Assembly: GCF_021233435.1 (NCBI RefSeq)
Contig: NZ_CP089468.1
Location: 1,798,001-1,862,000 of the forward strand
Origin: Halobacterium noricense
Lineage (GTDB): Archaea > Halobacteriota > Halobacteria > Halobacteriales > Halobacteriaceae
Direction of reading: 5' to 3'
DNA length: 64,000 bases
Under the pieces are notes generated by a model, which worked only from the letters and a program-made list of their open reading frames with translations, searched no databases and had not been told where the DNA came from. The position numbers were made by a program, and so were the translations under genes. The first letter of the stretch is position 1. Each line of letters starts with the position of its first letter. This document shows, in pieces, positions 1-64,000 of this stretch.

Positions 1-71
1 CCGCCACTGGCGTGTTCATCCCGGGCGGTTACGACGAGGACGCCGCGGAGCGCGTTCGCGCGACGCACTAG
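1..71 (+). CDS. 3' end of an unidentified protein (partial)
   Basis: The first complete codon is at base 3 and the frame runs to a TAG at 69-71, giving a 22-residue tail that ends GYDEDAAERVRATH. The codons are GC-rich at third positions like the neighbouring genes. It converges on the acetyltransferase gene and the two stops overlap. The piece is too short to assign a family. Confidence 0.55.
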   Translation, partial: ATGVFIPGGYDEDAAERVRATH

Positions 72-592
72 CGCTCGTCGTAGTCGAGCGGTTCGGCGGG
101 GACGCCGGCGACTGTCTCGCCGGGCGGTACGTCGTCGGTGACCAGCGAGTTCGCGGCGATCTGCGCGTCTTCGCCGATGCGGACGCCGGGGAGGACGATT
201 GCGCCCGCGCCGACCATCGCGCGGTCGCCGACGACGACCGCGCCGGTGCGGTACTCGTCCTGAAGGAACTCGTGACAGAGCAGCGTGGCGTCGTAGCCGA
301 CGACGGCGTCCTCGCCGACGGTGACGAGTTCCGGCCAGAAGACGTCGGGCGTGGACTCCAGCCCCCAGGCCGCGCCCGCGCCGAGCGTAACGCCGAGCCG
401 GCGCAGCAGCCAGTTCTTCGCGCGGAGGCTCGGACAGATGCGCGCGAGCACGACGACGACGTAGTTGAGCGCGACCCGTAGCGGGTGTTTGGCGTCCGGC
501 CAGTGCCACAGGGAGTTGCGGCGGCCGGGCGTCGGATTCCGGTCGAGGCGGTCGTGGCGCGACACGCTCGCGGGTTCGCGGGCGGCCGCCAT
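68..592 (-). CDS. hexapeptide-repeat acyltransferase (maltose/galactoside O-acetyltransferase-like)
   Basis: A 174-residue protein whose C-terminal two thirds has left-handed beta-helix hexapeptide spacing with small residues at the turns (VGDRAMVGAGAIVLPGVRIG, then DAQIAANSLVTDDVPPG). The closing VAGVPAEP is typical of the NodL/LacA/CatB-like acyl-CoA transferases, which acetylate sugars or similar small molecules as trimers in the cytoplasm. The N-terminal 50 residues hold a hydrophobic helix (ALNYVVVVLARICP) that may sit on the membrane surface. Family assignment is firm, the substrate unknown. Its last bases overlap the stop of the convergent upstream gene. Confidence 0.85.
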   Translation of the reverse strand: MAAAREPASVSRHDRLDRNPTPGRRNSLWHWPDAKHPLRVALNYVVVVLARICPSLRAKNWLLRRLGVTLGAGAAWGLESTPDVFWPELVTVGEDAVVGYDATLLCHEFLQDEYRTGAVVVGDRAMVGAGAIVLPGVRIGEDAQIAANSLVTDDVPPGETVAGVPAEPLDYDER

Positions 593-646
593 GAACCTAC
601 GTGTTCCCGGCCGTTCCCGGGGTTACGACTACTGTCGAAGGTAGGA

Positions 647-653
647 TTTATTA
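647..653 (+). promoter_or_regulatory. TATA box for the small winged-helix gene
   Basis: The sequence TTTATTA lies 29-35 bases ahead of the ATG at 682, the spacing expected for archaeal TBP binding with a leaderless or nearly leaderless transcript. This favours the ATG at 682 over the in-frame ATG at 601, which lies upstream of the box. Confidence 0.6.
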
Positions 654-681
654 TCGTCGAACTATAGTCGGCAAACGACGA

Positions 682-894
682 ATGTCTACTCGACAGCTGC
701 CGACTGGGGTGGAGTCGCCGCGCGGGAAGCTGGTCTACCTCTACCTCTCCACGAACGAGAGCGCGACGCTTGACGACCTCCACGGCGAACTCGACGTCCC
801 ACGCATCACGCTGTACAGCGTGCTGAAGACGCTGCGCAACCGCGGGCTCGTCGAGCAGGACGGCGACAGCTACGTCGCTGCGCGCCCGCTCTAG
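682..894 (+). CDS. small winged helix-turn-helix DNA-binding protein
   Basis: A 70-residue protein that is almost entirely a winged-helix fold: a first helix (PRGKLVYLYLST), a helix-turn-helix (LDDLHGELDVPRITLYSVLKTLRNRG) and a wing ending GDSYVAARPL. It fits the TrmB/MarR-like one-domain regulators common in haloarchaea. The start is set by the TATA box at 647-653; an in-frame upstream ATG would put the promoter inside the gene. The last four bases overlap the convergent HEWD gene. Target genes cannot be told. Confidence 0.8.
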   Translation: MSTRQLPTGVESPRGKLVYLYLSTNESATLDDLHGELDVPRITLYSVLKTLRNRGLVEQDGDSYVAARPL

Positions 895-1058
895 GACTCC
901 TCCACGGGGGTGAACGACCCCGTGACGTCCCACGAGTGGACGCAGTAGACGTCACCGACCTCGTCGTCGACCCGCCAGTTCCCCGTCTCGTCGTCCCAGC
1001 GCTCCGAGCGCCCACACTGCGTGCACGTGCGCTCCTTCGGGGCTCGAATTTCGGCCAT
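891..1058 (-). CDS. HEWD-type small zinc-ribbon protein
   Basis: A 55-residue protein (MAEIRAPKERTCTQCGRSER...) with one CxxC at residues 12-15 and a single later Cys in VYCVHSWDVTGSF. It matches what I know as the haloarchaeal HEWD family, of unknown function. The chosen ATG is the conserved family start; an in-frame ATG 48 bases upstream adds a poorly conserved Arg-rich tail. It faces the winged-helix gene tail to tail. Confidence 0.75.
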   Translation of the reverse strand: MAEIRAPKERTCTQCGRSERWDDETGNWRVDDEVGDVYCVHSWDVTGSFTPVEES

Positions 1059-1165
1059 CACGCGTACGCAGTCGGCCCGCCGGCTTGAGTGTTCTGTCCA
1101 CGACACCGCGAGTTCGACAGCCGTCGGTCCAAACAGTTACGGCGTCGGCGCATCCGGGTTCGGGC

Positions 1166-2131
1166 ATGCAGTTCGGAATTCTCTCCACGGCGAACATCGG
1201 CGACGAGTCAGTCGCCCCCGCGATTCGGTCGACCGACCACGAGGTCCGCGCGATTGCCTCCCGGAGCGCGGACGCCGCGGCCGCGTACGCTGACCGCCAC
1301 GACATCCCCGAGACGTACGATTCCTACGACGCCCTGCTGGACGCGGACATCGACGCCGTCTACGTCCCGCTCCCGAACGGCCTCCACGCCGAGTGGACGA
1401 AGCGCGCCGCCGACGCCGGCCTCCACGTGCTCTGCGAGAAACCGCTCGCCGCGGACGCCGACGAAGCTGTCGGCGTCGTCGAGCACTGCGCGGACGCCGG
1501 TATCACGCTCATGGAGGCATTCATGTACCGATACCACCCCCGAACAGTCCGTGCAGTCGATATTGCCCGCGAGGAACTCGGCGACCTCCGCCACGTCCAC
1601 GCGGACTTCAGTTTCCGGCTCGGAGACGGGCCGGACGTCCGCCTCGACCCCGACCTCGCCGGCGGCGCGCTCATGGACGTCGGCTGCTACCCCGTCAACG
1701 CGGCCCGCACGTTCCTCGGTGAACCCGCACTCGTCTCCGGGCACACGCACGACCGCCGCGATGCGGGCGTCGACACGGAAGTCGCGGCCACGTTCGAGTT
1801 CGACGACGGCGCGACCGCCACGATTGAGGCGAGTTTCGAGTCGACGCACCATCAGACGTACCGCGTCGAGGGCACCGACGGCTGGTTGGAGGCCGACACC
1901 GCGTTCAACCCCGGTGGCTCGGAGACGACGCTCCGCTGGGGGACCGACGAGAAGACCGTCGAGGAGACGTTCGACCCGGTGGACTCCTACCGCCTCGAAA
2001 TCGAGCACTTCGCGGCCAGCGTCGAAGCCGGCCGCGACCCCCTGACGGACGGCGAGGAAGCCGTCGCGAACATGCGCGCCATCGACGCCATCTACGAGTC
2101 GTCGGCGACCGGCGACACGATTCCGCTCTAG
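1166..2131 (+). CDS. Gfo/Idh/MocA-family NAD(P)-dependent sugar dehydrogenase
   Basis: A 321-residue protein starting MQFGILSTANIG, an N-terminal Rossmann fold, followed at about residues 90-96 by VLCEKPLA. That is the EKP signature whose Lys is catalytic in this family. The segment TLMEAFMYRYHPR and the later GGALMDVGCYP are shared with glucose-fructose oxidoreductase, dimeric dihydrodiol dehydrogenase and the haloarchaeal NADP D-xylose 1-dehydrogenases. Likely it oxidises a cyclic aldose or related polyol in the cytoplasm; xylose is only a guess. The ATG at 1166 fits the Rossmann start. It overlaps the 3' end of the convergent helicase gene by four bases. Confidence 0.88.
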   Translation: MQFGILSTANIGDESVAPAIRSTDHEVRAIASRSADAAAAYADRHDIPETYDSYDALLDADIDAVYVPLPNGLHAEWTKRAADAGLHVLCEKPLAADADEAVGVVEHCADAGITLMEAFMYRYHPRTVRAVDIAREELGDLRHVHADFSFRLGDGPDVRLDPDLAGGALMDVGCYPVNAARTFLGEPALVSGHTHDRRDAGVDTEVAATFEFDDGATATIEASFESTHHQTYRVEGTDGWLEADTAFNPGGSETTLRWGTDEKTVEETFDPVDSYRLEIEHFAASVEAGRDPLTDGEEAVANMRAIDAIYESSATGDTIPL

Positions 2132-4524
2132 GCGTGCTCGCTCCAGAACAGGTCTAGCTGGTCGCCGAGGAACTCCGGCGTCATGCGCGTGAACTCCTCG
2201 CGCTCGCCGGGACCGAGGTACTCGAAGACGGAGTGGCGCGCGCCCTCGACGTAGCGCTGGCCGACGAACGCCCGCACACCGACTTCCTCCGGGCCACGAA
2301 TCACGCGCCCGATGGCCTGCCGCGCGCGCCGCACCGCCGGCACCGTCAGCGCGTACTCGAAGGCGTGGTCCTCGCCGAACGCGTCCGCGTACGCCCGCCG
2401 GACTGCCCGCACGCGCGGCGACCCGACGTTCACGAGCGGAACGCCCACCACGGCGCACGCCGCGAGTTTGTCGCCGTCGTAGTCGACGCCCTCCGTGAGC
2501 GTGCCGCGAGTGCTCGTCACCATGACTTTGCCGTCGCCGCGGAAGAACTGGCGCTTGAGCGCGTCCGTATCCTCGTTCGAGGAGGACTCGTCGACGAGCA
2601 CGGGCTTCTCAACGGCTCCCTCTAGGTAGTCGCCGGCCCACGCCGCCTCCCGGTAGTTCGGCATGCAGACGAGGACGTTCCCCGGCGAGCGCGCGATAGT
2701 GCGGAGGACGTAGCGGTACTGCTCGCGGGTCTGATTGGCGTTCTCGCTGGTCGGGTCGCCGCGGTTGCGTGCCGTAAACGGCGTCGCGTCCACGGTGAAG
2801 CTCGCGCGGTTCTCCTCGGGGAACCGCAGGTCGTAGCGGCGCTCCACGACCGGCCGGGCTTCCGCGTCGCCGGCACCCGCTTCCAGCCTGTCGAGACCCG
2901 TCACCTCGCGGAAGACGTCGAGCGGTTCCAGCGTCGCGCTCATCAGCACGCCGCCGCCCAGTCCCGCGAACGTTTCGCGGAGCGCGCGCGCCGGCATGCA
3001 GTTGTACGTCACGAGCGCGGGCGTGTACGTCTCCGCCCACGCCGCGCCGGCCCGCCCGGACTCTTTGGGCGCGTGCTCGAGCTCGATTTCCCGGAAGTAC
3101 GTCGCGTGGTCGCGCTCCCACCACCGCTGGAGGGTGATGCCGACTGCGCCACAGACCGCCGAGCGGTCGCCGTCGTCCTCCAGAATCGCCGCGACCGCGG
3201 TGCCGATGTCCGCCAGCGACCGCCACAGGCCGCCCGTGTATCCCTCCTGTTCGGCCCAGCGCGTGAGGTCGTCGGGCTCGTCGGTCTCGGGGTCACGGAG
3301 CGGAATCTCGTGGTCGTGCTCCGGGAGGTCGCGGGGCCGGTTCGGGTCGTGGCCCTCCTCGGCGAGGTACTCGGCGACGCGGTCGTCGAGCCACTCCGAG
3401 ACGTCGCCGAGGAACTCCACGGCCTCCTCGATGGCGTCGAGGGTGACCTCGTAGCTCTGCAGTTCGTCCCGGACCTGTTGGCGGTTCGACTCGCTCTGCT
3501 TGGCCGTCGTGAGCAACTGCCGGAGGTCGTTTCGTGCGCGAGCGAGCGTGTGTCGGCCTACGCGGTCCGAGAGGAGGTCGCGCACGCGCTCCTCCAGGCG
3601 GTGGGCTTCGTCCACCACGACGAACGTCTGCTCGTCGAGCAGGTGTTCGGTGAGCCCGCGCGTCTGCGGGTCGAAGAGGTGGTTGTAGTTCCCGATGACG
3701 ACGTCCGCGTGGTCGAGCATGACCTGCTGGACGCGGTGCGGGCAGGTGCCGTACTCGACGGCGGCGGGGAGGAAGTCCTCGCTCGTGACGACGTTGTAGT
3801 CGCCGACGTCGAAACCGACGGGCGAGCCCTTGTTCCGTCCGTACCAGTCGGCCTCGAACGGGCAGAACAGCGGCGGGTCGCCGTCGGCGAACTCCTCGGG
3901 TGCGCTCGGCTGCACGGGCACGTACGGCGAGTCCGCGCCGTCAGTTCTGAGGGGGTTCTCCGAGAGATTGTGGTTGGCGTCCGCGCGCGCCGACCGTGCG
4001 AGGTCGCGGGCTTTCGCGGGGTCCCACCACGGGTCGTCGAGCGCGTCCGCGGCACGCAAGTCCACGAGTTCGCCCGCGTCCTGTCCGTCGAAGCTGCCGC
4101 CCTCGCCGTCGGCCTCCACGAGGCCCGCGGTTGACTCGCGGAGGTCCTCGCAGCGGTCGTGGACGCTGGCGTCCCGCGGGAACACGTCCTCGCGGCCGTA
4201 CGGACAGAGGTCGCGCTTCCCGACGAGCGCGACGCCGTTCAGCGGCTCGTCCAGCCCGGCGTTCATCTGCCGGAGGTCCGCGACGAACTGCTGGAGCTGC
4301 TGTTTCACGGGGGTGACGACGAACACGCGCTCGTAGTCGTCGGTGCGGCGCACGAGCTGGGCGGCCGCCGTCAGCGCCGCCATCGTCTTCCCGGTGCCGC
4401 AGGGCCCCTCCATCGCGAGGTAGCCGCCGCGCTCGCCGGCGTCGATGGCCGCGCCGATGGCGTCGGCCTGCTGGTCGTAGGGCTCGTCGAACCCGAAGAA
4501 GTCGCGCCAGTCGTCGTCGCCCAT
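2128..4524 (-). CDS. XPD/DinG-family iron-sulfur ATP-dependent DNA helicase
   Basis: A 798-residue superfamily 2 helicase. Walker A GPCGTGKT is at residues 40-47 and the DEAH box at 305-308 (VVVDEAH). A motif SATLEPL follows, and motif VI QAIGRVIRG lies near the C terminus. Four cysteines at about 107, 125, 221 and 261 lie between motifs I and II, as in the 4Fe-4S domain of XPD, Rad3 and DinG. The spacer between the second and third cysteine is long and acidic. The protein should unwind DNA 5' to 3' in repair. The ATG at 4524 starts just ahead of the Q-like DEPYDQQADA motif. It is divergent from the PAS kinase gene with 94 bases between the starts. Confidence 0.92.
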   Translation of the reverse strand: MGDDDWRDFFGFDEPYDQQADAIGAAIDAGERGGYLAMEGPCGTGKTMAALTAAAQLVRRTDDYERVFVVTPVKQQLQQFVADLRQMNAGLDEPLNGVALVGKRDLCPYGREDVFPRDASVHDRCEDLRESTAGLVEADGEGGSFDGQDAGELVDLRAADALDDPWWDPAKARDLARSARADANHNLSENPLRTDGADSPYVPVQPSAPEEFADGDPPLFCPFEADWYGRNKGSPVGFDVGDYNVVTSEDFLPAAVEYGTCPHRVQQVMLDHADVVIGNYNHLFDPQTRGLTEHLLDEQTFVVVDEAHRLEERVRDLLSDRVGRHTLARARNDLRQLLTTAKQSESNRQQVRDELQSYEVTLDAIEEAVEFLGDVSEWLDDRVAEYLAEEGHDPNRPRDLPEHDHEIPLRDPETDEPDDLTRWAEQEGYTGGLWRSLADIGTAVAAILEDDGDRSAVCGAVGITLQRWWERDHATYFREIELEHAPKESGRAGAAWAETYTPALVTYNCMPARALRETFAGLGGGVLMSATLEPLDVFREVTGLDRLEAGAGDAEARPVVERRYDLRFPEENRASFTVDATPFTARNRGDPTSENANQTREQYRYVLRTIARSPGNVLVCMPNYREAAWAGDYLEGAVEKPVLVDESSSNEDTDALKRQFFRGDGKVMVTSTRGTLTEGVDYDGDKLAACAVVGVPLVNVGSPRVRAVRRAYADAFGEDHAFEYALTVPAVRRARQAIGRVIRGPEEVGVRAFVGQRYVEGARHSVFEYLGPGEREEFTRMTPEFLGDQLDLFWSEHA

Positions 4525-4618
4525 TCGGTACAGGATGGGGCGCCACGCGGTATGAACGTACGGATTGCCGAACGCGACGGCCGGAGGATTCTTCCGTGGA
4601 AGTACGCATCGGGATGGT

Positions 4619-7600
4619 ATGGAACAGGGGGAGGCGTCGCCGGATGCGAACACGCCACGCCGGCGGTACGAGGCGCTCGCGGCCGTCGTCGACGGCGGCG
4701 TCTTCGAACTCGACGCGGACCGGCGAGTCGCCCGCGTCGGCGAGGAGTTCGTCGAGCAGACGGGGTATGCGAGCGACGACGCCGGCGGTGAACCGCTCGC
4801 GGCGCTGTTCGGCGACGACGCCGGCCGCATCGAGCGCGCGCTCGACGGCCTCGGCGCCGCGGACGCGACGCTGACGGTCACAGTCGAGTCGGCTACCGGC
4901 GAATCCACGCCCTTCGAACTGCGGTTGCGGGGCGTCGGTGCGGATGACGAGAGTGGCGTCGTCGGCGTGCTCTCACCGGCCGCCAACGGGACCGACGAGC
5001 GCGTACACGAACCCCAGGAGCGGCAGCGCGTCCTCCGGGAGGTCTACGACGTGGCGACGGACCCGGCTCAGTCCTTCGAGCAGCGCGTCGATGCGTTGCT
5101 CGCGCTCGTCCGGGAGACGATTGGCACCGAGTACGCAGCGCTCTCGCGGGTCGACGGCGACGACTACGTTTTCCGGGCCATCGACACGCGCTCGGCGGTC
5201 GACATCGAATCCGGGGATGTCGTCCCGCTGGACGCGACGAACTGCGAGCGCGTTGTCGACAGCGAGCAGACCGTCGTCTTTCGGAACCTCGCAGAGGACG
5301 CGCCGGAGCTCGTGGACCGCGCGGGAAACGTCGACTGGGGCGTCTCCTGCTACCTCGGCGCGCCCGTGGCCGTTGACGGAGACGTCCGGGGGACGTTCTG
5401 CTTCTACGGCACCGAACCACGCACCGACGGGTTCTCGGAGTGGGAAGTGACGCTCGTGGACCTCGTCGCCGAGTGGGTGAGCTACGAGCGTACCCAGCAG
5501 CGCACGCGCAAGCGCCTCGAACGCCGAAACGACGCGGTCGAAGCGTCGCGGCGCCGCTACGAGACGCTCGTCGCGAACGTCCCGAACGGCGCGGTCGCGC
5601 TCGTCGACGACGACCTCCGGTACGTGACCGTCGGCGGGTCGCCGGTCGACGCCGACGGCAGAACGGCCGAGGACTTGGAAGGACTGCGCGTCGAAGACGC
5701 GCTCTCAGGGGAGCTGGCGGACGTGCTCGCGCCGCGGTATCGAGCCGCGCTGGACGGCGAATCGAGCGCGTTCGAGCACGAAATCGGCGACCGCGTCAAC
5801 CAGTTCCACGTCTTTCCCGTGTACGACGACGGCGAGGTCACGGCCGCGATGGGGATGTCCCAGGACGTCACCGAGCGCGCGGAGCGCGAACAGCAGCTCG
5901 CGCGCTACGAGACCATCTTCGAGACGCTCAACGACGGCATCTACGTCACCGACGAGGACGGCTACTACGAGGCGGTCAACGACCGGTTCGCCGACATCAC
6001 GGGGTACAGCCGCGCGGAGCTACGCGGCGAGCACGCGTCACAGTTCGTCGACGAGTCGACACTGGAACGCGCCGCCGAGATTCGGGCGGCAGCGGGCGAC
6101 GACGAGACGCCGACGCTGGGGACGACCGTCGAGACGAAGGGCGGCGACGAAGTCCCCGTCGAGGTGACGTTCTCCTCGCTGGAGACGCGGGACGGCGAAC
6201 GCCAGCTCGTCGGGGCAGCCCGCGACATCACGGAGCGCCGCGAGCAGCGCCGCCGCATCGAGGAGAGCGAGCGGCGCTACCGCACGCTCGTGGAGAACTT
6301 CCCGAACGGCGCGGTCGGCCTCTTCGACGAGGACCTCCGGTACACCGCGGTCGGCGGCGAACTCGTCGACGAGGGCGACATCTCGCCGGCCGACCGCGTC
6401 GGCCGCCGCGTCCACGACATCTACCCCGACCACCTCGTCGAGGAGATCGAGCCATACCTCGAAGCAGCCCTCGCCGGGGAGGCACAGCACTTCGAGACGT
6501 CGTTCCGTGGCAACCACTTGTCCGCGCGCGTGCTCCCGATTCGCGGACCTAGCGGCGACGTTGACGGCGGGATGCTCGTCGTACAGGACGTCACCGAACA
6601 GAAGGAACGCGAACGCGCGCTCGCCGACGCGAAAGCACAGATGGAGGCCGCCGCCCAAGCGGGCGCGGTCGGCACGTGGGAGTGGCACATCCCCGAGGAC
6701 CGGTTCGTCGCGGGCACCTCGCTCGCACGCCTGTTCGGCATCGATCCCGAGCGCGCCCGCGAGGGCGTGCCGCTGGACGAATTCGTCGGCTCGATTCACG
6801 AGGACGACCGCGAGCGCGTCGCCGCCGCTATTGACGAAGCCGTCGAAACCTGTGGCGACTACGAGGAGGAGTACCGCGTCTACGACGCGGACGGCGACGT
6901 TCGTTGGATCGTCGCGCGCGGCCACGTCGAGTGCGAGGACGGCGAGCCGGTGACGTTCCCGGGCGCGATTACGGACATCACCGAGCAGAAGCGCGCCGAG
7001 CGCGAAATCGAACAGCACCGCGAGCAACTGGAGACGCTGTTCGAGGTGTTGCCGGTCGGCGTCGTCGTGGCGAACGACGACGGTGAACTCGTGGAGGCCA
7101 ACGGTATCGCGAAACGCATCTGGGGTGGCGCGGACTTCGACGCCGAGTCCGTCGAGGAGTACGACCAGTACACGGCGTGGTGGGCGGATTCGGGCGAACG
7201 CGTCGAATCCGACGAATACGCTCTCGCGCGGGTGCTGGACGGCGAGCCGGTCGTCGAGCCCGACGTCTACGACATCGAGGGCGCGGACGGCTCCGAGCGC
7301 GTCATCGAGGTGCGCGGGATGCCGGTGTTCGACGACGGCGAGGTGGCGCGTGGCGTCATCACGATGACCGACGTCACCGAGCGCGCCGAACGCGACCGGA
7401 CGCTCGAACGCCGCGCGCGCCAACAGCGGGTCGTCGCGGACCTCGGGCAGCGCGCGCTCGACACCGATGATCTCGACGAACTGATGGCGCAAGTCGCCGA
7501 GCAAGTTGCTGACGCTCTCGAAAACGACTACTGCAAGGTGTTGGACCTCGACGACGACGCGCGCGAACTGCTGTTGCGGCAGGGCGTCGGCTGGGACGAC

Positions 7601-8620
7601 GGCGTCATCGGGAACGCCACCGTGGACGCCGACGACGACTCCCAGGCGGGGTACACGCTGCTCTCCGAGGAAGCCGTCGTCGTGGACGACCTCGCCGTCG
7701 AAGACCGATTCAGCGGCCCGGAGCTACTCACCTCCCACGACGTCGAGAGCGGCGTCAGCACCATCATCGGGTCGCCGGCGGAGCCGTGGGGCATCCTCGG
7801 CACCCACGACACCAGCCACAAGCAGTTCTCCGAGGAGGACGTCAACTTCGTGCAGAGCGTCGCCAACATCCTCGCAGACGCCATCGAGCGCGAGCGCTAC
7901 GACGCCGAGCGCGAACAGCTCGTCGCGGATTTGGCGGAGTCTAACGAGCGCCTCGAACAGTTCGCGTACGCGGCCTCCCACGACCTCCAGGAGCCGCTCC
8001 GGATGGTGTCGAGCTACCTCTCGCTCATCGAGGACCGGTACGGCGACGCCCTCGACGAGGACGGCCGGGAGTTCCTCGACTACGCGGTCGACGGTGCCGA
8101 CCGGATGCAGGAGATGATAGACGCGCTGCTCGAATACTCCCGCGTGGAGCGCGGCGCGGCGTTCGAATCCGTCGACCTCGACGCGGTGTTTGCGGACGTC
8201 TGCCGGGACTTCGAGGTGAAAATCGACGACAACGACGCGACCGTTGTCGCCGAGTCGCTGCCGACGGTCTCCGGCGACGAAGACCAACTCCGACAGGTGT
8301 TCGGGAACCTCCTGAGCAACGCCATCGAGTACAGCGAGGGGCCGCCGACGGTCCGCGTGGCCGTCGAGCGCGACGGCAACGAGTGGGTGTTCGCGGTCAG
8401 CGACGACGGCATCGGCATCGACCCCGACCACGCCGACCGCATCTTCGAGGTGTTCCAACGGCTCCACACGCACGACGAACACCCGGGGACGGGGGTCGGG
8501 CTGGCGCTCATCCAGCGCATCGTCGAGCGCCACGGCGGCGACGTCTGGGTGGAGTCGACGCCCGGCGAGGGGTCAACGTTTTACTTCAGTATCCCAGATA
8601 GAGGGCAACGCGATGATTGA
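4619..8620 (+). CDS. multi-PAS/GAF sensor histidine kinase
   Basis: A 1333-residue soluble kinase with no transmembrane segments. In order it has a divergent N-terminal PAS (about 20-125), GAF (140-300), five further PAS/PAC units (about 315-930, each closed by DVTER/DITE-type ends), a second GAF (940-1095), a HisKA domain with phospho-acceptor His1121 in YAASHDLQEPLRM, and an HATPase domain with an N box (DEDQLRQVFGNLLSNAIEYS), DDGIGI and TGVGLAL. All catalytic boxes are present. It should autophosphorylate in response to small cytoplasmic ligands or redox state. The receiver gene downstream overlaps its end by eight bases, so they are translationally coupled and are probable partners. Confidence 0.93.
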   Translation: MEQGEASPDANTPRRRYEALAAVVDGGVFELDADRRVARVGEEFVEQTGYASDDAGGEPLAALFGDDAGRIERALDGLGAADATLTVTVESATGESTPFELRLRGVGADDESGVVGVLSPAANGTDERVHEPQERQRVLREVYDVATDPAQSFEQRVDALLALVRETIGTEYAALSRVDGDDYVFRAIDTRSAVDIESGDVVPLDATNCERVVDSEQTVVFRNLAEDAPELVDRAGNVDWGVSCYLGAPVAVDGDVRGTFCFYGTEPRTDGFSEWEVTLVDLVAEWVSYERTQQRTRKRLERRNDAVEASRRRYETLVANVPNGAVALVDDDLRYVTVGGSPVDADGRTAEDLEGLRVEDALSGELADVLAPRYRAALDGESSAFEHEIGDRVNQFHVFPVYDDGEVTAAMGMSQDVTERAEREQQLARYETIFETLNDGIYVTDEDGYYEAVNDRFADITGYSRAELRGEHASQFVDESTLERAAEIRAAAGDDETPTLGTTVETKGGDEVPVEVTFSSLETRDGERQLVGAARDITERREQRRRIEESERRYRTLVENFPNGAVGLFDEDLRYTAVGGELVDEGDISPADRVGRRVHDIYPDHLVEEIEPYLEAALAGEAQHFETSFRGNHLSARVLPIRGPSGDVDGGMLVVQDVTEQKERERALADAKAQMEAAAQAGAVGTWEWHIPEDRFVAGTSLARLFGIDPERAREGVPLDEFVGSIHEDDRERVAAAIDEAVETCGDYEEEYRVYDADGDVRWIVARGHVECEDGEPVTFPGAITDITEQKRAEREIEQHREQLETLFEVLPVGVVVANDDGELVEANGIAKRIWGGADFDAESVEEYDQYTAWWADSGERVESDEYALARVLDGEPVVEPDVYDIEGADGSERVIEVRGMPVFDDGEVARGVITMTDVTERAERDRTLERRARQQRVVADLGQRALDTDDLDELMAQVAEQVADALENDYCKVLDLDDDARELLLRQGVGWDDGVIGNATVDADDDSQAGYTLLSEEAVVVDDLAVEDRFSGPELLTSHDVESGVSTIIGSPAEPWGILGTHDTSHKQFSEEDVNFVQSVANILADAIERERYDAEREQLVADLAESNERLEQFAYAASHDLQEPLRMVSSYLSLIEDRYGDALDEDGREFLDYAVDGADRMQEMIDALLEYSRVERGAAFESVDLDAVFADVCRDFEVKIDDNDATVVAESLPTVSGDEDQLRQVFGNLLSNAIEYSEGPPTVRVAVERDGNEWVFAVSDDGIGIDPDHADRIFEVFQRLHTHDEHPGTGVGLALIQRIVERHGGDVWVESTPGEGSTFYFSIPDRGQRDD

Positions 8621-9065
8621 GCACCGCGACGGCGAGCCCGTCGACATCCTGTTGGTCGAAGACAACCCCGGCGACGTGCGCCTCACGCGCGAGGCCTTCG
8701 AGGAAGCCCGCATCAACAACGACCTCCACGACGTCAACGACGGCGAAGCTGCGCTCGACTTCCTCCACCAGCGCGGCGACCACGCTGACGCCCCCCGCCC
8801 CGACTTGATGCTGCTCGATCTGAACCTCCCGAAAGTGGACGGCCTCGACGTCCTCGAAGCGGTGAAATCCCACGACGACCTGCGGACGATTCCGGTCGTC
8901 GTCCTCACGAGCTCCGAGGCCGAGGAGGACGTCCTGCAGAGCTACGAGCAGCACACGAACGCGTACCTCACGAAACCCATCGATCCCAACGAGTTCGTCG
9001 ACGTGATTCGTTCGTTCGAGCGGTTCTGGTTGACGCTCGTCGAACTCCCACCGAGCCTCGACTGA
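8613..9065 (+). CDS. single-domain response regulator (Rcp1/CheY-like)
   Basis: A 150-residue stand-alone receiver. It has the acidic pair and pocket (VEDNPGD), phospho-Asp in LMLLDLNLPKVDG, a Thr/Ser switch (VVLTSSEA) and Lys in YLTKPID. The ending SFERFWLTLVELP is typical of Rcp1-like regulators that pair with phytochrome or PAS kinases. There is no output domain, so it probably relays phosphate to another protein such as the next gene product. It overlaps the kinase gene by eight bases and is followed after five bases by the receiver-Bat regulator. Confidence 0.92.
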   Translation: MIEHRDGEPVDILLVEDNPGDVRLTREAFEEARINNDLHDVNDGEAALDFLHQRGDHADAPRPDLMLLDLNLPKVDGLDVLEAVKSHDDLRTIPVVVLTSSEAEEDVLQSYEQHTNAYLTKPIDPNEFVDVIRSFERFWLTLVELPPSLD

Positions 9066-9070
9066 CACGC

Positions 9071-11122
9071 ATGAGCGACGACCGTCCCCGAATCCTGCTG
9101 GTCGAGGACAACCCCGGAGACGCCCGCTACATCCGCGAACTGCTCGACGACGCCGTCTCGCTGGAAGCGCGCTCGTTCGACGGCGACACGCTCGTGGACC
9201 GTGGCGACACGGAGACGGCGGACCCGCTCGTCCACGAGACGCGCCTCGAAGCCGCCCTCGACCACCTCGACGACGCCGGGGCCGACGTCGTCCTCCTCGA
9301 CCTCGGGCTCCCGGACAGCACAGGCCTGAAAACGCTCACGACGCTGCTCGACCACGAAGGAGGGGTCCCGGTCGTCGTCCTCACCGGGCTCACCGACCGC
9401 GAGGTCGGGAGGGAAGCGCTGCGCCGGGGTGCCGAGGAGTTCCTCGTGAAGGACGAAATCAACCCCGAGTTGCTCGTGCGCTCGATTCACCACGCCATCG
9501 AGCGGCGCGCGCACCGCCGCGAGCAGAAGCGCTACGAGACCCTCATCGAGGAGTCCACGGACGTCAACGCCATCGCGGACCCGGACGGGACGTTTCGGTA
9601 CGTCACGCCATCCGTGGAGTACGTGCTCGGATACGACCCCGACGAGTTGGTCGGCGAGAACGCCTTCGACTACATCCATCCCGACGACCGCGTCGCGGTC
9701 CGCGAGGAGTTCGACCGGCTCACTGGGGACTCCGACTACCGTGCGACCGTCGACTTCCGGTTCCAGTCTGCGGACGGCTCGTGGGTGTTCCTGGACGCGC
9801 GCGGCCGCAACCTCCGCGACGAGCCCACGATAGACGGGTTCGTCGTGTACACCCGTGACGTCACCGAGCAACGCGAGTACGAGCGCCAACTGGAGTCCCA
9901 ACGCGAGCGCCTCGCTGCGCTGAACCAGCTGAACGACGTCGTCCACGGGGTCGCGGGCGCGGTTGTCGACCAGTCCACACGCGAGGAAATCGAGCGCATC
10001 GCCTGCGAGCGCCTCGCGGAGTCGCCGTCCTACGAGTTCGCGTGGGTCGGTGAACCCGACCCCGAAACCCAGGCGGTGAACGTGCGCGCGAGCGCCGGCA
10101 CCGACGGCTACCTCGACGAAGTGTCGCTGTCCGTCGACCCCGACAACTCGGCCAGCGAAGGCCCGACGGGGCGCGCGCTGCGAACCGGCGAGATGCAGAC
10201 CGTCCTCGACGTCCACGACGACCGCAACTACGAGCAGTGGCGCGACGTCGCCGACGACTACGACTTCCAGTCGTCGGCCGCCATCCCGATTCGCTACGAA
10301 GACACCACGTACGGCGTGTTGAACGTGTACGCCGACCGTTCGGACGCGTTCCGCGAGCAGGAGCGGACCGTCGTCGAGCACCTCGGCCACCTCGTCGGGC
10401 ACGCCATCGCGGCCGCCGAGCGCAAGCAGGCGCTGATGAGCGACGCGGTCGTGGAACTGGAGTTCCGGATTCGGGAGATTGCGGACGCGATTGGTGCCGG
10501 TACCGCGCCGGAGATACCGATAGAGCTGGAACGGACGATTTCCGTCGACGAGAACCAGTTCCTCGTCTACGGGACGGTCGCTGCGGACGGAATCAGCGAG
10601 GTCGAACGGCTGGCGGAGACGGTATCGTTCTGGGAGTCGGTCACCGTCGTCGGCGAGGTCGTCGACGGCGTCCGATTCGAACTCCGTCTCTCGGACCCGC
10701 CGCTGATGTCGGAGGTGGCGTCGCTGGGCGGGTCGGTCCGCCGGGTCGTCATCGGCGAGGACCTCCGGATGACCGCCCAGTTCCCGCAGGATACGGACGT
10801 GCGGGAGGTCGTCGACGCGCTCCAGAACGAATACGACTCCGCGGAGGCGGTGGCGCGCCGTCAGGTCACCGAGCGCGACCAGCGACCCGGTCGCCTCGCC
10901 GACGTCTGGTCGGACGCGCTGACGGACCGCCAGCGCACCGTCGTCGAGACCGCGTACTTCTCGGGGTTCTTCGAGTGGCCACGCGCGACCAGTGGTGAGG
11001 AGGTCGCGGAGTCCCTGGATATCTCCGGGCCGACGTTCTCACAGCACCTGCGCGCCGCCGAGCACAAGATATTCGCGCGCCTCGTCGGCGACGACCCCGG
11101 GGATTCGGCGTCGTCGAGCTAG
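9071..11122 (+). CDS. receiver-PAS-GAF-Bat HTH transcriptional regulator
   Basis: A 683-residue protein: receiver (residues 1-150, phospho-Asp in VVLLDLGLP, Lys in EFLVKDE), PAS (about 155-275), GAF (285-455), a Bat-type GAF/HTH-associated domain (460-615) and a C-terminal HTH_10 (LTDRQRTVVETAYFSGFFEW, then SGPTFSQHLRAAEHK). This is the architecture of bacterio-opsin activator homologues. The receiver carries an extra acidic stretch of about 20 residues after its second strand (FDGDTLVDRGDTETADPL). It is the likely transcriptional output of the kinase and receiver encoded just upstream. The targets are unknown. Confidence 0.9.
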   Translation: MSDDRPRILLVEDNPGDARYIRELLDDAVSLEARSFDGDTLVDRGDTETADPLVHETRLEAALDHLDDAGADVVLLDLGLPDSTGLKTLTTLLDHEGGVPVVVLTGLTDREVGREALRRGAEEFLVKDEINPELLVRSIHHAIERRAHRREQKRYETLIEESTDVNAIADPDGTFRYVTPSVEYVLGYDPDELVGENAFDYIHPDDRVAVREEFDRLTGDSDYRATVDFRFQSADGSWVFLDARGRNLRDEPTIDGFVVYTRDVTEQREYERQLESQRERLAALNQLNDVVHGVAGAVVDQSTREEIERIACERLAESPSYEFAWVGEPDPETQAVNVRASAGTDGYLDEVSLSVDPDNSASEGPTGRALRTGEMQTVLDVHDDRNYEQWRDVADDYDFQSSAAIPIRYEDTTYGVLNVYADRSDAFREQERTVVEHLGHLVGHAIAAAERKQALMSDAVVELEFRIREIADAIGAGTAPEIPIELERTISVDENQFLVYGTVAADGISEVERLAETVSFWESVTVVGEVVDGVRFELRLSDPPLMSEVASLGGSVRRVVIGEDLRMTAQFPQDTDVREVVDALQNEYDSAEAVARRQVTERDQRPGRLADVWSDALTDRQRTVVETAYFSGFFEWPRATSGEEVAESLDISGPTFSQHLRAAEHKIFARLVGDDPGDSASSS

Positions 11123-12114
11123 AACTGCTGGAGCGAGAGCGGCACTGACCCCTTCGTGTAGCCGTCCACGGAGCCGTCCGGCCGCACGCGGAAGACGACC
11201 GCGGGCCGGTGGCCGACGTCGGGCTGTTCGCCGCGGACGCGACGCCACTCGTCGTCGGGGAACGACGAGCAGTCCACGAACAGGACGGCACCGCCGCCGT
11301 GGGCTTCCAGTTGGCCGCTGGTCTTCGTCTCCGCGGTCTCCTTGACCGCCCGAATCGGCGTGTTGGCGGCGCGGTCGTTCGTCGGGACCGGCCGCGTCAC
11401 CTCCACGAGGACGCCGTGTTCGCCCTCGCGGTCCGCGCGGAAGTCCAGAGAGTGCCCGGTCGTCACTTCGATTTCGGGCGTGATTTCGTAGCCGGCTTCG
11501 TGGAGCAGCCACGCGGCGTGGAACTCGCTCATCGCGGCGCTCGCGCGGGCCATATCGAGGAACTCGGAGGTGCCGAGTTTGCCCGCCATCACGTGTCGCT
11601 CGTCGTCGAGGACGCCGGTGTCGAGGAACTCCTCGTAGAACGCGAGCGCGTCTTCGGGGTCGGCGTCCGGGAAGCCCGCGGCGTGCTCGCTGAAGAACGC
11701 GCGCGTCGTCTCGCGGCCGTCCTTCGACATGAACACGGGGAGGAAGAACCACGACAGCGTCGGGTACGCCGAGAGCCACGGGTCCTCGTCGTGGAGTTCC
11801 TCGAGGAGTTCCCGCTGGGCCCACTCGGAGACCGCCTCGGGGGCTTCGGCGAACGACTGTTTGTCCGTCCGCCACAGCACTTCCGGCGTCTCGGTGTTGC
11901 CGAGCCACCACCCGCCGTCGTGGTTCCAGCAGAACAGCGCGGTGTCGCCGTTGTCCATGTCGAAGCGCCGCGCATCGTACCCGGCGGGGGGTTTGAACCA
12001 CGGCGTCGAACTCGTCGCGCCGAGGTTGTCGTCGAGGTCCCGGTAGAGCTGGTCGTGGACGCGGTCGGCACTCCACGACGCGTTCGACCGCCGGAACCGC
12101 AACGGTTTCGCCAC
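11119..12114 (-). CDS. DUF5784-type conserved haloarchaeal protein
   Basis: A 331-residue protein reading from a GTG at 12114 (MAKPLRFRRSNASWS). The sequence has a run of aromatic motifs (ALFCWNHDGGWWLGNTETP, PTLSWFFLPVFMSKDGRET). Its C-terminal part (EVTTGHSLDFRA, VLVEVTRPVP) resembles PD-(D/E)xK-like folds with a possible LVEV core. I match it to DUF5784, known only from haloarchaea. No ATG occurs near the conserved N terminus, so GTG is preferred. Function is unknown; a nuclease-like role is only suggested. It converges on the Bat regulator with a four-base overlap. Confidence 0.75.
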   Translation of the reverse strand: MAKPLRFRRSNASWSADRVHDQLYRDLDDNLGATSSTPWFKPPAGYDARRFDMDNGDTALFCWNHDGGWWLGNTETPEVLWRTDKQSFAEAPEAVSEWAQRELLEELHDEDPWLSAYPTLSWFFLPVFMSKDGRETTRAFFSEHAAGFPDADPEDALAFYEEFLDTGVLDDERHVMAGKLGTSEFLDMARASAAMSEFHAAWLLHEAGYEITPEIEVTTGHSLDFRADREGEHGVLVEVTRPVPTNDRAANTPIRAVKETAETKTSGQLEAHGGGAVLFVDCSSFPDDEWRRVRGEQPDVGHRPAVVFRVRPDGSVDGYTKGSVPLSLQQF

Positions 12115-12169
12115 ACGTAGAATTGGTCCGCGGCAGGGATGAGTCTGTCGTCGGCGCGCTGGCCGGTGG

Positions 12170-12409
12170 TTAGACGAGTTCGAGTTCGTCGGGCCGGTAG
12201 GTGACGGCGTCGCGGCCGTAGTCGTCGAAGCGCACGACGATTTGTGGGTCGTCGCTGCCGGGCCGGACGTCGGTGACGACGCCATCGTCGCCGAAGTGCT
12301 GGTGGTGGTCGTAGCCGTGGACCGCGAGCTTCGCCTTGTCCGCTGACTGCCGCGTGACGCGTACTGGTTGCCCCAGCCGCAGGTCTGGATCTGACTTCGA
12401 GCGTGCCAT
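12170..12409 (-). CDS. small conserved protein, SH3/KOW-like
   Basis: A 79-residue protein starting MARSKSDPDLRLGQPVRVTR and rich in short beta-strands: GDDGVVTDVRPG, then QIVVRFDDYG, then VTYRPDELELV. The pattern suggests an SH3 or KOW-like barrel. No family is recognised with certainty. It lies 55 bases upstream of the DUF5784-type gene on the same strand, so the two may be co-transcribed. It is divergent from the DUF2249 gene. Confidence 0.65.
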   Translation of the reverse strand: MARSKSDPDLRLGQPVRVTRQSADKAKLAVHGYDHHQHFGDDGVVTDVRPGSDDPQIVVRFDDYGRDAVTYRPDELELV

Positions 12410-12465
12410 GATAATCCATAACACACCGCTCGTTATGAGTGTTGTGGCGATTTCGCCGGTTCGTG

Positions 12466-12477
12466 CGAATATATTCG
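12466..12477. promoter_or_regulatory. palindromic operator overlapping a TATA box
   Basis: A perfect 12-base palindrome, CGAATATATTCG, has a TATA core at its centre. It lies 42-53 bases ahead of the DUF2249 ATG and about 57 bases ahead of the divergent small gene. Its CGAA-N4-TTCG form recalls the haloarchaeal NarO-type site CGAAC-N4-GTTCG, but here it would block rather than assist TBP. The role is inferred. Confidence 0.4.
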
Positions 12478-12518
12478 GGAGAACACGCTCCCGCCGGGAC
12501 GGCCAACTGTCGACTGCG

Positions 12519-12752
12519 ATGGCAGCGAAAACACTCGATTTGCGGGAGGTACCGCCGCCCGAACGCCACCCCAAGATACACGACGCGTTCGAAGGGTTAG
12601 ACAGCGGCGAAGCGCTCGAACTCGTCAACGACCACGAGCCCAAGCCTCTGTTCTACGAGATGCAGGCGGAAGTCGAGGCCTTCGACGCGGACGCCTACGA
12701 GGTCGAACAGCGCGGCCCCAGCGAGTTCGTCGCGAAACTGCCCAAGGTGTAA
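12519..12752 (+). CDS. DUF2249 domain protein
   Basis: A 77-residue single DUF2249 domain: LDLREVPPPERHPKI, then LDSGEALELVNDHEPKPLFY, and the closing RGPSEFVAKLPK. This is a TusA-like alpha/beta fold often found near nitric-oxide, copper or denitrification genes in haloarchaea. The reaction is unknown; sulfur or metal handling is suggested only by the fold. The ATG at 12519 is the family start. A palindrome over the TATA box upstream may control it. Confidence 0.85.
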   Translation: MAAKTLDLREVPPPERHPKIHDAFEGLDSGEALELVNDHEPKPLFYEMQAEVEAFDADAYEVEQRGPSEFVAKLPKV

Positions 12753-12892
12753 GGTAGGACAGGCTATCTTCTGCGTCGTGCCCACTTCCGCCCGCCGGCG
12801 TCACGCCGGCACTCGCGTTCCCATCACCACTTCGTTCCGACTCGCCTCACCACTTCGGCGCTGCACTCGATGCTGACTGCAGGCACAGCCGG

Positions 12893-13381
12893 TCAATCGT
12901 CGTCTCGCTCCGCGTCGTCCGTACCCGCATCGGCCGGTTTCTCCATCGTGACGCGGTGCGGGGCGTAGCCGCGGCGGTCGTAGAGGCGGCGCGCGGCCTC
13001 GTTGTCCCACAGCGCTTCGACGGCGAGCACGTCCGCGCCCGCGTCGCGCAGTTGGCCCTCCGCGTAGTCGAGGAGCGCCGACCCGACGCCCTCGCCGCGG
13101 ACGTCCGGCAGCACGTAGACGTTGTCTACGACCCCGCGGGTGGCGTCTGTCTCGAAGAATCCCGTCTCGACGTGGAACATCACGAACCCGACGGGCTGGC
13201 CCGCGCTCCGAGCGAGTGCGCAGTCGCCGGTGTGGACGTATTGCGCGACGAGGTCGCGGGCCTGCTCGCGGTTCTCCTCGGCGAGCAAGTGTGAGGCGTG
13301 CGCGCGCTGCTCGCGCGCGAGCGAGACCCACAGCTCCGTGACGGCCGCGACGTCGTCCCTGGTCGCAGCCGCCACGTCCAT
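12893..13381 (-). CDS. GNAT-family N-acetyltransferase
   Basis: A 162-residue GNAT protein. The core strand and acetyl-CoA loop read VVDNVYVLPDVRGEGVGSAL (the R/Q-x-x-G-x-G/A type motif A), followed by AVEALWDNEAARRLYDRRGY (motif B). The acidic tail DAGTDDAERDDD is halophilic in style. The substrate cannot be told. It lies downstream of pgk on the same strand, linked by a short ORF with overlapping stop and start codons. Confidence 0.88.
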   Translation of the reverse strand: MDVAAATRDDVAAVTELWVSLAREQRAHASHLLAEENREQARDLVAQYVHTGDCALARSAGQPVGFVMFHVETGFFETDATRGVVDNVYVLPDVRGEGVGSALLDYAEGQLRDAGADVLAVEALWDNEAARRLYDRRGYAPHRVTMEKPADAGTDDAERDDD

Positions 13382-13452
13382 CAGCGGTCCTCCACGACCG
13401 GCGTCCTCGGGGCCAGTGTCAACGAAGCCGGCGTCAGCCCCGCTACCGTCAT
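13381..13452 (-). other. possible 23-codon coupling ORF between pgk and the GNAT gene
   Basis: The pgk stop overlaps an ATG as ATGA. From it an open frame of 23 codons (MTVAGLTPASLTLAPRTPVV plus three residues) ends in TGATG, which contains the GNAT start. Both junctions are typical of translational coupling. The peptide has no recognisable family and may be chance. Confidence 0.3.
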
Positions 13453-14645
13453 CGTAGCGCCTCCACGGCCGGGAGTGACTCGCCCGTGAGCAGCCGGAGG
13501 GCAGCGCCGCCGCCGGTACTCACGTGCTCGAACCCCGAGAGGCCGAATTGCCGGATGGCCGCGGCCGTGTCGCCGCCGCCGACGATGGTGTACTCCGCCG
13601 CTGTCGCCGCCTCGAAGATGCCGCGCGTGCCGTCCGCGAACGTCTCGTCCTCGAAGACGCCCGCTGGCCCGTTCAGGACCGCTGTCCCTGTCTCTTCGAG
13701 AATGTCGGCGTACGCCGCGACCGTGTCGCTGCCGACGTCCTCGACGGGTTCGCTGCGCGCCGGTGGAAGTTCCTCGACCCCGAGTTCGGCTCGCTCGCCG
13801 TCGCGCTCGACGGCAACGTCCTCGGGCACGTGGATGTGGTTGCCGTACTCGTAGAGGAGGTCGTCCGCGCGCTCGATTTCCGTCTCGTAGCCGCGGTCGT
13901 GGACGAAGTCCGTGCTCGCACGCCCGATGTCCACGCCGGCCGCTGCGAGGAAGACGTTCGCGACGACGCCAGTCACGAGCACGTTCTCTGCGAGGTCGTT
14001 CGCGAGCGCGTGCTCGATGACCGTCACGGAGTCCGGGACCTTCGCGCCGCCGACGACGTACGTCCGCGGCGTCGGCGTCTCCTCGATGGAGCCCAGCACA
14101 TCCAGTTCCGTCGCCATCACGCGGCCCGCGTACGACTCCAGCCGTTCGGGGAACCCGACCAGCGACGGCTGCGAGCGGTGCGCGGCCGCGAACGCGTCGT
14201 TGACGTACGCATCCAGTACGGGCGAGAGCCGCGCGACGAGGAACGTCTCCGCGGCGCGCTCGGCGGAGAACTCCATGTACTCCTCGCTGTAGAAGCGCGT
14301 ATTCTCGAGCAGGACCGCCGTGCCCGCGTCGAGGGCGTCGACGGCGTCCCGCGCGTCCGCGGAGAAGGTCGCGTCGCAGTACGAGACCGGGTTGTCGAGG
14401 AGTTCGTCGAGCCGGTCGGCGTGCGGTTCGAGGCGCTCGAACTCGTCGCCACCCGGCCGCCCCTGGTGGGCGAGAACCGCGACCCGCGCGCCGCGGTCGA
14501 GCAGCTCGTCGAGCGTGTCCACGTGAGCCCGCAGCCGCGCGTCGTCGGCGAGCGTTCCGTCCTCGGCCAGCGGGCTGTTGATGTCGACCCGCACCCCGAC
14601 CGCGGTGTCCGTCGCGTCGAGGTCGTCGAGGGTCCGTATCGCCAT
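13449..14645 (-). CDS. pgk: phosphoglycerate kinase
   Basis: A 398-residue enzyme that converts 1,3-bisphosphoglycerate and ADP to 3-phosphoglycerate and ATP in glycolysis (reverse in gluconeogenesis). The N-terminal substrate site has VRVDINSPLAEDG, the HQGRPG basic loop and LLENTRFYSEEYMEF. The C-terminal nucleotide domain has VVGGAKVPDS, LNGPAGVFE and VGGGDTAAAIRQFG. Length and sequence match archaeal PGKs. The ATG at 14645 directly precedes the conserved first strand (TLDDLDATDTAVGVRVDIN). Confidence 0.96.
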   Translation of the reverse strand: MAIRTLDDLDATDTAVGVRVDINSPLAEDGTLADDARLRAHVDTLDELLDRGARVAVLAHQGRPGGDEFERLEPHADRLDELLDNPVSYCDATFSADARDAVDALDAGTAVLLENTRFYSEEYMEFSAERAAETFLVARLSPVLDAYVNDAFAAAHRSQPSLVGFPERLESYAGRVMATELDVLGSIEETPTPRTYVVGGAKVPDSVTVIEHALANDLAENVLVTGVVANVFLAAAGVDIGRASTDFVHDRGYETEIERADDLLYEYGNHIHVPEDVAVERDGERAELGVEELPPARSEPVEDVGSDTVAAYADILEETGTAVLNGPAGVFEDETFADGTRGIFEAATAAEYTIVGGGDTAAAIRQFGLSGFEHVSTGGGAALRLLTGESLPAVEALR

Positions 14646-14796
14646 GTGGTGGGACCGAGAGAAGCGGCGTGCATAGGCGTTTCTGTCCGCCGCGGCCAAG
14701 CACGCGTCCGAATTCGGGTACGCAGGAACGAGTAAATATGCGGTGTCGTCGCGGGCTCAGGGAGCGGGTCGCGGAGCAGTGTCGGCGGGTCGGGCG

Positions 14797-15342
14797 TCAG
14801 ACCGGCTGGCACTCCGGGCAGAGCAGTTGGCCGTTGACGTCCACGAGTTCGTGGGCGAGTCCGCCACAGCTCTCACAGACGCCCTGTTCGCTGTAACTGT
14901 CGGCGGAGTTGGCTTGCTCGCTGCCGGTCGGCGGGGCCGACGGTGCTGCGGGCGCGCCGCGGAGCTGTTTCTCGACGGTCGGCGCGACGTCGCGCGCTTC
15001 CACGACGCCGTGGACGCCGTCGTCGTCCGCGACCAGGACGCGCGGGTCGCCGGTCCGGCCCATCAGGTCCGCGGCGTCCGCCACGGAGGCGTCCAGCGAC
15101 AGCGATTCGGGCGGGCCGTCCATCACGTCGGCGGCGGCGACTGCGTTCGGGTCGTGACCGTCCAGCAGGAGGTCCATGACGGTCTCGGCGGTGACGACGC
15201 CGACCGGGTCGGTGCCGCGGAGGACGACCGCGCTGGTGGTGTTCTCGGCCCGCATCAGCTCGACTGCGTCGAGAAGTTCGTCGGATTCGCTGACGCCGAC
15301 GAACTCCTGGGAGAGCACGTCCCTGAGCGCTAACTGTGTCAT
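14797..15342 (-). CDS. CBS-domain pair protein with C-terminal zinc ribbon
   Basis: A 181-residue protein with two CBS repeats: about residues 8-60 with VGVVTAETVMDLL, and about 70-118 with HGVVEARDV. A Pro/Ala-rich linker follows, then a C-terminal zinc ribbon (CESCGG and LLCPECQPV). CBS pairs bind adenosine nucleotides or similar ligands. With a zinc ribbon and no enzyme domain it is likely a regulatory protein. The ATG at 15342 lies 15 bases inside a longer frame and begins the conserved MTQLALRDVL. Confidence 0.85.
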   Translation of the reverse strand: MTQLALRDVLSQEFVGVSESDELLDAVELMRAENTTSAVVLRGTDPVGVVTAETVMDLLLDGHDPNAVAAADVMDGPPESLSLDASVADAADLMGRTGDPRVLVADDDGVHGVVEARDVAPTVEKQLRGAPAAPSAPPTGSEQANSADSYSEQGVCESCGGLAHELVDVNGQLLCPECQPV

Positions 15343-15554
15343 GGGAAGACGTAGCACGCAGCCGTGCTAAAAGGTATCCCCAAAACGCGTATGGTGTCCG
15401 GAAGCGAAGGTTCCTGGGGGCGAAACCGAGCGGGTCAACGTTCTCGGTGGGTGTCCGGGCTGCGAAACTTCTGTCGCCACGTGAGGAGTTCCTGCGGCGC
15501 GTGACGGCCGCAAACCGCGGGATTCAACACCGCTGCCTCTCCTGTCGCGTAGTA

Positions 15555-16289
15555 ATGACCATCCCGTCGTTCGCTATCGGTATCGCCGGGGGCACGGGGG
15601 CCGGCAAGACGACGGTAGCGCGCGAGATTACCGACAACGTCGAGGAAGCGGCCACCCTCATTCCGCTGGACAACTACTACAAGGACCTCAGCCACATGGG
15701 TTTCGAGGAGCGCAAGACGGTCAACTACGACCACCCCTCGGCGTTCGAGTGGGACCTCCTCCAGGAGCACCTCGACGCGCTGCTCTCCGGCCAGCCCGTC
15801 GAGATGCCTCAGTACGACTTCACCGAACACCTCCGTAAAGAAGAACGAATCACCGTCGAACCCACTGACGTCATCGTGCTGGAGGGGATCCTGGCGCTCT
15901 ACGACGAGGACGTCAACGACATGCTCGACCTCCACATCTACGTCGAGACCGACGCCGACGTCCGCATTCTCCGCCGCATCGAGCGCGACGTCGTCGACCG
16001 CGGCCGCGACCTCGAAAGCGTGATGGACCAGTACCTCTCGACGGTCAAGCCGATGCACGAGCAGTTCATCGAGCCCACGAAGAAGGACGCCGACATCATC
16101 ATCCCGGAGGGCGCGAACGCGGTCGCGGTCAACCTCCTCGAAGAGAAAGTCCAGGCCGAGAGCTCGGAGATGGCGGAGTGGGCAGTGCGCGGCGACGAGG
16201 AGCGCTACGAGCGCGAGTTCGCGGACAGCGACCCCGACGACGGAGCCGAGGAAGAAGTCGACGCGAACGCAGCCGAGAACTCGAAGTAG
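15555..16289 (+). CDS. udk: uridine kinase
   Basis: A 244-residue nucleoside kinase. The P-loop is GGTGAGKTT (residues 12-20), followed by the substrate segment IPLDNYYKDLSHM and YDHPSAFEWDLL, then VIVLEGILALYDE and the lid arginines RILRRIERDVVDRGRDLESV. It phosphorylates uridine and cytidine in pyrimidine salvage. After about residue 205 an acidic tail (DSDPDDGAEEEVDANAAE) extends beyond the usual family length. The ATG at 15555 sits directly before the conserved first strand; the upstream open frame lacks family sequence. Confidence 0.94.
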   Translation: MTIPSFAIGIAGGTGAGKTTVAREITDNVEEAATLIPLDNYYKDLSHMGFEERKTVNYDHPSAFEWDLLQEHLDALLSGQPVEMPQYDFTEHLRKEERITVEPTDVIVLEGILALYDEDVNDMLDLHIYVETDADVRILRRIERDVVDRGRDLESVMDQYLSTVKPMHEQFIEPTKKDADIIIPEGANAVAVNLLEEKVQAESSEMAEWAVRGDEERYEREFADSDPDDGAEEEVDANAAENSK

Positions 16290-16373
16290 TTCGTAGCTCG
16301 AGAGGCGTGACTGCTCGGTAGTTCTGTCGTCGGTACGTAGGTTCTGTCGTCGGGCGAATCGACTATCGTCGGA

Positions 16374-16700
16374 CTACCGCTCGGGCGGGTGGTAGTCCCA
16401 GACGTTCGCGCGCCGCAGGCCGTCGCCAACTGCCTTGTGGAAGCCGACCTTCGTCTCGAACTCGTCCTCCTCGACGTGTTCGAAGATTTCCGCCACGGAG
16501 AGCACCTTCTCGTGGTTGATGCGAACCGGCCAGTCGCCGAACTCCTCGACGAACGCCGATTTCTCCAACGGGAAGTCGTCCTCTTCGTCGGTCATCTTCG
16601 AGAGGACCGCCATGTCGTAGTTGCGGCCGCCCTCGCTGCCTTTCTCGCCGTCGGGGTCGTGGACCCAGTCCCGGCCCGAGGGGTCTTCCATCTCTGCCAT
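16374..16700 (-). CDS. DUF5785-type conserved haloarchaeal protein
   Basis: A 108-residue soluble acidic protein: DWVHDPDGEKGSEGGRNYDM, then AVLSKMTDEEDDFPL, then INHEKVLSVAEIFEHV and VGFHKAVGDGLRRA. I recognise it as the haloarchaeal family DUF5785, of unknown function. The helical, charged character suggests a small protein-binding or regulatory protein. It lies between udk (convergent) and tRNA-Ser. The ATG at 16700 is preferred over one 27 bases upstream. Confidence 0.75.
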   Translation of the reverse strand: MAEMEDPSGRDWVHDPDGEKGSEGGRNYDMAVLSKMTDEEDDFPLEKSAFVEEFGDWPVRINHEKVLSVAEIFEHVEEDEFETKVGFHKAVGDGLRRANVWDYHPPER

Positions 16701-16793
16701 ACGTACGGCGTTCGCCGCCGGCCCCAAAACCGTTTCTCAATCCGCGCAGGAGATTTCCGGCTCCACGAGCAACGAGGTCGCGTAGAATGTCAG

Positions 16794-16875
16794 CGGTGAG
16801 GCTGGGATTTGAACCCAGGAGGCTGACGCCACCGGTTTTCAAGACCGGCGCAATAGGCCGCTCTGCCACCTCACC
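16794..16875 (-). tRNA. tRNA-Ser(UGA)
   Basis: Read on the minus strand, a 7-bp acceptor stem GGTGAGG/CCTCACC encloses a short D stem, an anticodon stem CCGGT/ACCGG with loop CTTGAAA (anticodon TGA), a class II variable arm (GGC-GTCA-GCC) and a T arm CTGGG/CCCAG with loop TTCAAAT. The discriminator is G and CCA is not encoded, as usual in haloarchaea. The tRNA reads UCA-type serine codons. Confidence 0.95.
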
Positions 16876-16938
16876 ACGCGAGTGACCGTACAGTGAGTGG
16901 ACGGTTGAAACTGTCGTTGTCTGCGCGGCGACGACGCC

Positions 16939-16960
16939 CCGCCCCCGAATTTCGAGTGTT
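16939..16960 (-). repeat. origin recognition box-like repeat L1
   Basis: Read on the minus strand it runs AACACTCGAAATTCGGGGGC followed by GG. It is closest to repeat R1 on the other side of the orc gene (AACATTCGAAAATCGGGG) and is in the opposite orientation to it. Confidence 0.65.
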
Positions 16961-17030
16961 CGACGGCGAGACGGTGGGGAGGTTGGGTGGACGACCTGCT
17001 TGGGGGTGAACGAATCGCGAGGGGAACCCT

Positions 17031-17052
17031 CCCACCCCGTTTTGCAAGTGTT
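17031..17052 (-). repeat. origin recognition box-like repeat L2
   Basis: Read on the minus strand it runs AACACTTGCAAAACGGGG followed by TGGG. Eighteen consecutive bases (ACTTGCAAAACGGGGTGG) are identical to repeat R2, which lies 1.6 kb away in the opposite orientation. Confidence 0.72.
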
Positions 17053-17247
17053 ATACGTAGAAATCGGAGCGGTGATGCCAGCGGTGGACGAATGGCTAGT
17101 TGTACCAACACTGGAATCGGTCGATAGAGCAGCGATTGCGTGTGTTTTGGGGTGGGTTTGCTAGGAGGGGAACGTGGCAGGAACTTCGGGACGGAACGAG
17201 GGAAACAGACCGAACACGCGAAACTGCCGAAACGATAGAACCGAGGG

Positions 17248-17254
17248 TATTATA
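17248..17254 (+). promoter_or_regulatory. TATA box of orc1/cdc6
   Basis: TATTATA ends 29 bases before the ATG at 17284, which points to a leaderless transcript and supports that start codon. It lies between upstream box L2 and the gene, so Orc1 bound at the boxes could affect its own transcription. Confidence 0.6.
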
Positions 17255-17283
17255 GTGGATGAGCAGAAAGCGACTCGCAAGCG

Positions 17284-18468
17284 ATGAAGACGCCGTTCCG
17301 AGACCGCGTCGAGCTGTTCACCAACAAGGACGTCCTCAAGGACCACTACGAGCCGGAGGAAATCCTCGAACGCGACGAAGAAATCGACCAGTACGCCAAC
17401 GCCCTCCAGGATGTCGTGGACGGCTGGGAGCCGGACAACGTCTTCGTCTACGGGAAGACCGGCGTCGGGAAGACCGCGGTGACGCGGTACATGATGGACG
17501 CCCTCGAGTACGAGGCCGAGGACCGCGAGGGCGTCGACGACGTGGTGAGCGTCGAGGTCAACTGCCACCACCACCCTTCGTCGTACCAGGCCGCCATCGC
17601 GCTCGTGAACGAACTCCGCGGGGACACCGACCGTGACCCGCTCACGACCGGGCTGTCGACGTCGGACGTGCTCAACGCGTTGTTCGACGAAATCGAAGCG
17701 CGCGAGGGCACCGTGCTCATCGTGCTCGACGAAATCGATAACCTCGGCGACGACGACATGCTGCTCTACCAGCTCCCGCGCGCGAAGACGAACGGCAACA
17801 TCTCGGACTCGCAGGTCGCGGTCGTCGGCATCTCCAACGACTACACGTTCCGCAACGACCTCTCGCCGAAAGTTCAGGATACGCTCTGCGAGCGCGAAAT
17901 CAAGTTCCCGCCGTACGACGCCAACGAGCTCGTCACGATTCTCACCGACCGCGCCGAACGCGGCCTCCGCGGGGACGTTCTCGAAGACGGTGTCATCCCG
18001 CAGTGTGCCGCGCTTGCCGCTCGTGACCGCGGGAGCGCGCGACAGGCCATCGACTTGCTCCGCGAGGCCGTCAACGTCGCCGTCGAGGACGGACGCGAAG
18101 TCGTCACCGAGGAAGACGTCGACACCGCGGTCGAACGCGTCGAACGTGGTCGCATCAAGGACTCTATCAAAGACCTCACGACCCACGGTCAGTACGTCCT
18201 GCTCGCGGTCACGCAGATGTCCGTCAGCGGCGAGACGCCGGCCCGTGCGAAGGAACTCTACGAAGTCTACGAGGAGGTCGCCGCGGAGTACGCTGCCGAA
18301 CCCCTGAGCCAGCGCAGCGTCCACGACCATCTCAACGACCTCTCGATGCTCGGATTCCTCCGCCAGCACGACCGCAACTATGGCCGCGGCGGCGGGCAGT
18401 TCTTCGAGTACGAACTCGACGTCGACGCCGAGATGGTTCGGGAAGCGATGGCCGACGAAACCGAGTAG
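17284..18468 (+). CDS. Orc1/Cdc6-family replication initiator
   Basis: A 394-residue AAA+ protein. Walker A is VYGKTGVGKTAVT (about residues 55-67), Walker B IVLDEIDNLGDDD (about 143-155), and sensor 1 falls in GISNDYTFRNDL. An arginine-rich sensor 2 helix (RDRGSARQAIDLLREAVNVA) precedes a C-terminal winged helix (about 300-394) that recognises origin boxes. It loads the MCM helicase at origins. Length and motifs are complete. The gene sits between inverted G-tailed repeats, so it likely acts on this origin. It lies downstream of the divergently read tRNA-Ser. Confidence 0.93.
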   Translation: MKTPFRDRVELFTNKDVLKDHYEPEEILERDEEIDQYANALQDVVDGWEPDNVFVYGKTGVGKTAVTRYMMDALEYEAEDREGVDDVVSVEVNCHHHPSSYQAAIALVNELRGDTDRDPLTTGLSTSDVLNALFDEIEAREGTVLIVLDEIDNLGDDDMLLYQLPRAKTNGNISDSQVAVVGISNDYTFRNDLSPKVQDTLCEREIKFPPYDANELVTILTDRAERGLRGDVLEDGVIPQCAALAARDRGSARQAIDLLREAVNVAVEDGREVVTEEDVDTAVERVERGRIKDSIKDLTTHGQYVLLAVTQMSVSGETPARAKELYEVYEEVAAEYAAEPLSQRSVHDHLNDLSMLGFLRQHDRNYGRGGGQFFEYELDVDAEMVREAMADETE

Positions 18469-18518
18469 TGAATCCGCCGCTCCCGCTTTCTTTTCTCCCA
18501 CACTCTTCTTCCTTCCTC

Positions 18519-18607
18519 GCTCTCTTGCTCTGCCTTCTGTCCCACCTTACTCTCCCACTCGCTCTCTTGCTCTGCCTACTCTCCCACTCGCTCTCTTGCT
18601 CTCCCGT
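18519..18607. repeat. pyrimidine-rich tandem repeat, unit 29 bases
   Basis: Two adjacent 29-base units (18550-18578 and 18579-18607) share CTCTCCCACTCGCTCTCTTG and differ only near their ends. A third, partly diverged copy precedes them (CGCTCTCTTGCTCTGCCT at 18519-18536). The whole 18480-18615 stretch is almost pure C and T on the plus strand. It lies just after the orc gene and just before box R1. Confidence 0.7.
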
Positions 18608-18620
18608 TCTCCTGCCCTGG

Positions 18621-18642
18621 AACATTCGAAAATCGGGGTGGG
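18621..18642 (+). repeat. origin recognition box-like repeat R1
   Basis: Plus-strand copy AACATTCGAAAATCGGGG followed by TGGG, with the G run extending to 18644. It is the downstream counterpart of L1. Confidence 0.68.
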
Positions 18643-18692
18643 GGACCCTCTCACTCGTCATTCTCACCCCTAACCCCTGACCTCCTCCCGAC

Positions 18693-18714
18693 TTCACTTG
18701 CAAAACGGGGTGGG
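18693..18714 (+). repeat. origin recognition box-like repeat R2
   Basis: Plus-strand copy TTCACTTGCAAAACGGGG followed by TGGG. It matches L2 in every base from ACTTG to the G string. Confidence 0.72.
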
Positions 18715-18747
18715 GGCCCTCTGCAGCCACCCACCCGACTCGCGAAC

Positions 18748-18769
18748 AACACTTGCAAATGGGGGTCCC
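18748..18769 (+). repeat. origin recognition box-like repeat R3
   Basis: Plus-strand copy AACACTTGCAAATGGGGG followed by TCCC. The G string runs into a small palindrome GGGGTCCCC. The following GTGAACGAATTCGCG resembles GTGAACGAATCGCG at 17006-17019, so the shared unit may extend beyond the box. Confidence 0.65.
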
Positions 18770-18822
18770 CGTGTGAACGAATTCGCGCACCAGCACTCCG
18801 GCCCGCTCGAACTCTGTGTGCT

Positions 18823-19587
18823 CTACTCCCGGACGAGCACGCGCTCGCCGTCCTCCGCTTCGATGCGGAGGCCGAGGTCTTCGACGTACGCGGTCGTGTA
18901 CGCAGGAACGACGCGCCCAGCAGCGCGCCGTGCGCGGAGTTCCGCGACCAGCGAAACGAGGTCGTCACCAGTCCGGACGCGGGTTTGCTCGTGGAGGAAG
19001 TCGACGTCGTGGCCGGCATCGATTGCTCGCGCGGTCACGTTCTCGATTTCCGGCGCACTCCACGCACCCTCGAAGTCGATTGGCTCGCGGAAGCCCGCGA
19101 AGTAGAGGCTGCCGCCCCGGGATGGCCCGACGACGACGGGGTTCCGGCGGAGCTTCAGCGCCGCGCTATCGACGTGCTTGCGCGCGACCAGCGGCGCGTC
19201 GGGTTCCAGGACGGCGACCGACGCCACGCCCTCGGTGTCCAGCAGGTGCGTGACCGTGTTCCCGACGCGGGCGTGCTTCGAAGACCCGACCTGCACTTCG
19301 ACGCGCGTGGCCGCGGTCGCCTCCTCGTCGAGCACGTCCTCGACGAGACTCCTGATTTCCTGCTCGGCGTCCGCTCCCTCGGGGACGTGCTCGTCGGGGA
19401 GCAGGTCGTCGGGCCGGTAATTCACGAGGAGGTCGCCGCCGCTCTCGGCCACCGCACGGAACGCGTCGGCGGCCATCGCCTCGTACAGCGATACGGCTTC
19501 CTGCTCTGAGAGCGGCGACGTGGCTGCCAGCTCCGGGAGCACGAGTCCTTCCCGCGGTGGGTCCACCGTGACGGCGACGACAGTCAT
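18823..19587 (-). CDS. GT-A/nucleotidyltransferase-like protein (DUF2064-like)
   Basis: A 254-residue protein starting MTVVAVTVDPPREGLVLPEL. Features fit an alpha/beta sugar-nucleotide fold of the DUF2064/CofC-like type: an early SLYEAMAADAFRAVAESGGD helix, LLVNYRPDD, a central VASVAVLEPDAPLVAR acidic motif near residue 130, and LRRNPVVVGPSRGGSLYFAGF. The reaction and substrate are not known. The ATG at 19587 starts the first strand. Three 35-base tandem repeats separate it from the UDG gene upstream on the same strand. Confidence 0.6.
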   Translation of the reverse strand: MTVVAVTVDPPREGLVLPELAATSPLSEQEAVSLYEAMAADAFRAVAESGGDLLVNYRPDDLLPDEHVPEGADAEQEIRSLVEDVLDEEATAATRVEVQVGSSKHARVGNTVTHLLDTEGVASVAVLEPDAPLVARKHVDSAALKLRRNPVVVGPSRGGSLYFAGFREPIDFEGAWSAPEIENVTARAIDAGHDVDFLHEQTRVRTGDDLVSLVAELRARRAAGRVVPAYTTAYVEDLGLRIEAEDGERVLVRE

Positions 19588-19658
19588 ACGTAGTCCTCCG
19601 TCCGGGGGACGCTTGAACGCCGCGATACGGCGGCCCCGTGACCGAAACCGTTCCGCTG

Positions 19659-19763
19659 GTCGCCACAGCACCGGTCAGCGACCGCGCCGGCTAGTCGCCA
19701 CAGCACCGGTCAGCGACCGCGCCGGCTAGTCGCCACAGCACCGATCAGCGACCGCGCCGGCCC
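19659..19763. repeat. three tandem 35-base repeats over the 3' end of the UDG gene
   Basis: Units begin at 19659, 19694 and 19729, each starting GTCGCCACAGCACCG and ending GACCGCGCCGGC. The first two are identical over their shared 35 bases and the third differs by one base (GATCAG for GGTCAG). The third unit contains the stop and last five codons of the uracil-DNA glycosylase gene, so the array is a slippage-type amplification of a gene end. Confidence 0.88.
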
Positions 19764-20377
19764 TTCGTCTGCCGGTAGTCGGTGTCGAGCAGGTCGAGGA
19801 AGAAGTCGACGTACTCCTCTCGCTGGTCGTCGGTCTGGTCGGCGGGGTGAACCATCGGCGCGAGTTCGAACCCACGCCCCCGAATCGACGTCGCGTGGTG
19901 GTCCTCGATGTCGAGGTCGTCGGCGGGCGTGGTCGTGTACTCCTTTCCGAGTTCCGTGAGCGCGCGCTGGCCGACCGGCACGAGCACCTCGGGGTTGATG
20001 ATGCGGATGTCGGCGTTCAGGTACGGTTCGCAGGTCACCACCTCCTCGTCGCTGAGGCCGCGGTCGGGGTGCCGGCAGCGCGTCAGGTACGTCAGGTAGG
20101 CGTTGTCGAGTTCGGGCTCGGCGCTGGACGGCAGCGAGTAGTTCAGACCGATGCTACCGAGGATGTGCTGGAAACGCTCGCCGGCCTCGTCGCCGGTGAA
20201 CGGGACGCCCGTTCGCTCGGCTCCCTCACTGGGGGCTTCGCCGACGAACACGAAGTCCGCGCCGACGTCGCCGTAGCCGTGGACGACGCGCTCGCGGACG
20301 TCACAGAGGCCGGGACAGTTCCGGCAGTTCTCGTCCATCCCGTAGGGGTTCTGCGGGCCTTCCTGGTGGGCGTCCAT
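19745..20377 (-). CDS. uracil-DNA glycosylase, iron-sulfur type (family 4/5)
   Basis: A 210-residue glycosylase that removes uracil from DNA as the first step of base-excision repair. The catalytic loop reads FVFVGEAPSEGAERTGVPFTGDEAG, the family-4-type GEAPG variant, and a late MVHPADQ replaces the HPS/HPA motif. Cysteines in CRNCPGLC (residues 18-25), RCRHPDR and TCEPYL can ligate the 4Fe-4S cluster. The ATG at 20377 is the only nearby start and lies 32 bases after the chorismate synthase stop, so the two genes may be co-transcribed. The C terminus RQTKGRRGR lies in the tandem repeat. Confidence 0.9.
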   Translation of the reverse strand: MDAHQEGPQNPYGMDENCRNCPGLCDVRERVVHGYGDVGADFVFVGEAPSEGAERTGVPFTGDEAGERFQHILGSIGLNYSLPSSAEPELDNAYLTYLTRCRHPDRGLSDEEVVTCEPYLNADIRIINPEVLVPVGQRALTELGKEYTTTPADDLDIEDHHATSIRGRGFELAPMVHPADQTDDQREEYVDFFLDLLDTDYRQTKGRRGR

Positions 20378-20409
20378 CAGTTGTTTCGGGAGTTTCGTGC
20401 CACGGAGAG

Positions 20410-21561
20410 TTACTTGTTTCGCGGGCTGCTCGGGTGGTAGTCGGTGTCGTACTCGCCGGGCTGGTCGTCCAGTCGGTCCGGGTTGATGCGGCCGCCCAAC
20501 AGCATGAAGTCCAGAATCGTCACGTTGAGCATCGCTTCGACGACGGGGACGCCGCGCGGCGGCAGCACGGGGTCGTGGCGGCCGACGACCTGAATCTCTT
20601 TCTCCTCGCCGGTCTCCCAGTCGACTGTCTGCTGTTTCTTCGGAATCGACGTGGGCGCGTGCAGGGTCACCTCGCCGTAAATCGGCTCCCCAGTCGTGAT
20701 GCCGCCCTGCAGGCCGCCGTGGTCGTTCTCGACGGGAACGGGCTCTCCTTCTTCCCCGAACTCCCAATCGTCGTTGTGCTCCTTCCCGGGAATCGTCCGG
20801 GCGTCGCGGCCGCGCCCGAACTCGAAGGCCGTGCTCGCGGGCACCGACATCATCGCCTGGCCGAGGCGCGCCTCCACAGAGTCGAAGCGCGGTGCACCGA
20901 GCCCGCGCGGCACGCCCTGGATTTCGAAGTAGATGGAGCCGCCAATCGAGTCGCCGCGCTCCTGGTAGTCCTCGATGAGCTCCTGCATCTCCGCGGCGGT
21001 CTCGGGGTGCGCGCAGCGCACGTCGTTGTCCTCCGTGTGTTCGAGCATCTCCTCGAAGGATACGTCGGGTGCCTCGATGTCGCCAATCTGGTTCACGTGG
21101 GCTTTCACCTGCACGCCCTCGTGCTCCAGAATCTCCTTGGCAATCGCGCCCGCCGCGACCCAATTCACGGTCTCGCGCGCCGAGGAGCGCCCGCCGCCGC
21201 CCCAGTTGCGCGTGCCGAACTTCGCGGAGTACGTGAAGTCGCCGTGGGACGGCCGCGGCGCGGTGACGAACGGCTCGTACTTCCCGGACTCGGCGTCCTT
21301 GTTCTGGATGGTCATGCCGATGGGCGTGCCCGTGGTGTAACCGTCCTGAATCCCGGAGTTGATGGTCACCTCGTCGGGCTCCCCGCGCGACGTCGTAATC
21401 ATCGACTGGCCGGGCTTCCGGCGGTCGAGTTCGCGCTGAATCGTCTCCTCGTCGAGCTCCAGTCCCGCGGGGCAGCCCGACACCACGACACCCATTCCCT
21501 GGCCGTGGCTCTCGCCGTACGTCGTCACCTGGAACAGCCGCCCGAACCGATTACCGTTCAT
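20410..21561 (-). CDS. aroC: chorismate synthase
   Basis: A 383-residue FMN-dependent enzyme that makes chorismate from 5-enolpyruvylshikimate 3-phosphate, the last common step of aromatic amino-acid synthesis. It begins MNGNRFGRLFQVTTYGESHG and has the signatures RKPGQSM, GTRNWGGGGRSSARET and GGLQGGITTGEPI. Full length. It follows aroA by 66 bases on the same strand, forming an aroA-aroC-udg run. Confidence 0.96.
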   Translation of the reverse strand: MNGNRFGRLFQVTTYGESHGQGMGVVVSGCPAGLELDEETIQRELDRRKPGQSMITTSRGEPDEVTINSGIQDGYTTGTPIGMTIQNKDAESGKYEPFVTAPRPSHGDFTYSAKFGTRNWGGGGRSSARETVNWVAAGAIAKEILEHEGVQVKAHVNQIGDIEAPDVSFEEMLEHTEDNDVRCAHPETAAEMQELIEDYQERGDSIGGSIYFEIQGVPRGLGAPRFDSVEARLGQAMMSVPASTAFEFGRGRDARTIPGKEHNDDWEFGEEGEPVPVENDHGGLQGGITTGEPIYGEVTLHAPTSIPKKQQTVDWETGEEKEIQVVGRHDPVLPPRGVPVVEAMLNVTILDFMLLGGRINPDRLDDQPGEYDTDYHPSSPRNK

Positions 21562-21627
21562 TACCGGAGCATACGTCCCGAGGGGCTTATGGCTTGCAGT
21601 CCGCGCAAGCGAAGTCCGCGACGCCGA

Positions 21628-22911
21628 TTACAGGTCGACGGCGGCGCCGAGGTCGCCGAGCGCGTCGAAGAAGTCCGGGAAGGAGACGTCGACGTGCTCG
21701 GCGCCCTCGATGACCGTCTCGCCGTCCGCGACGAGCGCGGCGACGGCGAGTGCCATCACGATGCGGTGGTCGCCGCGGCCGTCAACGCGCGCGCCGGAGA
21801 GGTCGCTGTCGCCGCCGTGGACGACGAGTTCGTCCCGCCGCTCCTCGACGTCCGCCCCGAGTTTCGTGAGTTCCGCGGCCATCGCGGCGACGCGGTCGGT
21901 CTCCTTGTAGCGGACGTGCTCGGCGTCCGTAATCGTCGTCGTGCCGCCCGCAGCCGCGCCCAGCACCGCAATTGTCGGTAGGAGGTCGGGGGTGTCCGCG
22001 ACGCCGACAGTGACGCCGTCGAGGTCGCTGCGACCCACGACAATCCGCCCCTCCGAGCGCCGCCAGTCGACGTCCGCGCCCATCTGCCGGAGGATGGAGA
22101 CGATGGCGGCGTCACCCTGCTCGCTCGGGTGTGCGCCCTCGACGACGACTTCGTCGCCACCCGCGAGCGCGCCCGCCGCCAGCAGGTACGACGCCGACGA
22201 GAAGTCGCCGGGGACCGCGTACTCGCCGTCGACTGGTTCGTACGTCTGCCCGCCCGGGACGCGGTAGCCGTTCCCGTGCTCCGCGGCGTCGACGCCGAAC
22301 GACTCCAGCACGTCGAGCGTGATGTCGACGTACGGCGCGGACTTCAGCTCGGTCGTCAGCTCGATGTCGACGCCGCGCTCGGTCACCGCGCCAGCCATCA
22401 GCAGCGACGTGACGAACTGCGAGGAGACGTCGCCCGGCATCTCCACACGTCCGCCGTTCATCGGTCCCTCGATGATGAGGGGTGCCTGCCCGTTCTCGCG
22501 GGTCGAGCGCGCGCTCCCGCCGAGTTCCTCGATAGCGTCCAGCAACGGTCCCTGCGGGCGCGAGCGCAGCGACCGGTCGCCCGTGAGCACCGTCGTGCCG
22601 TCGGCGAGCGCGGCCGCGCCCGAAACGAGTCGCATCGTCGTCCCGGAGTTCGCGCAGTCGATGACGTTCGCCGGTACGTCGGGCGCGCCGAGGAATCCGG
22701 TAACCGACCAGTCGCGGTCGATGCGCTCGGTGTCGCCGCCGAAGTGGTCGACGGCGCGCGCGGTCGCCTTCGTGTCCGCGCTCACGAGCGGGTTCCGTAC
22801 GAGTGCGCCCTCCGCGTACCCCGCCGCGAGGAGCGCGCGGTGTGTGTAGCTCTTCGACGGCGGGGCGCGAGCCGTTCCCGACACCCGGGAGTTCCCGACA
22901 GTGACGTCCAT
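21628..22911 (-). CDS. aroA: 3-phosphoshikimate 1-carboxyvinyltransferase (EPSP synthase)
   Basis: A 427-residue enzyme that transfers enolpyruvyl from PEP to shikimate 3-phosphate. Signatures are [17 protein letters not shown] (residues 17-33), [14 protein letters not shown], a sugar-phosphate-site [14 protein letters not shown], and the late [13 protein letters not shown]. The length is normal. It is the first gene of a minus-strand aroA-aroC-udg run and is preceded by the 0.55 kb hairpin-rich spacer. Confidence 0.96.
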
Positions 22912-23459
22912 GCGTACGGCGACGGCGGGCCCCGGTATCAGGGTTCCGGCGACGGCGACTATGCATGTCAGTGGACGCTTCCCACGATACCAACTCGACT
23001 TCCTGAAAGCCCTCGCCGGTCTCGACCGTCGGGCGACTCGCAGCGCTCGTCTCCCGCGGTCTCGTTCGCTGCACTCACGACACTCCCGCGGCTCGCTGCG
23101 CTCCTCGCTCCGCTGCGGTGCTTACGTCGTCCTCAGAACGCTGCGCGTTCTGATGGGTGGTTCGAGAGGACGAAGTCCTCTCGTCATCCCGAGAGACGCG
23201 ACGCGTCTCTCGGTCGACTGCGGAGGACGCGATGCGTCTTCCGAACGCCGGGGTTCGTCGAGTGGGCGGTTGGCTTCGCCGACCGCCGCAAAACGTGGCG
23301 GCTTCGCCGCCACGCGCGTCTCGCCCTTTCAATCCGCCAGGACACAGAGTGAACCGTGGGGAGAGACCACAGTTTGTCGAGTTCGAATACCTCGTCGCTT
23401 CCCCGACCTGAACAGCCGGAGACGGTAGGATTTTGCAGCGGCCGCGACGAGTCGCGTGC
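22912..23459. other. 548-base intergenic stretch holding a hairpin array
   Basis: The stretch separates aroA from the divergently read peptidase gene. Bases 23030-23125 repeat short TCGCTGCGCTC-like motifs. Bases 23126-23314 are a row of near-perfect hairpins. Bases 23320-23440 show no hairpins and no convincing gene. The many short open frames across it show no protein-like signal. Confidence 0.7.
23126..23314. repeat. array of six hairpins including a paired-hairpin element (copy E1)
   Basis: Perfect or near-perfect inverted repeats lie at 23133-23153 (8 bp, TCAGAACG), 23163-23183 (9 bp, CGAGAGGAC, loop GAA), 23189-23213 (12 bp, CCGAGAGACGCG), 23221-23243 (10 bp, one G-T), 23265-23287 (10 bp, one G-T, loop TTC) and 23294-23314 (9 bp, CGTGGCGGC, loop TTC). 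Read on the minus strand, 23183-23126 is a 58-base unit: 21-base hairpin, spacer with CCCAT, 19-base hairpin, tail AGGACGAC. Its layout matches the insert in tnpB, and parts of it match the insert in the thioredoxin reductase gene. Confidence 0.85.
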
Positions 23460-24635
23460 ATGGACCCCGACTTTACGCGTCTCGACGAGTTCCTCGACGA
23501 ACAGGGACTCGACGGGTACGCCTTCCACGACGACGCGTCGAACAGCGACCTCTACTACGTCACGGGCTTCGACGCGCCGGACCCGTACTTGGCGGTCTAC
23601 ACGCCCGAGGAGACCGCCGTGCTCGTCTCCTCGCTGGAGTACGGTCGCGCGAAACAGGAGAGCCGCGCGGACACCGTCAAGCGCCACGCCGACTACGACT
23701 ACCGCGCGAAGCACGCCGAACACGGCGAGCGGGAAGCACAGGCGCTGATGGCCGCGGAGTTCCTCGCGGACGTCGGCTGCGAGTCGCTGGCCGTCCAGAA
23801 CGAGTTCCCGGTCGGCACCGCGGATGCGCTCCGCGGGCAGCAAATCGCTGTCGAACCCGACGAAGACGGCGTCGTCACGGACGTGCGCGCGACGAAGACC
23901 GACGCGGAAATCGAGCACGTGCGGGCTGCCCAGACGGCCAACGAGGCCGCGATGGCGCGCGCGGAGGAACTAATTCGTGGTGCAGACGTCACCGACGGCG
24001 GCGAACTCGTCCACGACGGCGACGTGCTCACCAGCGAGTTCGTCAAGCAGGAAATCGAAGTCGAACTCCTCCGACACGGCTGCGCCCTCGACGAGACCAT
24101 CGTCGCGTGCGGGCGGGACGCCGCCGACCCCCACAACCGCGGGAGCGGGCCGCTGGAAGCCGGCGAGTTCGTCGTCGTGGACATCTTCCCGCGGGACAAG
24201 GACTCGAAGTACCACGCCGACATGACGCGGACGTTCCTCAACGGCACTCCCAGCGGAACCCAACAGGAGTGGTACGACGTCACCCACGAGGCCATGCAGG
24301 CCGCGCTCGACGTCGTCGAACCCGGAGCGACTGGCGAGGAAGTCAACCAGGCGGTCGTCGACATCTACACCGACCACGACTTCCCCACGGTCTACACCGA
24401 CCCCGAAGCCGAGACTGGGTTCATCCACTCGACGGGCCACGGCGTCGGCCTCGACGTTCACGAGCAGCCGTCGCTCTCGCAGGGCGGCGAGGAACTCCGC
24501 CCCGGCCACGTCATCACTATCGAGCCCGGTCTCTACGACCCGGACGTCGGCGGCGTCCGCATCGAGGACATCGTCGTCGTCACCGAGGACAGCTACGAGA
24601 ATCTCACCGGCTACGAGATTTCGCTCGCGGACTGA
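23460..24635 (+). CDS. M24-family metallopeptidase (Xaa-Pro aminopeptidase/prolidase-like)
   Basis: A 391-residue pita-bread peptidase. The N-terminal creatinase-like domain (about 1-150) is followed by the catalytic domain, where all five metal ligands are visible: Asp in VVVDIFPRD, Asp in YHADMTRTF, His in HSTGHGVGLDVHE, Glu in ITIEPGLY and Glu in VRIEDIVVV. It should cleave the bond before proline in peptides in the cytoplasm. The start at 23460 has the conserved MDPDFTRLDEFLDEQGLDGY. It is downstream of the hairpin array and on the opposite strand from aroA. Confidence 0.9.
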   Translation: MDPDFTRLDEFLDEQGLDGYAFHDDASNSDLYYVTGFDAPDPYLAVYTPEETAVLVSSLEYGRAKQESRADTVKRHADYDYRAKHAEHGEREAQALMAAEFLADVGCESLAVQNEFPVGTADALRGQQIAVEPDEDGVVTDVRATKTDAEIEHVRAAQTANEAAMARAEELIRGADVTDGGELVHDGDVLTSEFVKQEIEVELLRHGCALDETIVACGRDAADPHNRGSGPLEAGEFVVVDIFPRDKDSKYHADMTRTFLNGTPSGTQQEWYDVTHEAMQAALDVVEPGATGEEVNQAVVDIYTDHDFPTVYTDPEAETGFIHSTGHGVGLDVHEQPSLSQGGEELRPGHVITIEPGLYDPDVGGVRIEDIVVVTEDSYENLTGYEISLAD

Positions 24636-24660
24636 CGGGGGCAACACTCCGGCCACGCCG

Positions 24661-25623
24661 TCACTCGCTCTGTGGCTCCTGGGTTGTCGGGCGTTCGCTG
24701 GCCAGCCGAATCGAGTAGTTCACGAGCGCCTCCATGCGGTCCAGCGACTCCATCGCGGACGCCAACTCCGGCGTCTCGCCGGTGGCCGCCCGCGCCGCTT
24801 CCAGGTCCTCGCGGAGCACGTCGATGGATTCGTGGAGGTCCGAGGAGAGCAGGTTCGTCAGTTCGAGCAGGTGGTCGCCGCGCTGGTCGTCCTCGTCGTC
24901 GACGACCGTGCGGAAGTGCACGGAGAGCCCGTCTTCCGAGGGGAACGCCCGCACCTCGAACGTCTTTTCCAGTGGCTGGAAGTGTTCGCGGAAGGTCACC
25001 GGCTCCTGGGCGGCCATCGCGCGGTGGTACTCCGTGTAGAAGCTCGTCCCGACGGCCCCGGGGAACGCGTCCCAGACGTTCTCCCCGATGACGTCCTCCG
25101 CGTTCACCTCCAGAATCTCCTCGGCGGCGCTGTTCACGTACGTGAACTGCCAGTCGCGGTCGAGCGCGAAGAAGCCGTCAGTGATGCGCTCGTAGACGTT
25201 CCGCGCGAGGTCGTTCAACATCGCGACGTCCTGCTCGGCCCGGTAGGACGCCGCGGCGTCGTGGCATGCGTCCGCCAGCGCCGCCAGCGGGTCGTCCTCA
25301 TCGCCGTGTCGAACGTACGCGGTGACGTCCAGGGAGATGGCGCTGCTGGCTATCGAGTCGGCGTTCGCGGCCTCGTAGACGACGACCGGGACCGCCGGGT
25401 CGGTGTCGCGGACGAGCCGCAGGAGCTGCAGGCCGTCGGTACCGCCGGCCGCGTGTTCGACGGCGATGCAGTCGACGGCCTGTTCGGAGAGCACGCCGAG
25501 GGCGGCCGCCGCGGTCGGCAGCGCGGTGACTGTCAGCGACGCGTGTTCGGGGAGCGCACGCTCGACCGCCGCGCGCGTCCGCTGGTGTGCACTGACGAAC
25601 AGGACGTGCATCAGTTCGCCCAT
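24661..25623 (-). CDS. receiver-like/PAS signalling protein
   Basis: A 320-residue protein. Residues 1-115 have a receiver-like fold (VLFVSAHQRTRAAVERALPE), but the phospho-acceptor position reads CIAVEHAAGG with Glu in place of Asp, so it may be constitutive or inactive. Residues 130-245 are a PAS domain (ITDGFFALDRDWQFTYVNSA, EVNAEDVIGENVWDAFPG). The C-terminal helices (about 255-310) have no kinase ATP-binding domain. It lies beside a HalX regulator and a histidine kinase on the same strand and probably serves as an input or adaptor for them. An ATG 12 bases inside is an alternative start. Confidence 0.8.
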   Translation of the reverse strand: MGELMHVLFVSAHQRTRAAVERALPEHASLTVTALPTAAAALGVLSEQAVDCIAVEHAAGGTDGLQLLRLVRDTDPAVPVVVYEAANADSIASSAISLDVTAYVRHGDEDDPLAALADACHDAAASYRAEQDVAMLNDLARNVYERITDGFFALDRDWQFTYVNSAAEEILEVNAEDVIGENVWDAFPGAVGTSFYTEYHRAMAAQEPVTFREHFQPLEKTFEVRAFPSEDGLSVHFRTVVDDEDDQRGDHLLELTNLLSSDLHESIDVLREDLEAARAATGETPELASAMESLDRMEALVNYSIRLASERPTTQEPQSE

Positions 25624-25660
25624 ATCGGGGAGCTACTCGGGTGGTAGGGAAGCCCGCGGA

Positions 25661-26245
25661 TTAGTTACTTGTGGCTTCCTCGTGGGTCTGGAGGTCGTGG
25701 AACACCGCGAGGAAGTCGTCCTCGTCGAGGTCGGTGATACGCTGGTCGAGCTCCACGCGGAGTTCGCGGATGTCCTCGCAGAGCTGCTGGTAGCGTTCGT
25801 CGGCGGCGAGTTCGGCGTCGGTCTTCGTCGTTTCGATGGTCGCCCGCTTGGACGCGAGTGCGAAGTACTGCTGTACCTCCTCGTTGTACAGCGAGCGCGC
25901 GAGGAGCCGCTTGACGAGTGATTCGAGTTCGTCGCGCTCGATGGGCTTGACGACGTACGTGTCGAAGCCGAGTTCGAGCGTGTCGAAGTCGGGGTCGACA
26001 GCGGTCACCACCGCGACCTGGCAGTCGTAGCCGTGTTCGCGGATGGCGGCGAGCACGTCGTCGCCGGAGCGCTCGGGGAGTCGACGGTCGAGCAGGACGA
26101 CGTCGACGTCCTCGTCGAGTTCGTCGAGCGCGTCCGCGGCATTATACGCCGTCCGCACGTCGTAGCTGTCGGCCAGCCAGTCGGCGAACAGGTCCGCGAG
26201 TTCGCGCTCGTCCTCGACGACGAGCACCGTCGCCGGTTCAGGCAT
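25661..26245 (-). CDS. HalX-domain response regulator
   Basis: A 194-residue protein with a receiver (residues 6-120; phospho-Asp in VVLLDRRLPERSG; Lys in YVVKPIE) followed by a HalX domain (about 125-185, with coiled helices ELAADERYQQLCEDIRELRV). HalX regulators are a haloarchaeal class whose output acts by protein contact, not a known HTH. The gene lies 49 bases after the histidine kinase on the same strand, a likely pair. The ATG at 26245 is chosen because upstream frame sequence is not conserved-looking. Confidence 0.9.
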   Translation of the reverse strand: MPEPATVLVVEDERELADLFADWLADSYDVRTAYNAADALDELDEDVDVVLLDRRLPERSGDDVLAAIREHGYDCQVAVVTAVDPDFDTLELGFDTYVVKPIERDELESLVKRLLARSLYNEEVQQYFALASKRATIETTKTDAELAADERYQQLCEDIRELRVELDQRITDLDEDDFLAVFHDLQTHEEATSN

Positions 26246-26294
26246 CTCGGTCTGACCAAGTTCGTGGGTTCGTTTAACTCTTTCCCGGTGCGTA

Positions 26295-27671
26295 TCAATT
26301 ATCGCCCGACGGCACGCGGATGCTGACGGTGTTCTCGTCGGGCACGGCAACCGCCGCGCCGGAGTGGCGGGCGAGCCAGTAGACCACCCACAGCCCGATG
26401 CCGGAGCCGTGCTGGAGCGACTCCTCGGTGAGACCGCCGAGTGCGCGCCGCTCGTGCTCGGGGATGCCAGGGCCGTTGTCCGACACCCGGACTTCGACGA
26501 GGTCGTCGTCGCTGGCTGTGACGGTCACCCGAGGCGGGTCGGCGTCGTTGTGTTCGACCGCGTTCGTCAGGAGTTCGCGGACGGCGAGCCGGAGCCGCGC
26601 GTCGACGTCGGCGTCGACCTCGTTGTTCACCTCGAAGACGGCGTCGGGGTACTGCGAGCGCGCTCGCTGGAGTTCCGTGTCGAGGAGACTGTCGAGGGGG
26701 ACGGTGCCCGCGTCCTCCCCGCCGAGTACGCGTTCGACCACGCGGGCTTTTTCGCTGACGTCGAGCAGGTCTTCGGCGGCGGTCACGATACTGTCGACGT
26801 CCCCGTCGTCGCCGCGGTCGGCGAGCCGCTCGGCGCGGCCGAGCACGACGTTCAGCGAGTTCCGGACGTTGTGCCGGAGCACGCGGTTCAACACACGCAG
26901 GCGCTGGTCGCGCTCCTCGCGCGCAGTGACGTCCCGGGACACCCAGACGTAGCCGCCGCCGGACAGCGACGTCACGGACAACTCCTGGGGGTACGTGCGG
27001 CCGTCGTCGCGGTGCGCGAGCACCGTCCCGTGCCAGTAGTCGTCGCTGTCACCGTTGGCGTCGAGTTCCTCGAAGACGGCCGCGAGGCGGTCCTCGGCGT
27101 CGGTCGGATAGTACGTCGTCCAGTGGGTGCCGACGACGCCCTCGTCGCCGGCCGTGCGGTAGGCGTCCCGGAATGCCGCGTTCGCGTACACCACACGGCG
27201 GTCCGGGTCGAGGACTGCGATGCCGTCCATCGCGGCGTCGAGCGCGTGCTTGAGGCGGGTGTGTGCGTGCGACCGCAGTCGGTCGCGCTCGCTGTACGTG
27301 CCGGCGATGGCCGCGCCGAGCGCCCCGACGCTCGTGTGCTGGATGAACACGTGGTCGATGCCGGCGCCGGTGCCGTACGCGCCCACGAACATGGCCCAGA
27401 GGTCGAGCGCGAGCACGACGCCGGCACCGGCGACCGCCCACGCGAAGACGGCGTCGCCGCGCGCCACGTCCGGGCCGCGCATCCAGAACCAGACACCGTA
27501 TCCGAGCACTCCGACCGCCGGCAACACGGTGGCGGCGACCACGAGCGGTTCGTTGTGGCCGTGCGTCTCGAAGTGGCTGATTGCAGCCACCGTGAGGACT
27601 GCGCCGAGCACGGCGACGAGCCAGTTGCGGGCAGGCTGTCGGTCGACGAGCGATACGTCGGCGGGCGGCAT
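26295..27671 (-). CDS. membrane-bound PAS sensor histidine kinase
   Basis: A 458-residue kinase. Four hydrophobic segments occupy residues about 17-125 (WLVAVLGAVLTVAAISHF, LVVAATVLPAVGVLGYGVWF, FAWAVAGAGVVLALDLWAMF and a shorter fourth). A PAS domain follows (about 145-265, ALDAAMDGIAVLDPDRRVVY), then a HisKA-like helix with His in LNRVLRHNVRNSLNVVLG and an HATPase domain (RELLTNAVEHN, DNGPGIPEHE, GSGIGLWVV). It should phosphorylate the HalX regulator encoded next. The ATG at 27671 is used because the upstream in-frame codons run through a T-rich promoter-like segment. Confidence 0.9.
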   Translation of the reverse strand: MPPADVSLVDRQPARNWLVAVLGAVLTVAAISHFETHGHNEPLVVAATVLPAVGVLGYGVWFWMRGPDVARGDAVFAWAVAGAGVVLALDLWAMFVGAYGTGAGIDHVFIQHTSVGALGAAIAGTYSERDRLRSHAHTRLKHALDAAMDGIAVLDPDRRVVYANAAFRDAYRTAGDEGVVGTHWTTYYPTDAEDRLAAVFEELDANGDSDDYWHGTVLAHRDDGRTYPQELSVTSLSGGGYVWVSRDVTAREERDQRLRVLNRVLRHNVRNSLNVVLGRAERLADRGDDGDVDSIVTAAEDLLDVSEKARVVERVLGGEDAGTVPLDSLLDTELQRARSQYPDAVFEVNNEVDADVDARLRLAVRELLTNAVEHNDADPPRVTVTASDDDLVEVRVSDNGPGIPEHERRALGGLTEESLQHGSGIGLWVVYWLARHSGAAVAVPDENTVSIRVPSGDN

Positions 27672-27816
27672 GGTCGCGGGAAGCCGTTTGGGGTACAAAA
27701 ACCCACGCGCCGGATTATCAATAGCGGAAATCACGGCACCGGACGCGAGCGCCAGCGCCGACGCGACGGTGGCGTGAACGAACCGCTTTTGCCGGGGCGG
27801 ACGCTATCGGAATCCG

Positions 27817-28548
27817 ATGGACGTACTCGTGGTGGGGGCCGGCGACGTCGGCCGCTGGTTCGCGGGCCTGGTCGACGCGCCGGTGACGTTCACCGATGTC
27901 GACGAGGACCGCGCCCGAGCGGCCGCGACGGAGCTCGACCGCCGAGCGGCGGCTGTCCCGCTGGACACCGAGGAGTCGTTCGGTATCGTCGCCGTCGCCG
28001 TGCCGATGGGGGCGGCCGTCGACGCCATCGAGCGCCACGCCAGCCGCGCCGAACAGGCGGTCGTGGACTTCACCGGCGAGATGCGCGGCCCGCTGGCGGC
28101 GATGGCGGAGACGGCGCCGGCTCGCGAGCGCGTGAGTTTCCACCCGCTGTTCGCGCCCGAGCACGCGCCGGGCCACATCGCGGTCGCGGAGAGCACGCCC
28201 GGACCGGCGACCGACCGCGTCCGCGAGTGGCTCGAAGCCGCGGGCAACGACCTCGTGGACGTCGGTGCCGCCGAGCACGACGACGCGATGGTGACGATTC
28301 AGGGGCGGGCGCACGCGGCGGTGCTGGCCTTCGCGCTCGCGGCCGACGACGTGCCCGACGACCTCGCCACCCCCGTCTACGAGGACCTCGCGGCGCTCGC
28401 CGACCGCGTGACCGGCGGGAACGCCCGCGTGTACGCCGACATTCAGGACGCGTTCGGCGGCGCGGACGACGTCGCCGCAGCCGCCCAGCGGCTCGCCGAC
28501 GCCGACCGCGAGGCCTTCGAGGAGGTGTACGACGATGCCAGTCGATAG
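27817..28548 (+). CDS. tyrA: prephenate dehydrogenase
   Basis: A 243-residue protein starting with a Rossmann fold (MDVLVVGAGDVGRWFAGLVD), then VAVAVPMGAAVDAIE, VVDFTGEMRGPL and FHPLFAPEHAPGHIAV. The FHPLFAP segment is the family's HPMFGP-like substrate motif. It oxidises prephenate to 4-hydroxyphenylpyruvate for tyrosine synthesis. The short archaeal form lacks a chorismate mutase fusion; the mutase gene is separate at 47.1 kb. Its last 14 bases overlap the start of the methyltransferase gene, so the two are co-translated. Confidence 0.87.
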   Translation: MDVLVVGAGDVGRWFAGLVDAPVTFTDVDEDRARAAATELDRRAAAVPLDTEESFGIVAVAVPMGAAVDAIERHASRAEQAVVDFTGEMRGPLAAMAETAPARERVSFHPLFAPEHAPGHIAVAESTPGPATDRVREWLEAAGNDLVDVGAAEHDDAMVTIQGRAHAAVLAFALAADDVPDDLATPVYEDLAALADRVTGGNARVYADIQDAFGGADDVAAAAQRLADADREAFEEVYDDASR

Positions 28549-29926
28549 GGAGGCAGTGCTGGATGCCGCGAAGTACCTCCGCGACGTGCGGCCGCTGGAC
28601 CCCGACGAACTCCGAGAGTACGTCGCCGACCAGCCCCACGAGGCGGTCGTCCGGCAGGTGCTGCGCGAGCACGCAGCCGACCTCGGCATCGTGGAGCGCG
28701 AGGACGGCACGTTCGTCCCCGCCAGCGACGAACCCGTCCACCCGGACTTCGACCGCGTTGACGCACTCCCCCGGGAGTACGAGCGCGTCGTCGAGGACTT
28801 GCTCGTCGAGCAGTGGGGCACCGACTGGCACCGCAGCGACTCCGGGAAGCGCCTGCGGGAGACGATTCGACGATTCAAGGAACAGTACTACCGCCAACAC
28901 GCCGTCGAGTACGACGAGGAGGTCGCGCTCGGCTACGCAATCTACCACCTCGCGACGTACTACGCCGCAGTCCAGTACGTGCTCGACGACCTCGCGGCGG
29001 GTGACGTGCTCTCCGGCAACCTCCGCGTGCTGGACGTTGGCGCGGGCGTCGGCGGTCCCGCACTCGGGCTTGTCGACTTCCTGCCCGACGACGCGCTCGT
29101 GGAGTATCACGCCGTCGAACCCAGCGACGCCGCGGACGTGCTCGACGAACTGCTCGCCGAAACCGGGCGGAACGTCCACCCGACGATTCACCGGGAGACC
29201 GCAGAGGAGTTCGACCCCGAAGGCGAGTACGACCTCGTGCTGGCGTGCAGCGTGCTCAGTGAACTCGACCAGCCGGTCGAGACCGCCCAGAAGTACGTCG
29301 ACGCGCTCGCCGACGACGGGACGTTCCTCGGGCTCGCGCCCGCGGACAAGCACACGAGCACGCACCTCCGCGAGGTCGAGCGCGACCTCGAAGAACGCGG
29401 TGCGACCGTCTACGGCCCGACGCCGCGGCTGTGGCCGGGCGAGCGCCCCAGCGACCGCGGCTGGACGTTCGACGAGCGTCCCGACGTCGAGGTGCCGAGC
29501 TTCCAGGAGCGACTCGCGGGGGCCAGCCAACGCCCCTCCGAGTTCTACCACACCGAGGTGCGGTTCTCGTACTCGCTGTTGCGAACGGACGGCGTCCGCC
29601 AGCACGACGTTTCGCTGTCTGCCGACCGGCTGTTGAAGCTCGCGGACGCCGACGACCGCGTCACCGACCGCGTGGACGCGGTGCTCGCGAAGCTCTCGCG
29701 GAATCTCGCCGACGAGGACGCCAATCCGCTGTTCAAGGTCAGCGACGGCAGCGAGAACGAGGAGTGTTACGCGGTGCTCGTCCGGCCGACGAGTCTCAAC
29801 CGCGACCTCCAAGCCGCCGAGTACGGCGACCTGCTCTCCGTGGAATCCGCGCTCGTACTCTGGAACGACGACGAGGAGGCGTACAACCTCGTCGTCGACG
29901 AGGAGACGGTCGTCGACAGGGCGTAG
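28535..29926 (+). CDS. Rsm22-like class I SAM-dependent methyltransferase
   Basis: A 463-residue protein. A helical N-terminal region (about 1-150) leads into the SAM-binding motif LRVLDVGAGVGGPALGLVDF at about residue 163-182, then VEYHAVEPSD and YDLVLACSVLSELDQPVETA. The C-terminal part includes LGLAPADKHTSTHLREVE and RFSYSLLRTD. It resembles the mitochondrial/archaeal Rsm22 family linked to the small ribosomal subunit. It lacks the usual cysteine-rich 4Fe-4S site in what I can read. It overlaps tyrA by 14 bases. Confidence 0.7.
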   Translation: MPVDREAVLDAAKYLRDVRPLDPDELREYVADQPHEAVVRQVLREHAADLGIVEREDGTFVPASDEPVHPDFDRVDALPREYERVVEDLLVEQWGTDWHRSDSGKRLRETIRRFKEQYYRQHAVEYDEEVALGYAIYHLATYYAAVQYVLDDLAAGDVLSGNLRVLDVGAGVGGPALGLVDFLPDDALVEYHAVEPSDAADVLDELLAETGRNVHPTIHRETAEEFDPEGEYDLVLACSVLSELDQPVETAQKYVDALADDGTFLGLAPADKHTSTHLREVERDLEERGATVYGPTPRLWPGERPSDRGWTFDERPDVEVPSFQERLAGASQRPSEFYHTEVRFSYSLLRTDGVRQHDVSLSADRLLKLADADDRVTDRVDAVLAKLSRNLADEDANPLFKVSDGSENEECYAVLVRPTSLNRDLQAAEYGDLLSVESALVLWNDDEEAYNLVVDEETVVDRA

Positions 29927-29956
29927 CGGCTGCGGACAGGTCGCCGCGTGAGGGGG

Positions 29957-29977
29957 TATTTTATGCGGGTTCGTCCG
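29957..29977 (+). promoter_or_regulatory. TATA box and shared Lrp-type promoter motif (copy 1)
   Basis: TATTTTATGCGGGTTCGTCC followed by G runs over the TATA box of the lrp gene, 13-33 bases ahead of its ATG. It matches 18 of 21 bases at 30511-30531 in front of the TrkA-N gene, which suggests a common operator that the Lrp protein may bind. Confidence 0.55.
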
Positions 29978-29989
29978 CGAAGGCGACGT

Positions 29990-30469
29990 ATGACACTGGA
30001 AGGTCTCGACGACCTGGACCAGCAGATACTGCACGCGCTTCAGGAGGACGCCCGCGGCACGTCCTCGCAGAATATCGCCGACAGCGCGGGCGTGTCCGCG
30101 AGTACGGTCCGCAATCGTATCCAGCGACTGGAGGAGCGCGGGATACTGCGCGGCTACCACGCGGACGTCGATTACGAGCAGGCTGGCTACCAGTTGTACA
30201 CACTCATCGTCTGTACGGCGCCAGTGACGCGCCGCGAGGAGTTGGCGGCGGAAGCACTGAGCGTGCCGGGTGTGGTGCGCGTCGAGGAGGTGATGACGGG
30301 TGCGGAGAACGTCCACGTGTCCGCCGTGGGAACGGATAGCGACGACCTGAGCCGTATCGGCCGCGACCTCGACGACCTCGGGCTGGAGGTCGTCGACGAG
30401 GACCTCATTCGGAGTGTTCACTCCGGCCCGTACGAGGGGTTCGACACCGACGTATCGGACGAGGCGTAA
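29990..30469 (+). CDS. Lrp/AsnC-family transcriptional regulator
   Basis: A 159-residue protein with an N-terminal HTH (LDDLDQQILHALQEDARGTS, NIADSAGVSASTVRNRIQRL) and a C-terminal RAM ligand domain (LYTLIVCTAPVTRREELAAE, VPGVVRVEEVMTGAENVHV). Lrp proteins bind amino acids and control their transport and metabolism. The ATG at 29990 fits a leaderless start after the TATA box. It is the first of three genes (lrp, TrkA-N, permease-USP) and shares a promoter motif with the second, so it probably regulates both itself and the transporter. An AT-rich run TTCCTTATATTTTAAC after the stop may be its terminator. Confidence 0.92.
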   Translation: MTLEGLDDLDQQILHALQEDARGTSSQNIADSAGVSASTVRNRIQRLEERGILRGYHADVDYEQAGYQLYTLIVCTAPVTRREELAAEALSVPGVVRVEEVMTGAENVHVSAVGTDSDDLSRIGRDLDDLGLEVVDEDLIRSVHSGPYEGFDTDVSDEA

Positions 30470-30510
30470 TAATATTCCTTATATTTTAACGACTCAGCAG
30501 AAAGTTCGGT

Positions 30511-30531
30511 TACTTTATGCGGTTCCGTCCG
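30511..30531 (+). promoter_or_regulatory. TATA box and shared Lrp-type promoter motif (copy 2)
   Basis: TACTTTATGCGGTTCCGTCC followed by G is nearly the same as the promoter at 29957-29977. It lies 55-75 bases ahead of the TrkA-N ATG at 30586. The ATG inside this motif is not a likely start because it lies within the TATA region. Confidence 0.5.
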
Positions 30532-30585
30532 ATACGAGTTGGCAAGGAGCGACACTCGAAGCGACAGGTGCGCTTACTAACGCCC

Positions 30586-31011
30586 ATGAGTTACACCAAA
30601 CACACGACAGACCAGACGCGACAGCGGGACGACGTGGTGTTCGTCGTCGGTGGGGGTGCCGTCGGGCGCGCCGTCGCCGACCGGCTGGCGGCCGACGGCG
30701 AGACCGTGACACACGTCGGCCAGTCGCCATCGACTGACCCACCTCCAGGACAGACTGCCCACGTCGTCGACGCGCTAGACGCCCACTCGCTGCGGGGCGC
30801 CGGCCTCGCCGATGCGACCGCAGTGCTCGTTCTCGAACCTGACGACGCCACAAACCTCCTCGTCGCACAGCTCGCACGCACCCAATTCGGCGTCGAACGA
30901 GTGCTCGTCCGAACGAACGACCCCGACAGAGAATCCGCCTTCGAGCTCGGGGACGTCGAGACCGTCAACGCCGCCACGGTGCTCGCTCGCGCCGTCACCG
31001 ACCGGTGGTAG
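30586..31011 (+). CDS. TrkA-N (RCK) nucleotide-binding domain protein
   Basis: A 141-residue single Rossmann domain with VVFVVGGGAVGRAVADRLAA (about residues 15-34). It continues as an RCK/TrkA-N fold with LADATAVLVLEPDDATNLLV and FGVERVLVRTNDPDRE. There is no TrkA-C or channel part. Such proteins bind NAD(H) or nucleotides and gate transporters. Its place between an Lrp regulator and an amino-acid permease-USP fusion suggests it gates that permease. An in-frame ATG 69 bases upstream falls in the TATA box and is rejected. Confidence 0.82.
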   Translation: MSYTKHTTDQTRQRDDVVFVVGGGAVGRAVADRLAADGETVTHVGQSPSTDPPPGQTAHVVDALDAHSLRGAGLADATAVLVLEPDDATNLLVAQLARTQFGVERVLVRTNDPDRESAFELGDVETVNAATVLARAVTDRW

Positions 31012-31080
31012 CGTGCGAGCGAGAACACTCCCTACCGATAGCACAGCGCGACGACCACCCCGTCTCACAGTAACTCCCTC

Positions 31081-33267
31081 GTGAAAAAACTCGAACGAGA
31101 CCTCGGCCTCGGCGCGGTTTTCGCAATCAGCGTCGGTGCCATGATCGGTAGCGGCATCTTCATCCTCCCGGCTCTCGCGCTCAAAATCGCCGGCCCCGCG
31201 GTAATAGTGGCGTACCTGTTGGCGGGCTTGCTCGTCGTTCCTGCCGCCCTCTCGAAATCCGAGATGGCGACCGCGATGCCCGAAGCCGGCGGCACCTACC
31301 TCTACATCGAGCGCGGCATGGGCCCCGTCCTCGGCACCATCGCGGGCGTCGGCACGTGGTTCTCGCTGTCGTTCAAGAGCGCGCTCGCGCTCGTCGGCGG
31401 CGTCCCCTACCTCGTGTTGCTGTTCGACCTCCCCGTGAAACCCGTCGCACTCGGGCTCGCAGCGTTTCTCATCCTCGTGAACCTCTTCGGCGCGAAACAG
31501 ACCGGCCGCCTGCAGGTCGTCATCGTCTCCGTGATGCTCGCAGCGTTGGGCTGGTTCGTCGCCGGCAGCGCCACCAAGACCCAGCCCGAGAACTACCAGA
31601 ACTTCTTCACCGGCGGCGTGGAGGGCCTGCTCGCGGCGACCGGCCTCGTGTTCGTCTCCTACGCGGGCGTCACGAAAGTCGCCAGCGTCGCCGAGGAAGT
31701 CGAGGACCCCGGCAAGAACATCCCCATCGGCATCCTCGGGTCGCTGGCGTTCACGACCCTGCTGTACGTCGGTATCGTCGCGGTGATGGTCGGCGTTACG
31801 GAGGCCGGTAGCGTCGCCGGTTCGGCCACTCCAGTAGCGGTCGCCGCGCAGGTCACGCTCGGCGACTGGGGCGTCTACGCGGTCATCGGCGCGGCGCTGC
31901 TCGCGCTCGTCTCCACCGCCAACGCCGGCATCCTCTCGTCGTCGCGGTACCCGTTCGCGATGAGCCGCGACCAGCTCGCGCCGCCCACGTTCGCGGAGAT
32001 TCACGACCGGTTCGGCACGCCGACGACCGCCATCACGCTCACGGGGGCGGTCGTCCTCGTGCTCATCGCGTTCGTCCCCATCCTCGAGATTGCGAAGCTC
32101 GCGAGCGCGTTCCAAATCCTCGTATTCGTGCTCATCAACCTCGCGCTGGTCGCGTTCCGCGAGGGCTCGACGGAGAACTACGACCCCGAGTTCGAGTCGC
32201 CGCTGTACCCGTGGATGCAGGCGTTCGGCGTCCTCAGCGGCGTCGTGTTGCTCGGCCAGATGGGGTGGGTGCCGCTGGTCGGCGCGGTCGTCATCACCGT
32301 CGGGAGTGTCGCGTGGTACTTCGTCTACGCTCGCTCGCGCATCCGCCGCGAGGGTGCCGCCACGGACGTCATCCGCCGTCGGCTCGGCCGCGACGTGCTC
32401 ACGGAAACCGAGGCGTTCGTCGACGGCGAGTTCGCCGACGAGGACACGCCGGAGGTGTTGGTCGCGCTCACGAGGGAAGCCGACACCGAGCGGGAGCGTG
32501 CACTCCTGACGTTGGCCGCGGACCTCGTTCGCCCGGAAGACGGCCGTGTCGTCGTCGTTCGCTTCGACGAGGTGCCCGACCAGGTGCCCCTCGACCACGC
32601 CGCGGAAGTGCAGTCGCCCGCCGACGTCCGCTTCGAGGAGCAGACCGGCGAACTCGCCGGCGAGTTCGACGTCGACGTCGAGTACGGCGAAATCGTCAGC
32701 CACGACACCAAACACGCCATCGTGAACTACGCCGAGCACCGCGGCGTCGAGGCCATCGTCGCCGAACACGAGCGCCTCCGCCTGCGGTCGCGGCTGCTCG
32801 GCGACCCCATCGACTGGGTCGTCCGCCACGCCCACTGCGACGTGTTACTCGTCGAGAACCGCGGCTACGACGACCCCGAGCGGGTCGTCCTCGAAGGGGA
32901 CGGTGGGCCGTTCGACCCCGCTGCGGTCGCCGTCACCGACACAATCGCGGGCGAAACCGACGGCCACGTCACACTCCTCTCCCCGCTGGGCGACGATCAG
33001 CCCGAGACGCGCACGGAGACGATTCGAGCCTACCAGAACGAACTCGCGGGGCTGCTGTCTGCACCGGTCCGAACCCGCGACCGGTCGGCCGACGGCAGCG
33101 ACCTCGACCCCGACGTCGTGATTCGAACGGGCGTGCAGACCCGCGTCCGCGGCGGGCGCGGCGACTACTCCCCGAGCGCCGCCGACTCCACCGAGGTCAC
33201 GGTCTACCCCCGGGAGTCGCGGCGGCCAGGGTTCGTGCGGCGGGTCGTCGAACGCCTCGTGTTCTGA
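31081..33267 (+). CDS. APC-family amino-acid permease fused to universal stress domains
   Basis: A 728-residue protein from a GTG start (KKLERDLGLGAVFAISVGAM). Residues about 10-425 hold roughly 12 hydrophobic segments of an APC transporter, with GAMIGSGIFILPAL as the substrate/Na-site helix and PEAGGTYLYIERGMG next. Residues 450-600 are a UspA-like cytoplasmic domain (TPEVLVALTREADTERERAL, HCDVLLVENRGYDD), and the rest resembles a degenerate second one. Likely it imports amino acids, with nucleotide control from the USP part. It lies 70 bases after the TrkA-N gene, in the same direction. Confidence 0.88.
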   Translation: MKKLERDLGLGAVFAISVGAMIGSGIFILPALALKIAGPAVIVAYLLAGLLVVPAALSKSEMATAMPEAGGTYLYIERGMGPVLGTIAGVGTWFSLSFKSALALVGGVPYLVLLFDLPVKPVALGLAAFLILVNLFGAKQTGRLQVVIVSVMLAALGWFVAGSATKTQPENYQNFFTGGVEGLLAATGLVFVSYAGVTKVASVAEEVEDPGKNIPIGILGSLAFTTLLYVGIVAVMVGVTEAGSVAGSATPVAVAAQVTLGDWGVYAVIGAALLALVSTANAGILSSSRYPFAMSRDQLAPPTFAEIHDRFGTPTTAITLTGAVVLVLIAFVPILEIAKLASAFQILVFVLINLALVAFREGSTENYDPEFESPLYPWMQAFGVLSGVVLLGQMGWVPLVGAVVITVGSVAWYFVYARSRIRREGAATDVIRRRLGRDVLTETEAFVDGEFADEDTPEVLVALTREADTERERALLTLAADLVRPEDGRVVVVRFDEVPDQVPLDHAAEVQSPADVRFEEQTGELAGEFDVDVEYGEIVSHDTKHAIVNYAEHRGVEAIVAEHERLRLRSRLLGDPIDWVVRHAHCDVLLVENRGYDDPERVVLEGDGGPFDPAAVAVTDTIAGETDGHVTLLSPLGDDQPETRTETIRAYQNELAGLLSAPVRTRDRSADGSDLDPDVVIRTGVQTRVRGGRGDYSPSAADSTEVTVYPRESRRPGFVRRVVERLVF

Positions 33268-33341
33268 CCCACGCCGACACGCTTTTTCCCCACCGGGGTG
33301 ACTCCCCGCCTAATGACAGACGCCCCGCCGGTGATTCCGCG

Positions 33342-33481
33342 ATGAGTGACGAACCAGAAATCCTCGTCACCAACGACGACACCGTCGGACCGCTTCGCGG
33401 CCCGACGAGCCCGCGAACCGCGAGCGGTTCGCGGACGGTATCGATGCGCCTGGGATTCGGGCGCTCGTGGAGTCCTCACGA
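33342..33481 (+). pseudogene. duplicated and interrupted 5' end of surE
   Basis: Bases 33342-33380 match the first 13 codons of surE (33482-33520) at 38 of 39 positions. A 56-base double hairpin (33381-33436) follows. The copy then resumes at codon 14 in another frame (33437-33472, GIDAPGIRALVE against GINAPGIRALAE in surE), differing at nine positions, mostly synonymous. Read from its own ATG it would stop after 47 codons. The remnant is not functional. Confidence 0.88.
33381..33436 (+). repeat. 56-base paired-hairpin insertion (copy E2)
   Basis: Two inverted repeats lie back to back: 33383-33407 (11-base arms CGTCGGACCGC, one mismatch, loop TTC) and 33411-33434 (10-base perfect arms CCGCGAACCG). 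The insert lies exactly between two surE codons (GAC and GGT) of the duplicated start. Its length equals that of the tnpB insert. Confidence 0.85.
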
Positions 33482-34258
33482 ATGAGCGACGAACCAGAAA
33501 TCCTCGTCACCAACGACGACGGCATTAACGCGCCCGGAATCCGAGCGCTCGCGGAGGGGCTAGACGAGGTCGGGAACGTCACAGTCGTCGCGCCGACGAC
33601 CGACAAGAGTTCGACCGGACGCGCGATGTCCCGGGAGGTCACCGTCGAGGAGCACGAACTCGGGTACGCCATCGACGGGACGCCGTCGGACTGCGTGGTC
33701 GCGGGACTGGAAGCGCTCGGGCCGTACCCGGACATCGTGGTCGCGGGCGTCAACGAGGGTGCGAACCTCGGGATGTACGTGCTCGGACGCTCGGGTACCG
33801 TCAGTGCGGCCGTCGAGGCCGCGTTCTTCGGCGTCCCTGCAATCTCGTCGTCGCTGTTCCTCACCGCGGAAGACTTCGGCGAACCCACCGAGCCGTCCGA
33901 CTACGAGGCAGCCGTCGACGCGACCACGTACCTCGTCGAGCACGCCGTCGACGCCGGCGTCTTCGAGCACGCCGACTACTTGAACGTGAACGCGCCCCAC
34001 CCGGGCGCTGCTGCGTCCGACGAGATGGTGGTGACGCGGCCCTCGCACGGCTACGACATGACCGCCGCCCGCGACGGCGGCACCATCACGCTCCACGACC
34101 GCATGTGGGACCGCATGAACGAGGGTGACATCCCCGACCCGCCCGGCACGGACCGCCGCGCCGTCGTCGACGGCCACGTCTCCGTCTCGCCGCTCACCGC
34201 GCCCCACACCACCGAGCACCACGAGGCGCTGGACGCGCTCGCGGAGACCTACGACTGA
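33482..34258 (+). CDS. surE: 5'/3'-nucleotidase SurE
   Basis: A 258-residue phosphatase of nucleoside monophosphates and related phosphate esters. The metal site lies in ILVTNDDGINAPG (Asp12, Asp13) with Ser in TDKSSTGRAMS and Asn in VAGVNEGANLGMYVLGRSGT. Sequence is complete to the C terminus. The ATG at 33482 is chosen because the family always begins just before ILVTNDDG. A GTG 15 bases upstream lies in the remnant of the broken duplicate. It is convergent with nothing and is followed by a GNAT gene with its own TATA box. Confidence 0.93.
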   Translation: MSDEPEILVTNDDGINAPGIRALAEGLDEVGNVTVVAPTTDKSSTGRAMSREVTVEEHELGYAIDGTPSDCVVAGLEALGPYPDIVVAGVNEGANLGMYVLGRSGTVSAAVEAAFFGVPAISSSLFLTAEDFGEPTEPSDYEAAVDATTYLVEHAVDAGVFEHADYLNVNAPHPGAAASDEMVVTRPSHGYDMTAARDGGTITLHDRMWDRMNEGDIPDPPGTDRRAVVDGHVSVSPLTAPHTTEHHEALDALAETYD

Positions 34259-34298
34259 CTGACACGCGAATTCTCTCTGAGTAACCCCCGCAGCCAGC

Positions 34299-34306
34299 TA
34301 TTTATA
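34299..34306 (+). promoter_or_regulatory. TATA box of the GNAT gene
   Basis: TATTTATA ends 25 bases before the ATG at 34331. This spacing supports that ATG and a leaderless message over a GTG 18 bases upstream. Confidence 0.6.
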
Positions 34307-34330
34307 GCGTGCGTGGGAACAACACGCGCG

Positions 34331-34897
34331 ATGTCGTCGCCGCCAGACGGAGTCCTGCCGCGCGTCACGGGGTTCGCTCGCCGGCTCGTCGCGCGCCTCC
34401 GCCCCGAGCGCATCGCGCTCACGCCGCCGCCGATGACGTTCACGGATGGCGAGGACCGCGAGGTCGTCGTGCGCGCCTACGAGGACGGCGACCTCGAATC
34501 GCTGGTCGCGATGTACGACGACTTCGACCCCGCCCAGCGCGCACAGGGGACGCCGCCACTCGCCGAGGACGCGATTCGCGACTGGCTGGACGGCGTCCTC
34601 GACGGCCCGAACGTCGTCGCAGTCGTGGACGGCGACGTCGTCGGGCACGTGATGTTCGTCCCGGACGACACCGGTCGGCACGAACTCGCCATCTTCGTCC
34701 ACCAGGACTACCAGCGCGCGGGCATCGGCACGAACCTCCTCGCGACCGGCCTCGAACACGCCCGCCGCGAGGGCGTCGAGTACGTCTGGCTCTCCGTCGA
34801 AGCGTGGAAGCGCGACGCCCAGCGGCTCTACCAGCGCGCCGGCTTCTCGACGGTGAACCCGATGGGTGCCGCCCACCGCATGTCGCGGTACCTCTGA
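34331..34897 (+). CDS. GNAT-family N-acetyltransferase
   Basis: A 188-residue protein with a basic amphipathic N terminus (about residues 1-35) and a GNAT domain. Strand and acetyl-CoA loop read HELAIFVHQDYQRAGIGTNL (QRAGIG = motif A), then VEYVWLSVEAWKRDAQRLYQ and RAGFSTVNP. The substrate is unknown. It starts 73 bases after surE with its own promoter. Confidence 0.88.
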   Translation: MSSPPDGVLPRVTGFARRLVARLRPERIALTPPPMTFTDGEDREVVVRAYEDGDLESLVAMYDDFDPAQRAQGTPPLAEDAIRDWLDGVLDGPNVVAVVDGDVVGHVMFVPDDTGRHELAIFVHQDYQRAGIGTNLLATGLEHARREGVEYVWLSVEAWKRDAQRLYQRAGFSTVNPMGAAHRMSRYL

Positions 34898-34969
34898 GAA
34901 CTGCCTGCGCCGTTCCCGCGCGTCCGGACCCCAGCCAGCATTTATGTGGATGTGAACGAGTCCTCCGGT

Positions 34970-35203
34970 ATGGACGACGTTGACTTCGACGAACTCGTCT
35001 CGTCGCTGACCCCGCGTGAGGAGAACAGCGCGCTCAAATCCTACCAGAACACCGTCTCCGTGTCGTGTCCCGCCTGCGGCGACCCCTTCGACGACCTCGT
35101 CGTCTGCAAGGACAACCCCACGAGCCTCAACCTCTCGCGGCAACTCGACCTCTGCGTCGGCGTCGACGACGGCCGCGCCATCATCTTCACGCACAAACCC
35201 TAG
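34970..35203 (+). CDS. small conserved protein ('flagella cluster protein'-like)
   Basis: A 77-residue protein: DDVDFDELVSSLTPREENS, then a CPAC zinc-knuckle half, FDDLVVCKDNPTSLNLSRQL and DLCVGVDDGRAIIFTHKP. I recall close relatives annotated as 'flagella cluster protein' in haloarchaea; no motility gene is nearby, so the name says little. Four Cys residues could bind one zinc ion. A TATA-like TTTATG at 34940-34945 lies about 25 bases ahead of the ATG. It ends one base before the convergent dabA stop. Confidence 0.72.
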   Translation: MDDVDFDELVSSLTPREENSALKSYQNTVSVSCPACGDPFDDLVVCKDNPTSLNLSRQLDLCVGVDDGRAIIFTHKP

Positions 35204-35204
35204 T

Positions 35205-37592
35205 TTACTGCACGGCGGGTGTCGCCAGGGTCGGCTCCCACCCCAGGCCGCCCTGGTAGTGGAACGCCTCGTCGTCGTGCTGTGGGTCAAGCACCGTCAG
35301 CGATAGCCAGCCGTTGTCGAAGAGTTCGGCGACCGCCTCGTGCTCGCGGAGGACGTCGGTGACCCGCTCGACAGGCGCGTGAATCACCGCGGTGAGGCGG
35401 AGCGGCTGGTGGTACGGCTGGTCGTCGTCGACGTTCAGCGACTGCAGCGGCAGTCCCGTCATCAGGTCCCCGCCGTTGCCCTGCAGCACGCCGACGTTGC
35501 CGGTGGGGTTCTGCGTGGTCTTCGACCCGCTCCCGTAGACGGCGTTGTCCACGGTCGCGAAGTAGTACTGGCTGTTGATCCACTGGGTGACGACCAGCGG
35601 TCCCGTCATGATGGCTTCCAGCGCGTCGCCCTCGGGGTCCGTGGTCCAATCGTAGGAGTGCAGGAACGCGCGACCGTCGAGGTGCTGGTCGTCGGTCAGT
35701 TCACGCGGCCCGACGACGAACGAGGCGTTGCCGGCCAGTCCCCACTCGGGGCGCGTCTCCGCCCAGTCGGCCGTCCGGCGCTCCGTCTCGCTGACGGCGT
35801 CCGCGGTACCGCCCCTGGGCATCGACTCGACGCGCTCGGCTGCCGCGGCGGCGCGCGCGTCTTCGAGGTCCTCGCGCAGGCGTTCGAGGTCCGCCTGGTG
35901 GCTCTCGGGGACGTCGCCGTCGAACAGCGTTATCTCGTCGGTGGTCGTGTTGTGTTCGGCGGCGAGGAACACGGTGTCCTCGGGGACGTCGAACCCGCGG
36001 TCCCGCAGCGCGGATTGCACGTCCTCGTCGTTGCAGATGGTCGCGAGGACGCGCGCGTTCGGGCCGCCTGGGTTCCCGGCGCACGCCCCGCAGTCGAGAC
36101 TCGAATCGAATGGGTTGTTCGTCGTCTCGCTGGCGTGCCCCGTGAAGACGACGAGGCGCGCGAACTCCGTCCAACCCATGAGGTCGAAGGCGTTCGCGGC
36201 GTAGGTGACCCGTTCCTCGAAGGTCATCCCCTGCTGGAGGCCGCCGTCGCCCTGCGCTCCTGGCTCGTGCTCGACTGTGGGGGTGCAGAATTCGGCCGGT
36301 GCCGGGACGCGGTCGTCGACCGCGCTGGAGACGCTGGCCACGGCGGACGGAAGCAGGGTCCGGGCTGTCAACGCCGCTCCGTAGGCACCCCCGCCACCCT
36401 CGACGAACGTGAACGCGGCGGCGAGGTTGCTCTTCAGCGACTTCAGGTGCTTCTGGGTCGCGGCCACCAGATTCGTCCACCGGTCGTGGGTCGCCTGTGC
36501 GTCCTCGTGGCTGCCGTTCGGCTCGTCGGTGACGCGGTGCTCGGGGTCGACAATCGGCGGGCACGCGTCGCTCTCGGCCTTCGAGTCGTACCCTTGGAAG
36601 CGCATCGGGACGCCGAAGAAGCCCGCGTACCCGTGCGTCTCGTAGGGGCCGGCGGCCTCGACGTGGCGGCGGATGACTTCCGAGCGCGTGTCGATGCAGA
36701 ACACGAGTTGGGCGGCCGGCCGCGAGCCCTCCTCGGTGGACGGCGAATCCGACACCGACTGGTCGATGCCGTCGAGGAGGCGGTCGCGGTAGGTCTGTTC
36801 CCACGCGGTCAGCCAGATTTCGGGCAGTGGGTCGTCCTCGCTGACGGGCGCCTCGTCGCGGTCGGGTTCGACGGGCGCGTCCAGCAGGTCGGCCAGCGTC
36901 AACCGCACCGCGAGGTAGTCGAGCAGCGTCACGGGCGCTGCGGTCTGCCACGCTCCGCCGCGGTCGGCGCGCTGCTTGACGAAGCCGGTCCAGCCGGGCA
37001 GCGCGGCGAGGTGGTGCTCGAACAGCGACTCCCAGCGGTTCTGTGGGTACTCGCTCAGAGCCGCCTCGAGGGCCTCGCTCGAAGTCTCGGGGAGGTCCGA
37101 GGGACTGTGACAGTCCGGGATTTCGTCGTCGTGTGGGGCGAGGGCGCGCCACGCGGCGTAGAACCCCTGCTCGCGGTTCGGCATCGGCCACTCCGCCCGT
37201 CCCTCGTCGAGGAACGCCGCGAGCCACTTCGACAGCACGCGGTCGACCGCTTCTGTCGCCGGGTCGGCGTCGGCGCCCCGCTGGAACGCGGTCGTCTCCA
37301 GCTCGTCGAGCCGGGATTCGGGGTCGTCGGAGATGCCGTGGGCGTCGAGTTCCGCGGCGAGGCGGTCCGGGTCGATGCGGCCGTCCTCCCAGGCCTGCCG
37401 AAAGATGGCTGGCCGCGGGTAGCCACGGCCGCCGAACAGCCGCTCGCCCTCCGCGACCGCGTCCGCGAACGGCTGGTCTTCGAACCCCGAGAGGGGGTTG
37501 GCCGTGACGAACGAGTGCAGCGGCCAGACCGAGCCGACGGACTCGGCCGCCCGCTCGATGCTGTCCTCGATGGCGTTCAGGTTACGCGTCAT
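35205..37592 (-). CDS. dabA: DabA-type inorganic carbon uptake subunit (DUF2309/UPF0753)
   Basis: A 795-residue peripheral protein with a carbonic-anhydrase-like zinc site. Candidate ligands are Cys and Asp in FCIDTRSEV (about residues 298-300), His in GHASETTNNPF (about 484) and Cys in LDCGACAGNPGG (about 501). DabA works with a membrane NuoL-like partner (DabB) to hydrate CO2 to bicarbonate using an ion gradient. The partner gene dabB is directly upstream and overlaps by 11 bases, so the pair is complete. All expected motifs are present. Confidence 0.9.
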   Translation of the reverse strand: MTRNLNAIEDSIERAAESVGSVWPLHSFVTANPLSGFEDQPFADAVAEGERLFGGRGYPRPAIFRQAWEDGRIDPDRLAAELDAHGISDDPESRLDELETTAFQRGADADPATEAVDRVLSKWLAAFLDEGRAEWPMPNREQGFYAAWRALAPHDDEIPDCHSPSDLPETSSEALEAALSEYPQNRWESLFEHHLAALPGWTGFVKQRADRGGAWQTAAPVTLLDYLAVRLTLADLLDAPVEPDRDEAPVSEDDPLPEIWLTAWEQTYRDRLLDGIDQSVSDSPSTEEGSRPAAQLVFCIDTRSEVIRRHVEAAGPYETHGYAGFFGVPMRFQGYDSKAESDACPPIVDPEHRVTDEPNGSHEDAQATHDRWTNLVAATQKHLKSLKSNLAAAFTFVEGGGGAYGAALTARTLLPSAVASVSSAVDDRVPAPAEFCTPTVEHEPGAQGDGGLQQGMTFEERVTYAANAFDLMGWTEFARLVVFTGHASETTNNPFDSSLDCGACAGNPGGPNARVLATICNDEDVQSALRDRGFDVPEDTVFLAAEHNTTTDEITLFDGDVPESHQADLERLREDLEDARAAAAAERVESMPRGGTADAVSETERRTADWAETRPEWGLAGNASFVVGPRELTDDQHLDGRAFLHSYDWTTDPEGDALEAIMTGPLVVTQWINSQYYFATVDNAVYGSGSKTTQNPTGNVGVLQGNGGDLMTGLPLQSLNVDDDQPYHQPLRLTAVIHAPVERVTDVLREHEAVAELFDNGWLSLTVLDPQHDDEAFHYQGGLGWEPTLATPAVQ

Positions 37593-39069
37593 CGTAGTCC
37601 TCCTTGCGCGTGAGTACGGTGTCTGGGTCCGGCTGTGCGGCGTTCAGCAGTGCGACGTAGAGGCGTTCGCTGCGACGGTGCCAGTCGAACTCCGTCGCCA
37701 AGTACGCGGCCACGAACATCGCGCCAGCCACGACGTGGACGACCGTCAGTTCGGTCGCCGACTCGGCCACCGACGCGCCCACGATGGTCGTCGACACGGC
37801 GTTGAACGCCGCGGCGTAGCCGCCGATGGCCGTCAGGACGACCAGCGGTGTGCTGGCGAGTCTGACCGTCGGCGAGAGTGTCGTCCGGCGGAGGATGTCC
37901 CGCGAGGCGTGCATGGTCGTCAGGACGACGACGAACGCCAGAAAGAGTCCGCTGTCGACCTTCGTCCCCTTCCCGGTGAGCGTGGCGAACAGGACACCGC
38001 CCCCGACAGCCGTGAGCAGACTGACGAGGACGCTCGCGACGGATAGCCGGGGTTTCCTCGCCGTTCCGGGGACCGTCTGTTCGACGGCGGAACCCGACGA
38101 CAGGAACAGGTACGCCTTGTAGAAGCCGTGGAGGATGAGGTGCGTGATGGCGGCGGCGAAGAAGCCAAGCCCGCACTGGAGTATCATGAACCCCATCTGG
38201 GCGACGGTGGAGGCGCCGAGTTTGGACTTCACGTCCGTCTGGACGAGCAACAGCGCCTGCCCGAACAGGGCGCTGAACGCGCCGACGAGGACGATGCCGG
38301 ACATGACCGCGGGTTCGTCGACGAACAGCGGCGAGAATCGGGTCAGGAGGATGCCGCCGGCGTTGACGAATCCCGCGTGCATCAGGGCGGACGCCGGCGT
38401 CGGTCCCGTCATCGACGACAGCATCCACGTGTGAAACGGGAACAGCGCCGACTGAACTATCGCGGCGAGGAAGAGACAGCCGACGGTGGCGAGCGCGACC
38501 GGGCGCGGAATCATCTCGACGTGCCCGAGGATGCCGGTAATCGTCGTCGTGCCCGTCGCCCAGACCAGAATCGTCAGGCCGACGCCGAGCAGGGCGCTAC
38601 TGGCGAGGAAGTACCGGCGAGCGGTCCGGGCGGCGGCCTGGGCCTGCGTCCAGTCGCTGACGTGTCCGATGAGCGCCGCCATCACCAAGCCCATGGTCAG
38701 CCACGCTGCCGCGAACAGCGCCACGTGGTCGGCCGCGATCATCGTCATGACGGCCAGCGTGAACGCGACGGTCCGCGCGTAGAAGCGGTCGAGGTCGCGG
38801 TTGCCGGCCATGTAGCGGCGGGCGTAACTGTGGACGATGCCGCTGAAGAACGTGACTGCGACCCACACGACGGTGGTCAGCCCGTCCACGACGACCGCGT
38901 CCGCGAACGCCCACTCTCGCCCGTCTCGAACCGTCAGCGTGAGGGCGGCCAGGCTGAGGACGAACAGCGACCAGACGGCGTAGGTCGCGGCTCGCGGAAT
39001 CGGCGAGGACGGCGGCGTCGCGGTCTCGGAGAGCTGTGCGGTGTCGTTCGACTGTGGTTGGCCAGCCAT
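37582..39069 (-). CDS. dabB: DabB-type proton-conducting membrane subunit (NuoL/MrpA-like)
   Basis: A 495-residue polytopic protein (about 13 hydrophobic segments) of the NuoL/MrpA proton-antiporter family. It includes ALFPFHTWMLSSMTGPTPASA, ALMHAGFVNAGGILL and THLILHGFYKAYLFLSSG, the conserved Lys/His-bearing broken helices. No other complex I genes are near, and the gene overlaps dabA, so it is the ion-driven half of a DAB system and not a respiratory subunit. The ATG at 39069 follows a TATA box by about 90 bases, giving a leader of roughly 70 bases. Confidence 0.9.
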   Translation of the reverse strand: MAGQPQSNDTAQLSETATPPSSPIPRAATYAVWSLFVLSLAALTLTVRDGREWAFADAVVVDGLTTVVWVAVTFFSGIVHSYARRYMAGNRDLDRFYARTVAFTLAVMTMIAADHVALFAAAWLTMGLVMAALIGHVSDWTQAQAAARTARRYFLASSALLGVGLTILVWATGTTTITGILGHVEMIPRPVALATVGCLFLAAIVQSALFPFHTWMLSSMTGPTPASALMHAGFVNAGGILLTRFSPLFVDEPAVMSGIVLVGAFSALFGQALLLVQTDVKSKLGASTVAQMGFMILQCGLGFFAAAITHLILHGFYKAYLFLSSGSAVEQTVPGTARKPRLSVASVLVSLLTAVGGGVLFATLTGKGTKVDSGLFLAFVVVLTTMHASRDILRRTTLSPTVRLASTPLVVLTAIGGYAAAFNAVSTTIVGASVAESATELTVVHVVAGAMFVAAYLATEFDWHRRSERLYVALLNAAQPDPDTVLTRKEDYDDA

Positions 39070-39160
39070 TTTTCGGAGTCTCTGCTCGACCAGCGGCGTC
39101 GTCTCGTCGGCGGCACCGCAGACGAACTGGTCGATGCTACTCCACGGTAGAACAGACTGG

Positions 39161-39170
39161 TTATTATATC
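39161..39170 (-). promoter_or_regulatory. probable TATA box of dabBA
   Basis: GATATAATAA on the minus strand is the best AT-rich promoter in the 198-base gap between the Lrp gene and dabB. It implies a leader of about 70 bases, unusual here, which could hold a control site. Confidence 0.45.
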
Positions 39171-39267
39171 CTTCTGTACTAACGAAGTGTTCGTAGCAAC
39201 TTCGAGAAGTAACAACACGGTCGATAATGTAGTTTCGTGTGGCCGGGGGCGGGAACCGCCGCAGCCC

Positions 39268-39732
39268 TCACTGCGAAGAGAACCCCTCGAACGGCGTCGA
39301 CTCGTGACTACGGACGAGCACCTCGTCGACGACGGACAGCCCCATGTCCAACAGCGCCTGTGCCACCGGCGTAATGTCGCTGTCCGTCTCGCCGACTGCC
39401 GTCACGAGCAGGTTCTCCTCTCCAGTGACGAGCTCCTGGACGGACACGACGCCCGGGATGTCCAGCACGTCCTCGATGAGGTTGCCACGCTCCGGAATCG
39501 GCGCGGTGCAGAACAACAACATCCGGAGTGGGAAGCCGGACTCCTGGTAATCGACGTCCGCACTGTACCCCTTGACGACCGACTCCGACTCCAGTCGCTG
39601 GATGCGCTTGCGGACTGTGCTCGACGACGTGTCGGTGCGCTCGGCGATGTCGCCGGAGGAGAGATTGCGCGCGTCCTCCTGGAGCGCGTAGAGGATTTCT
39701 CGGTCGGTTTCGTCGAGTTCGTACTCCGTCAT
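39268..39732 (-). CDS. Lrp/AsnC-family transcriptional regulator
   Basis: A 154-residue Lrp protein with an HTH (LDETDREILYALQEDARNLS, RTDTSSSTVRKRIQRLESES) and a RAM domain (MLLFCTAPIPERGNLIEDVL, VVSVQELVTGEENLLVTAVG). It is clearly a paralogue of the regulator at 29990; the two share their overall layout and the ending PFEGFSS/PYEGFD. It lies upstream of dabB on the same strand. Its own TATA (CTTATGCG at 39754-39761) lies about 25 bases ahead of the ATG. It is a candidate regulator of dabBA. Confidence 0.92.
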   Translation of the reverse strand: MTEYELDETDREILYALQEDARNLSSGDIAERTDTSSSTVRKRIQRLESESVVKGYSADVDYQESGFPLRMLLFCTAPIPERGNLIEDVLDIPGVVSVQELVTGEENLLVTAVGETDSDITPVAQALLDMGLSVVDEVLVRSHESTPFEGFSSQ

Positions 39733-39904
39733 ACCTCCCACGTCGCCGCCGAGCGCATAAGGAACTTCGGCTGACCCGCACGTCCGGCGGTCACCTCGCC
39801 ACTCACCGCGACTCGATACTCACCGACAGGTCGTCGACGTAGTGGTCTCGGCGGTTCATTAGCCGAATCGTATCGCAGCCGCCGACATAACCGCTCCGGC
39901 AGTG

Positions 39905-40384
39905 TCACTCGCCGTCCCAGTAGTCGACGTCGTCCGCCATGCGGTAGTAGCCGTTGTGCGTCCGTCCGCTCCTGCCGCCCGGAGCCGCCCCCACGAACAC
40001 GCCGACCTTCTCGGAGTCGGGGTAGACGGTCACCTCGGGTTCGTGCATGGTCGAGACGGCGAGATAGCGCAACGTCCCCTCGGAGTCGTTGACGACCCTG
40101 TGGCTGCCTGACTCGTCCGGGGGAAACGTCACGTAGTCGCCCGCCCGGAGCGGCTGGGACTCGCCCGCGAGGCGGAGCATCCCAGTCCCCGAGAGCACGT
40201 ACACGGCTTCCTCGTTGGCGGTGTGGTAGTGGTACGGCCACGACGCCTCGCCCGCCGGTAGTTCGTAGAGACTGCAGCCGAGCTGGTCGCCGCCCGCAGC
40301 CTCCCCTAACTGCTTCCGACGCACGTGCATCCCGCCGTCGTCGACGTCGGTCCAGTCGAGGTCGTCCTCGTTCACGAGTGGCAT
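39905..40384 (-). CDS. cupin-domain protein
   Basis: A 159-residue single cupin barrel. The metal motif 1 reads WPYHYHTANEEAVYVLSGTG (HxH with the Glu) and motif 2 DYVTFPPDESGSHRVVND (His). The ligand set is complete, so a metal ion is probably bound. It resembles sugar- or small-molecule-binding cupins; no reaction can be given. The ATG at 40384 begins MPLVNEDDLDWTDV. It lies between an Lrp gene and the PhoU-like gene, all minus strand. Confidence 0.85.
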   Translation of the reverse strand: MPLVNEDDLDWTDVDDGGMHVRRKQLGEAAGGDQLGCSLYELPAGEASWPYHYHTANEEAVYVLSGTGMLRLAGESQPLRAGDYVTFPPDESGSHRVVNDSEGTLRYLAVSTMHEPEVTVYPDSEKVGVFVGAAPGGRSGRTHNGYYRMADDVDYWDGE

Positions 40385-40446
40385 GGGTCGCGTTACGGCA
40401 CCCTGCGAGTAGTTTCTTTGCCCGCTCGGAGCGACTAGCCCGTCCG

Positions 40447-41157
40447 TTACTGGTTCTCCGGCTCCGCCGTGATCCACTGCTCGCTACTGGAGAGCAACAC
40501 GAGCTGGTCGGTCACGTCCTCCATCGCGTCGACGAGCCGGTCGAACAGGGACGCGAACTCCCGGTACACCATCGGCTGGGGGATGGCGTCGTCGGCGAAG
40601 ACGTCGGCGATTACGGCGTTGCGGACGCCGTCGCACTCGGTTTCGGTGGCTCGAACCGTCTCCACGTGGCTGGCTATCGACCCCGTCTCGGTCGAGGAAC
40701 ACAGCAGGCGGACGAACTCGTGGACGGCGTCGGCGAGCGCGGTCATCGCCGTCGTCGCGTGGTCGACCATCTCCCGGTATCGTCGGAAGCACGAGAGCCG
40801 CCGCTCTGGGTCAATTGTCACGAGGTCTTCGGCGATCTGCTCGGCCGTGTTCGGAATCTCGTCGAGCAGCTGGTAAAGCCGCACGACCTGTTCGGCGTTG
40901 AGGTGCATGCGGGAGTTGCGGATGCCGAACTCCCTGACCGTCGTGTTCGTGATGAGCGCGCTGATTCGTCGGCTCTGTGCGTCGCAGTCGCTCTCGAGTG
41001 CTCGAATCTCCTCGACGAGGTGCCGGGCCGAGTCCCCGGGCTCGTAGCCCTCAACGAGTCGTGACAGCAGGTCCACGCACTCGCTGATGGCGTCGAGATA
41101 CGCGTCGGTCTGCTCGACCACCTGCCTGGAGAACTCCGGAGCGCCCTTGGATGACAT
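40447..41157 (-). CDS. PhoU-like/DUF47 protein
   Basis: A 236-residue all-helical protein with two three-helix halves carrying E/D-rich repeats: RALESDCDAQSRRISALI and RATETECDGVRNAVIADV. This E/DxxxD pattern binds metal clusters in PhoU and DUF47 proteins, which partner phosphate transporters. No transporter is adjacent. The ATG at 41157 is used; an in-frame GTG at 41184 would add nine residues, and a CATATCA element near 41195-41201 fits the ATG better. It is the last gene before the accessory island. Confidence 0.8.
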   Translation of the reverse strand: MSSKGAPEFSRQVVEQTDAYLDAISECVDLLSRLVEGYEPGDSARHLVEEIRALESDCDAQSRRISALITNTTVREFGIRNSRMHLNAEQVVRLYQLLDEIPNTAEQIAEDLVTIDPERRLSCFRRYREMVDHATTAMTALADAVHEFVRLLCSSTETGSIASHVETVRATETECDGVRNAVIADVFADDAIPQPMVYREFASLFDRLVDAMEDVTDQLVLLSSSEQWITAEPENQ

Positions 41158-41250
41158 CGATTCGAAGTCAGCTCCGGCAGTCACAAAGAGGTTGATATGA
41201 GGGCTCCGTACTCCACAGTTGGGGACTATAGACGGCGTCGTACTGCCCTG

Positions 41251-41292
41251 TTAGCGGCTCTTTCGCTGTTCGACCTCGTTCGGCTCGATGGC
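41251..41292 (-). repeat. chorismate mutase 3'-end remnant 1 (possible att copy)
   Basis: On the minus strand it translates AIEPNEVEQRKSR followed by TAA, matching the intact gene's IELNKVEQRNKR end. The core GTTCGACCTCGTTC differs by one base from remnant 2. Confidence 0.65.
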
Positions 41293-41420
41293 TTGCATTA
41301 CAGTAGTAGCGAGGCGCGACCGCAGATATACCGCGTAGGGGATGTCAGGCCCCGCAGTGGAACGTTCATCGTGGGCAATAGTGGGCAAGAGTTATTCGGC
41401 AGTGGGTTATACTGGGTGAC

Positions 41421-41660
41421 ATGCCCGAAGTCGATGCCAGAGACCTGCAAACGAACGAGACGGACGACCGGGGACGAATTTACCTCGGGACAGAGTACGC
41501 GAACAAGCGCGTCACAGTAGCCGTCGTCGAAGTCGAATCTGACCGTCCTGACGAGGAAGACCTCGCCGCCGCATACCGTGACGCCGCAGAGAACGCAGAG
41601 ACGCTGGCCGAAGAGTGGGGCGACACGTCGGACGAGGCGTGGACTGGGCTCGATGAATGA
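41421..41660 (+). CDS. antitoxin partner of the MazF-like toxin
   Basis: A 79-residue acidic protein. The N-terminal half (TDDRGRIYLGTEYANKRVTV) looks like an AbrB/MazE-type swapped-hairpin DNA-binding segment and the C-terminal half is a charged helix (DEEDLAAAYRDAAENAETLA) that would wrap the toxin. The stop overlaps the toxin start as ATGA, typical of toxin-antitoxin operons. A TATA-like GGTTATAC lies at 41405-41412, just upstream of the ATG, consistent with a very short leader. Confidence 0.78.
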   Translation: MPEVDARDLQTNETDDRGRIYLGTEYANKRVTVAVVEVESDRPDEEDLAAAYRDAAENAETLAEEWGDTSDEAWTGLDE

Positions 41661-42010
41661 GCGAGGAGATAGCTATCCGACGTGGTGACGTAGTTGTCGT
41701 CCGCCTCGACCCTGCGGAGGGCCACGAGATGAAGAAAACTCGACCGGCGGTTGTCGTCCAGAACGACGTCGGGAATAGAAATTCGAGCACGACTATCGTC
41801 GCACCCGCAACGGGCACGTACCGGGACTACCCGTTCGAGGTGTTCGTCGAAGCCGAGACGTCCCCTTTCGAGAAAGATTCGTCCATCCGTCTCGACCAAG
41901 TTCGAGTGGTCTCTATCGAGAAGCGGATTCACTCAGTTGCGGGCAGCCTCGATGAAGAGACGATGCACGACGTAGACGATGCACTGAAACTGAGTCTCGC
42001 GCTCGACTGA
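41657..42010 (+). CDS. MazF/PemK-family endoribonuclease toxin
   Basis: A 117-residue protein with the MazF fold: IRRGDVVVVRLDPAEGHEMK, KTRPAVVVQNDVGNRNSSTT, IVAPATGTYRDYPFEVF and SSIRLDQVRVVSIEKRIHSV. The conserved Arg (KTRPAVV) and Ser/Thr (SSTTIVAP) of the active site are present. It cleaves mRNA when its antitoxin is lost. It overlaps the antitoxin by four bases. The pair is intact and lies between chorismate mutase remnants 1 and 2. Confidence 0.88.
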   Translation: MSEEIAIRRGDVVVVRLDPAEGHEMKKTRPAVVVQNDVGNRNSSTTIVAPATGTYRDYPFEVFVEAETSPFEKDSSIRLDQVRVVSIEKRIHSVAGSLDEETMHDVDDALKLSLALD

Positions 42011-42052
42011 GGTTTCATCCGCGATAGAGTACTTCAACTGTGAGTTTGGCTT

Positions 42053-42084
42053 CTACCGGTTCTCGCGCTGTTCGACCTTGTTCA
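42053..42084 (-). repeat. chorismate mutase 3'-end remnant 2 (possible att copy)
   Basis: On the minus strand it reads LNKVEQRENR followed by TAG, which is the usual haloarchaeal chorismate mutase ending. The core GTTCGACCTTGTTC is shared with the intact gene end except for one base (GCTCGACC there). Confidence 0.68.
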
Positions 42085-42187
42085 GGCCTCAAACTGATGT
42101 TACAGATTTCGTCGAAATTGCCGTCTTCTTCGGAGTCTTTTCAGTCGTCAGCAGTGTACGCTCCACCTCGGCGCTTGATTCGGGCAA

Positions 42188-42418
42188 CTAGCGTCGTTCG
42201 TTCTGACGGAACGCCACGGCGAGACGGAACTCTCCGACACGCACTTTCTTACAGGGACTGTTCTGAAGTGGTTCGCCGTAGTCGGGTGGGTCGCGCCACG
42301 GGGAATCGACAATTTCGTCGAGCTTGTCGAGAATACGGTCTTGTTCGTGAGGGTCGAGCGCGGTGAGGTCGTTTTGCGCTGTCGGTGTCAGCTCCCACGT
42401 CCACTCGTCGTCACTCAT
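42188..42418 (-). CDS. RelE-type toxin, C-terminally truncated
   Basis: A 76-residue protein (MSDDEWTWELTPTAQNDLTA) paralogous to the relE-like gene at 61743: both share LDPHxQDRIxDKLDEIV and WRDPxDY. Here the protein stops after FRLAVAFRQNERR, lacking the last strand, which in the paralogue reads LLDVYTIEQRGSAYK. It starts inside an ATGA overlap with the antitoxin frame. The missing C-terminal catalytic part suggests it is no longer an active mRNA interferase. Confidence 0.75.
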   Translation of the reverse strand: MSDDEWTWELTPTAQNDLTALDPHEQDRILDKLDEIVDSPWRDPPDYGEPLQNSPCKKVRVGEFRLAVAFRQNERR

Positions 42419-42635
42419 CGCCGTCCGTCCCGAACTTCTCGCGGGCCTCCTCGGCACTCATAGTCCGCCCCTCGTGGATGTCCTCCTCTGCTCGGAGGAG
42501 CGCGACGAGCTCGTCGCGGTCGAACGCGGGGAACTCGGTCGCATCCCGCAGAGTGTAGCGGATGAACTCGCTCCGACTGTTGAAGCCGCGTCCTTGCCAC
42601 GTACCGTCTATCTTGTAGCCGTCAGTCTCGGTCGG
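42411..42635 (-). pseudogene. RHH antitoxin fragment lacking its N terminus
   Basis: On the minus strand an open frame reads DGTWQGRGFNSRSEFIRYTL, then RDATEFPAFDRDELVALLRA and EEAREKFGTDGDE to a TGA at 42411-42413. It resembles the RHH antitoxin at 61478 (DATWQDEGYNSRSEFIREAL). There is no start codon: a TAG lies just upstream at 42636-42638, where the sequence switches to the PIN gene. It overlaps the relE-like gene as ATGA does in intact modules. Confidence 0.75.
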
Positions 42636-42818
42636 CTAGTGGTGTCGAACGAGTAGATTTCCGGATTTCTCGACAATCAGGTCTTCGTAGTTCCCGATTT
42701 CGTCGTGGACGAACGCAGGTGTCAATAAGTCCGGTTCGAGCGTGACGATGAGCTCACGCGTTTTCGAATCAGCGATGAGCGCGGAGATAACGACGTAGGC
42801 GTCGACAACCAGTTTCAT
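42636..42818 (-). pseudogene. PIN-domain (VapC) toxin, truncated after about 57 residues
   Basis: The frame begins MKLVVDAYVVISALIADSKT, a VapC-like PIN start with the first Asp but Tyr where Asn is usual. It continues LLTPAFVHDEIGNYEDLIVE and then leaves the family sequence at SGNLLVRHH and stops. A PIN domain needs about 130 residues and later acidic ligands, so this is a remnant. Its 3' end is joined directly to the truncated RHH antitoxin, which marks a deletion junction. Confidence 0.8.
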
Positions 42819-42825
42819 CCAAGAG

Positions 42826-43056
42826 CTAGTCTGACTGTTCTTCGACGGGCTCGCGCCCATGCTCGTTGATTCGATCCGCAATCTCTGTAATGTCGCTCTC
42901 AGTGAGCTCGCTTTCGCTGATGAGTTCGTCCATCACTTCGAGCGTCTCGATTTTCTCCTGGATCGCTTGTCGAGTGACCTCACTCCAATTGATTTCCGGG
43001 TGTCTCTCCATTCGGTCTTTGAGCTCGTCGTCCACGTTGACTGTGATACTGGGCAT
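42826..43056 (-). CDS. VapB-type antitoxin
   Basis: A 76-residue protein: a ribbon-helix-helix N terminus (MPSITVNVDDELKDRMERHP, INWSEVTRQAIQEKI) and a C-terminal acidic helix (ELTESDITEIADRINEHG). It lies seven bases upstream of the truncated PIN toxin on the same strand, the usual vapB-vapC order. The promoter CAATATTCTGTATG lies just upstream of the ATG, so the message would be leaderless. With its toxin broken it is an orphan. Confidence 0.85.
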   Translation of the reverse strand: MPSITVNVDDELKDRMERHPEINWSEVTRQAIQEKIETLEVMDELISESELTESDITEIADRINEHGREPVEEQSD

Positions 43057-43178
43057 ACAGGAAACTTTGTACATACAGAATATTGTGTTTTTACGGTGTA
43101 TCGACTACTTTGAGGTCCTTCTGAGCCCCATATTGTTCGGCTACGCACCGTTTCGAATTCTGATTCCAGCTATGCAAC

Positions 43179-43637
43179 CTAAAGATCTGCTGAGATGGCT
43201 GTCAATCCAAATAGAACGAGTGCAGTTACCAGACCGACGAATACAGGCGTCGGTTCGGTACCGCTCAAGAGAGTGCGCACGCTAAACAGAAGTGCAATCG
43301 CGCCGGTCACGGCGAGTCCACCAGCCACTCCGAATCGCCAGTCCGTCAGTTCGGAGTCACGCGTTCGGTGTCGAAAAACAGTCGCGGCAACGCTCCCGAT
43401 GAGACTCAGGGCGAGGACGTACACTCCGAACAACGCGTAGAACAGGATACCACTGTCCGCGCCCTCAACCACTGCTTCAACCGGGAAAAATCCGATGAGG
43501 AGGTAGTATCCCAGTATCTGGGCTGGCTGGAACGGAACGACGAACTGGAGGGTCAGCAAGCCGAGAAGCACCCCCATCACGACGATGGTGTCTCGGATAC
43601 CACTCCGTTTCCACGTCGTGTTCATGGATTGCTCCAT
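43179..43637 (-). CDS. four-helix membrane protein of unknown function
   Basis: A 152-residue protein with hydrophobic segments at about residues 15-35 (VVMGVLLGLLTLQFVVPF), 35-55, 62-85 (ILFYALFGVYVLALSLIGSV) and two near the C terminus (GVAGGLAVTGAIALLFSV, VFVGLVTALVLFGLTAI). No family is recognised. The base composition is visibly more AT-rich than the core genes, fitting acquired DNA. The ATG at 43637 lies about 27 bases after CATTTATT. Alternatives are the in-frame ATG 12 bases inside and a GTG 24 bases upstream. Confidence 0.6.
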   Translation of the reverse strand: MEQSMNTTWKRSGIRDTIVVMGVLLGLLTLQFVVPFQPAQILGYYLLIGFFPVEAVVEGADSGILFYALFGVYVLALSLIGSVAATVFRHRTRDSELTDWRFGVAGGLAVTGAIALLFSVRTLLSGTEPTPVFVGLVTALVLFGLTAISADL

Positions 43638-43741
43638 AGATGACAGATAATCCACTACCACAATAAATGACTGCCTGTACTTACCGATATTCGATTATTC
43701 TATCCTAAAGTCGTACCCCTGGTCAAACGAGCCCTTTCGAG

Positions 43742-44500
43742 TTACAGGCTGATCTGCTCCCCGTCTTCAGGCACGCGTACGTCTTCCGTCTCCGCCCGCA
43801 GTTCCTCACGCGACAGCAAGCAGTGGTTAATCGCCTCCATGTGGACGACGACGACGGTCGCATCGGTGGCCTCGCGGACAGCTGAGATGTCTTCGACGCC
43901 CATTGTGATGGGTTCGCCCTGCTCGAACTGTGCTTCGCCGCCGTTGAGGACGACCATGTCGGGCTCGAACTGGCCGAGGGTCTCTTCGACCGGTTCGTAC
44001 CAGATCGTGTCGCCAGCGACGTACACCGTCTCGTCGCCCTCGAAGACGAAGCCCGAGACCGGACCCATCCCCTCGGCTAACTCGCCATGTCCGTGTTGGC
44101 CCGGCGTTCGGTGGATGGTGACACCGTCGAAGGAGGTTTCGTCGTCAACAGGCCGGACGTCGGCAAAGCCTTCATCGGTAAACGCCTCGGCCTCCTCGGG
44201 TTGACAGAACAGTGGCACGTCGGCGTCGAGTTCCTCTCTGGCCGCCTCGTCCCAGTGATCGGGGTGGCGATGCGTGACGACCACGGCGTCGTACGATAAA
44301 CTCACGTCCGGTAATGGAACGAGCGGGTTCCGTTTCTGGTTCGCTGTCGTAAGGGACTCGGGAACGGCAGGGTTGTCCGTCACCGTCGGCATCTCGCCCT
44401 GCGGCGTGAACATCGGATCGACGAGGAGCGTCGTGTCGCCAACGTCCACGAGAATCGTGGCGTTGCGAATCAGCTGCACGTTGGCACCAGTTGTTGGCAT
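43742..44500 (-). CDS. metallo-beta-lactamase-fold hydrolase (UlaG-like)
   Basis: A 252-residue enzyme. The metal motif is VVVTHRHPDHWDEA (about residues 72-85), preceded by the family strand ATILVDVGDTTLLVDPMFTP; further ligands are in HGHGELAEGMGP, YVAGDTIWY and VVHMEAINHC. It resembles UlaG/lactonase-like and other zinc hydrolases; the substrate is unknown. The start at 44500 has an AT-rich promoter upstream (AAATAAATC). It was probably adjacent to the Bat-type regulator at 46118 until the IS element inserted between them. Confidence 0.87.
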   Translation of the reverse strand: MPTTGANVQLIRNATILVDVGDTTLLVDPMFTPQGEMPTVTDNPAVPESLTTANQKRNPLVPLPDVSLSYDAVVVTHRHPDHWDEAAREELDADVPLFCQPEEAEAFTDEGFADVRPVDDETSFDGVTIHRTPGQHGHGELAEGMGPVSGFVFEGDETVYVAGDTIWYEPVEETLGQFEPDMVVLNGGEAQFEQGEPITMGVEDISAVREATDATVVVVHMEAINHCLLSREELRAETEDVRVPEDGEQISL

Positions 44501-44716
44501 ACAAGTACCAGTATGAGGGCCATCGGGGTAGGATTTATTTCGACATATTCCAACCGATGTGGCGTTCAGCATTTTCGAGGTGGAGCCCCCGACTTCAAGG
44601 AGCGAACAAAGTGAGCGAGTAGGTCGGGGAGGAAACCGGCATGATACGACACAACCGACATACTGCGCCCGACCGACTCTCGGACATTTAAGAACCGTCG
44701 GCTTTTCATCTGAAAC

Positions 44717-46029
44717 ATGGAGGTTCGGCGTACCGCGCCGGTCAAACTCGTCGCTCCCGACGAGCGACGCAACGACCTCCACGAATCCGCTCGGCAGTTC
44801 CTTCACTGCGCTAACCGTGCCGCCGAGTTCTGTTGGTCCAACACCTCCTACACCGAGTGCATCACGGCCAATACCACCGCGCGGGACGCGCTCTACGACG
44901 ACCTCCGCGACGAAACCGACCTCACCGCGAACCTCGTTCAAGAAGCCATCCGACGCGCCGTCCAAGCCGTCAAAGGATGCGTCGAACGGTGGAAACAGGG
45001 CAAGCGAGTGAGTCAACCGGAGTTCACGTCTTGGAGTATGCTTTACGACAAGCGGAGCGCCACGTTCTACCGAAACAAAGTCTCGCTCTCGACCGTTAAC
45101 GGTCGCGTCGAGTGTGACTTTGAACTTCCCTCGGACAGCCCCACACCGTACGAACGGTACGTCCTCTCCGAAGAGTTTGAGTTCCGTGCGAGCACGCTCC
45201 AGTACGACGCAGTGGACGACGAGTTCTACTTCCACATCACCACGCGAAAGTACGACCCCGAAGGAGACGGTGATGACGCAGAGGTTTCGGAAGATACCGG
45301 GCACCAAACAGTCCTCGGTATCGACCTCGGCGTTCGCAAGAGCGAAGCTCTTGCGCAGCCCATCAGAAATCTTTGATTTCTGAGGACGTCAACAGTCTTG
45401 CCGCCTCTTCAACTGGCAGATTCTGGCAAGGAGACGACTACGACCACTGGTGTCGTGAGTTCGAGAAGCGACGTGGTGAAATGCAACAGCGCGGCACGCA
45501 AGCCGCGCACAACGCTCTGCTTCGACTCGGGAAACGCGAACAAGCGTGGCGCAAACAGTACAGCCACACCGTCGCTAACGAAGTCGTCACGGAGGCCCTC
45601 TCTTACGACTGCGACGTCATCGTGTTCGAGGACTTGACCGATATTCGAGAACGACTTCCCCACGCAAAGTGGCACCACGTGTGGGCGTTCCGACGCCTGT
45701 TCGAGTACGTTGAGTACAAGGCCCCCGAACAGGGGGTCTCCGTGGAACAAGTCGAGCCGAACCACACGTCCCAACGCTGTTCGCGGACGGACTGTGGGTT
45801 CACTCACGAGGAAAACCGCCACGGAGAACACTTTGAGTGCCAGAAGTGCGGCTACGAAGTGAACGCGGACTACAACAGCGCGAAGAACGTCGGTATGCGG
45901 TACGTTCGGAAACAGGGACACAAACTCCGTTCCTCGCCCACGTCGGGGAGCGGAGACGCAGAAGTAGACCTGTGTATAAATGGTGGGATGTTGAACGGCG
46001 ACGGGTACCAGCGTATTGCTGGTGCGTGA
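44717..46029 (+). pseudogene. tnpB: tnpB, interrupted by a 56-base hairpin insertion
   Basis: The protein begins MEVRRTAPVKLVAPDERRND. It reads through to TVLGIDLGV, the RuvC I motif with catalytic Asp, at 45334. A 56-base insertion shifts the frame, and the normal sequence resumes with NSLAASSTGRFWQGDDYDHW at 45391. Later motifs are intact: Glu in IVFEDLTDIRERLPHAKWHH, zinc pairs CSRTDC and CQKCG, Asp in NADYNSAKNVG. The insertion puts a TGA at 45374-45376 that overlaps a TTG at 45373-45375 in the second frame. Reinitiation could give two halves, but loss of function is likelier. Confidence 0.88.
45335..45390 (+). repeat. 56-base paired-hairpin insertion (copy E3) in tnpB
   Basis: A perfect 9-bp hairpin CGCAAGAGC/GCTCTTGCG (loop GAA) is followed by the spacer CAGCCCAT, a perfect 8-bp hairpin CAGAAATC/GATTTCTG (loop TTT) and the tail AGGACGTC. 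The spacer-stem edge CCCATCAGAA and the end TTCTGAGGACG are identical to the minus strand of the intergenic array at 23.1 kb, while the stem cores differ. Confidence 0.9.
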
Positions 46030-46117
46030 TTACCGGGAGTCCACATCAAAGCCCCTCCCTCAATAAACCGAGGCGCGGAGCGCCGAGGGAGTAGGGTGGG
46101 GTAGTTTACGCACTCGC

Positions 46118-46885
46118 TCACTGAATGAACTCGATATCCTCAGGATCAAGATCTACGTCGAGGTCGATGTCGAGTGAATCGGCGGCGAACTGCTGTGCCA
46201 GCCACGCCTCCGCTCGGTTGAGACGGTACTGGAACGTCGAACGCGACACGTCTACGTCGGCAGCAATCTCGGTGACCGACTGCTGCCGTGGCTCCTCGTA
46301 GTACCCGCGTTCGATTGCAGCCTCAAGTGCCGACTTCTGTTCGGGCGTGAGGGTTTGCTGGACGCGACTGTCTTCCAGCAAACATGGCGGCGTTCCGAGC
46401 CGTTCGACGGTCAGCGACAGCCCCTCACGAAGGTTCTCACGGACTTCCTCGTGGATCGCTGCTACAGGCCCGTCGATGAGTAAGCGCCACCGGAATTGGT
46501 CGCCACGACGCTCCGATCGCATTATCAGCCCCTCGCCGACGTGGTTCGCGGCGACAAGCGGGATCGACCGCGGGCCGTCGCCTTCCCGGCGAAGCGAGTG
46601 GATCTTCCGTGACTCCGGGTTTGACGAGAGGGTCGTGTACTCGTACTCGGTCACGGGCGCACCACACATTCCAGACGTATTCGGATCACTGGCGACGCGT
46701 TCTAGCTGGTCGTCGAACTCGGTGAGGACAGCAGCCGGGCCGACAACCTTGTCGATTCCCCACACTGCCTCGCTGGTCGCACTGATTTCCATCGACCGGG
46801 CGTACAAGTCTGCGTGTTCGATGAAGAGATCCATCACCTCGTCAGTCCCCTTCTCGTATTCGACCGTGAAGACGAACTCGCGCAC
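46118..46885 (-). CDS. Bat-type HTH transcriptional regulator
   Basis: A 255-residue protein from a GTG start (REFVFTVEYEKGTDEVMDLF). The N-terminal two thirds is the Bat-associated alpha/beta domain and the C-terminal part an HTH_10: LTPEQKSALEAAIERGYYEE, VTEIAADVDVSRSTFQYRLN and AEAWLAQQF. It may regulate the metallo-beta-lactamase-fold gene read in the same direction beyond the IS element. No ATG exists near the conserved beginning. Confidence 0.85.
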   Translation of the reverse strand: MREFVFTVEYEKGTDEVMDLFIEHADLYARSMEISATSEAVWGIDKVVGPAAVLTEFDDQLERVASDPNTSGMCGAPVTEYEYTTLSSNPESRKIHSLRREGDGPRSIPLVAANHVGEGLIMRSERRGDQFRWRLLIDGPVAAIHEEVRENLREGLSLTVERLGTPPCLLEDSRVQQTLTPEQKSALEAAIERGYYEEPRQQSVTEIAADVDVSRSTFQYRLNRAEAWLAQQFAADSLDIDLDVDLDPEDIEFIQ

Positions 46886-47117
46886 AATACCGTACGTTCT
46901 CGCTTGACGGGTAAAACCTGATAGGAGTGTTCCGAGTCTCGCGCGGTGTGATGACTGGGTTGGACGATTCAGAAACGTACCAGAACTAGTGACGACTCGC
47001 CGCTAGATATGAGTTAAAAGCGACACTAGCCGGTAGCTGCTCCCTCAATAGCTACGGCCAGCAAGTACGACGGAGGTAGTAGTTCCGATGTCTACTATCA
47101 GATCGGTATGTTGTGTG

Positions 47118-47384
47118 TTACCTCTTATTACGTTGCTCGACCTTGTTCAACTCGATGAGCAGCCGGAAGATGGCCTTCACGAGGTTCGGGTCGACGCCGA
47201 ACGCTTCGGCGTTCCGGCCGGCGCGGTCCATCACCGCTTGCTCCTGGCTCTCGTCGGTGGTCGCCATGCCGCGCTCGTCTTTGACCTCCGCGATGGTCTC
47301 GGCGACGTACGTGCGTCGCGCGATGAGGTCGACGATTTCGCGATCGATTGCTTCGATTTCCTCGCGCAGTTCCTCTAGACTCAT
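47118..47384 (-). CDS. aroQ: chorismate mutase (AroQ type)
   Basis: An 88-residue all-helical mutase that converts chorismate to prephenate. Active-site helix 1 reads LREEIEAIDREIVDLIARRT (Arg/Glu positions conserved), then AETIAEVKDERG and the C-terminal LVKAIFRLLIELNKVEQR. The ATG at 47384 overlaps the shikimate kinase stop as ATGA. An in-frame ATG at 47447 would add 21 acidic residues and overlap the kinase gene by 67 bases. Its 3' end is the probable insertion site of the island to the left. Confidence 0.9.
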   Translation of the reverse strand: MSLEELREEIEAIDREIVDLIARRTYVAETIAEVKDERGMATTDESQEQAVMDRAGRNAEAFGVDPNLVKAIFRLLIELNKVEQRNKR

Positions 47385-48235
47385 ATCGTCCGGGCCCCGT
47401 CCAGCTGCGTCGTCGTCAGCCGGACTGTCCCCGGGTTCTCGTCCCATAGTGGTTTCACCTCCGTGAGTGCGTCGTGGTCGCCGACGGCGACGTAGCTCGG
47501 GCCGGTGCCCGAGAGGGACGCCCCGTCGGCGTGCGGGAGGGCGTCCACAATTGGCTCGGTCGGGTGGCCGAGCGCCGCCGCGAATGCCAGCCCGTTAATC
47601 GTCATCGCGGTGCCGTACTCGCCGTCGGCGGCGAGGTCCGCGACGTGCTCGGCCATCGGCGCGATGCGCTGGCAGCGCTCGACGTCCGCGTCCGCGGAGA
47701 AGGACTGCTCGGGCGGCGTCCACACGAGCGCCGCCCACTCGACTTCCTCGCGGAACAGTAGGTCGTCCTCGCGGTTGTCCGTCATCGTGAGCCCGCCGAG
47801 CATGCTCGCCGAGGCGTCGTCGAACGCGCCCGTGACGGTGACGCCGACGCCGCGGGCGGCCTCGACGCCGAGGCGCGCCGCCCGCTCGCGGGAGACGCTC
47901 TCGACTTCGCCGAGCGCGTCCAGCGTCGCAAGCACGGTCGCGTTCGCGGCCGCGCTCGAACTCTTCAGGCCGGACGCCAGCGGCACCTCGCTGTCCGTGT
48001 GGACGGTGCCACCCTCACCGTGCCCGTACTGGTCGGTCACCAGCGATACGCAGCGCTCCACGAGTTTAGTGTCGGCGTCCGAGTGGTCGGCGATGCTGCC
48101 GGTGACGCCGTCGGCGGCCGCGTCCAGCGACACCTCGGCTGTCACGTCGAAATCGAGCGCGAACGCCGACCCGATGCCCGTCGCGAGCGCGTTCAACACG
48201 GTGCCCGCGGCTGGCGCTGCTGCACGGCCATCCAT
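47381..48235 (-). CDS. aroK: shikimate kinase, archaeal GHMP type
   Basis: A 284-residue kinase of the GHMP superfamily, the archaeal replacement for the bacterial enzyme. It phosphorylates shikimate with ATP. The GHMP motif is PLASGLKSSSAAANATVLAT (about residues 82-101); N-terminal AAPAAGTVLNALATGIGSAF and C-terminal DGASLSGTGPSYVAVGD (motif 3) are present. It overlaps chorismate mutase by four bases, so two steps of aromatic synthesis are coupled. The ATG at 48235 is preferred to a GTG 15 bases upstream. Confidence 0.93.
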   Translation of the reverse strand: MDGRAAAPAAGTVLNALATGIGSAFALDFDVTAEVSLDAAADGVTGSIADHSDADTKLVERCVSLVTDQYGHGEGGTVHTDSEVPLASGLKSSSAAANATVLATLDALGEVESVSRERAARLGVEAARGVGVTVTGAFDDASASMLGGLTMTDNREDDLLFREEVEWAALVWTPPEQSFSADADVERCQRIAPMAEHVADLAADGEYGTAMTINGLAFAAALGHPTEPIVDALPHADGASLSGTGPSYVAVGDHDALTEVKPLWDENPGTVRLTTTQLDGARTI

Positions 48236-48287
48236 GTGTTGTCCTGTCACGGCCCGTATTTACCACTGGCGTTTCGGGCAAGGGGAG

Positions 48288-48374
48288 CGTGGCCGAGCAA
48301 CGCGAGGCCACGTTAGGGCGAACGGCGAGCACCGCGAGCCGTGAGCAGCGTGCCCTCACTCCGCTCGGGCACGC
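48288..48374. repeat. three hairpins with conserved 11-base loops
   Basis: Hairpins lie at 48288-48312 (CGTGGCC/GGCCACG, loop GAGCAACGCGA), 48322-48342 (ACGGC/GCCGT, loop GAGCACCGCGA) and 48348-48374 (GCGTGCCC/GGGCACGC, loop TCACTCCGCTC, the reverse of GAGCGGAGTGA). The stems differ but the loops keep length and the GAGC...GA pattern. They lie between aroK and the DUF5796-type gene. Confidence 0.78.
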
Positions 48375-48414
48375 AAACGGCGGGCTTTTCCTCTCCCACC
48401 CGCAATCCACGGAC

Positions 48415-48852
48415 ATGAGCGCCCGCAACGACATCGCGCCGAGCACTCTCGGCGTCGACCTCGAAGAGGAGGGCGTCTACGTCGAGTACACGGACGGCCG
48501 CCGCACGTTCTACAACGGCGTCCCGGAGAAAGTCCACGGGACGGTGCGGTGCCGGCCGGGCAAGGACGTCCACGTCCTCGTCACGGACCCGACGGAGACG
48601 GAGGGCGTCCTCGTCTACGTGAACGACCTGAAGACCCACGACGAGATTCTCGAATCGACGGGCGTCGGCCGCGTCCTGCTCGACCCCGGCGAGGAAGAGG
48701 AACTGTTCCCGGGCGTGACCGTGCGCGCGGACGGCTACGCGACGGAAGTCGAAGCCGACCCCGAAGAGGCGCGGGGTCGCGTGTTCGTCTTCGAGGAGGA
48801 CGAGCTCGGCGAGCGCTCGTTCGAGCTGTTCGCAGCAGAGTCAGAGGAGTGA
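48415..48852 (+). CDS. DUF5796-type conserved haloarchaeal protein
   Basis: A 145-residue beta-rich acidic protein: TLGVDLEEEGVYVEYTDGRR, VPEKVHGTVRCRPGKDVHVL, VTDPTETEGVLVYVNDLKTH and GVTVRADGYATEVEADPEEA. I match it to DUF5796, a haloarchaeal family of unknown function. The ATG at 48415 gives the conserved start MSARNDIAPSTLGVD. It is divergent from aroK with the three-hairpin set between them. Confidence 0.75.
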   Translation: MSARNDIAPSTLGVDLEEEGVYVEYTDGRRTFYNGVPEKVHGTVRCRPGKDVHVLVTDPTETEGVLVYVNDLKTHDEILESTGVGRVLLDPGEEEELFPGVTVRADGYATEVEADPEEARGRVFVFEEDELGERSFELFAAESEE

Positions 48853-48870
48853 ACGCGCTCTGACCGCCCG

Positions 48871-49005
48871 TTACTGGAGATAGGAGGGTTCTTCGGCGTC
48901 GCAGTTCTGTTCGTGCTGTTCGGCGTCCCCCTGGTCGTCGAACATTAGCCCGCACTCTTCGCAGCGGTACCAGAGCATGTCGTCGCGCTCAGTCTCCTCG
49001 ACCAT
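48871..49005 (-). CDS. 44-residue C2H2-like zinc-finger protein
   Basis: The protein begins MVEETERDDMLWYRCEECGL and continues with MFDDQGDAEQHEQNCDAEEP. CxxC, then His and Cys at spacing fitting one zinc site, make it a small zinc finger (C2HC). It is a conserved short haloarchaeal protein as far as I recall. The Shine-Dalgarno-like GGAG is absent. It converges on the DUF5796-type gene with 18 bases between. Confidence 0.75.
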   Translation of the reverse strand: MVEETERDDMLWYRCEECGLMFDDQGDAEQHEQNCDAEEPSYLQ

Positions 49006-49163
49006 GCGTGGGTCTCCGTCGCCCGAGGTAAAAACCGTTGCCCCCGTCGCGACGCCGGCTCCGATACCGGGTGGTTCGCCAGTAGGCATACGTCCCCTCG
49101 CGTCGAACTCGCGGCTGACGACGCCAACCTCCGGAACGGCGTGCTCGCGGCACTCGACCGCGA

Positions 49164-49721
49164 CTAGGGCCGCAGGCAGCGCTCGGGGTCGAACGGCAGC
49201 CCGAGGTGGTCGAAGACGTCGCGCCACCGGCCGACGTCGTTCTCGTCGAGGATACAGGGCGCGTAGCCGGCGTTCAGGGAGAGCGCGAGCGCCGGGTAGC
49301 GGTCTGGTTCGACGCCGACGCGCACGCTGTCGTAGCCTGCGTCCAGTAGCCGACGAGTGGCTGCGGCGGAAAGCGCACGCCCCAGTCCCTCGCGGCGGTG
49401 CACGGGGTCGACGACGAGGTACGCCAGCGCGGCGCCGAACGGGAAGCGGTGGTCGCCCGCGTTCGGCTCGTGGATTGCCGAACACGTCCCGACGACGGCG
49501 TTCGTCGCGCGCTCGACGGCGACGAACGAGCCGTTCGGCAGCACGCGGTCGCGGAACGCCTCGATACCGACGTCCCAGCAGCCCGTTTCGAGCAACTCCT
49601 CGATTGCTTCTCGGTCCCGACCGGCTAACTTGCTCGTTCGGAGCGCATACCCGTCCGGCACGTCGACGTCCGGCGGTCGTAGGCCGTCCGGCCACAGCAA
49701 GTAGCGCGTGTCCTCGCTCAT
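49164..49721 (-). CDS. GNAT-family N-acetyltransferase
   Basis: A 185-residue protein. GNAT motif A is LAYLVVDPVHRREGLGRALS (RREGLG) and motif B SVRVGVEPDRYPALALSLNA. The C-terminal LDENDVGRWRDVFDHLGLPF is unusual and may form the substrate lid. The substrate is unknown. It lies back to back with the kinase/HalX pair. Confidence 0.85.
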   Translation of the reverse strand: MSEDTRYLLWPDGLRPPDVDVPDGYALRTSKLAGRDREAIEELLETGCWDVGIEAFRDRVLPNGSFVAVERATNAVVGTCSAIHEPNAGDHRFPFGAALAYLVVDPVHRREGLGRALSAAATRRLLDAGYDSVRVGVEPDRYPALALSLNAGYAPCILDENDVGRWRDVFDHLGLPFDPERCLRP

Positions 49722-49821
49722 GGGCGTGGCTCGGTGCTCGCAGTTGGAACGCGTTGCGGTGTGTGCTCGGGTCGGCGCCAGAGTAATCCGGATGGTCGCC
49801 GTTCGTACTGTCGTAACTGCG

Positions 49822-50883
49822 ATGAGCACGGACACCGAACCAGCGGGGGTCGTCGAGGACGAGTCGTTCTTCCGGACGCTCGTCGAGCACGGCTCGGACG
49901 CCATCATCAGCATCGACGCGGATAGCACGATTCTGTTCGCGAATCGCTCGGTCGAGCGCGTGTTCGGCTACGAGCCCGCGGAACTCGTCGGCGAACCACT
50001 CACCGTGGTGATGCCCGAGCGCTTCCAGGGGGCCCACCACGCTGCCATCGCGGAGTACGTCGAAACGGGCGAGCGTACTCTCGACTGGAACGACATCGAA
50101 CTCCCCGGCGAGCACAAGGACGGCCACGAGGTCCAGCTCTCGATTACGTTCGAGGAACACCAGTACGACGGCCAGCGCGTGTTCTCCGGCATCATGCGCG
50201 ACGTCACGGACCGCGTGGAGCGCGAGCGCAAACTCGAACGACAGAACGAGCAACTGGAGCGGTTCGCGGGCATCCTCAGCCACGACCTCCGCGACCCGCT
50301 GAACACGGCGCGCGCACAGGTCGCGCTGGCGAAGAATGCCGACGACCCGACGGAGTACCTCGACGAACTCGAACACATCCACCAACGCATGGGCGACCTC
50401 ATCGAGGACGTGCTCACGCTCACGAAACAGGGCCACACCGTCGGCGAACCCGAGCCAGTCTCACCCGCCGCCGTCGCCGAGGAAGCGTGGCAGAACGTCG
50501 GCGGCCCGGAGGCGACGCTGCACGTCGAGGACATCGGCGTCGTGCAGGCCGACCGCGAGCGCCTGTTGTCGCTGTTCGAGAACCTGCTCGGGAACGCGAT
50601 TCGGCACGCCGGCGACGACGTCACCGTCGAAGTCGGCCCGCTGAGCGCCGGCGACGGTTTCTACGTCGCCGACGACGGCCCCGGCATCCCCGAAGCCGAC
50701 CATGCGGACGTCTTCGACTACGGGTTCACGACCGACGACGACGGCACCGGGTTCGGGCTGAACATCGTCGAGAGCATCGCGGACGCCCACGGCTGGACCG
50801 TGAGCGTGACCGACAGTGAGGCGGGCGGCGCGCGCTTCGAGTTCGCGGGCGTTCGCCGGAGCGAGAACGGCGATGCCGAATGA
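49822..50883 (+). CDS. PAS-domain sensor histidine kinase
   Basis: A 353-residue soluble kinase. One PAS domain (about residues 15-135: LVEHGSDAIISIDADSTILF, FGYEPAELVGEPLTVVMPER) is followed by HisKA with His in FAGILSHDLRDPLNTARAQV and HATPase with FENLLGNAIRHAGD, ADDGPGIPEADHADVF and TGFGLNIVESIADAHGW. Catalytic boxes are complete. The HalX regulator gene starts 88 bases downstream in the same direction, a probable cognate pair. Confidence 0.92.
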   Translation: MSTDTEPAGVVEDESFFRTLVEHGSDAIISIDADSTILFANRSVERVFGYEPAELVGEPLTVVMPERFQGAHHAAIAEYVETGERTLDWNDIELPGEHKDGHEVQLSITFEEHQYDGQRVFSGIMRDVTDRVERERKLERQNEQLERFAGILSHDLRDPLNTARAQVALAKNADDPTEYLDELEHIHQRMGDLIEDVLTLTKQGHTVGEPEPVSPAAVAEEAWQNVGGPEATLHVEDIGVVQADRERLLSLFENLLGNAIRHAGDDVTVEVGPLSAGDGFYVADDGPGIPEADHADVFDYGFTTDDDGTGFGLNIVESIADAHGWTVSVTDSEAGGARFEFAGVRRSENGDAE

Positions 50884-50971
50884 TTGTTCGGACGACTGAC
50901 ACCCCTGAGGCGGTGCTTCGCCGGCGTGCCACTACATCCAAGTACCGTCGAACCAAATCAGGTGGCGAGTG

Positions 50972-51562
50972 ATGTCTACTGAAAGCGCCGCGGACGGGAG
51001 CCTCGACCACGATGCGCCGGTCGTGCTCGTCGTGGACGACGAGGCGAACGTCGCGGAGGCGTACGCGCTCTGGCTCCCCGACGAGTACGAGGTCCGAACC
51101 GCAACGAACGGGGCGCAAGCCCTCGACGCAGCCGACGAGGACATCGACGTCGTCCTCCTCGACCGCCACATGCCGGACCTCTCCGGCGACGAAGTGCTGG
51201 ACCGCCTCCGGGAGCGCGGCCTCGACTGCCGGGTGGCGATGGTGACCGCGGTCGACCCCGACTTCGACATCGCGGAGATGTCCTTCGACACGTACCTCAC
51301 CAAGCCCGTCGACCAAGGAGAGATTCGGGACACCGTCGAGACCCTCCTCGGGCTGTCGTCGTTCGGCGACCAGTCCCGCCAGTTCTTCGCCGTCTCCCGG
51401 AAGATTGCGGCGCTCGAGGACGAGAAGCGCGCGTCCCAACTGGAGGACAGCGACACCTACCAGCAGCTCGTCGAGCGCCGCGACGAACTCGACAGCGAAC
51501 TCGACGATGTCGTCGGCGAGATGGACGACGACGACCTCGAAGCCGCGTTCCGCGACCTCTGA
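50972..51562 (+). CDS. HalX-domain response regulator
   Basis: A 196-residue protein: receiver (about 17-130; phospho-Asp in VVLLDRHMPDLSGDEV, Lys in YLTKPVDQGE) and HalX (about 135-190, RKIAALEDEKRASQLEDSDT). It is a close analogue of the regulator at 25661, sharing AMVTAVDPDFD. The ATG at 50972 overlaps a GTG at 50969. It ends directly against the stop of the convergent lhr gene with no gap. Confidence 0.9.
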   Translation: MSTESAADGSLDHDAPVVLVVDDEANVAEAYALWLPDEYEVRTATNGAQALDAADEDIDVVLLDRHMPDLSGDEVLDRLRERGLDCRVAMVTAVDPDFDIAEMSFDTYLTKPVDQGEIRDTVETLLGLSSFGDQSRQFFAVSRKIAALEDEKRASQLEDSDTYQQLVERRDELDSELDDVVGEMDDDDLEAAFRDL

Positions 51563-54391
51563 CTACCAGAACGCCTTCGTGCGGGCGTACTCACGTTCGC
51601 GTTCGAGGATGTCCCGGTAGAAGTCGGCCTCGTCCTCGCGGTGGCGGTTGATGACGCGGGCAGCGTTCCGCGGGCCGACGCCGCGCGCTGACAGCGCGAT
51701 AATCGCTTTCTTGCCGTGGCTCTGGACGATGCTCGCGTTCCGGAAGACGCGCTCGGTGCGGTCGCGCTGCTCGTCGTCCTTGTCGTCGGCGCGCACCGCC
51801 TTCACCGCGTCGTCGGCCCACGGCGACAGCGCGGCGACGCGCGTCGACCCGCAGTACGGGCACTCGGGCTGGTCGCTGACGCGCCGGACTTTCGTCTCGT
51901 GCTCCCAGTCCTGGCAGTGCGTACAGAACAGTTTCACGCGGTCGTCCTGGATGCGCTCGCGGACCGCCTGCACGACGCTGGCGTCCGCGTTCTCGGGTGT
52001 GAGGAGTTCCGACCCCGACGAGCGGCCGCCGACGCCGATGGCCGTTCGTTCGCCCTCGATGGCGACTTCCAAGTTGCCGGACTGGATTGCTTCGAGGACC
52101 TCGCTGGTGCGTTCGACGTCGAGGTCGGTGTGGAACACCTCGCGGACGGCCTCGTCGTAGACGGGCGTGTCTTCGAGCGCGCCCAGCAGCCGCGACAGCC
52201 CGACGCCATCTCGCCCTTTCCAACGCTTGAGTGCGCCGAACTTCGCGGCGACCTGCGCGAGCGTGAACTTCAGCGTCTCCGACTGCTTGAGACTCAACTC
52301 CAGCAGCGGCTCGACGTGCTCGGAGTCCGTCTCGTGCAGCAGGTCCACGACGCCGTTCGCGCTGATGCGCGCGGGCACGTCCAGTTCGACGCGGTACGGG
52401 CCGACGTCGAGCCCCACCGAGGAGCCGGTTCGCTGGCCGAGTAACGCCGACAGCAGCCGGCCGACGGTCTCGTTGGCCTCGTGGCCGAGGGCCGCGTTCA
52501 CGACGATTGTCTTGCCTTCCTGTTCGACGACGATGCGGTCGTCGCTGGGCATCGCGTTCCCGCTGTCGACGTGGTACTCGACCTGTTCGAGCGCCTCGCC
52601 CGCGGTGTACTCGTCCGTCGGGTAGCGCGCCGTGAACTCACGTGCGACTCCTTCGAGGGTCGCGCCCGCGTCGAACTGGTCGGCCGCGACTTCGCGCATC
52701 TCCCCGACCTCCTGGGCGACCTCGTAAGGCACGGGAATCTCCTGGCCCGTCCACGACGGCACCTCGCCCGCGGGGTCCTCGATGGGGGAGACGTTGACCT
52801 CCTCCTCTTCTTCGTCGATGTTCGTGATGCGCCACATCTCCCCGCGCTGGACGAACGTCGCGCCGGGTTCCGCGAAGTTCACGACGAAGCGCTCGTCCAG
52901 CGTCCCGACCTGCCGGCCCGCCGCCATGTCGTAGACGGCGTACGTCTCCTCGTCGGGAATCATCGAGAGGTTCGCGTAGTAGTACTGCCACGTCCCCCCG
53001 GATTTCGAGACGGTGTCGTCGTCCTCGTCGACGTAGACGACGCGGTTGTTGTGCAGTTCCATCGCCACCTCGCGGAACGTTGTCTCGTCGAGGTCGTGGA
53101 ACGGGTACGCCCGCGTCACGATCTGGTAGGCGTGGCGTGCGCTCGTCTCCCCGAAGTCCATCACCACGCCGACGATTTGGTTCGCTACGGTGTCGAGGCT
53201 GCCGTGGTGAATCTGCATCGTCTCCACGTCGCCCTCGCCGGCGCGCCGCGCGATGGCCAGCGCCTCGAACGTGTCGTCCGGGCTGCCCGTCACGACGGTG
53301 CCGTGGCTGACCTCGTCGCGGCGGTGGCCCGCGCGCCCGACGCGCTGGAGCAGGCGTGCGACCTCCCGTGGCGAGGCGTACTGGACGACGTGGTCGATGC
53401 GGCCCACGTCGATGCCGAGTTCCATCGAGGACGTGCAGAGCAAGCCGTCGAGTTCGCCGGCCTTGAACTGGTCTTCGACCTCGATGCGGGCTTCCTTCGA
53501 CAGGGACCCGTGGTGGACGCCGATGTTGGCGTCCAGTTCCTTGAACCGCGACCCCAGCGCCTCCGCGGTCTGGCGCGTGTTCACGAAAATCAGCGTGGAG
53601 TCGTGCTCGTCGACGATTTCCTGGATGGCGCGCACGTGGCTCGCCATCGACGGCGACGTCATCAACTCGTTGCTCAGGCGTTCGTCGCGCTCGGTTATCT
53701 CCGGCTCGCGCACCGAGAACTCGACTTTCGACGTGACGTCGACCTCGATAATCTCGCAGCCCCGGCCGCCCGTGAGGAACGCGCCCACTTCGCTGGGGTC
53801 GCCGACGGTCGCCGACAGCCCGATGCGCTGGAAGTCCCCCGCGAGCTCCACGAGCCGCTCCATCCCAATCGAGAGTTGGGCGCCGCGCTTCGCGCCCGCG
53901 AGTTCGTGCACTTCGTCGACGACGACGTGGCGCACGTCCGCGAGACCGTTCCGGAGCTTCTCCCCGGTGAGCATCGCCTGCAACGTCTCCGGGGTCGTCA
54001 CGAGCACGTCCGGCGGGTCGTCGGCCTGTTTCTTGCGCTGGTACTGCGTCGTGTCGCCGTGCCGGACGTCCACGTCGAGGCCGAGCGTCTCCCCCCACCA
54101 GTCGAGGCGCTCACGCATGTCGCGGTTCAGCGCCCGTAGCGGGGTCACGTACAGCGCTGCGAACCCCTCCGGCGCGCCCTCTTCGACGATGCTATTGAGG
54201 ACCGGAAGCATCGCCGTCTCCGTCTTCCCGGTCCCAGTGGGCGCGACCACGAGGCCGTTTCGGCCGTCCGCGAGCGCGGGAATCGCGCGGCGCTGTGGCT
54301 CCGTCGGCGTCGTGAACCCGCGCTCGGAGAGCGCCGCCCGAACCTCGCCGCCGAGGTGCGAGAACGCGTCCATCCCCCGCGTCTCACTCAT
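51563..54391 (-). CDS. lhr: Lhr-type DEAD/DEAH-box DNA/RNA helicase
   Basis: A 942-residue superfamily 2 helicase. The Q motif is GFTTPTEPQRRAIPAL, Walker A PTGTGKTETA (about 51-60), the DEVH box HVVVDEVHELAGAKRG, motif III SATVGDPSEV and motif VI LLQRVGRAGHRRDEV. A winged-helix/Lhr core follows. Near the C terminus a zinc ribbon (FCTHCQDWEHE, CPYCGSTRV) appears, typical of haloarchaeal Lhr forms. It unwinds branched DNA or RNA in repair. The start at 54391 is the normal length. Confidence 0.93.
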   Translation of the reverse strand: MSETRGMDAFSHLGGEVRAALSERGFTTPTEPQRRAIPALADGRNGLVVAPTGTGKTETAMLPVLNSIVEEGAPEGFAALYVTPLRALNRDMRERLDWWGETLGLDVDVRHGDTTQYQRKKQADDPPDVLVTTPETLQAMLTGEKLRNGLADVRHVVVDEVHELAGAKRGAQLSIGMERLVELAGDFQRIGLSATVGDPSEVGAFLTGGRGCEIIEVDVTSKVEFSVREPEITERDERLSNELMTSPSMASHVRAIQEIVDEHDSTLIFVNTRQTAEALGSRFKELDANIGVHHGSLSKEARIEVEDQFKAGELDGLLCTSSMELGIDVGRIDHVVQYASPREVARLLQRVGRAGHRRDEVSHGTVVTGSPDDTFEALAIARRAGEGDVETMQIHHGSLDTVANQIVGVVMDFGETSARHAYQIVTRAYPFHDLDETTFREVAMELHNNRVVYVDEDDDTVSKSGGTWQYYYANLSMIPDEETYAVYDMAAGRQVGTLDERFVVNFAEPGATFVQRGEMWRITNIDEEEEEVNVSPIEDPAGEVPSWTGQEIPVPYEVAQEVGEMREVAADQFDAGATLEGVAREFTARYPTDEYTAGEALEQVEYHVDSGNAMPSDDRIVVEQEGKTIVVNAALGHEANETVGRLLSALLGQRTGSSVGLDVGPYRVELDVPARISANGVVDLLHETDSEHVEPLLELSLKQSETLKFTLAQVAAKFGALKRWKGRDGVGLSRLLGALEDTPVYDEAVREVFHTDLDVERTSEVLEAIQSGNLEVAIEGERTAIGVGGRSSGSELLTPENADASVVQAVRERIQDDRVKLFCTHCQDWEHETKVRRVSDQPECPYCGSTRVAALSPWADDAVKAVRADDKDDEQRDRTERVFRNASIVQSHGKKAIIALSARGVGPRNAARVINRHREDEADFYRDILEREREYARTKAFW

Positions 54392-54505
54392 CTCTCAAAC
54401 GTAGGGCCGCAACCCGAATAAGCGCGTTGCCGGGCGACACGACTGCCCCTAACTCGACTCCTCGACGCCCCTCTCGGCGAGGCGACAGCGAAGATATGCG
54501 GCCGT

Positions 54506-55357
54506 TCAGACGTCGCGATAGCGACCGAGCCGCGTCCCGTCCAGCAAGTAGAGTTGGGCGTCCGGGCACGCCTCGGGGAGGAACGGCGCGAGGAATTCCT
54601 GGCCCTCGACGTTCACCCACGTCCCGCCGGAGAGGTCGTTGAATGCCGGGACCACCGCGAGGTCGCCGTGCACGTCGATGGTCTCGCCGTGGTACTCCTC
54701 GAACGGCGCGGCGTCGAGCGGGCCGCGCAGCCACGCGCGCTCGACGCGCGTCCCGCCGACCTCGTCCTCCAGCCGGACTGTCGGATGCTCGTGGCCGACG
54801 CAGACCGTCTCCGCCTCCAGCACTTCGGGCGCGGGCCACGTGTGGCCGTGCGCGAATCCGACGTCACCGAAGCGCGCGCCCTCCGGGGGTGTCGCGTCGA
54901 GGTCGAACTCGTCGGCGAGCCCGCCGTCGTGGTTCCCCACGACGAGCGTCACGGGGACGTCGAGCGCGTCGAACAGCGCGTCGAGTTCGTCGTGTTCAGC
55001 GCCCTCGGGCGTGCCGATGGCGTGCCCGAGGTCGCCGAGGAAAATAATGCGATCCGGCTGCGTCTCGCTGACGAGGTCGAGCACGCGCTCGCGGCGGTGC
55101 TCGGCGCGACTCTGGACTTCCAGCCCCTCGCGGCGCAGCGAGCGCTCGATACCCGCGTGGTAGTCAGCGACGACAAGCGCCTGCTCGCGGGTCGCGGCTT
55201 CGCCGCTCCCTCGTTCCGAGGTCTCCGTACCTTCGACTTCGCTGGTCGCGCTGCTCCCCGCTCGTCCGTCCGCGGCCTCCACGCTGTCGGCCGCGCGCTC
55301 TCCTTCGAGGTCGGCGACCGCGGCGGGTTCGCCGAGAATCGGCTCCACCAGCGCCAT
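54506..55357 (-). CDS. rpe: calcineurin-like metallophosphoesterase of the RPA operon
   Basis: A 283-residue phosphoesterase. Metal motifs are ALVVADYHAGIE, IIFLGDLGHAIG, LVVGNHDGG, FAHGHTWP and VCVGHEHPT. A segment of about 38 residues (AADSVEAADGRAG and on) at residues 20-57 breaks the usual LxGERALVVADYHAG beginning. Its DNA holds two short hairpins with TTC loops (55194-55206 and 55209-55221). The gene starts right at the stop of the RPA-associated gene, third in the rpa1-rpap1-rpe operon. It may act on DNA or nucleotides; the substrate is unproven. Confidence 0.88.
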   Translation of the reverse strand: MALVEPILGEPAAVADLEGERAADSVEAADGRAGSSATSEVEGTETSERGSGEAATREQALVVADYHAGIERSLRREGLEVQSRAEHRRERVLDLVSETQPDRIIFLGDLGHAIGTPEGAEHDELDALFDALDVPVTLVVGNHDGGLADEFDLDATPPEGARFGDVGFAHGHTWPAPEVLEAETVCVGHEHPTVRLEDEVGGTRVERAWLRGPLDAAPFEEYHGETIDVHGDLAVVPAFNDLSGGTWVNVEGQEFLAPFLPEACPDAQLYLLDGTRLGRYRDV

Positions 55358-56962
55358 CTAGATGGCTTTCAGGTGGTCGTCGCCGGACTCGTAGCAGCGC
55401 CCGCTCATCAGCGCCTCCTGGATGGCGTCCTCGATTTCGCCCTCGTCGGCGTCCCGCTCGTCGGCCGCCGTCGCGACGACGTTCTCGCGGAGCGCGCCGT
55501 CGCCGTCGTCGAGTTCGTCCATCAGCTCCACGACGTAGTCTTCGAGGTCGAGGTCCATCTCTCCGGCTTCGGAGTCCTCGCTGTCGGACTCGGGCTCGTC
55601 GTCCTCCTCGGCGGTGAATTCGTCGAGGTCGTCGCTGTCCTCGTCCTGAGACTCGTCGAACGCCTCGTCGTCGGCGTCGAAGTCACCGAGGTCGTCTTCG
55701 TCCGTGGCTTCCTCGGTGGCTTCGTCTCCGCCGGCTTCCTCGTCGGATTCGGGTACGTCGATGTCCGACTCGCCGGCGTCCGGGACTTCGGTCCCCGTCG
55801 AGAAGCCGACGTCGTAGTTCTCCTTGACTTCCTCGCGCTCCTCCTCGGAGAGCTCGTACATCTCGCCGTCCGCGGCTGCTTCGCCCTCCTCGGGCGCGGC
55901 TTCCGCAGCGACTTCGTCGGGTTCGGGCGTCTCGGCGGCTGGACCGGTCGCCGACGCCGGTTCCGACTCCGGCTCGGCCTCCGGTTCGCTCGCTTCGACG
56001 CTCTCCTCGGTCTCCGGTTCGGATTCAGTCTCCGGCTCGGGTTCTTCCTCGGTCTCGCTGACCGCGGGCGCAGTCTCGACTTCCGTCTCCTCGTCGCCCT
56101 CGCCGAGATCCGCATCTACCGTCCCCGCGTCGGGCGCTTCGTCGCTCTCGGCGGCTTCGGATTCGGTGGGTTCGGCGGGTTCAGCTTCGGTCGTCTCGGC
56201 TGCCTGCTCTTCCCCGTCGGCCGATTCACTGTCGAGGTCGGCCGCGAAGCTGAGGTCGGCGTCGCCCTCGTCGCTCGGGGAGAGCGCGAGGTCGCCGACT
56301 TCGTCGCGCTCGCCGGCGACGACGCGCGCCGCGTCCAGGGTGAGCGTGCGGACCGCGTCGAGGTACGCCGGCGTCGTGCCGTAGTGGTCGAGCGCCAGCG
56401 GGATGCCCGCCGCGAGCCCGTGCTGGACGCCCGCGGCTTCCAGAATCTCGCGGAGGTTGTCGCCGCGCTCGACGCGCTCGTGGGCGGCCGCCATCGTCGC
56501 CACGCGGTCGACGGTCTGCTCGGCCGTCGAGACGACCCAGCGGTCGCGGGTTTCGGCGTCGACCTCGCTGACTTCCTCCGGGCGGATGGACGTGTAGACG
56601 ACGTCCGCGTCCTCCGGCTGGAAGGTCCGGGCCTTCCCCGTCACCGCGACGAACGACGGCGTGTCTGCGGATTCGAGAGCGGCCAGCGCCTCGGGCTGGT
56701 ACTGCCCGGCGTAGACGACGAACGCGCCCGTCGGGTCGACGACCCGCGCGCGCACCACGTCGTCGCTGACCTGCTCGACCTCGGTGAGCACGCCCACGAC
56801 GAACACGCGGTTGACGCGCGCGCCGGTCGGCGTCACGACGTAGTTCGGCGCGCGCTCCTCGTCGCTCTCGGCGTAACTGTAGTCGGCGTCGTCGAACTCC
56901 GCGGCGAACAGCCGGTAGGCGACCTCGCGGCGGTTGACCTCCTCGTCCTCAGATTGACTCAT
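55358..56962 (-). CDS. rpap1: RPA-associated protein (RPAP1 / Rfa8-like)
   Basis: A 534-residue protein. Residues 1-130 are an OB fold (VNRRE-VAYRLFAAEFDDADY, NYVVTPTGARVNRVFVVGVL, FVVYAGQYQPEALAAL). A helical section follows, then a very acidic low-complexity region (about 215-475) rich in Glu, Asp, Ala and Ser. The C-terminal winged-helix-like part is LDLEDYVVELMDELDDGDGA and EIEDAIQEALMSGRCYESGD. Haloarchaeal RPAP1 is known to work with RPA1 in DNA repair. The start overlaps the rpa1 stop by four bases. Confidence 0.9.
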   Translation of the reverse strand: MSQSEDEEVNRREVAYRLFAAEFDDADYSYAESDEERAPNYVVTPTGARVNRVFVVGVLTEVEQVSDDVVRARVVDPTGAFVVYAGQYQPEALAALESADTPSFVAVTGKARTFQPEDADVVYTSIRPEEVSEVDAETRDRWVVSTAEQTVDRVATMAAAHERVERGDNLREILEAAGVQHGLAAGIPLALDHYGTTPAYLDAVRTLTLDAARVVAGERDEVGDLALSPSDEGDADLSFAADLDSESADGEEQAAETTEAEPAEPTESEAAESDEAPDAGTVDADLGEGDEETEVETAPAVSETEEEPEPETESEPETEESVEASEPEAEPESEPASATGPAAETPEPDEVAAEAAPEEGEAAADGEMYELSEEEREEVKENYDVGFSTGTEVPDAGESDIDVPESDEEAGGDEATEEATDEDDLGDFDADDEAFDESQDEDSDDLDEFTAEEDDEPESDSEDSEAGEMDLDLEDYVVELMDELDDGDGALRENVVATAADERDADEGEIEDAIQEALMSGRCYESGDDHLKAI

Positions 56963-58227
56963 GCTTCCACCTCCTGAAGGAAGGCCTGCGCACGCTCGGC
57001 CGGGTCGTCGGCGGATTCACGGAACTCCAGCGTTTCGAGGTTCGCGCCGTAGTCGTCCACCGAGAGGTGGCCGCGGACCGTGTACTCGGAGCCGACGAGC
57101 GTCTCGGCGATGGTGTCCGCGACGACGGTCTGGTCCATCGCGTCGCGGGCCTGCTGGCGCGCGTCCTCGATGTCGCCGCCGTACACCTCCTCGGTGAGTT
57201 CGCGGTCGAGAATCACCGTGACGGTGTCCGTGCCGTCGTCGAGAATCGCCTTCACGCGCAGGTCGTCCTCGCCCTCCACGTCGCCGTGCTGGCGGCACTG
57301 CCCCTTCTGGACGACGCGGCCGCACTCGGGACAACGCTGGATGAGCCCGGAGCCGTCCCGGACTTCGATGACGTTCCCGACGAGTTCGACGTCGTACGCG
57401 CCGCCGCGATCGACGGCCTCCCGAATCGCCATCCGGGTCGGGCCGCCCACTTCGACGGGTTCGTCGAGGCTCGTGACCGTCGAGAACTCCGAGACGTTCA
57501 CGGAGGGAACGCCGCGGAACTCGCGGACGTAGACGTCTTCGAGGCGGACGGACGCGCCCTCCTCGATTTCAGTGTGCGGGTCCCAGTCGGTGAACGGGAG
57601 GCGCGCGCTCTCGTCGCCGAGGACGCCGCTCAGAATCTCCGTCTCGCCGTCCCGGCCGTCGATGGTCCGGGTCTCGACCTCGGTCACGCGGACCTCGACG
57701 TTCCGGCCGCGGTCGCCCGGCGCGAGGTCGGCGAGATCGCGGTCGCCGCCCACGTCGTAGGGCACGTCGATGTCCTCGGCCTTGCTCACGGTCGAAGATT
57801 CCCCGAAGTTGAGTTCGGGATTCCCCTCGTACTCGCGGACGCTGGCGTTTCCGATGGCGACGGTGTCGCCGGGTTCGAGGCCGAAGTCCTCCCACGCAGT
57901 GTACGAGATTTTCCCGGTTTCGTCGGCGAGTTCGCCCTCGCCGATGACGTGGTCGTCGCCCTGGTAGCGAATCGAGCGCTTGCCCGCCGTCAGGACTTTT
58001 GCCGTCACGGTGACGCTGCCCGAGTCGGGGCTGACGTCCACGATGTTTTCTGCAGTCGGGCCGCCCGAGTCGCCGCCGGACTCGTCGCCGAACTTCCGAC
58101 GGAGGCTCCGCTTGGCCTCCTCCACGGGAACGCTGTACTCCACGAGGTTCTGCAGGTTCTCTTTGACCTCCGCTTTGTCTACACCGAGGTCGGAGGCGAG
58201 CTCCTCGGCGTGGTCGTCGATGTTCAT
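56959..58227 (-). CDS. rpa1: replication protein A, RPA1 type (multi-OB single-strand DNA binding)
   Basis: A 422-residue protein with OB folds at about residues 60-165, 175-270 and 280-410. A zinc motif CPECGRVVQKGQCRQH (about 312-327) lies in the third. It starts MNIDDHAEELASDLGVDKAE, a helical N-terminal segment. It coats single-stranded DNA in replication and repair. The order rpa1-rpap1-rpe with start-stop overlaps is the haloarchaeal RPA operon (rfa3-rfa8-ral in Halobacterium), reported to be raised in radiation-resistant strains. Confidence 0.92.
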   Translation of the reverse strand: MNIDDHAEELASDLGVDKAEVKENLQNLVEYSVPVEEAKRSLRRKFGDESGGDSGGPTAENIVDVSPDSGSVTVTAKVLTAGKRSIRYQGDDHVIGEGELADETGKISYTAWEDFGLEPGDTVAIGNASVREYEGNPELNFGESSTVSKAEDIDVPYDVGGDRDLADLAPGDRGRNVEVRVTEVETRTIDGRDGETEILSGVLGDESARLPFTDWDPHTEIEEGASVRLEDVYVREFRGVPSVNVSEFSTVTSLDEPVEVGGPTRMAIREAVDRGGAYDVELVGNVIEVRDGSGLIQRCPECGRVVQKGQCRQHGDVEGEDDLRVKAILDDGTDTVTVILDRELTEEVYGGDIEDARQQARDAMDQTVVADTIAETLVGSEYTVRGHLSVDDYGANLETLEFRESADDPAERAQAFLQEVEA

Positions 58228-58329
58228 GCGTCCGTAGTTCGGGCTGCCTGCCGTAAAAGGGTTCTCGCGAGCGGGCGCGCGTGGACCGAACACGAAACGC
58301 GTTTCCCACCGCCGCCCCCTCCCCAGCGT

Positions 58330-58989
58330 ATGCACGTCGTCGTCAACGCCGCGATGAGCGCGGACGGCAAGCTCTCGACGCGCCGCCGCGAACAGGTCGC
58401 CATCAGCGGCGAGGCCGACTTCCGGCGCGTGGACGAGCTGCGCGCGAGCGTCGACGCCGTGATGGTCGGCGTCGGCACCGTACTCGCGGACAACCCATCG
58501 CTGACCGTCGACGACTCTGACCTGGTCGCCGAACGCGACCAGCGCGGCGACGCCCCCCAGCCCGCTCGCGTCGTCGCGGACTCGCACGCCCGTACGCCGC
58601 CGGACGCCGGCGTGCTCGACGGTGCTGCGGAGACGTACGTCCTCGTCGCCGAAGAGGAACCCCGCGAGCACCGCCAGACGCTCGAAGACGCCGGCGCGAC
58701 TGTCGTGGTTGCCGGCGAGAACCGCGTCGAACTTCCCGACGCGCTCGACCAACTGGAAGCCCGCGGCGTCGAAGACCTGCTGGTCGAGGGCGGCGGCGAA
58801 CTCATCTTCTCGCTGTTCGCCGACGACCTCGTCGACGATCTCTCGGTGTTCGTCGCGCCCAAGATTATCGGCGGCCGCGACGCCCCGACGCTCGCCGACG
58901 GCGACGGCTTCGTCCGCGACTTCCCGGAACTCGACCTGGCGGGCGTCGAACGCATCGACGACGGCGTCCTCCTCGAATACGACTGCTGA
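58330..58989 (+). CDS. arfC: 2,5-diamino-6-ribosylamino-pyrimidinone 5'-phosphate reductase (RibD-C type)
   Basis: A 219-residue reductase: MHVVVNAAMSADGKLSTRRR, VDAVMVGVGTVLADNPSLTV, VRIVADS-like ARVVADSHARTPPDA, and DLLVEGGGELIFSLFADDLV. The family reduces a ribosylamino pyrimidine intermediate with NADPH in archaeal riboflavin and F420 synthesis. There is no RibD deaminase domain, as usual in archaea. The ATG at 58330 starts the first strand. It is divergent from the rpa1 operon. Confidence 0.9.
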   Translation: MHVVVNAAMSADGKLSTRRREQVAISGEADFRRVDELRASVDAVMVGVGTVLADNPSLTVDDSDLVAERDQRGDAPQPARVVADSHARTPPDAGVLDGAAETYVLVAEEEPREHRQTLEDAGATVVVAGENRVELPDALDQLEARGVEDLLVEGGGELIFSLFADDLVDDLSVFVAPKIIGGRDAPTLADGDGFVRDFPELDLAGVERIDDGVLLEYDC

Positions 58990-59007
58990 CTCGCCGTTCC
59001 CGGACCG

Positions 59008-59442
59008 CTATCCGCCGTCGGCCCGTGAGACGGGCACCGTCGTGACCTGCACCTCCGCCCGCCGGACGACGCGCTCGGTGACGCTCCCGACGCTGAGGAA
59101 TCGGTCGAGGCCGCTGCGGCCGTGCTTGCCCATCACCACGAGGTCCGCGTCGTAGTCCCCGGCCGCGTCCAGAATCTCCTCGTGTGGCAGGCCGGTCCGG
59201 AGGTGTTTCTCCACGATGATGCCGCCGTCCTCACACTGTCGGCCGGCGTGGTCGAGCGCGCGCTCGGCCTCCGCGTGCGCTTCCTCGACGACGAGGTCGA
59301 ACTCCGTCGCGACGAACCGCTCGTCGACGACGTACAGCGCATGCACCTCGGCGTCGAACCGTTCGGCTAAGGCGAGGCCGACGCCCACCGCCTCCGAGGC
59401 CCCCTCACTGCCGTCGGTCGGAACGAGAATCGTCGAGTACAC
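59008..59442 (-). CDS. universal stress protein (UspA family)
   Basis: A 144-residue USP: MYSTILVPTDGSEGASEAVG (first strand with Asp), ALYVVDERFVATEFDLVV, and the ATP-binding signature VVMGKHGRSGLDRFLSVGSV (G2xG9xGS type), then TTVPVSR. It should bind ATP and form dimers. It converges on arfC with 18 bases between. Confidence 0.92.
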   Translation of the reverse strand: MYSTILVPTDGSEGASEAVGVGLALAERFDAEVHALYVVDERFVATEFDLVVEEAHAEAERALDHAGRQCEDGGIIVEKHLRTGLPHEEILDAAGDYDADLVVMGKHGRSGLDRFLSVGSVTERVVRRAEVQVTTVPVSRADGG

Positions 59443-59524
59443 CCGCGGCTAGTCTCGGGCGGCGGACAAATACGCTTCCCCGAAGCGGGCGGCGCGCGAA
59501 CCGCGACAGCGCGTCGAAAACGAG

Positions 59525-59809
59525 TTAGTGCTGGTGGCCGGTCGCTTCCGCGTACGTCTGCCCGAAGCGCTCCTCGAACTGGTCGAGGACGGCTTCCTCG
59601 ACGTTCTGCAGTTCCTCGGTAGGCTCGCCCTGGCCGTGGTGGACGAGGGCGTGAGCGCGCTGCGCGAACGCCATCAGCGCGATGTCGCCGACGACCTGTG
59701 CCTCGCTCTCGTCGTCCTCCTCGCTGAAGATTTCCACGAGTCGCGCGGGAATCGTGACCTCGTTGGTGTCGCCGTCCGGGTCCTCGATGGTGAACGTGGC
59801 TTCGTCCAT
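59525..59809 (-). CDS. small acidic conserved haloarchaeal protein
   Basis: A 94-residue protein: MDEATFTIEDPDGDTNEVTI, PARLVEIFSEEDDESEAQVV, then IALMAFAQRAHALVHHGQGE and the ending FGQTYAEATGHQH. The His-rich helix (HALVHH) and C-terminal HQH could bind metal. I recall similar short haloarchaeal proteins but cannot name a function. It is downstream of the trxB fusion on the same strand by 59 bases. Confidence 0.7.
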   Translation of the reverse strand: MDEATFTIEDPDGDTNEVTIPARLVEIFSEEDDESEAQVVGDIALMAFAQRAHALVHHGQGEPTEELQNVEEAVLDQFEERFGQTYAEATGHQH

Positions 59810-59868
59810 GCTCGCACGGACGGGACCGCGACTAAAATGAGTGTGGTTACGGGACCGAGCCGCCGGCT

Positions 59869-61356
59869 TCAGTCGTCCGCGGGCGCGGCCTCGCTGCCTT
59901 CGGCGGCCGTCGCGCTCCCTTCGCTTTCGAGGTACTCGTCGGCGTCCAGCGCGGCCTTGCTGCCCATGCCGGCCGCGGTGACCGCCTGCTGGTAGTGGTA
60001 GTCGACGACGTCGCCAGCGCCGAAGATGCCCTCGACGTCGGTGCGCGTCTGGCCGCCGCCCTTGCCGCCGCGGGTGACGATGTAACCCTCGTCGTCGAGT
60101 TCGACGTCCGTGTCTTCGAGGTAGTCCGTGTTCGGCGTGTGGCCGATGGCGACGAAGAACGCGCCAACCGACAGCGAGAATTGCTCGGTCTCCTCGTCGT
60201 CGAGCTTCGCCGACGGGTGGCCCTCGGGATGGCGCACGAGCGTCACGTCCTCGACGCCGGCCTCGGGGGTGCCGTTGACCTCGACGGCTTCCGTGTCCCA
60301 GAGGACTTCCATGTCGCCGTCGTCGACGTGCTCCTGGATGCGTTCCTGCCAGTAGTCCTCCGCGCGGAGTTCCTCGCGTCGGTGGACCAGGTAGACGGTG
60401 TCCGCGAACTTCGTGAGGAAGCTCGCCTCCTCGGCGGCCGCGTCGCCGCCGCCGACGACGACCATGTCCTCGCCCTTGAAGAACGCGCCGTCGCAGGTCG
60501 CACACGTCGAGACGCCGTACCCCATGAGCTCGTCCTCGCCGGGGATGCCGAGCGTCCGCGCGCTCGCACCGGACGCCGCGATGACCGCGTCGGCGGTGTA
60601 GACGTCGCCGTTCGTGAGCTCCACGCGGAACGGCCGCTGGGCGTCGTCGACGTTTTCGACGACGCCGTGTTCGAGCTCCGAGCCGAAGCGCTCGGCCTGC
60701 TCTTTCATGTTGTTGATGAGGTCCGGCCCCGAGATGCCCTCCGGGAAGCCCGGGTAGTTCTCGACCTCAGTCGTGAGCGTGAGCTGGCCGCCGGGCTCGT
60801 CGCCCTCGAACAGCAGCGGATCGTTGTTCGAGCGCGCCGCGTAGATTGCCGCCGTCAGCGCCGCGATGCCCGTCCCGGTGATGATGAGCTTGCGGTGCTC
60901 GACGACGTCGTCAGCGGTTTCACCGCTTCCGTTTCGAGACCCCGCCGGGGTCTCGCTATCGCTGCCGTCGGCGATGCCGAGCTTCTCGTCGAGTTCGCCG
61001 GTCTGGTCGAGTTCGTGGGTGTCGTCCCAGCCGCCGATGAGCTCGTCGTCGATGAACACCTCGGGGGCGGTCTCGCGGCCGTTCGCGCGCTCTTTCATCT
61101 CCGCGAACAACTCCTCGTCGCCCTCTTCTCGCGGGCTCTGCCCGCTCGAATGGTTCGGGGAATGGTTCGAAAATTCCCGCTGGGAATTTTCGTCATCACG
61201 AGAGACGGCGTCGCCGTCTCTCGGATGACTTCGTTCCCCGGTAGTAACGTTGTACGTCACGTAGTCGACGCCCTTCGCGTCGAAGAGGTCCTTGGCCTTC
61301 TCGCAGTACGAGCAGTCTGTCTTCGTGTAGATTTCCACTCGGGGCTCGTCGGTCAT
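59869..61356 (-). CDS. trxB: glutaredoxin-thioredoxin reductase fusion with hairpin-derived insertions
   Basis: A 495-residue protein. Residues 1-128 are a glutaredoxin (EIYTKTDCSYCEKAKDLF, Cys15/Cys18; TAPEVFIDDELIGGW). Residues 155-480 are a thioredoxin reductase: FAD site LIITGTGIAALTAAIYAARS, redox CATC at 285-288, NADPH site VVVGGGDAAAEEASFL and a late GIFGAGDVVD. The glutaredoxin is split at residue 39 by 40 extra residues, and the linker (129-152) contains another hairpin-coded stretch; both are in frame. It probably passes NADPH electrons through the fused glutaredoxin to protein disulfides. The ATG at 61356 precedes TDEPRVEIYTK. Confidence 0.9.
   Translation of the reverse strand: MTDEPRVEIYTKTDCSYCEKAKDLFDAKGVDYVTYNVTTGERSHPRDGDAVSRDDENSQREFSNHSPNHSSGQSPREEGDEELFAEMKERANGRETAPEVFIDDELIGGWDDTHELDQTGELDEKLGIADGSDSETPAGSRNGSGETADDVVEHRKLIITGTGIAALTAAIYAARSNNDPLLFEGDEPGGQLTLTTEVENYPGFPEGISGPDLINNMKEQAERFGSELEHGVVENVDDAQRPFRVELTNGDVYTADAVIAASGASARTLGIPGEDELMGYGVSTCATCDGAFFKGEDMVVVGGGDAAAEEASFLTKFADTVYLVHRREELRAEDYWQERIQEHVDDGDMEVLWDTEAVEVNGTPEAGVEDVTLVRHPEGHPSAKLDDEETEQFSLSVGAFFVAIGHTPNTDYLEDTDVELDDEGYIVTRGGKGGGQTRTDVEGIFGAGDVVDYHYQQAVTAAGMGSKAALDADEYLESEGSATAAEGSEAAPADD
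60904..60955 (-). repeat. paired-hairpin element (copy E4) in the glutaredoxin-reductase linker
   Basis: On the minus strand a perfect 9-bp hairpin CGAGACCCC/GGGGTCTCG (60935-60955, loop GGC) is followed by AAACGGA, a perfect 6-bp hairpin AGCGGT/ACCGCT (60913-60927, loop GAA) and the tail GACGACGTC. It encodes part of the linker peptide around ETPAGSRNGSGETADD. Confidence 0.78.
61123..61242 (-). repeat. 120-base palindromic insertion (copy E5) inside the glutaredoxin domain
   Basis: Three perfect hairpins lie at 61131-61145 (6 bp), 61168-61192 (11 bp, CGAAAATTCCC, loop GCT) and 61199-61223 (11 bp, CGAGAGACGGC, loop GTC). The insert encodes 40 residues between NVT and GDEELFAEM and keeps the reading frame. 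The joints TCGTCATC and CGAGAGACG...CGTCTCTCGG are shared with the 23.1 kb array. AACCA after the central hairpin is shared as well. Confidence 0.85.
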
Positions 61357-61477
61357 ACGTCCTAGTCGGTGACCGCGGTGTTTGTACGTTGTGTTGGCCG
61401 GGAAGTGTGCCGGCACATCGGAGCCCCTCGTTCACGACGGCAGAACGCTTTTGGACGAGCTTATGTAACACGTACGT

Positions 61478-61753
61478 ATGTCTGATGCAGATACGAACGG
61501 TGGGGGCGAACCGGAGAAGACGAACATCAACGTTCGGCTGACGGAGTCGCTGCTCGCGGACGTCGACGCCACGTGGCAGGACGAGGGCTACAACAGTCGG
61601 AGCGAGTTCATCCGCGAAGCACTCCGAGACGCGGTCCGGCATCCCGGCCTGACCCGCAAGAGTTGGAAGGAGATTGCCGCCGTCGAACACGCGCGACGCA
61701 CCGGCGACAGCGAGACGTTCTCCCGCGAGGACATTCTCGGCGATGACGAGTGA
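61478..61753 (+). CDS. ribbon-helix-helix antitoxin (RelB-like)
   Basis: A 91-residue protein: KTNINVRLTESLLADVDATW, DEGYNSRSEFIREALRDAVR (RHH fold) and a C-terminal toxin-binding helix (RTGDSETFSREDILGDDE). The stop overlaps the toxin start by 11 bases. It is a paralogue of the truncated antitoxin at 42411. The toxin downstream is frameshifted. Confidence 0.85.
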   Translation: MSDADTNGGGEPEKTNINVRLTESLLADVDATWQDEGYNSRSEFIREALRDAVRHPGLTRKSWKEIAAVEHARRTGDSETFSREDILGDDE

Positions 61754-62029
61754 CGGCGAGTGGACGTGGCAGTTCCGCGCGCCAGCGAAACGAACGTACG
61801 ACGACCTCGACCCGCACGCACAGGACCGCATCACGGACAAACTCGACGAAATCGTCAACGACCAGTGGCGGGACCCGGACGACTACCTGGAACGCTGACT
61901 GGCGTCCCGCACTCGAAGCTCCGAATCGGCGCGTTCCGCCTCGGTGCAGTCTGCGACCACGAAGCGAAACTGCTCGACGTGTACACCATCGAGCAACGCG
62001 GTAGCGCGTACAAACCCGGAGACGATTGA
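61743..62029 (+). pseudogene. RelE-type toxin with a one-base frameshift
   Basis: The first frame gives MTSDGEWTWQFRAPAKRTYD and LDPHAQDRITDKLDEIVNDQ and stops at DYLER (61898). The next frame continues the family as LTGVPHSKLRIGAFRLGAVC and LLDVYTIEQRGSAYKPGDD to 62029. The break lies at GGAACGCTGACT near 61889; one more C would restore DYLEPLTGV. Either a real loss of one base or a sequencing error. Confidence 0.85.
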
Positions 62030-62095
62030 CTCGCACTGCCGATTTCACATCCCGCGACCCAAGCGCTTACGCCCCGCGTCGCCCCACACTCGGGT

Positions 62096-62380
62096 ATGCC
62101 CGCCGACCTCCACGAGAAGATGGACCGCTACGAGGGCCTGCTGGCCGAAGCGCTCGCGGAAGCCGAAGCCGTTCCACCCGCGGACACGCCGCTGGGCGAG
62201 GCCGCTGCCGAGTACGAGGAGATGGCACAGTCGTACCTCGACGACGGCCGTCACTTCCGCGACCACGACGACCCAGTGAACGCGCTCGCGGCGTTCTCCT
62301 ACGGGCACGCGTGGCTGGACGCGGGCGCTCGAATCGGGCTCTTCGACGTGCCCGAGAGTGGTCACCTGTTCACCGTGTAG
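62096..62380 (+). CDS. DUF357 family protein
   Basis: A 94-residue helical protein: LHEKMDRYEGLLAEALAEAE, EYEEMAQSYLDDGRHFRDHD, and the signature DPVNALAAFSYGHAWLDAGARIG. DUF357 is a small archaeal helical-hairpin family of unknown function. The ATG at 62096 gives the normal length. Confidence 0.9.
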   Translation: MPADLHEKMDRYEGLLAEALAEAEAVPPADTPLGEAAAEYEEMAQSYLDDGRHFRDHDDPVNALAAFSYGHAWLDAGARIGLFDVPESGHLFTV

Positions 62381-62456
62381 GCGCTCGCGCGTCCGGAGCC
62401 GGCACGCCGTGCGATGTCGGGTGGTTTTACGGTACTGCGCCGTCTCGGAGTAGTCG

Positions 62457-62732
62457 ATGGAGGCCGCGCTCTGGTACGTGTTGACGGGGACGCGCGGCGG
62501 ACCGAACCGCGTCCGCCTGCTGCGGGCGCTCGCCGACCGTCCGAGAAACGCGAACCAGCTCGCGGAGGACCTGGACCTCGACTACAAGACGGTCCGACAC
62601 CACCTCGACGTGCTCGTCGAGAACGACATCGTGCAGTCCAGCGGCGACGACTACGGCGCGGTGTACCTGCCGACGGACGCGGCCCGCGACAACTGGGACA
62701 CCATCGAGGAAATCATCGAGGAGGTCGAATGA
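62457..62732 (+). CDS. ArsR-like winged-helix regulator
   Basis: A 91-residue protein with a winged HTH: GGPNRVRLLRALADRPRNAN, QLAEDLDLDYKTVRHHLDVL and VENDIVQSSGDDYGAVYLPT. It belongs to the small ArsR-like regulators of haloarchaea. It lies 73 bases ahead of a small membrane-protein gene in the same direction, a pairing I recall as common, and may control it. Confidence 0.87.
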   Translation: MEAALWYVLTGTRGGPNRVRLLRALADRPRNANQLAEDLDLDYKTVRHHLDVLVENDIVQSSGDDYGAVYLPTDAARDNWDTIEEIIEEVE

Positions 62733-62805
62733 TGCACGATTCTAGGGGAATACCGGCCGAATTTGGGAAAGCGTATAACTACCGCTCCTGCCAACGGTGG
62801 TGTAG

Positions 62806-63108
62806 ATGACAGTCTGGGCGGACGTGACGCGAGCGGCGATGGCGGTCAACGTCGTCGCACTGCTCGCGCTCTGCGGCGTGTGGGCTCGCAACTACCGGCA
62901 GATACAGTCGAAACACACGCTCGGCCTGCTCGTGTTCGGTCTGCTGTTGCTCGGGGAGAACGCGCTCGGGCTCTACTACTTCGTGATGCACGACGTGTTG
63001 ACCGCGTGGTTCAGCGGCCTGCCGTCGATTTCCGCGACCGCGATGATGGCGCTGCGGCTGCTCGAAACTGCCGCCATCGCGTTCCTGCTGTGGGTGACGT
63101 GGGACTGA
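62806..63108 (+). CDS. small three-helix membrane protein paired with a winged-helix regulator
   Basis: A 100-residue protein with three hydrophobic helices: AMAVNVVALLALCGVWARNY, LGLLVFGLLLLGENALGLYY and MMALRLLETAAIAFLLWVTW. There is no signal cleavage site or catalytic motif. A TATA-like GTATAACT at 62774-62781 lies 25 bases ahead of the ATG, giving a leaderless message. Confidence 0.8.
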   Translation: MTVWADVTRAAMAVNVVALLALCGVWARNYRQIQSKHTLGLLVFGLLLLGENALGLYYFVMHDVLTAWFSGLPSISATAMMALRLLETAAIAFLLWVTWD

Positions 63109-63334
63109 CCCAATACTGACTCGGCACTGACCTGGCACTGACCTCGCTTCTTCGGCTCGCTCACGACGACCAGCCTAGCCGCAGCCACCGCGCCCGATAC
63201 CCTCCTCCGCCAGACTTGGCAATACGATGATATCGGCGATAGAGGGGCCTAGGGACGCAATTTGGCGAATCTCCGGCGGAAATTGGGCCTGAATTCGGGA
63301 AATCTTCTTTCAAGTACCGGGTGTCGTCGGTGGT

Positions 63335-64000
63335 ATGCGGGAACGCATCCAAGCACTCGTGCTCACAGCCGTCGTCGTTGGCTCGCTGTTCGCCGTCGCA
63401 CCTGCGGCAGCGACGGCCGACCAGCAGGCGGCTGCGAGCGTCACGTTCGACGCACAGACTTCCGGTGGCCAGACGGTCACCGTCGACAGCGCCACGCTCC
63501 CGAACGGCGGGTTCGTGACGATTCACGACAGCAGCGTGCAGGAGGGCGAAACGCTCGGCAGCGTCGTCGGGTCGTCGGCGTACCTCGAACCCGGCACGCA
63601 CGACAACGTCACCGTCCACCTGGACGAGCCGCTCGCCGAGGACGACACGCTCGTCGCGATGCCGCACATGGACACCGACGGCGACCGCGTCTACGAGTTT
63701 GTCTCCGCGAACGCGGCCGTCGACGGCCCGTACACGGCTGACGGCGGTGCTGTCGTCGCCGCGGCGAACGTCACCGCGTCCTCAACCGTGTCGATGAGCG
63801 ACCAGCCGACCGACGGTAATTCCGTCGTCGTCGACCGCGTCGAGCTGGCCGAGCCCGGCTTCGTCGCCGTCCACAACGACAGCCTCCTCGACGGCGACGC
63901 GCTCGGCAGCGTCGTCGGGCACTCCGCGTACCTCTCGGCGGGCGTCCACGAGAACGTCCGCGTCGAACTCGACGAGTCGGTCGGCAACGAGACGGTGATT
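63335..64000 (+). CDS. secreted repeat protein (DUF7282-like), partial
   Basis: The protein begins with a signal peptide (MRERIQALVLTAVVVGSLFA, cleavage after AAATA). Two similar units of about 100-115 residues follow: VTFDAQTSGGQTVTVDSATL...DNVTVHLDEPL, and VVVDRVELAEPGFVAVHNDS...ENVRVELDESV. Both contain GSVVGxSAYL and GxH(D/E)NVxV. This is the surface-protein repeat I know as DUF7282. The frame is open at the window edge. The ATG is preceded by an AT-rich stretch. A cell-surface or secreted role is expected. Confidence 0.85.
   Translation, partial: MRERIQALVLTAVVVGSLFAVAPAAATADQQAAASVTFDAQTSGGQTVTVDSATLPNGGFVTIHDSSVQEGETLGSVVGSSAYLEPGTHDNVTVHLDEPLAEDDTLVAMPHMDTDGDRVYEFVSANAAVDGPYTADGGAVVAAANVTASSTVSMSDQPTDGNSVVVDRVELAEPGFVAVHNDSLLDGDALGSVVGHSAYLSAGVHENVRVELDESVGNETVI

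Follow-up and report, generated by a model that had tools for sequence, protein, structure and literature searches.

A two-hairpin DNA element in a tnpB gene of Halobacterium noricense belongs to a class-wide family of the Halobacteria

The interrupted tnpB gene and its insert

The window analysed here is a stretch of 64,000 nucleotides of the Halobacterium noricense genome (contig NZ_CP089468.1, positions 1,798,001 to 1,862,000). Between 44717 and 46029 it contains a tnpB gene that reads as a single open frame of 418 amino acids once 56 nucleotides are omitted. With the 56 nucleotides kept, the first half comprises 219 amino acids and ends at a TGA (45374-45376) that overlaps a TTG at 45373 (Table 1). 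The insert consists largely of two perfect inverted repeats with 3-nt loops, and the single-stranded DNA fold of 45331-45390 reaches -17.4 kcal/mol compared to a shuffle mean of -7.09 (z -5.34), a value that none of 200 shuffles equals. The sequence-only reading had described a hairpin element that interrupts tnpB beside the RuvC I aspartate, a frame that is continuous without it, the overlap of TGA and TTG, and loss of TnpB as the likely result. All of these are borne out here. It had placed the insert at 45335-45390; the length of 56 nt stands, but from the intact relatives the insert is best placed about three bases further left, at 45332-45387.

Table 1. Features of the interrupted tnpB gene and of a second element copy in the window
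Feature	Position	Strand	Basis
Inserted two-hairpin element, 56 nt (G-TTC...GAGGAC)	45332..45387	+	Intact tnpBs and empty sites of other copies; placement ambiguous by 1-2 nt
Match to model R1	45328-45392		89.8 bits
Hairpin 1, perfect 9-bp stem, loop GAA	45335..45355	+	Inverted-repeat search, fold
Hairpin 2, perfect 9-bp stem, loop TTT; holds the TGA overlapping TTG	45363..45383	+	Inverted-repeat search, fold
Left target CGGC (consensus C-G-R-C), within the RuvC I motif, codons D-L-G	45328..45331	+	Flank counts of 86 de-duplicated copies; empty site in relatives
tnpB 5' part, 219 aa, ending at the TGA of the element	44717..45376	+	Open frame
tnpB 3' part, RuvC II/III side, Cas12f1-like TNB domain	45373..46029	+	Open frame; Pfam PF07282, E 1e-20
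Second copy, lower score (46.9 bits), intergenic, in a multi-hairpin stretch	23124..23189	-	Model R1

Most of the 28 intact relatives among the loci fetched read GACCTCGGCGTC before and AAC after the insert point. Relatives of the window tnpB are mostly whole, with open frames of typically 415-420 amino acids, and the idea that the insert is a normal feature common to all relatives does not agree with this. The window copy breaks the frame, and TnpB is therefore probably lost. There is no second break in the gene, and the omega of its second half, 0.153, is the highest of 31 but close to that of intact copies. Both observations fit a recent knock-out, from which we infer that the gene was inactivated recently; they are no proof of function. 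The second copy in the window lies in an intergenic stretch with several hairpins (22912-23460), part of a larger intergenic repeat of which the genome has several copies.

A family of two-hairpin elements in the Halobacteria

We built a covariance model, R1, from 18 copies of several genera. The window copy scores 89.8 bits with an E value of 1.5e-19 in its genome, being itself one of the 18 copies in the model. Because of this score and of near-identical 56-mers in other genomes, a chance origin of the window element is excluded. Rfam gives no match at E<=1 for 44500-46200. The genome of the window contains 64 R1 matches at E<=0.1, 14 of them with at least 57 bits, and 12 of the 13 genomes of the genus have matches at E<=0.01. 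Within the class Halobacteria matches are found in 338 of 391 genomes and 81 of 86 genera (E<=1e-6). A sample of the phylum returned 48 of 294 genomes, all 48 from the class, with five class genomes lacking a match; by sorting of the list, all 241 genomes from other classes lack a match. The 56-nt insert is thus a member of a class-wide mobile family and not peculiar to the IS of the window.

Copies are found both between and inside genes. An exact 23-nt match in 16 stretches represents the whole element in 10 and the bare palindrome alone in six. Named holders include Natrinema, Haloarcula, Halovivax, Halopenitus and Natronolimnohabitans, and 23 plasmid records, each bearing a haloarchaeal name, contain the element. 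Viral contigs gave no match to two exact patterns, and blastn gave none in phages. On a plasmid of Salinigranum marinum, the RefSeq-annotated TnpB WP_318571040.1 includes the inserted peptide, with about 19 extra residues. A PDB search with the consensus peptide returned no match.

The consensus is G-TTC-stem 1-loop-stem 1-(C)AGCCCA-stem 2-loop-stem 2-GGAC with a length of 51-61 nt. Each end of the element has a hairpin nearby, and two separate hairpins take the place of a terminal inverted repeat. The stems vary strongly, with 40 different stem-1 arms in 101 distinct rows. Pairing is of Watson-Crick type in 870 of 907 stem-1 cells, counted in a set picked by a structure model that favours paired copies; the other 37 cells include 12 G.T and 14 A.C, so that the preference for G-U pairs expected of a selected RNA is missing. 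RNAalifold predicts 23 pairs, of which 12 have double changes. In hairpin 2 the loop sequences form reverse-complement pairs (TTC 26 and GAA 16, TCC 13 and GGA 9, TCT 5 and AGA 5), which suggests that copying may pass through the hairpin. We infer that it is hairpin-templated copying or the needs of transposition, acting on the DNA, and not RNA selection that keeps the stems perfect in divergent copies.

A longer autonomous version of the element was considered and rejected since no lone right end was seen: all 44 right-end pattern matches in 13 genomes, compared by eye, lie within full model matches. A 55-nt subfamily is located inside longer conserved intergenic repeats of three other genomes (G045, G035 and G049; loci L294-L318 and L320-L328), where copies differ mainly in the 3-nt loops. 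A sister two-hairpin insert of the form TTCG-hairpin-TGATGCC-hairpin-TGAGCAC is present at the same place in different genomes (L024 5092-5148 and L087 1683-1738); its host is a tnpB-like family that also carries an antisense copy of the element.

Target sites, host reading frames and repeated use of sites

The flanks of the element were tabulated from 106 matches, of which the four weakest were left out, leaving 102, and 86 remained after removal of repeated flanks. On the left, C occupies position -5 in 65%, G position -4 in 87%, G or A position -3 in 98% and C position -2 in 91% of these copies; the right end is GGACG. A short repeat, CG or CGT, flanks each insert on both sides, and at most sites the 2-bp CG could be a duplication. 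Two loci are informative. At L114 the orthologues have an A after GGC, GGT or GGA, and the filled site keeps this A on the right only; L046 behaves alike. There is no target duplication at these two loci, while CG-flanked sites cannot tell a 2-bp duplication apart. From the junctions of L114 and L046, the best reading of the aligned sites is that an element ending in GGAC would insert after GRC without duplication.

In the genus, 50 copies with at least 50 bits were sorted by a home-made codon score into 20 coding, 15 non-coding and 15 mixed ones, the mixed copies being left out of the first test and including the frame-breaking copy of the window and two thioesterase copies. Multiples of three make up 18 of the 20 copies scored coding compared to 7 of the 15 scored non-coding (P 0.008), and coding copies tested against all remaining copies at three cut-offs give P values from 0.0007 to 0.019. 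Copies with a length that is a multiple of three are shown to sit in frame, and others, such as the 56 nt of the window, shift the frame of the host. Frame-broken hosts are, by our reading, the window tnpB and enoyl-CoA-hydratase-like, macrodomain-like and thioesterase-like genes.

All eight tested genes with an in-frame copy are filled in exactly one of the 13 congeneric species. Six of these genes are uninterrupted in all of the other 12 species and two in 11 of the 12, with no match listed for the twelfth species. Named hosts are a MinD-like ATPase, a GpgS-like protein, the NAD-dependent DNA ligase LigA, in which the HHH_2 match stops at the insert, a PhoU-like protein and an LplA-like protein. 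The other three of the eight have no match in NCBIfam; the host at L070 is presumably NAD-kinase-like. The PhoU-like protein has 362 amino acids compared to 342 in 12 orthologues that are 81-99% identical, and the whole difference in length is VQKTTESSSAADQNATPSVG; its AlphaFold model has a mean pLDDT of 47.2, too low for structural use. Genome G008 contains one tnpA-tnpB IS in three copies, two of which hold a 60-nt in-frame element in TnpB while the third is empty. Closely related species are thus shown to differ in the presence of the element at individual sites, where the unfilled site is clean.

In-frame copies would add a hydrophilic peptide of 17-20 amino acids to conserved proteins. 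Comparison with an orthologue, family or IS confirmed 17 in-frame hosts, all with the sense reading and with the insert at a codon boundary, in 15 of the 17 after a GAC or GGC codon. The family searches were made with sense readings alone, and the sense-and-phase odds of 0.314^17 are therefore not used as a P value. One in-frame copy of 54 nt lies inside an apparent intein of the DNA polymerase II large subunit (L123, G003), and one gene holds two in-frame copies 189 bp apart (L038, G000).

Some sites are filled more than once. The tnpB tree comprises 35 rows, obtained from 30 loci and 10 others after removal of two duplicates and three unusable or short rows. Copies filled at the site of the window, site A, are scattered among intact ones: the window copy is sister to the intact L171 (95/94), and L100 groups with two intact rows (96/98). 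For all seven filled rows, at sites A and B, the best tree needs five label changes, of which at least three are forced by well-supported branches. Given this scatter in the tree, the insertions at the window site look independent. Further tnpB sites are VLG-VD and, in antisense and by our reading, an N-terminal site in another tnpB-like family. In the thioesterase-like gene the same site is filled in G000 and G008 and empty in G011, which is nearest to G000 in a weakly resolved tree. Common sites could also stem from recombination or precise loss. To the right of the G000 thioesterase copy (L041), another insert, about 110 bp long and absent from G008, contains stops and the 8-bp direct repeat CGAGCAGC.

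We dropped the notion of tnpB as a preferred target. By our reading, 9 of the 28 best class loci (L076-L103) are in tnpB, a set biased by its selection for similarity to a copy carried in tnpB, and the genus gives only two independent cases among 50 copies.

Mechanism, alternatives and related elements

The best explanation as a whole, to which we give a probability of about 0.8, is that the insert is one copy of a mobile element of the Halobacteria that is short (51-61 nt), translatable and made of two adjacent DNA hairpins. Our best guess for the mover, held tentatively and at somewhat below even odds, is an IS200/IS605-type (HUH Y1) transposase acting in trans on an element that would move as single-stranded DNA. 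This guess is based on the two loci without target duplication, the resemblance of the target GRC to the right end GGAC and the hairpin at each end. The candidate that the element ends are those of an IS with a Y1 transposase was rejected, the IS ends of the genus being different sequences, and the Y1 transposase genes in its 13 genomes have no element-like flanking ends save for copies inserted in or near an IS. Element and transposase numbers are weakly correlated in these 13 related genomes (Spearman 0.58, P 0.04), and a Mann-Whitney comparison gives P 0.086.

A mobile element of the same kind with another mover, either a different transposase in trans or enzyme-free replication-template switching, comes close to an even chance. 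Six of the 13 congeneric genomes have no match to PF01797, and all six have at least one element match at E<=0.01; the reverse-complement loop pairs of hairpin 2 are a mark of hairpin-templated copying, and the SMR elements of Haloquadratum are likewise described without a known mover (PMC3119063). It is the pattern of end and target, which fits the IS200/IS605 rule, that speaks against such a mover. We further consider it possible, though on balance unlikely, that across an archaeal class the pair of hairpins, about 56 nt long, is sufficient on its own as a substrate for transposition. It would travel as single-stranded DNA to C-G-R-C, in haloarchaeal genes mostly the ends of Asp and Gly codons, and its sense reading would be a stop-free hydrophilic peptide. 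Such a transposon, shaped for read-through, would supply conserved proteins, DNA ligase among them, with short and probably disordered peptides and would repeatedly strike the active-site codons of TnpB.

Three readings in which the insert is tolerated or functional carry little weight. The sequence-only reading had also proposed a split TnpB, in which translation stops at the TGA and restarts at the overlapping TTG and the halves assemble into a working nuclease. Termination-reinitiation is described in archaea (PMC6728339), the window copy has the overlap with both halves otherwise intact, and constraint on the C-terminal half is about that of intact genes (omega 0.101-0.153 in four filled rows vs 0.089-0.147). 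However, the overlap is found in just three of eight tnpB inserts compared and comes from the hypervariable loop of hairpin 2, so that it is not a kept device; as the other five of the eight, at two sites, lack TTGA and run on in the wrong frame, stop-start coupling is unlikely. Filled tnpBs form no lineage, and it is the window copy that has the highest omega, by little. We regard a split nuclease as very improbable.

Translational bypass, in which ribosomes would hop the hairpins as in the byp elements of Magnusiomyces mitochondria and even copies of 55-58 nt would be harmless, is only marginally more credible. The short repeat on either side of each insert would suit it, as would three site-A tnpBs (window, L080 and L100) free of other breaks in either half and a thioesterase that holds a 58-nt copy in each of two species, between which 9 of its 82 codons differ synonymously and none non-synonymously. 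Yet copies in coding-scored genes are mostly multiples of three, which bypass would not need, the G000 thioesterase contains a further stop-bearing insert, and the two thioesterase insertions need not be a single old event. Least probable of all is an RNA element selected for its fold, such as the end of a TnpB guide RNA, a riboswitch or a terminator. The double changes found by RNAalifold speak for it, but Rfam has no match, imperfect pairs show no surplus of G.T over A.C, copies lie within the coding regions of genes that are unrelated to one another, and the IS elements looked at have ends of different sequence.

A mobile two-hairpin element thus remains the preferred reading, and elements of this kind are known. 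In-frame palindromic elements in proteins are described for Rickettsia, Wolbachia and Methanocaldococcus (PMC2229807, PMC2996958). Those of Rickettsia (RPE) and Wolbachia are short palindromic repeats located between genes and in frame in conserved genes, where they add a tolerated peptide to the host protein, and their mover is given as not known in these papers. The haloarchaeal family shares the dispersed palindromic repeat and the in-frame copies in unrelated conserved genes that are absent from orthologues. RPE proper differ in host, in their size of 105-146 bp and in their terminal inverted repeats, as they are described, from an element of 51-61 nt with two separate hairpins and a C-G-R-C target. 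The palindromic repetitive elements of Methanocaldococcus jannaschii (Suyama 2005, as cited in PMC2229807 and PMC2996958) are likewise archaeal palindromic repeats fused into protein genes; they belong to another lineage and are likened here by description, not by sequence or target.

The PATEs of Haloquadratum, IS605-derived remnants, have near-terminal palindromes, a short target oligonucleotide and no target duplication, and one of them is reported to have collapsed to 52 bp (PMC3119063). The two-hairpin element likewise has a hairpin near each end. The palindromes of PATEs are described as resembling identifiable IS605-type ends, whereas no sequence match to an IS end was seen for the two-hairpin element among the IS with tnpA in the 13 genomes. 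SMR-A elements of Haloquadratum are also small, lack target duplication, often lie inside IS605-type elements and are described without a known mover, but at about 110 bp they have terminal inverted repeats and insert in the near-terminal palindromes of PATEs and IS605-type elements (PMC3119063). REP sequences are hairpins that carry a short tag, GTAG or CGTC, at one of their ends; CGTC REPs include some RPE and are those listed without a known transposase, and the haloarchaeal element read on the other strand begins with CGTCC. REPs as described are single hairpins of 20-40 bp instead of two, and the description names no archaeal family (PMC3733652). From classical MITEs the element is set apart by the lack of a terminal inverted repeat and of a duplication at the two informative loci. 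Further related literature includes PMC10969869, PMC8211752 and PMC3403918. We recognised no description of the haloarchaeal two-hairpin family among open-licence PMC papers; while the kind of element is already known, this family is apparently undescribed.

For annotation, a peptide of the type RKTT..SSSAAHQN..SED within a haloarchaeal protein marks an insertion, and recent hits account for some of the broken tnpBs and enzymes. Target choice can be measured because exact sites, the RuvC I codons of tnpB among them, are used repeatedly. The family would extend the Rickettsia type of selfish DNA inside proteins to a large, culturable and genetically tractable archaeal group with Haloferax and Halobacterium, in which the movement of the element, its mover and the effect of its peptide are directly testable.

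What the first reader, a model, noticed from the sequence alone, without database searches (positions are those of the whole stretch)
61123..61242. 40-residue in-frame hairpin insertion splits the glutaredoxin domain of trxB
Seen: glutaredoxin sequence runs to YNVT, then 120 bases holding three perfect hairpins encode 40 polar residues (RSHPRDGDAVSRDDENSQRE and more), then the domain resumes GDEELFAEM. The insert carries the same joints as the 23.1 kb array. Knowledge: glutaredoxins have the third strand and second helix contiguous here. Inference: the element adds a surface loop to a working protein, so a palindromic element has been domesticated into coding sequence.
Basis: partly seen in the sequence, partly recalled or inferred. 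Interest (0 to 1): 0.85.

Follow-up and report, generated by a model that had tools for sequence, protein, structure and literature searches.

The report
Nested hairpin DNA inside haloarchaeal trxB
A short hairpin-forming DNA element, with a second one nested in its loop, has inserted in frame into a redox gene of a Halobacterium species; it belongs to a family, apparently undescribed, of such elements that sit in frame inside many unrelated genes across salt-loving archaea.

Summary
The glutaredoxin-thioredoxin reductase gene (59872-61356, minus) carries exactly 120 extra bases, absent from every relative aligned; relatives read YNVT|GDEELF without a gap. Two hairpins are perfect. The third has two internal mismatches that are a conserved tandem G.A motif.

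The insert is composite. A 54-nt 'A' element (hairpin, joint, G.A hairpin) is split in its first loop by a 66-nt 'B' element of the kind in the 23.1 kb array. Among all single deletions, removing exactly 66 nt best restores the A consensus.

A elements recur in frame in unrelated Halobacterium genes (repair glycosylase, helicases, MoeA and others). All nine sites tested have clean empty sites in congeners; nearly all copies use one frame, the only one free of stops and bulky hydrophobics. The core hairpin occurs across the class (47 of 116 genomes; control 0).

'Domesticated' is not supported: at seven orthologous sites inserts show pN/pS 0.79 against 0.21 in flanks, with reduced silent divergence. 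They look like tolerated mobile DNA, comparable to Rickettsia palindromic elements. How they move is unknown.

The parts
59872..61356 (-). trxB: glutaredoxin-thioredoxin reductase fusion, 495 aa, the host gene
   Evidence: Pfam Glutaredoxin matched only to residue 39 and Pyr_redox_2; orthologues mostly 437-445 aa
61123..61242 (-). 120-nt in-frame insertion (codons 39-78, TGERSHPRDGDAVSRDDENSQREFSNHSPNHSSGQSPREE)
   Evidence: exact empty site in all relatives
61127..61149 (-). A-element hairpin 3: TCGAGCGGGC-AGA-GCCCGCGAGA, with conserved tandem G.A mismatch
   Evidence: 13 copies in own genome, reversed-pattern control 0 there; class-wide
61149..61155 (-). A-element joint AACCATT between hairpins 2 and 3
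   Evidence: conserved in alignment A1
61156..61162 (-). 3' arm of A-element hairpin 2 (TTCCCCG), pairs with 61234-61240
   Evidence: DNA fold; deletion scan
61163..61228 (-). nested 66-nt B element (TCATC-hairpin-TGATGA-hairpin-AACCA), sitting in the loop of A hairpin 2
   Evidence: alignment A3; best of all single deletions is 66 nt; 13 exact-joint matches in own genome
61168..61192 (-). B hairpin, 11 bp perfect, 3-nt loop
61199..61223 (-). B hairpin, 12 bp perfect, 1-nt loop; extended by GTCATC/GATGAC
61234..61240 (-). 5' arm of A-element hairpin 2 (CGGGGAA)
60911..60966 (-). second palindromic insertion of this gene (45 nt within this stretch, linker SDSETPAGSRNGSGETAD), A-like: hairpin, joint, G.A hairpin
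   Evidence: absent from KA-4 and CBA1126; same fold, z -4.2
23133..23213 (+). array with a B element (on the minus strand), same joints, different stems

Best explanation
The insert is two short, non-autonomous, hairpin-forming mobile DNA elements, one inside the other. Step 1: a 54-nt A element (hairpin 2 - AACCATT - hairpin 3 with tandem G.A) entered trxB between codons 38 and 39. Step 2: a 66-nt B element, the kind found in the 23.1 kb array, entered the loop of A hairpin 2. Both lengths are multiples of three and the frame has no stop, so the glutaredoxin loop grew by 40 mostly polar residues while translation continued. Shown: the empty sites, the composite anatomy, membership of two repeat families, recurrence in unrelated genes, the nearly single frame, and relaxed protein-level constraint. 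Inferred: the order of events, mobility as DNA, and that purifying selection removed insertions in other frames or places. Least certain (about 0.3): that a single-strand (HUH/Y1-like) transposase acting on the hairpins moves them, suggested only by the two-hairpin ends and the lack of target duplications.
For: Exact empty sites for trxB and for 9 of 9 further A sites tested, inserts of 51-114 nt. A family: 13 core copies in own genome, control 0; 46 covariance-model matches in own genome. Covariation of stems: 46 double-change cells vs 13.5 shuffled, 0/500, and slid controls fail. B family: 25 of 26 family genomes, exact joints, control 0, stems variable but complementary. Nesting: among all single deletions, 66 nt gives the best A consensus, 63.1 vs 19.2 undeleted, and restores an 8-bp stem with a GAA loop. 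Frame: 31 of 33 assignable A copies in one phase (26 by codon composition; 5 more by orthologue comparison); that phase alone has no stop and 0/21 bulky hydrophobic residues. Neutral-like peptide. Only the trxB B copy is coding; 34 other loci tested are not.
Against: No transposition has been observed. No A element lies near the four full Y1 transposase genes, or a fifth partial match, examined in this genome. No target duplication and no common target word was seen. No genome with A but not B in trxB was found, so the two-step order is inferred from anatomy. The orthologue set for pN/pS is small (7 sites, 36 changes).
Confidence: 0.85

Rival explanations
1. The loop is a domesticated, functional part of the enzyme kept by selection on the peptide.
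For: The gene stays open and under purifying selection (pN/pS 0.116 against KA-4); several inserts are retained between species.
Against: Inserts at seven orthologous sites show pN/pS 0.79 vs 0.21 in flanks; the trxB insert is found only in this genome; the same peptide occurs in unrelated proteins, as expected of a DNA element.
Confidence: 0.07
2. The insert arose in place by replication slippage or template switching that makes local hairpins, not by a dispersed element.
For: Stems are near perfect and differ between copies, as template-switch correction of arms would produce.
Against: The joints between stems are the same at dozens of unrelated sites and across genera, with zero or near-zero hits for the reversed control, which local events would not give.
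Confidence: 0.04
3. The palindromes act as RNA or DNA sites (mRNA stability, transcription, protein binding) and are kept for that role.
For: Silent-site divergence is three times lower in inserts than in flanks and stems covary.
Against: A copies lie in unrelated genes and are absent from most orthologues; the limited frame suggests survival rather than a site function. Not tested directly.
Confidence: 0.15
4. The gene is broken or the insert is an assembly artefact.
For: None found.
Against: Frame open over 495 codons; catalytic CxxC retained; low pN/pS; the same insert type occurs in many other assemblies.
Confidence: 0.03

Closest known systems
Rickettsia palindromic elements (RPE; Ogata et al. 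2000, described in PMC2229807 and PMC10969869)
   Same: Short palindromic repeats inserted in frame in many unrelated genes, tolerated in the protein, also present between genes
   Different: Different domain of life; here 51-54, 105-114 or 120 nt built of separate tri-loop hairpins with fixed joints and variable stems, not one long stem-loop; one element nested in another
Coding palindromic repeats of Methanocaldococcus jannaschii (Suyama et al. 2005, cited in PMC2229807 and PMC2996958)
   Same: Archaeal palindromic repeats fused into protein genes
   Different: Paper not held here, sequences not compared; host is a methanogen, not a haloarchaeon
GTAG/CGTC-tagged REP elements and RAYT transposases (PMC3733652)
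   Same: Small hairpins, singles and groups, sometimes inside genes including DNA-repair genes and helicases
   Different: Tag GTAG precedes hairpin 2 in only 13 of 35 copies; no transposase link found; most REPs lie between genes whereas most A copies examined lie inside them

Membership tests
Protein-coding palindromic elements (RPE-like kind) | Dispersed repeat with self-complementary stems | tested here: met
Protein-coding palindromic elements (RPE-like kind) | In-frame insertion in unrelated genes, absent from orthologues | tested here: met
   9/9 A sites plus trxB have empty sites
Protein-coding palindromic elements (RPE-like kind) | Insert expressed as part of the protein | not testable with these tools
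   needs proteomics
Rickettsia RPE families (homology) | Sequence homology to a described RPE family | not tested
   RPE sequences were not fetched; Rfam gave no match in the window beyond a tRNA
GTAG/CGTC REP | GTAG or CGTC tag at the hairpin foot | tested here: inconclusive
   GTAG before hairpin 2 in 13 of 35 A copies, CTAC in trxB; CGTC follows one B stem read from the other strand
GTAG/CGTC REP | Association with a RAYT/Y1 transposase gene | tested here: not met
   no A element in 24.5 kb around five of the six Y1 matches of this genome
MITE | Target-site duplication | tested here: not met
   no duplication evident at the aligned sites

The most novel reading that the evidence does not exclude
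Probability: 0.5. Interest if true: 0.78.

Novelty: new variant of a known kind. Interest (0 to 1): 0.64.

Why it matters
In-frame palindromic 'selfish' DNA was reported mainly from Rickettsia and Wolbachia, with one methanogen. A family that has left private insertions in a free-living, genetically tractable group of archaea makes two old questions testable: how such elements move, and whether inserted peptides are neutral or useful. It also explains odd polar loops (SSGQSPRED-like) in haloarchaeal enzymes that annotators and structure predictors will meet.

Tried and rejected
Rfam search of the window: only a tRNA. AlphaFold2 on 20 haloarchaeal sequences gave a poor model (mean pLDDT 50, pTM 0.38): it puts residues 37-76 mostly in coil between strand 32-36 and helix 77-90, but is too weak to lean on and was not used for fold searches. 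Y1 transposase neighbourhoods: a B hairpin lies about 1 kb from a partial Y1 match (L145), judged coincidence because no A element was found near the Y1 loci examined. Codon composition alone put five A copies on the other strand (L110, L122, L123, L100, L114): L110, L122, L123 and L100 were overruled by alignment with orthologues, and L114, not in that alignment, by its protein matching theirs. Flank pN/pS included misaligned pairs and was replaced by the codon-aligned version. Eight paper searches found no description of coding palindromes in haloarchaea; the library lacks most subscription journals, so priority is not proven.

Full report
What is there. The minus-strand gene 59872-61356 encodes a glutaredoxin fused to a thioredoxin reductase. 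Its glutaredoxin domain is interrupted after YNVT by 120 nt (40 codons). Across the 26 genomes searched in its family, those with the glutaredoxin part match residues 1-38 and 79-495 back to back, and 39 aligned sequences reaching to Natrialba and Natrinema (a few of them the same genome twice) show no insert. The host is in the genus Halobacterium, judged by its named relatives; the nearest is Halobacterium sp. KA-4. The gene is alive: against KA-4 there are 49 silent and 19 replacement changes, pN/pS 0.116.

Anatomy. Folded as DNA, the insert forms a 7-bp stem (61156-61162 with 61234-61240) that encloses two perfect hairpins (61168-61192, 61199-61223), followed by a joint and a third hairpin (61127-61149); -41.7 kcal/mol, z -7.9. 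The third hairpin is not perfect: it carries a 2x2 mismatch, 5'-CGAG/5'-CGAG, which from general knowledge is the tandem sheared G.A motif. That mismatch is conserved in the family.

Two repeat families. The third hairpin is the core of a repeat that I call A: TCGAGCGGGC-nnn-GCCCGCGAGA. It has 13 copies in this genome at up to two mismatches and occurs in 16 of 26 family genomes, against almost none for the reversed pattern. It occurs in 47 of 116 genomes of the class at up to one mismatch, reversed control zero in all. Aligned copies show hairpin 2, joint GACCATT, hairpin 3; the stems covary (46 cells with both sides changed, 13.5 expected by shuffling, 0 of 500; sliding the partner destroys it). 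A covariance model finds 46 matches in this genome, 32 and 22 in two congeners and 0-15 in the other family genomes. The two perfect hairpins belong to a second repeat, B: TCRTY-hairpin-KGATGA-hairpin-AACCA. The half-element pattern GATGACGA...TCGAACCA occurs 13 times in this genome, including the 23.1 kb array, and in 25 of 26 family genomes with no hit for the control. Joints are exact by construction of the search, while stems vary and stay complementary, 43 of 62 distinct ones perfect.

Nesting. Testing every single deletion, the one that best turns the trxB insert into an A element removes exactly 66 nt, the B element (score 63.1, 19.2 without deletion; other A copies 31-94), and restores hairpin 2 as CGGGGAAC-GAA-GTTCCCCG in perfect register. 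So the 120 nt is 54 (A) plus 66 (B), both multiples of three. Thirty-four other loci with the B pattern (35 entries, one site twice) are outside coding sequence by codon composition; only trxB's is inside.

A elements in other genes. Translation of the A loci gives the same peptide...ASSEGRSPSDRSSGRSPREDG... or SEARSASEQSSGQRPRD, in a HhH-GPD repair glycosylase, a TRM5/TYW2 methyltransferase, two Helicase_C_2 helicases, an Lhr-type helicase, MoeA, a GNAT, a hydrolase and others. For nine of these the orthologues in other Halobacterium lack the insert cleanly; the insert is 51-54 nt (hairpins 2 and 3) or about 105-114 nt (longer, more hairpins). No target duplication or shared target word was seen. 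Outside the family, 12 of 20 sampled loci are called coding in the same phase by composition alone, four are called on the other strand and four are undecided; in most of these eight the same-phase peptide still runs into what looks like an ordinary protein, which is my reading and not a database match.

Frame. Of 33 Halobacteriaceae copies whose frame could be assigned, 31 use one phase of one strand and 2, orthologues of each other, use the next phase. Twenty-six of the 31 rest on codon composition; of five that composition put on the other strand, four were reassigned by aligned orthologues and L114 by its protein sequence matching theirs. Thirteen copies stayed undecided, and copies at orthologous sites are not independent. 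The preferred phase is the only one of six with neither a stop nor any bulky hydrophobic residue in 21. I read this as survival: insertions that add a polar loop are kept, others are lost.

Is the loop domesticated? At seven orthologous sites shared by two genomes, the inserts have pN 0.073 and pS 0.091 (ratio 0.79) and their flanks pN 0.058 and pS 0.279 (ratio 0.21); Fisher p 6e-4 for the ratio of change types and 2e-6 for the lower silent rate in inserts. The peptide is thus nearly unconstrained relative to the DNA, as expected of an element kept or homogenised as nucleic acid. The numbers are small, and none of these seven sites is trxB itself.

A second insertion. The linker between the two domains of the same gene holds a further 15 residues that KA-4 and CBA1126 lack; its DNA folds as hairpin, joint and G.A hairpin, the A plan with different stems.

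Known relatives. Reviews describe in-frame palindromic elements in Rickettsia and, from citations, Wolbachia and M. jannaschii (PMC2229807, PMC10969869, PMC2996958), and REPs inside repair and helicase genes (PMC3733652). The haloarchaeal family fits that kind; I found no description of it in the open library, which does not prove there is none. Mechanism of movement remains open: six Y1 transposase matches exist, and no A element was found around the five examined.

Noticed in passing
window 55183-55251 (open frame 54509-55357, minus): Another A-like match (E 0.001) in frame, encoding SEVEGTETSERGSGEAATRE in what looks like a coding frame.
   Followed up: partly
window 45335-45383: Two perfect hairpins CGCAAGAGCgaaGCTCTTGCG and TCAGAAATCtttGATTTCTGA; the joint CCCATCAG also occurs (reverse strand) in the 23.1 kb array.
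   Followed up: no
L159 (own genome C1:926368) and L227/L228 (other families): In-frame A-type insertions at what looks like the same position of the same protein (NYVC.FEG|...TVVD): old shared insertion or a repeated target.
   Followed up: no
own genome C1:884412, 1377318, 1582018, 1607836, 1821158, 2370081: Six copies of the B half with identical stem GAGAGGACTTCGTCCTCTC, suggesting recent spread of one variant.
   Followed up: no
L156 (own genome C1:2129491 and 2131117): Two in-frame A-like insertions in one 1434-codon open frame.
   Followed up: no
L145 around 3087-3140 and 4126-4378: A B-type hairpin pair about 1 kb from a partial Y1 transposase match; probably chance but the only such neighbour seen.
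   Followed up: partly
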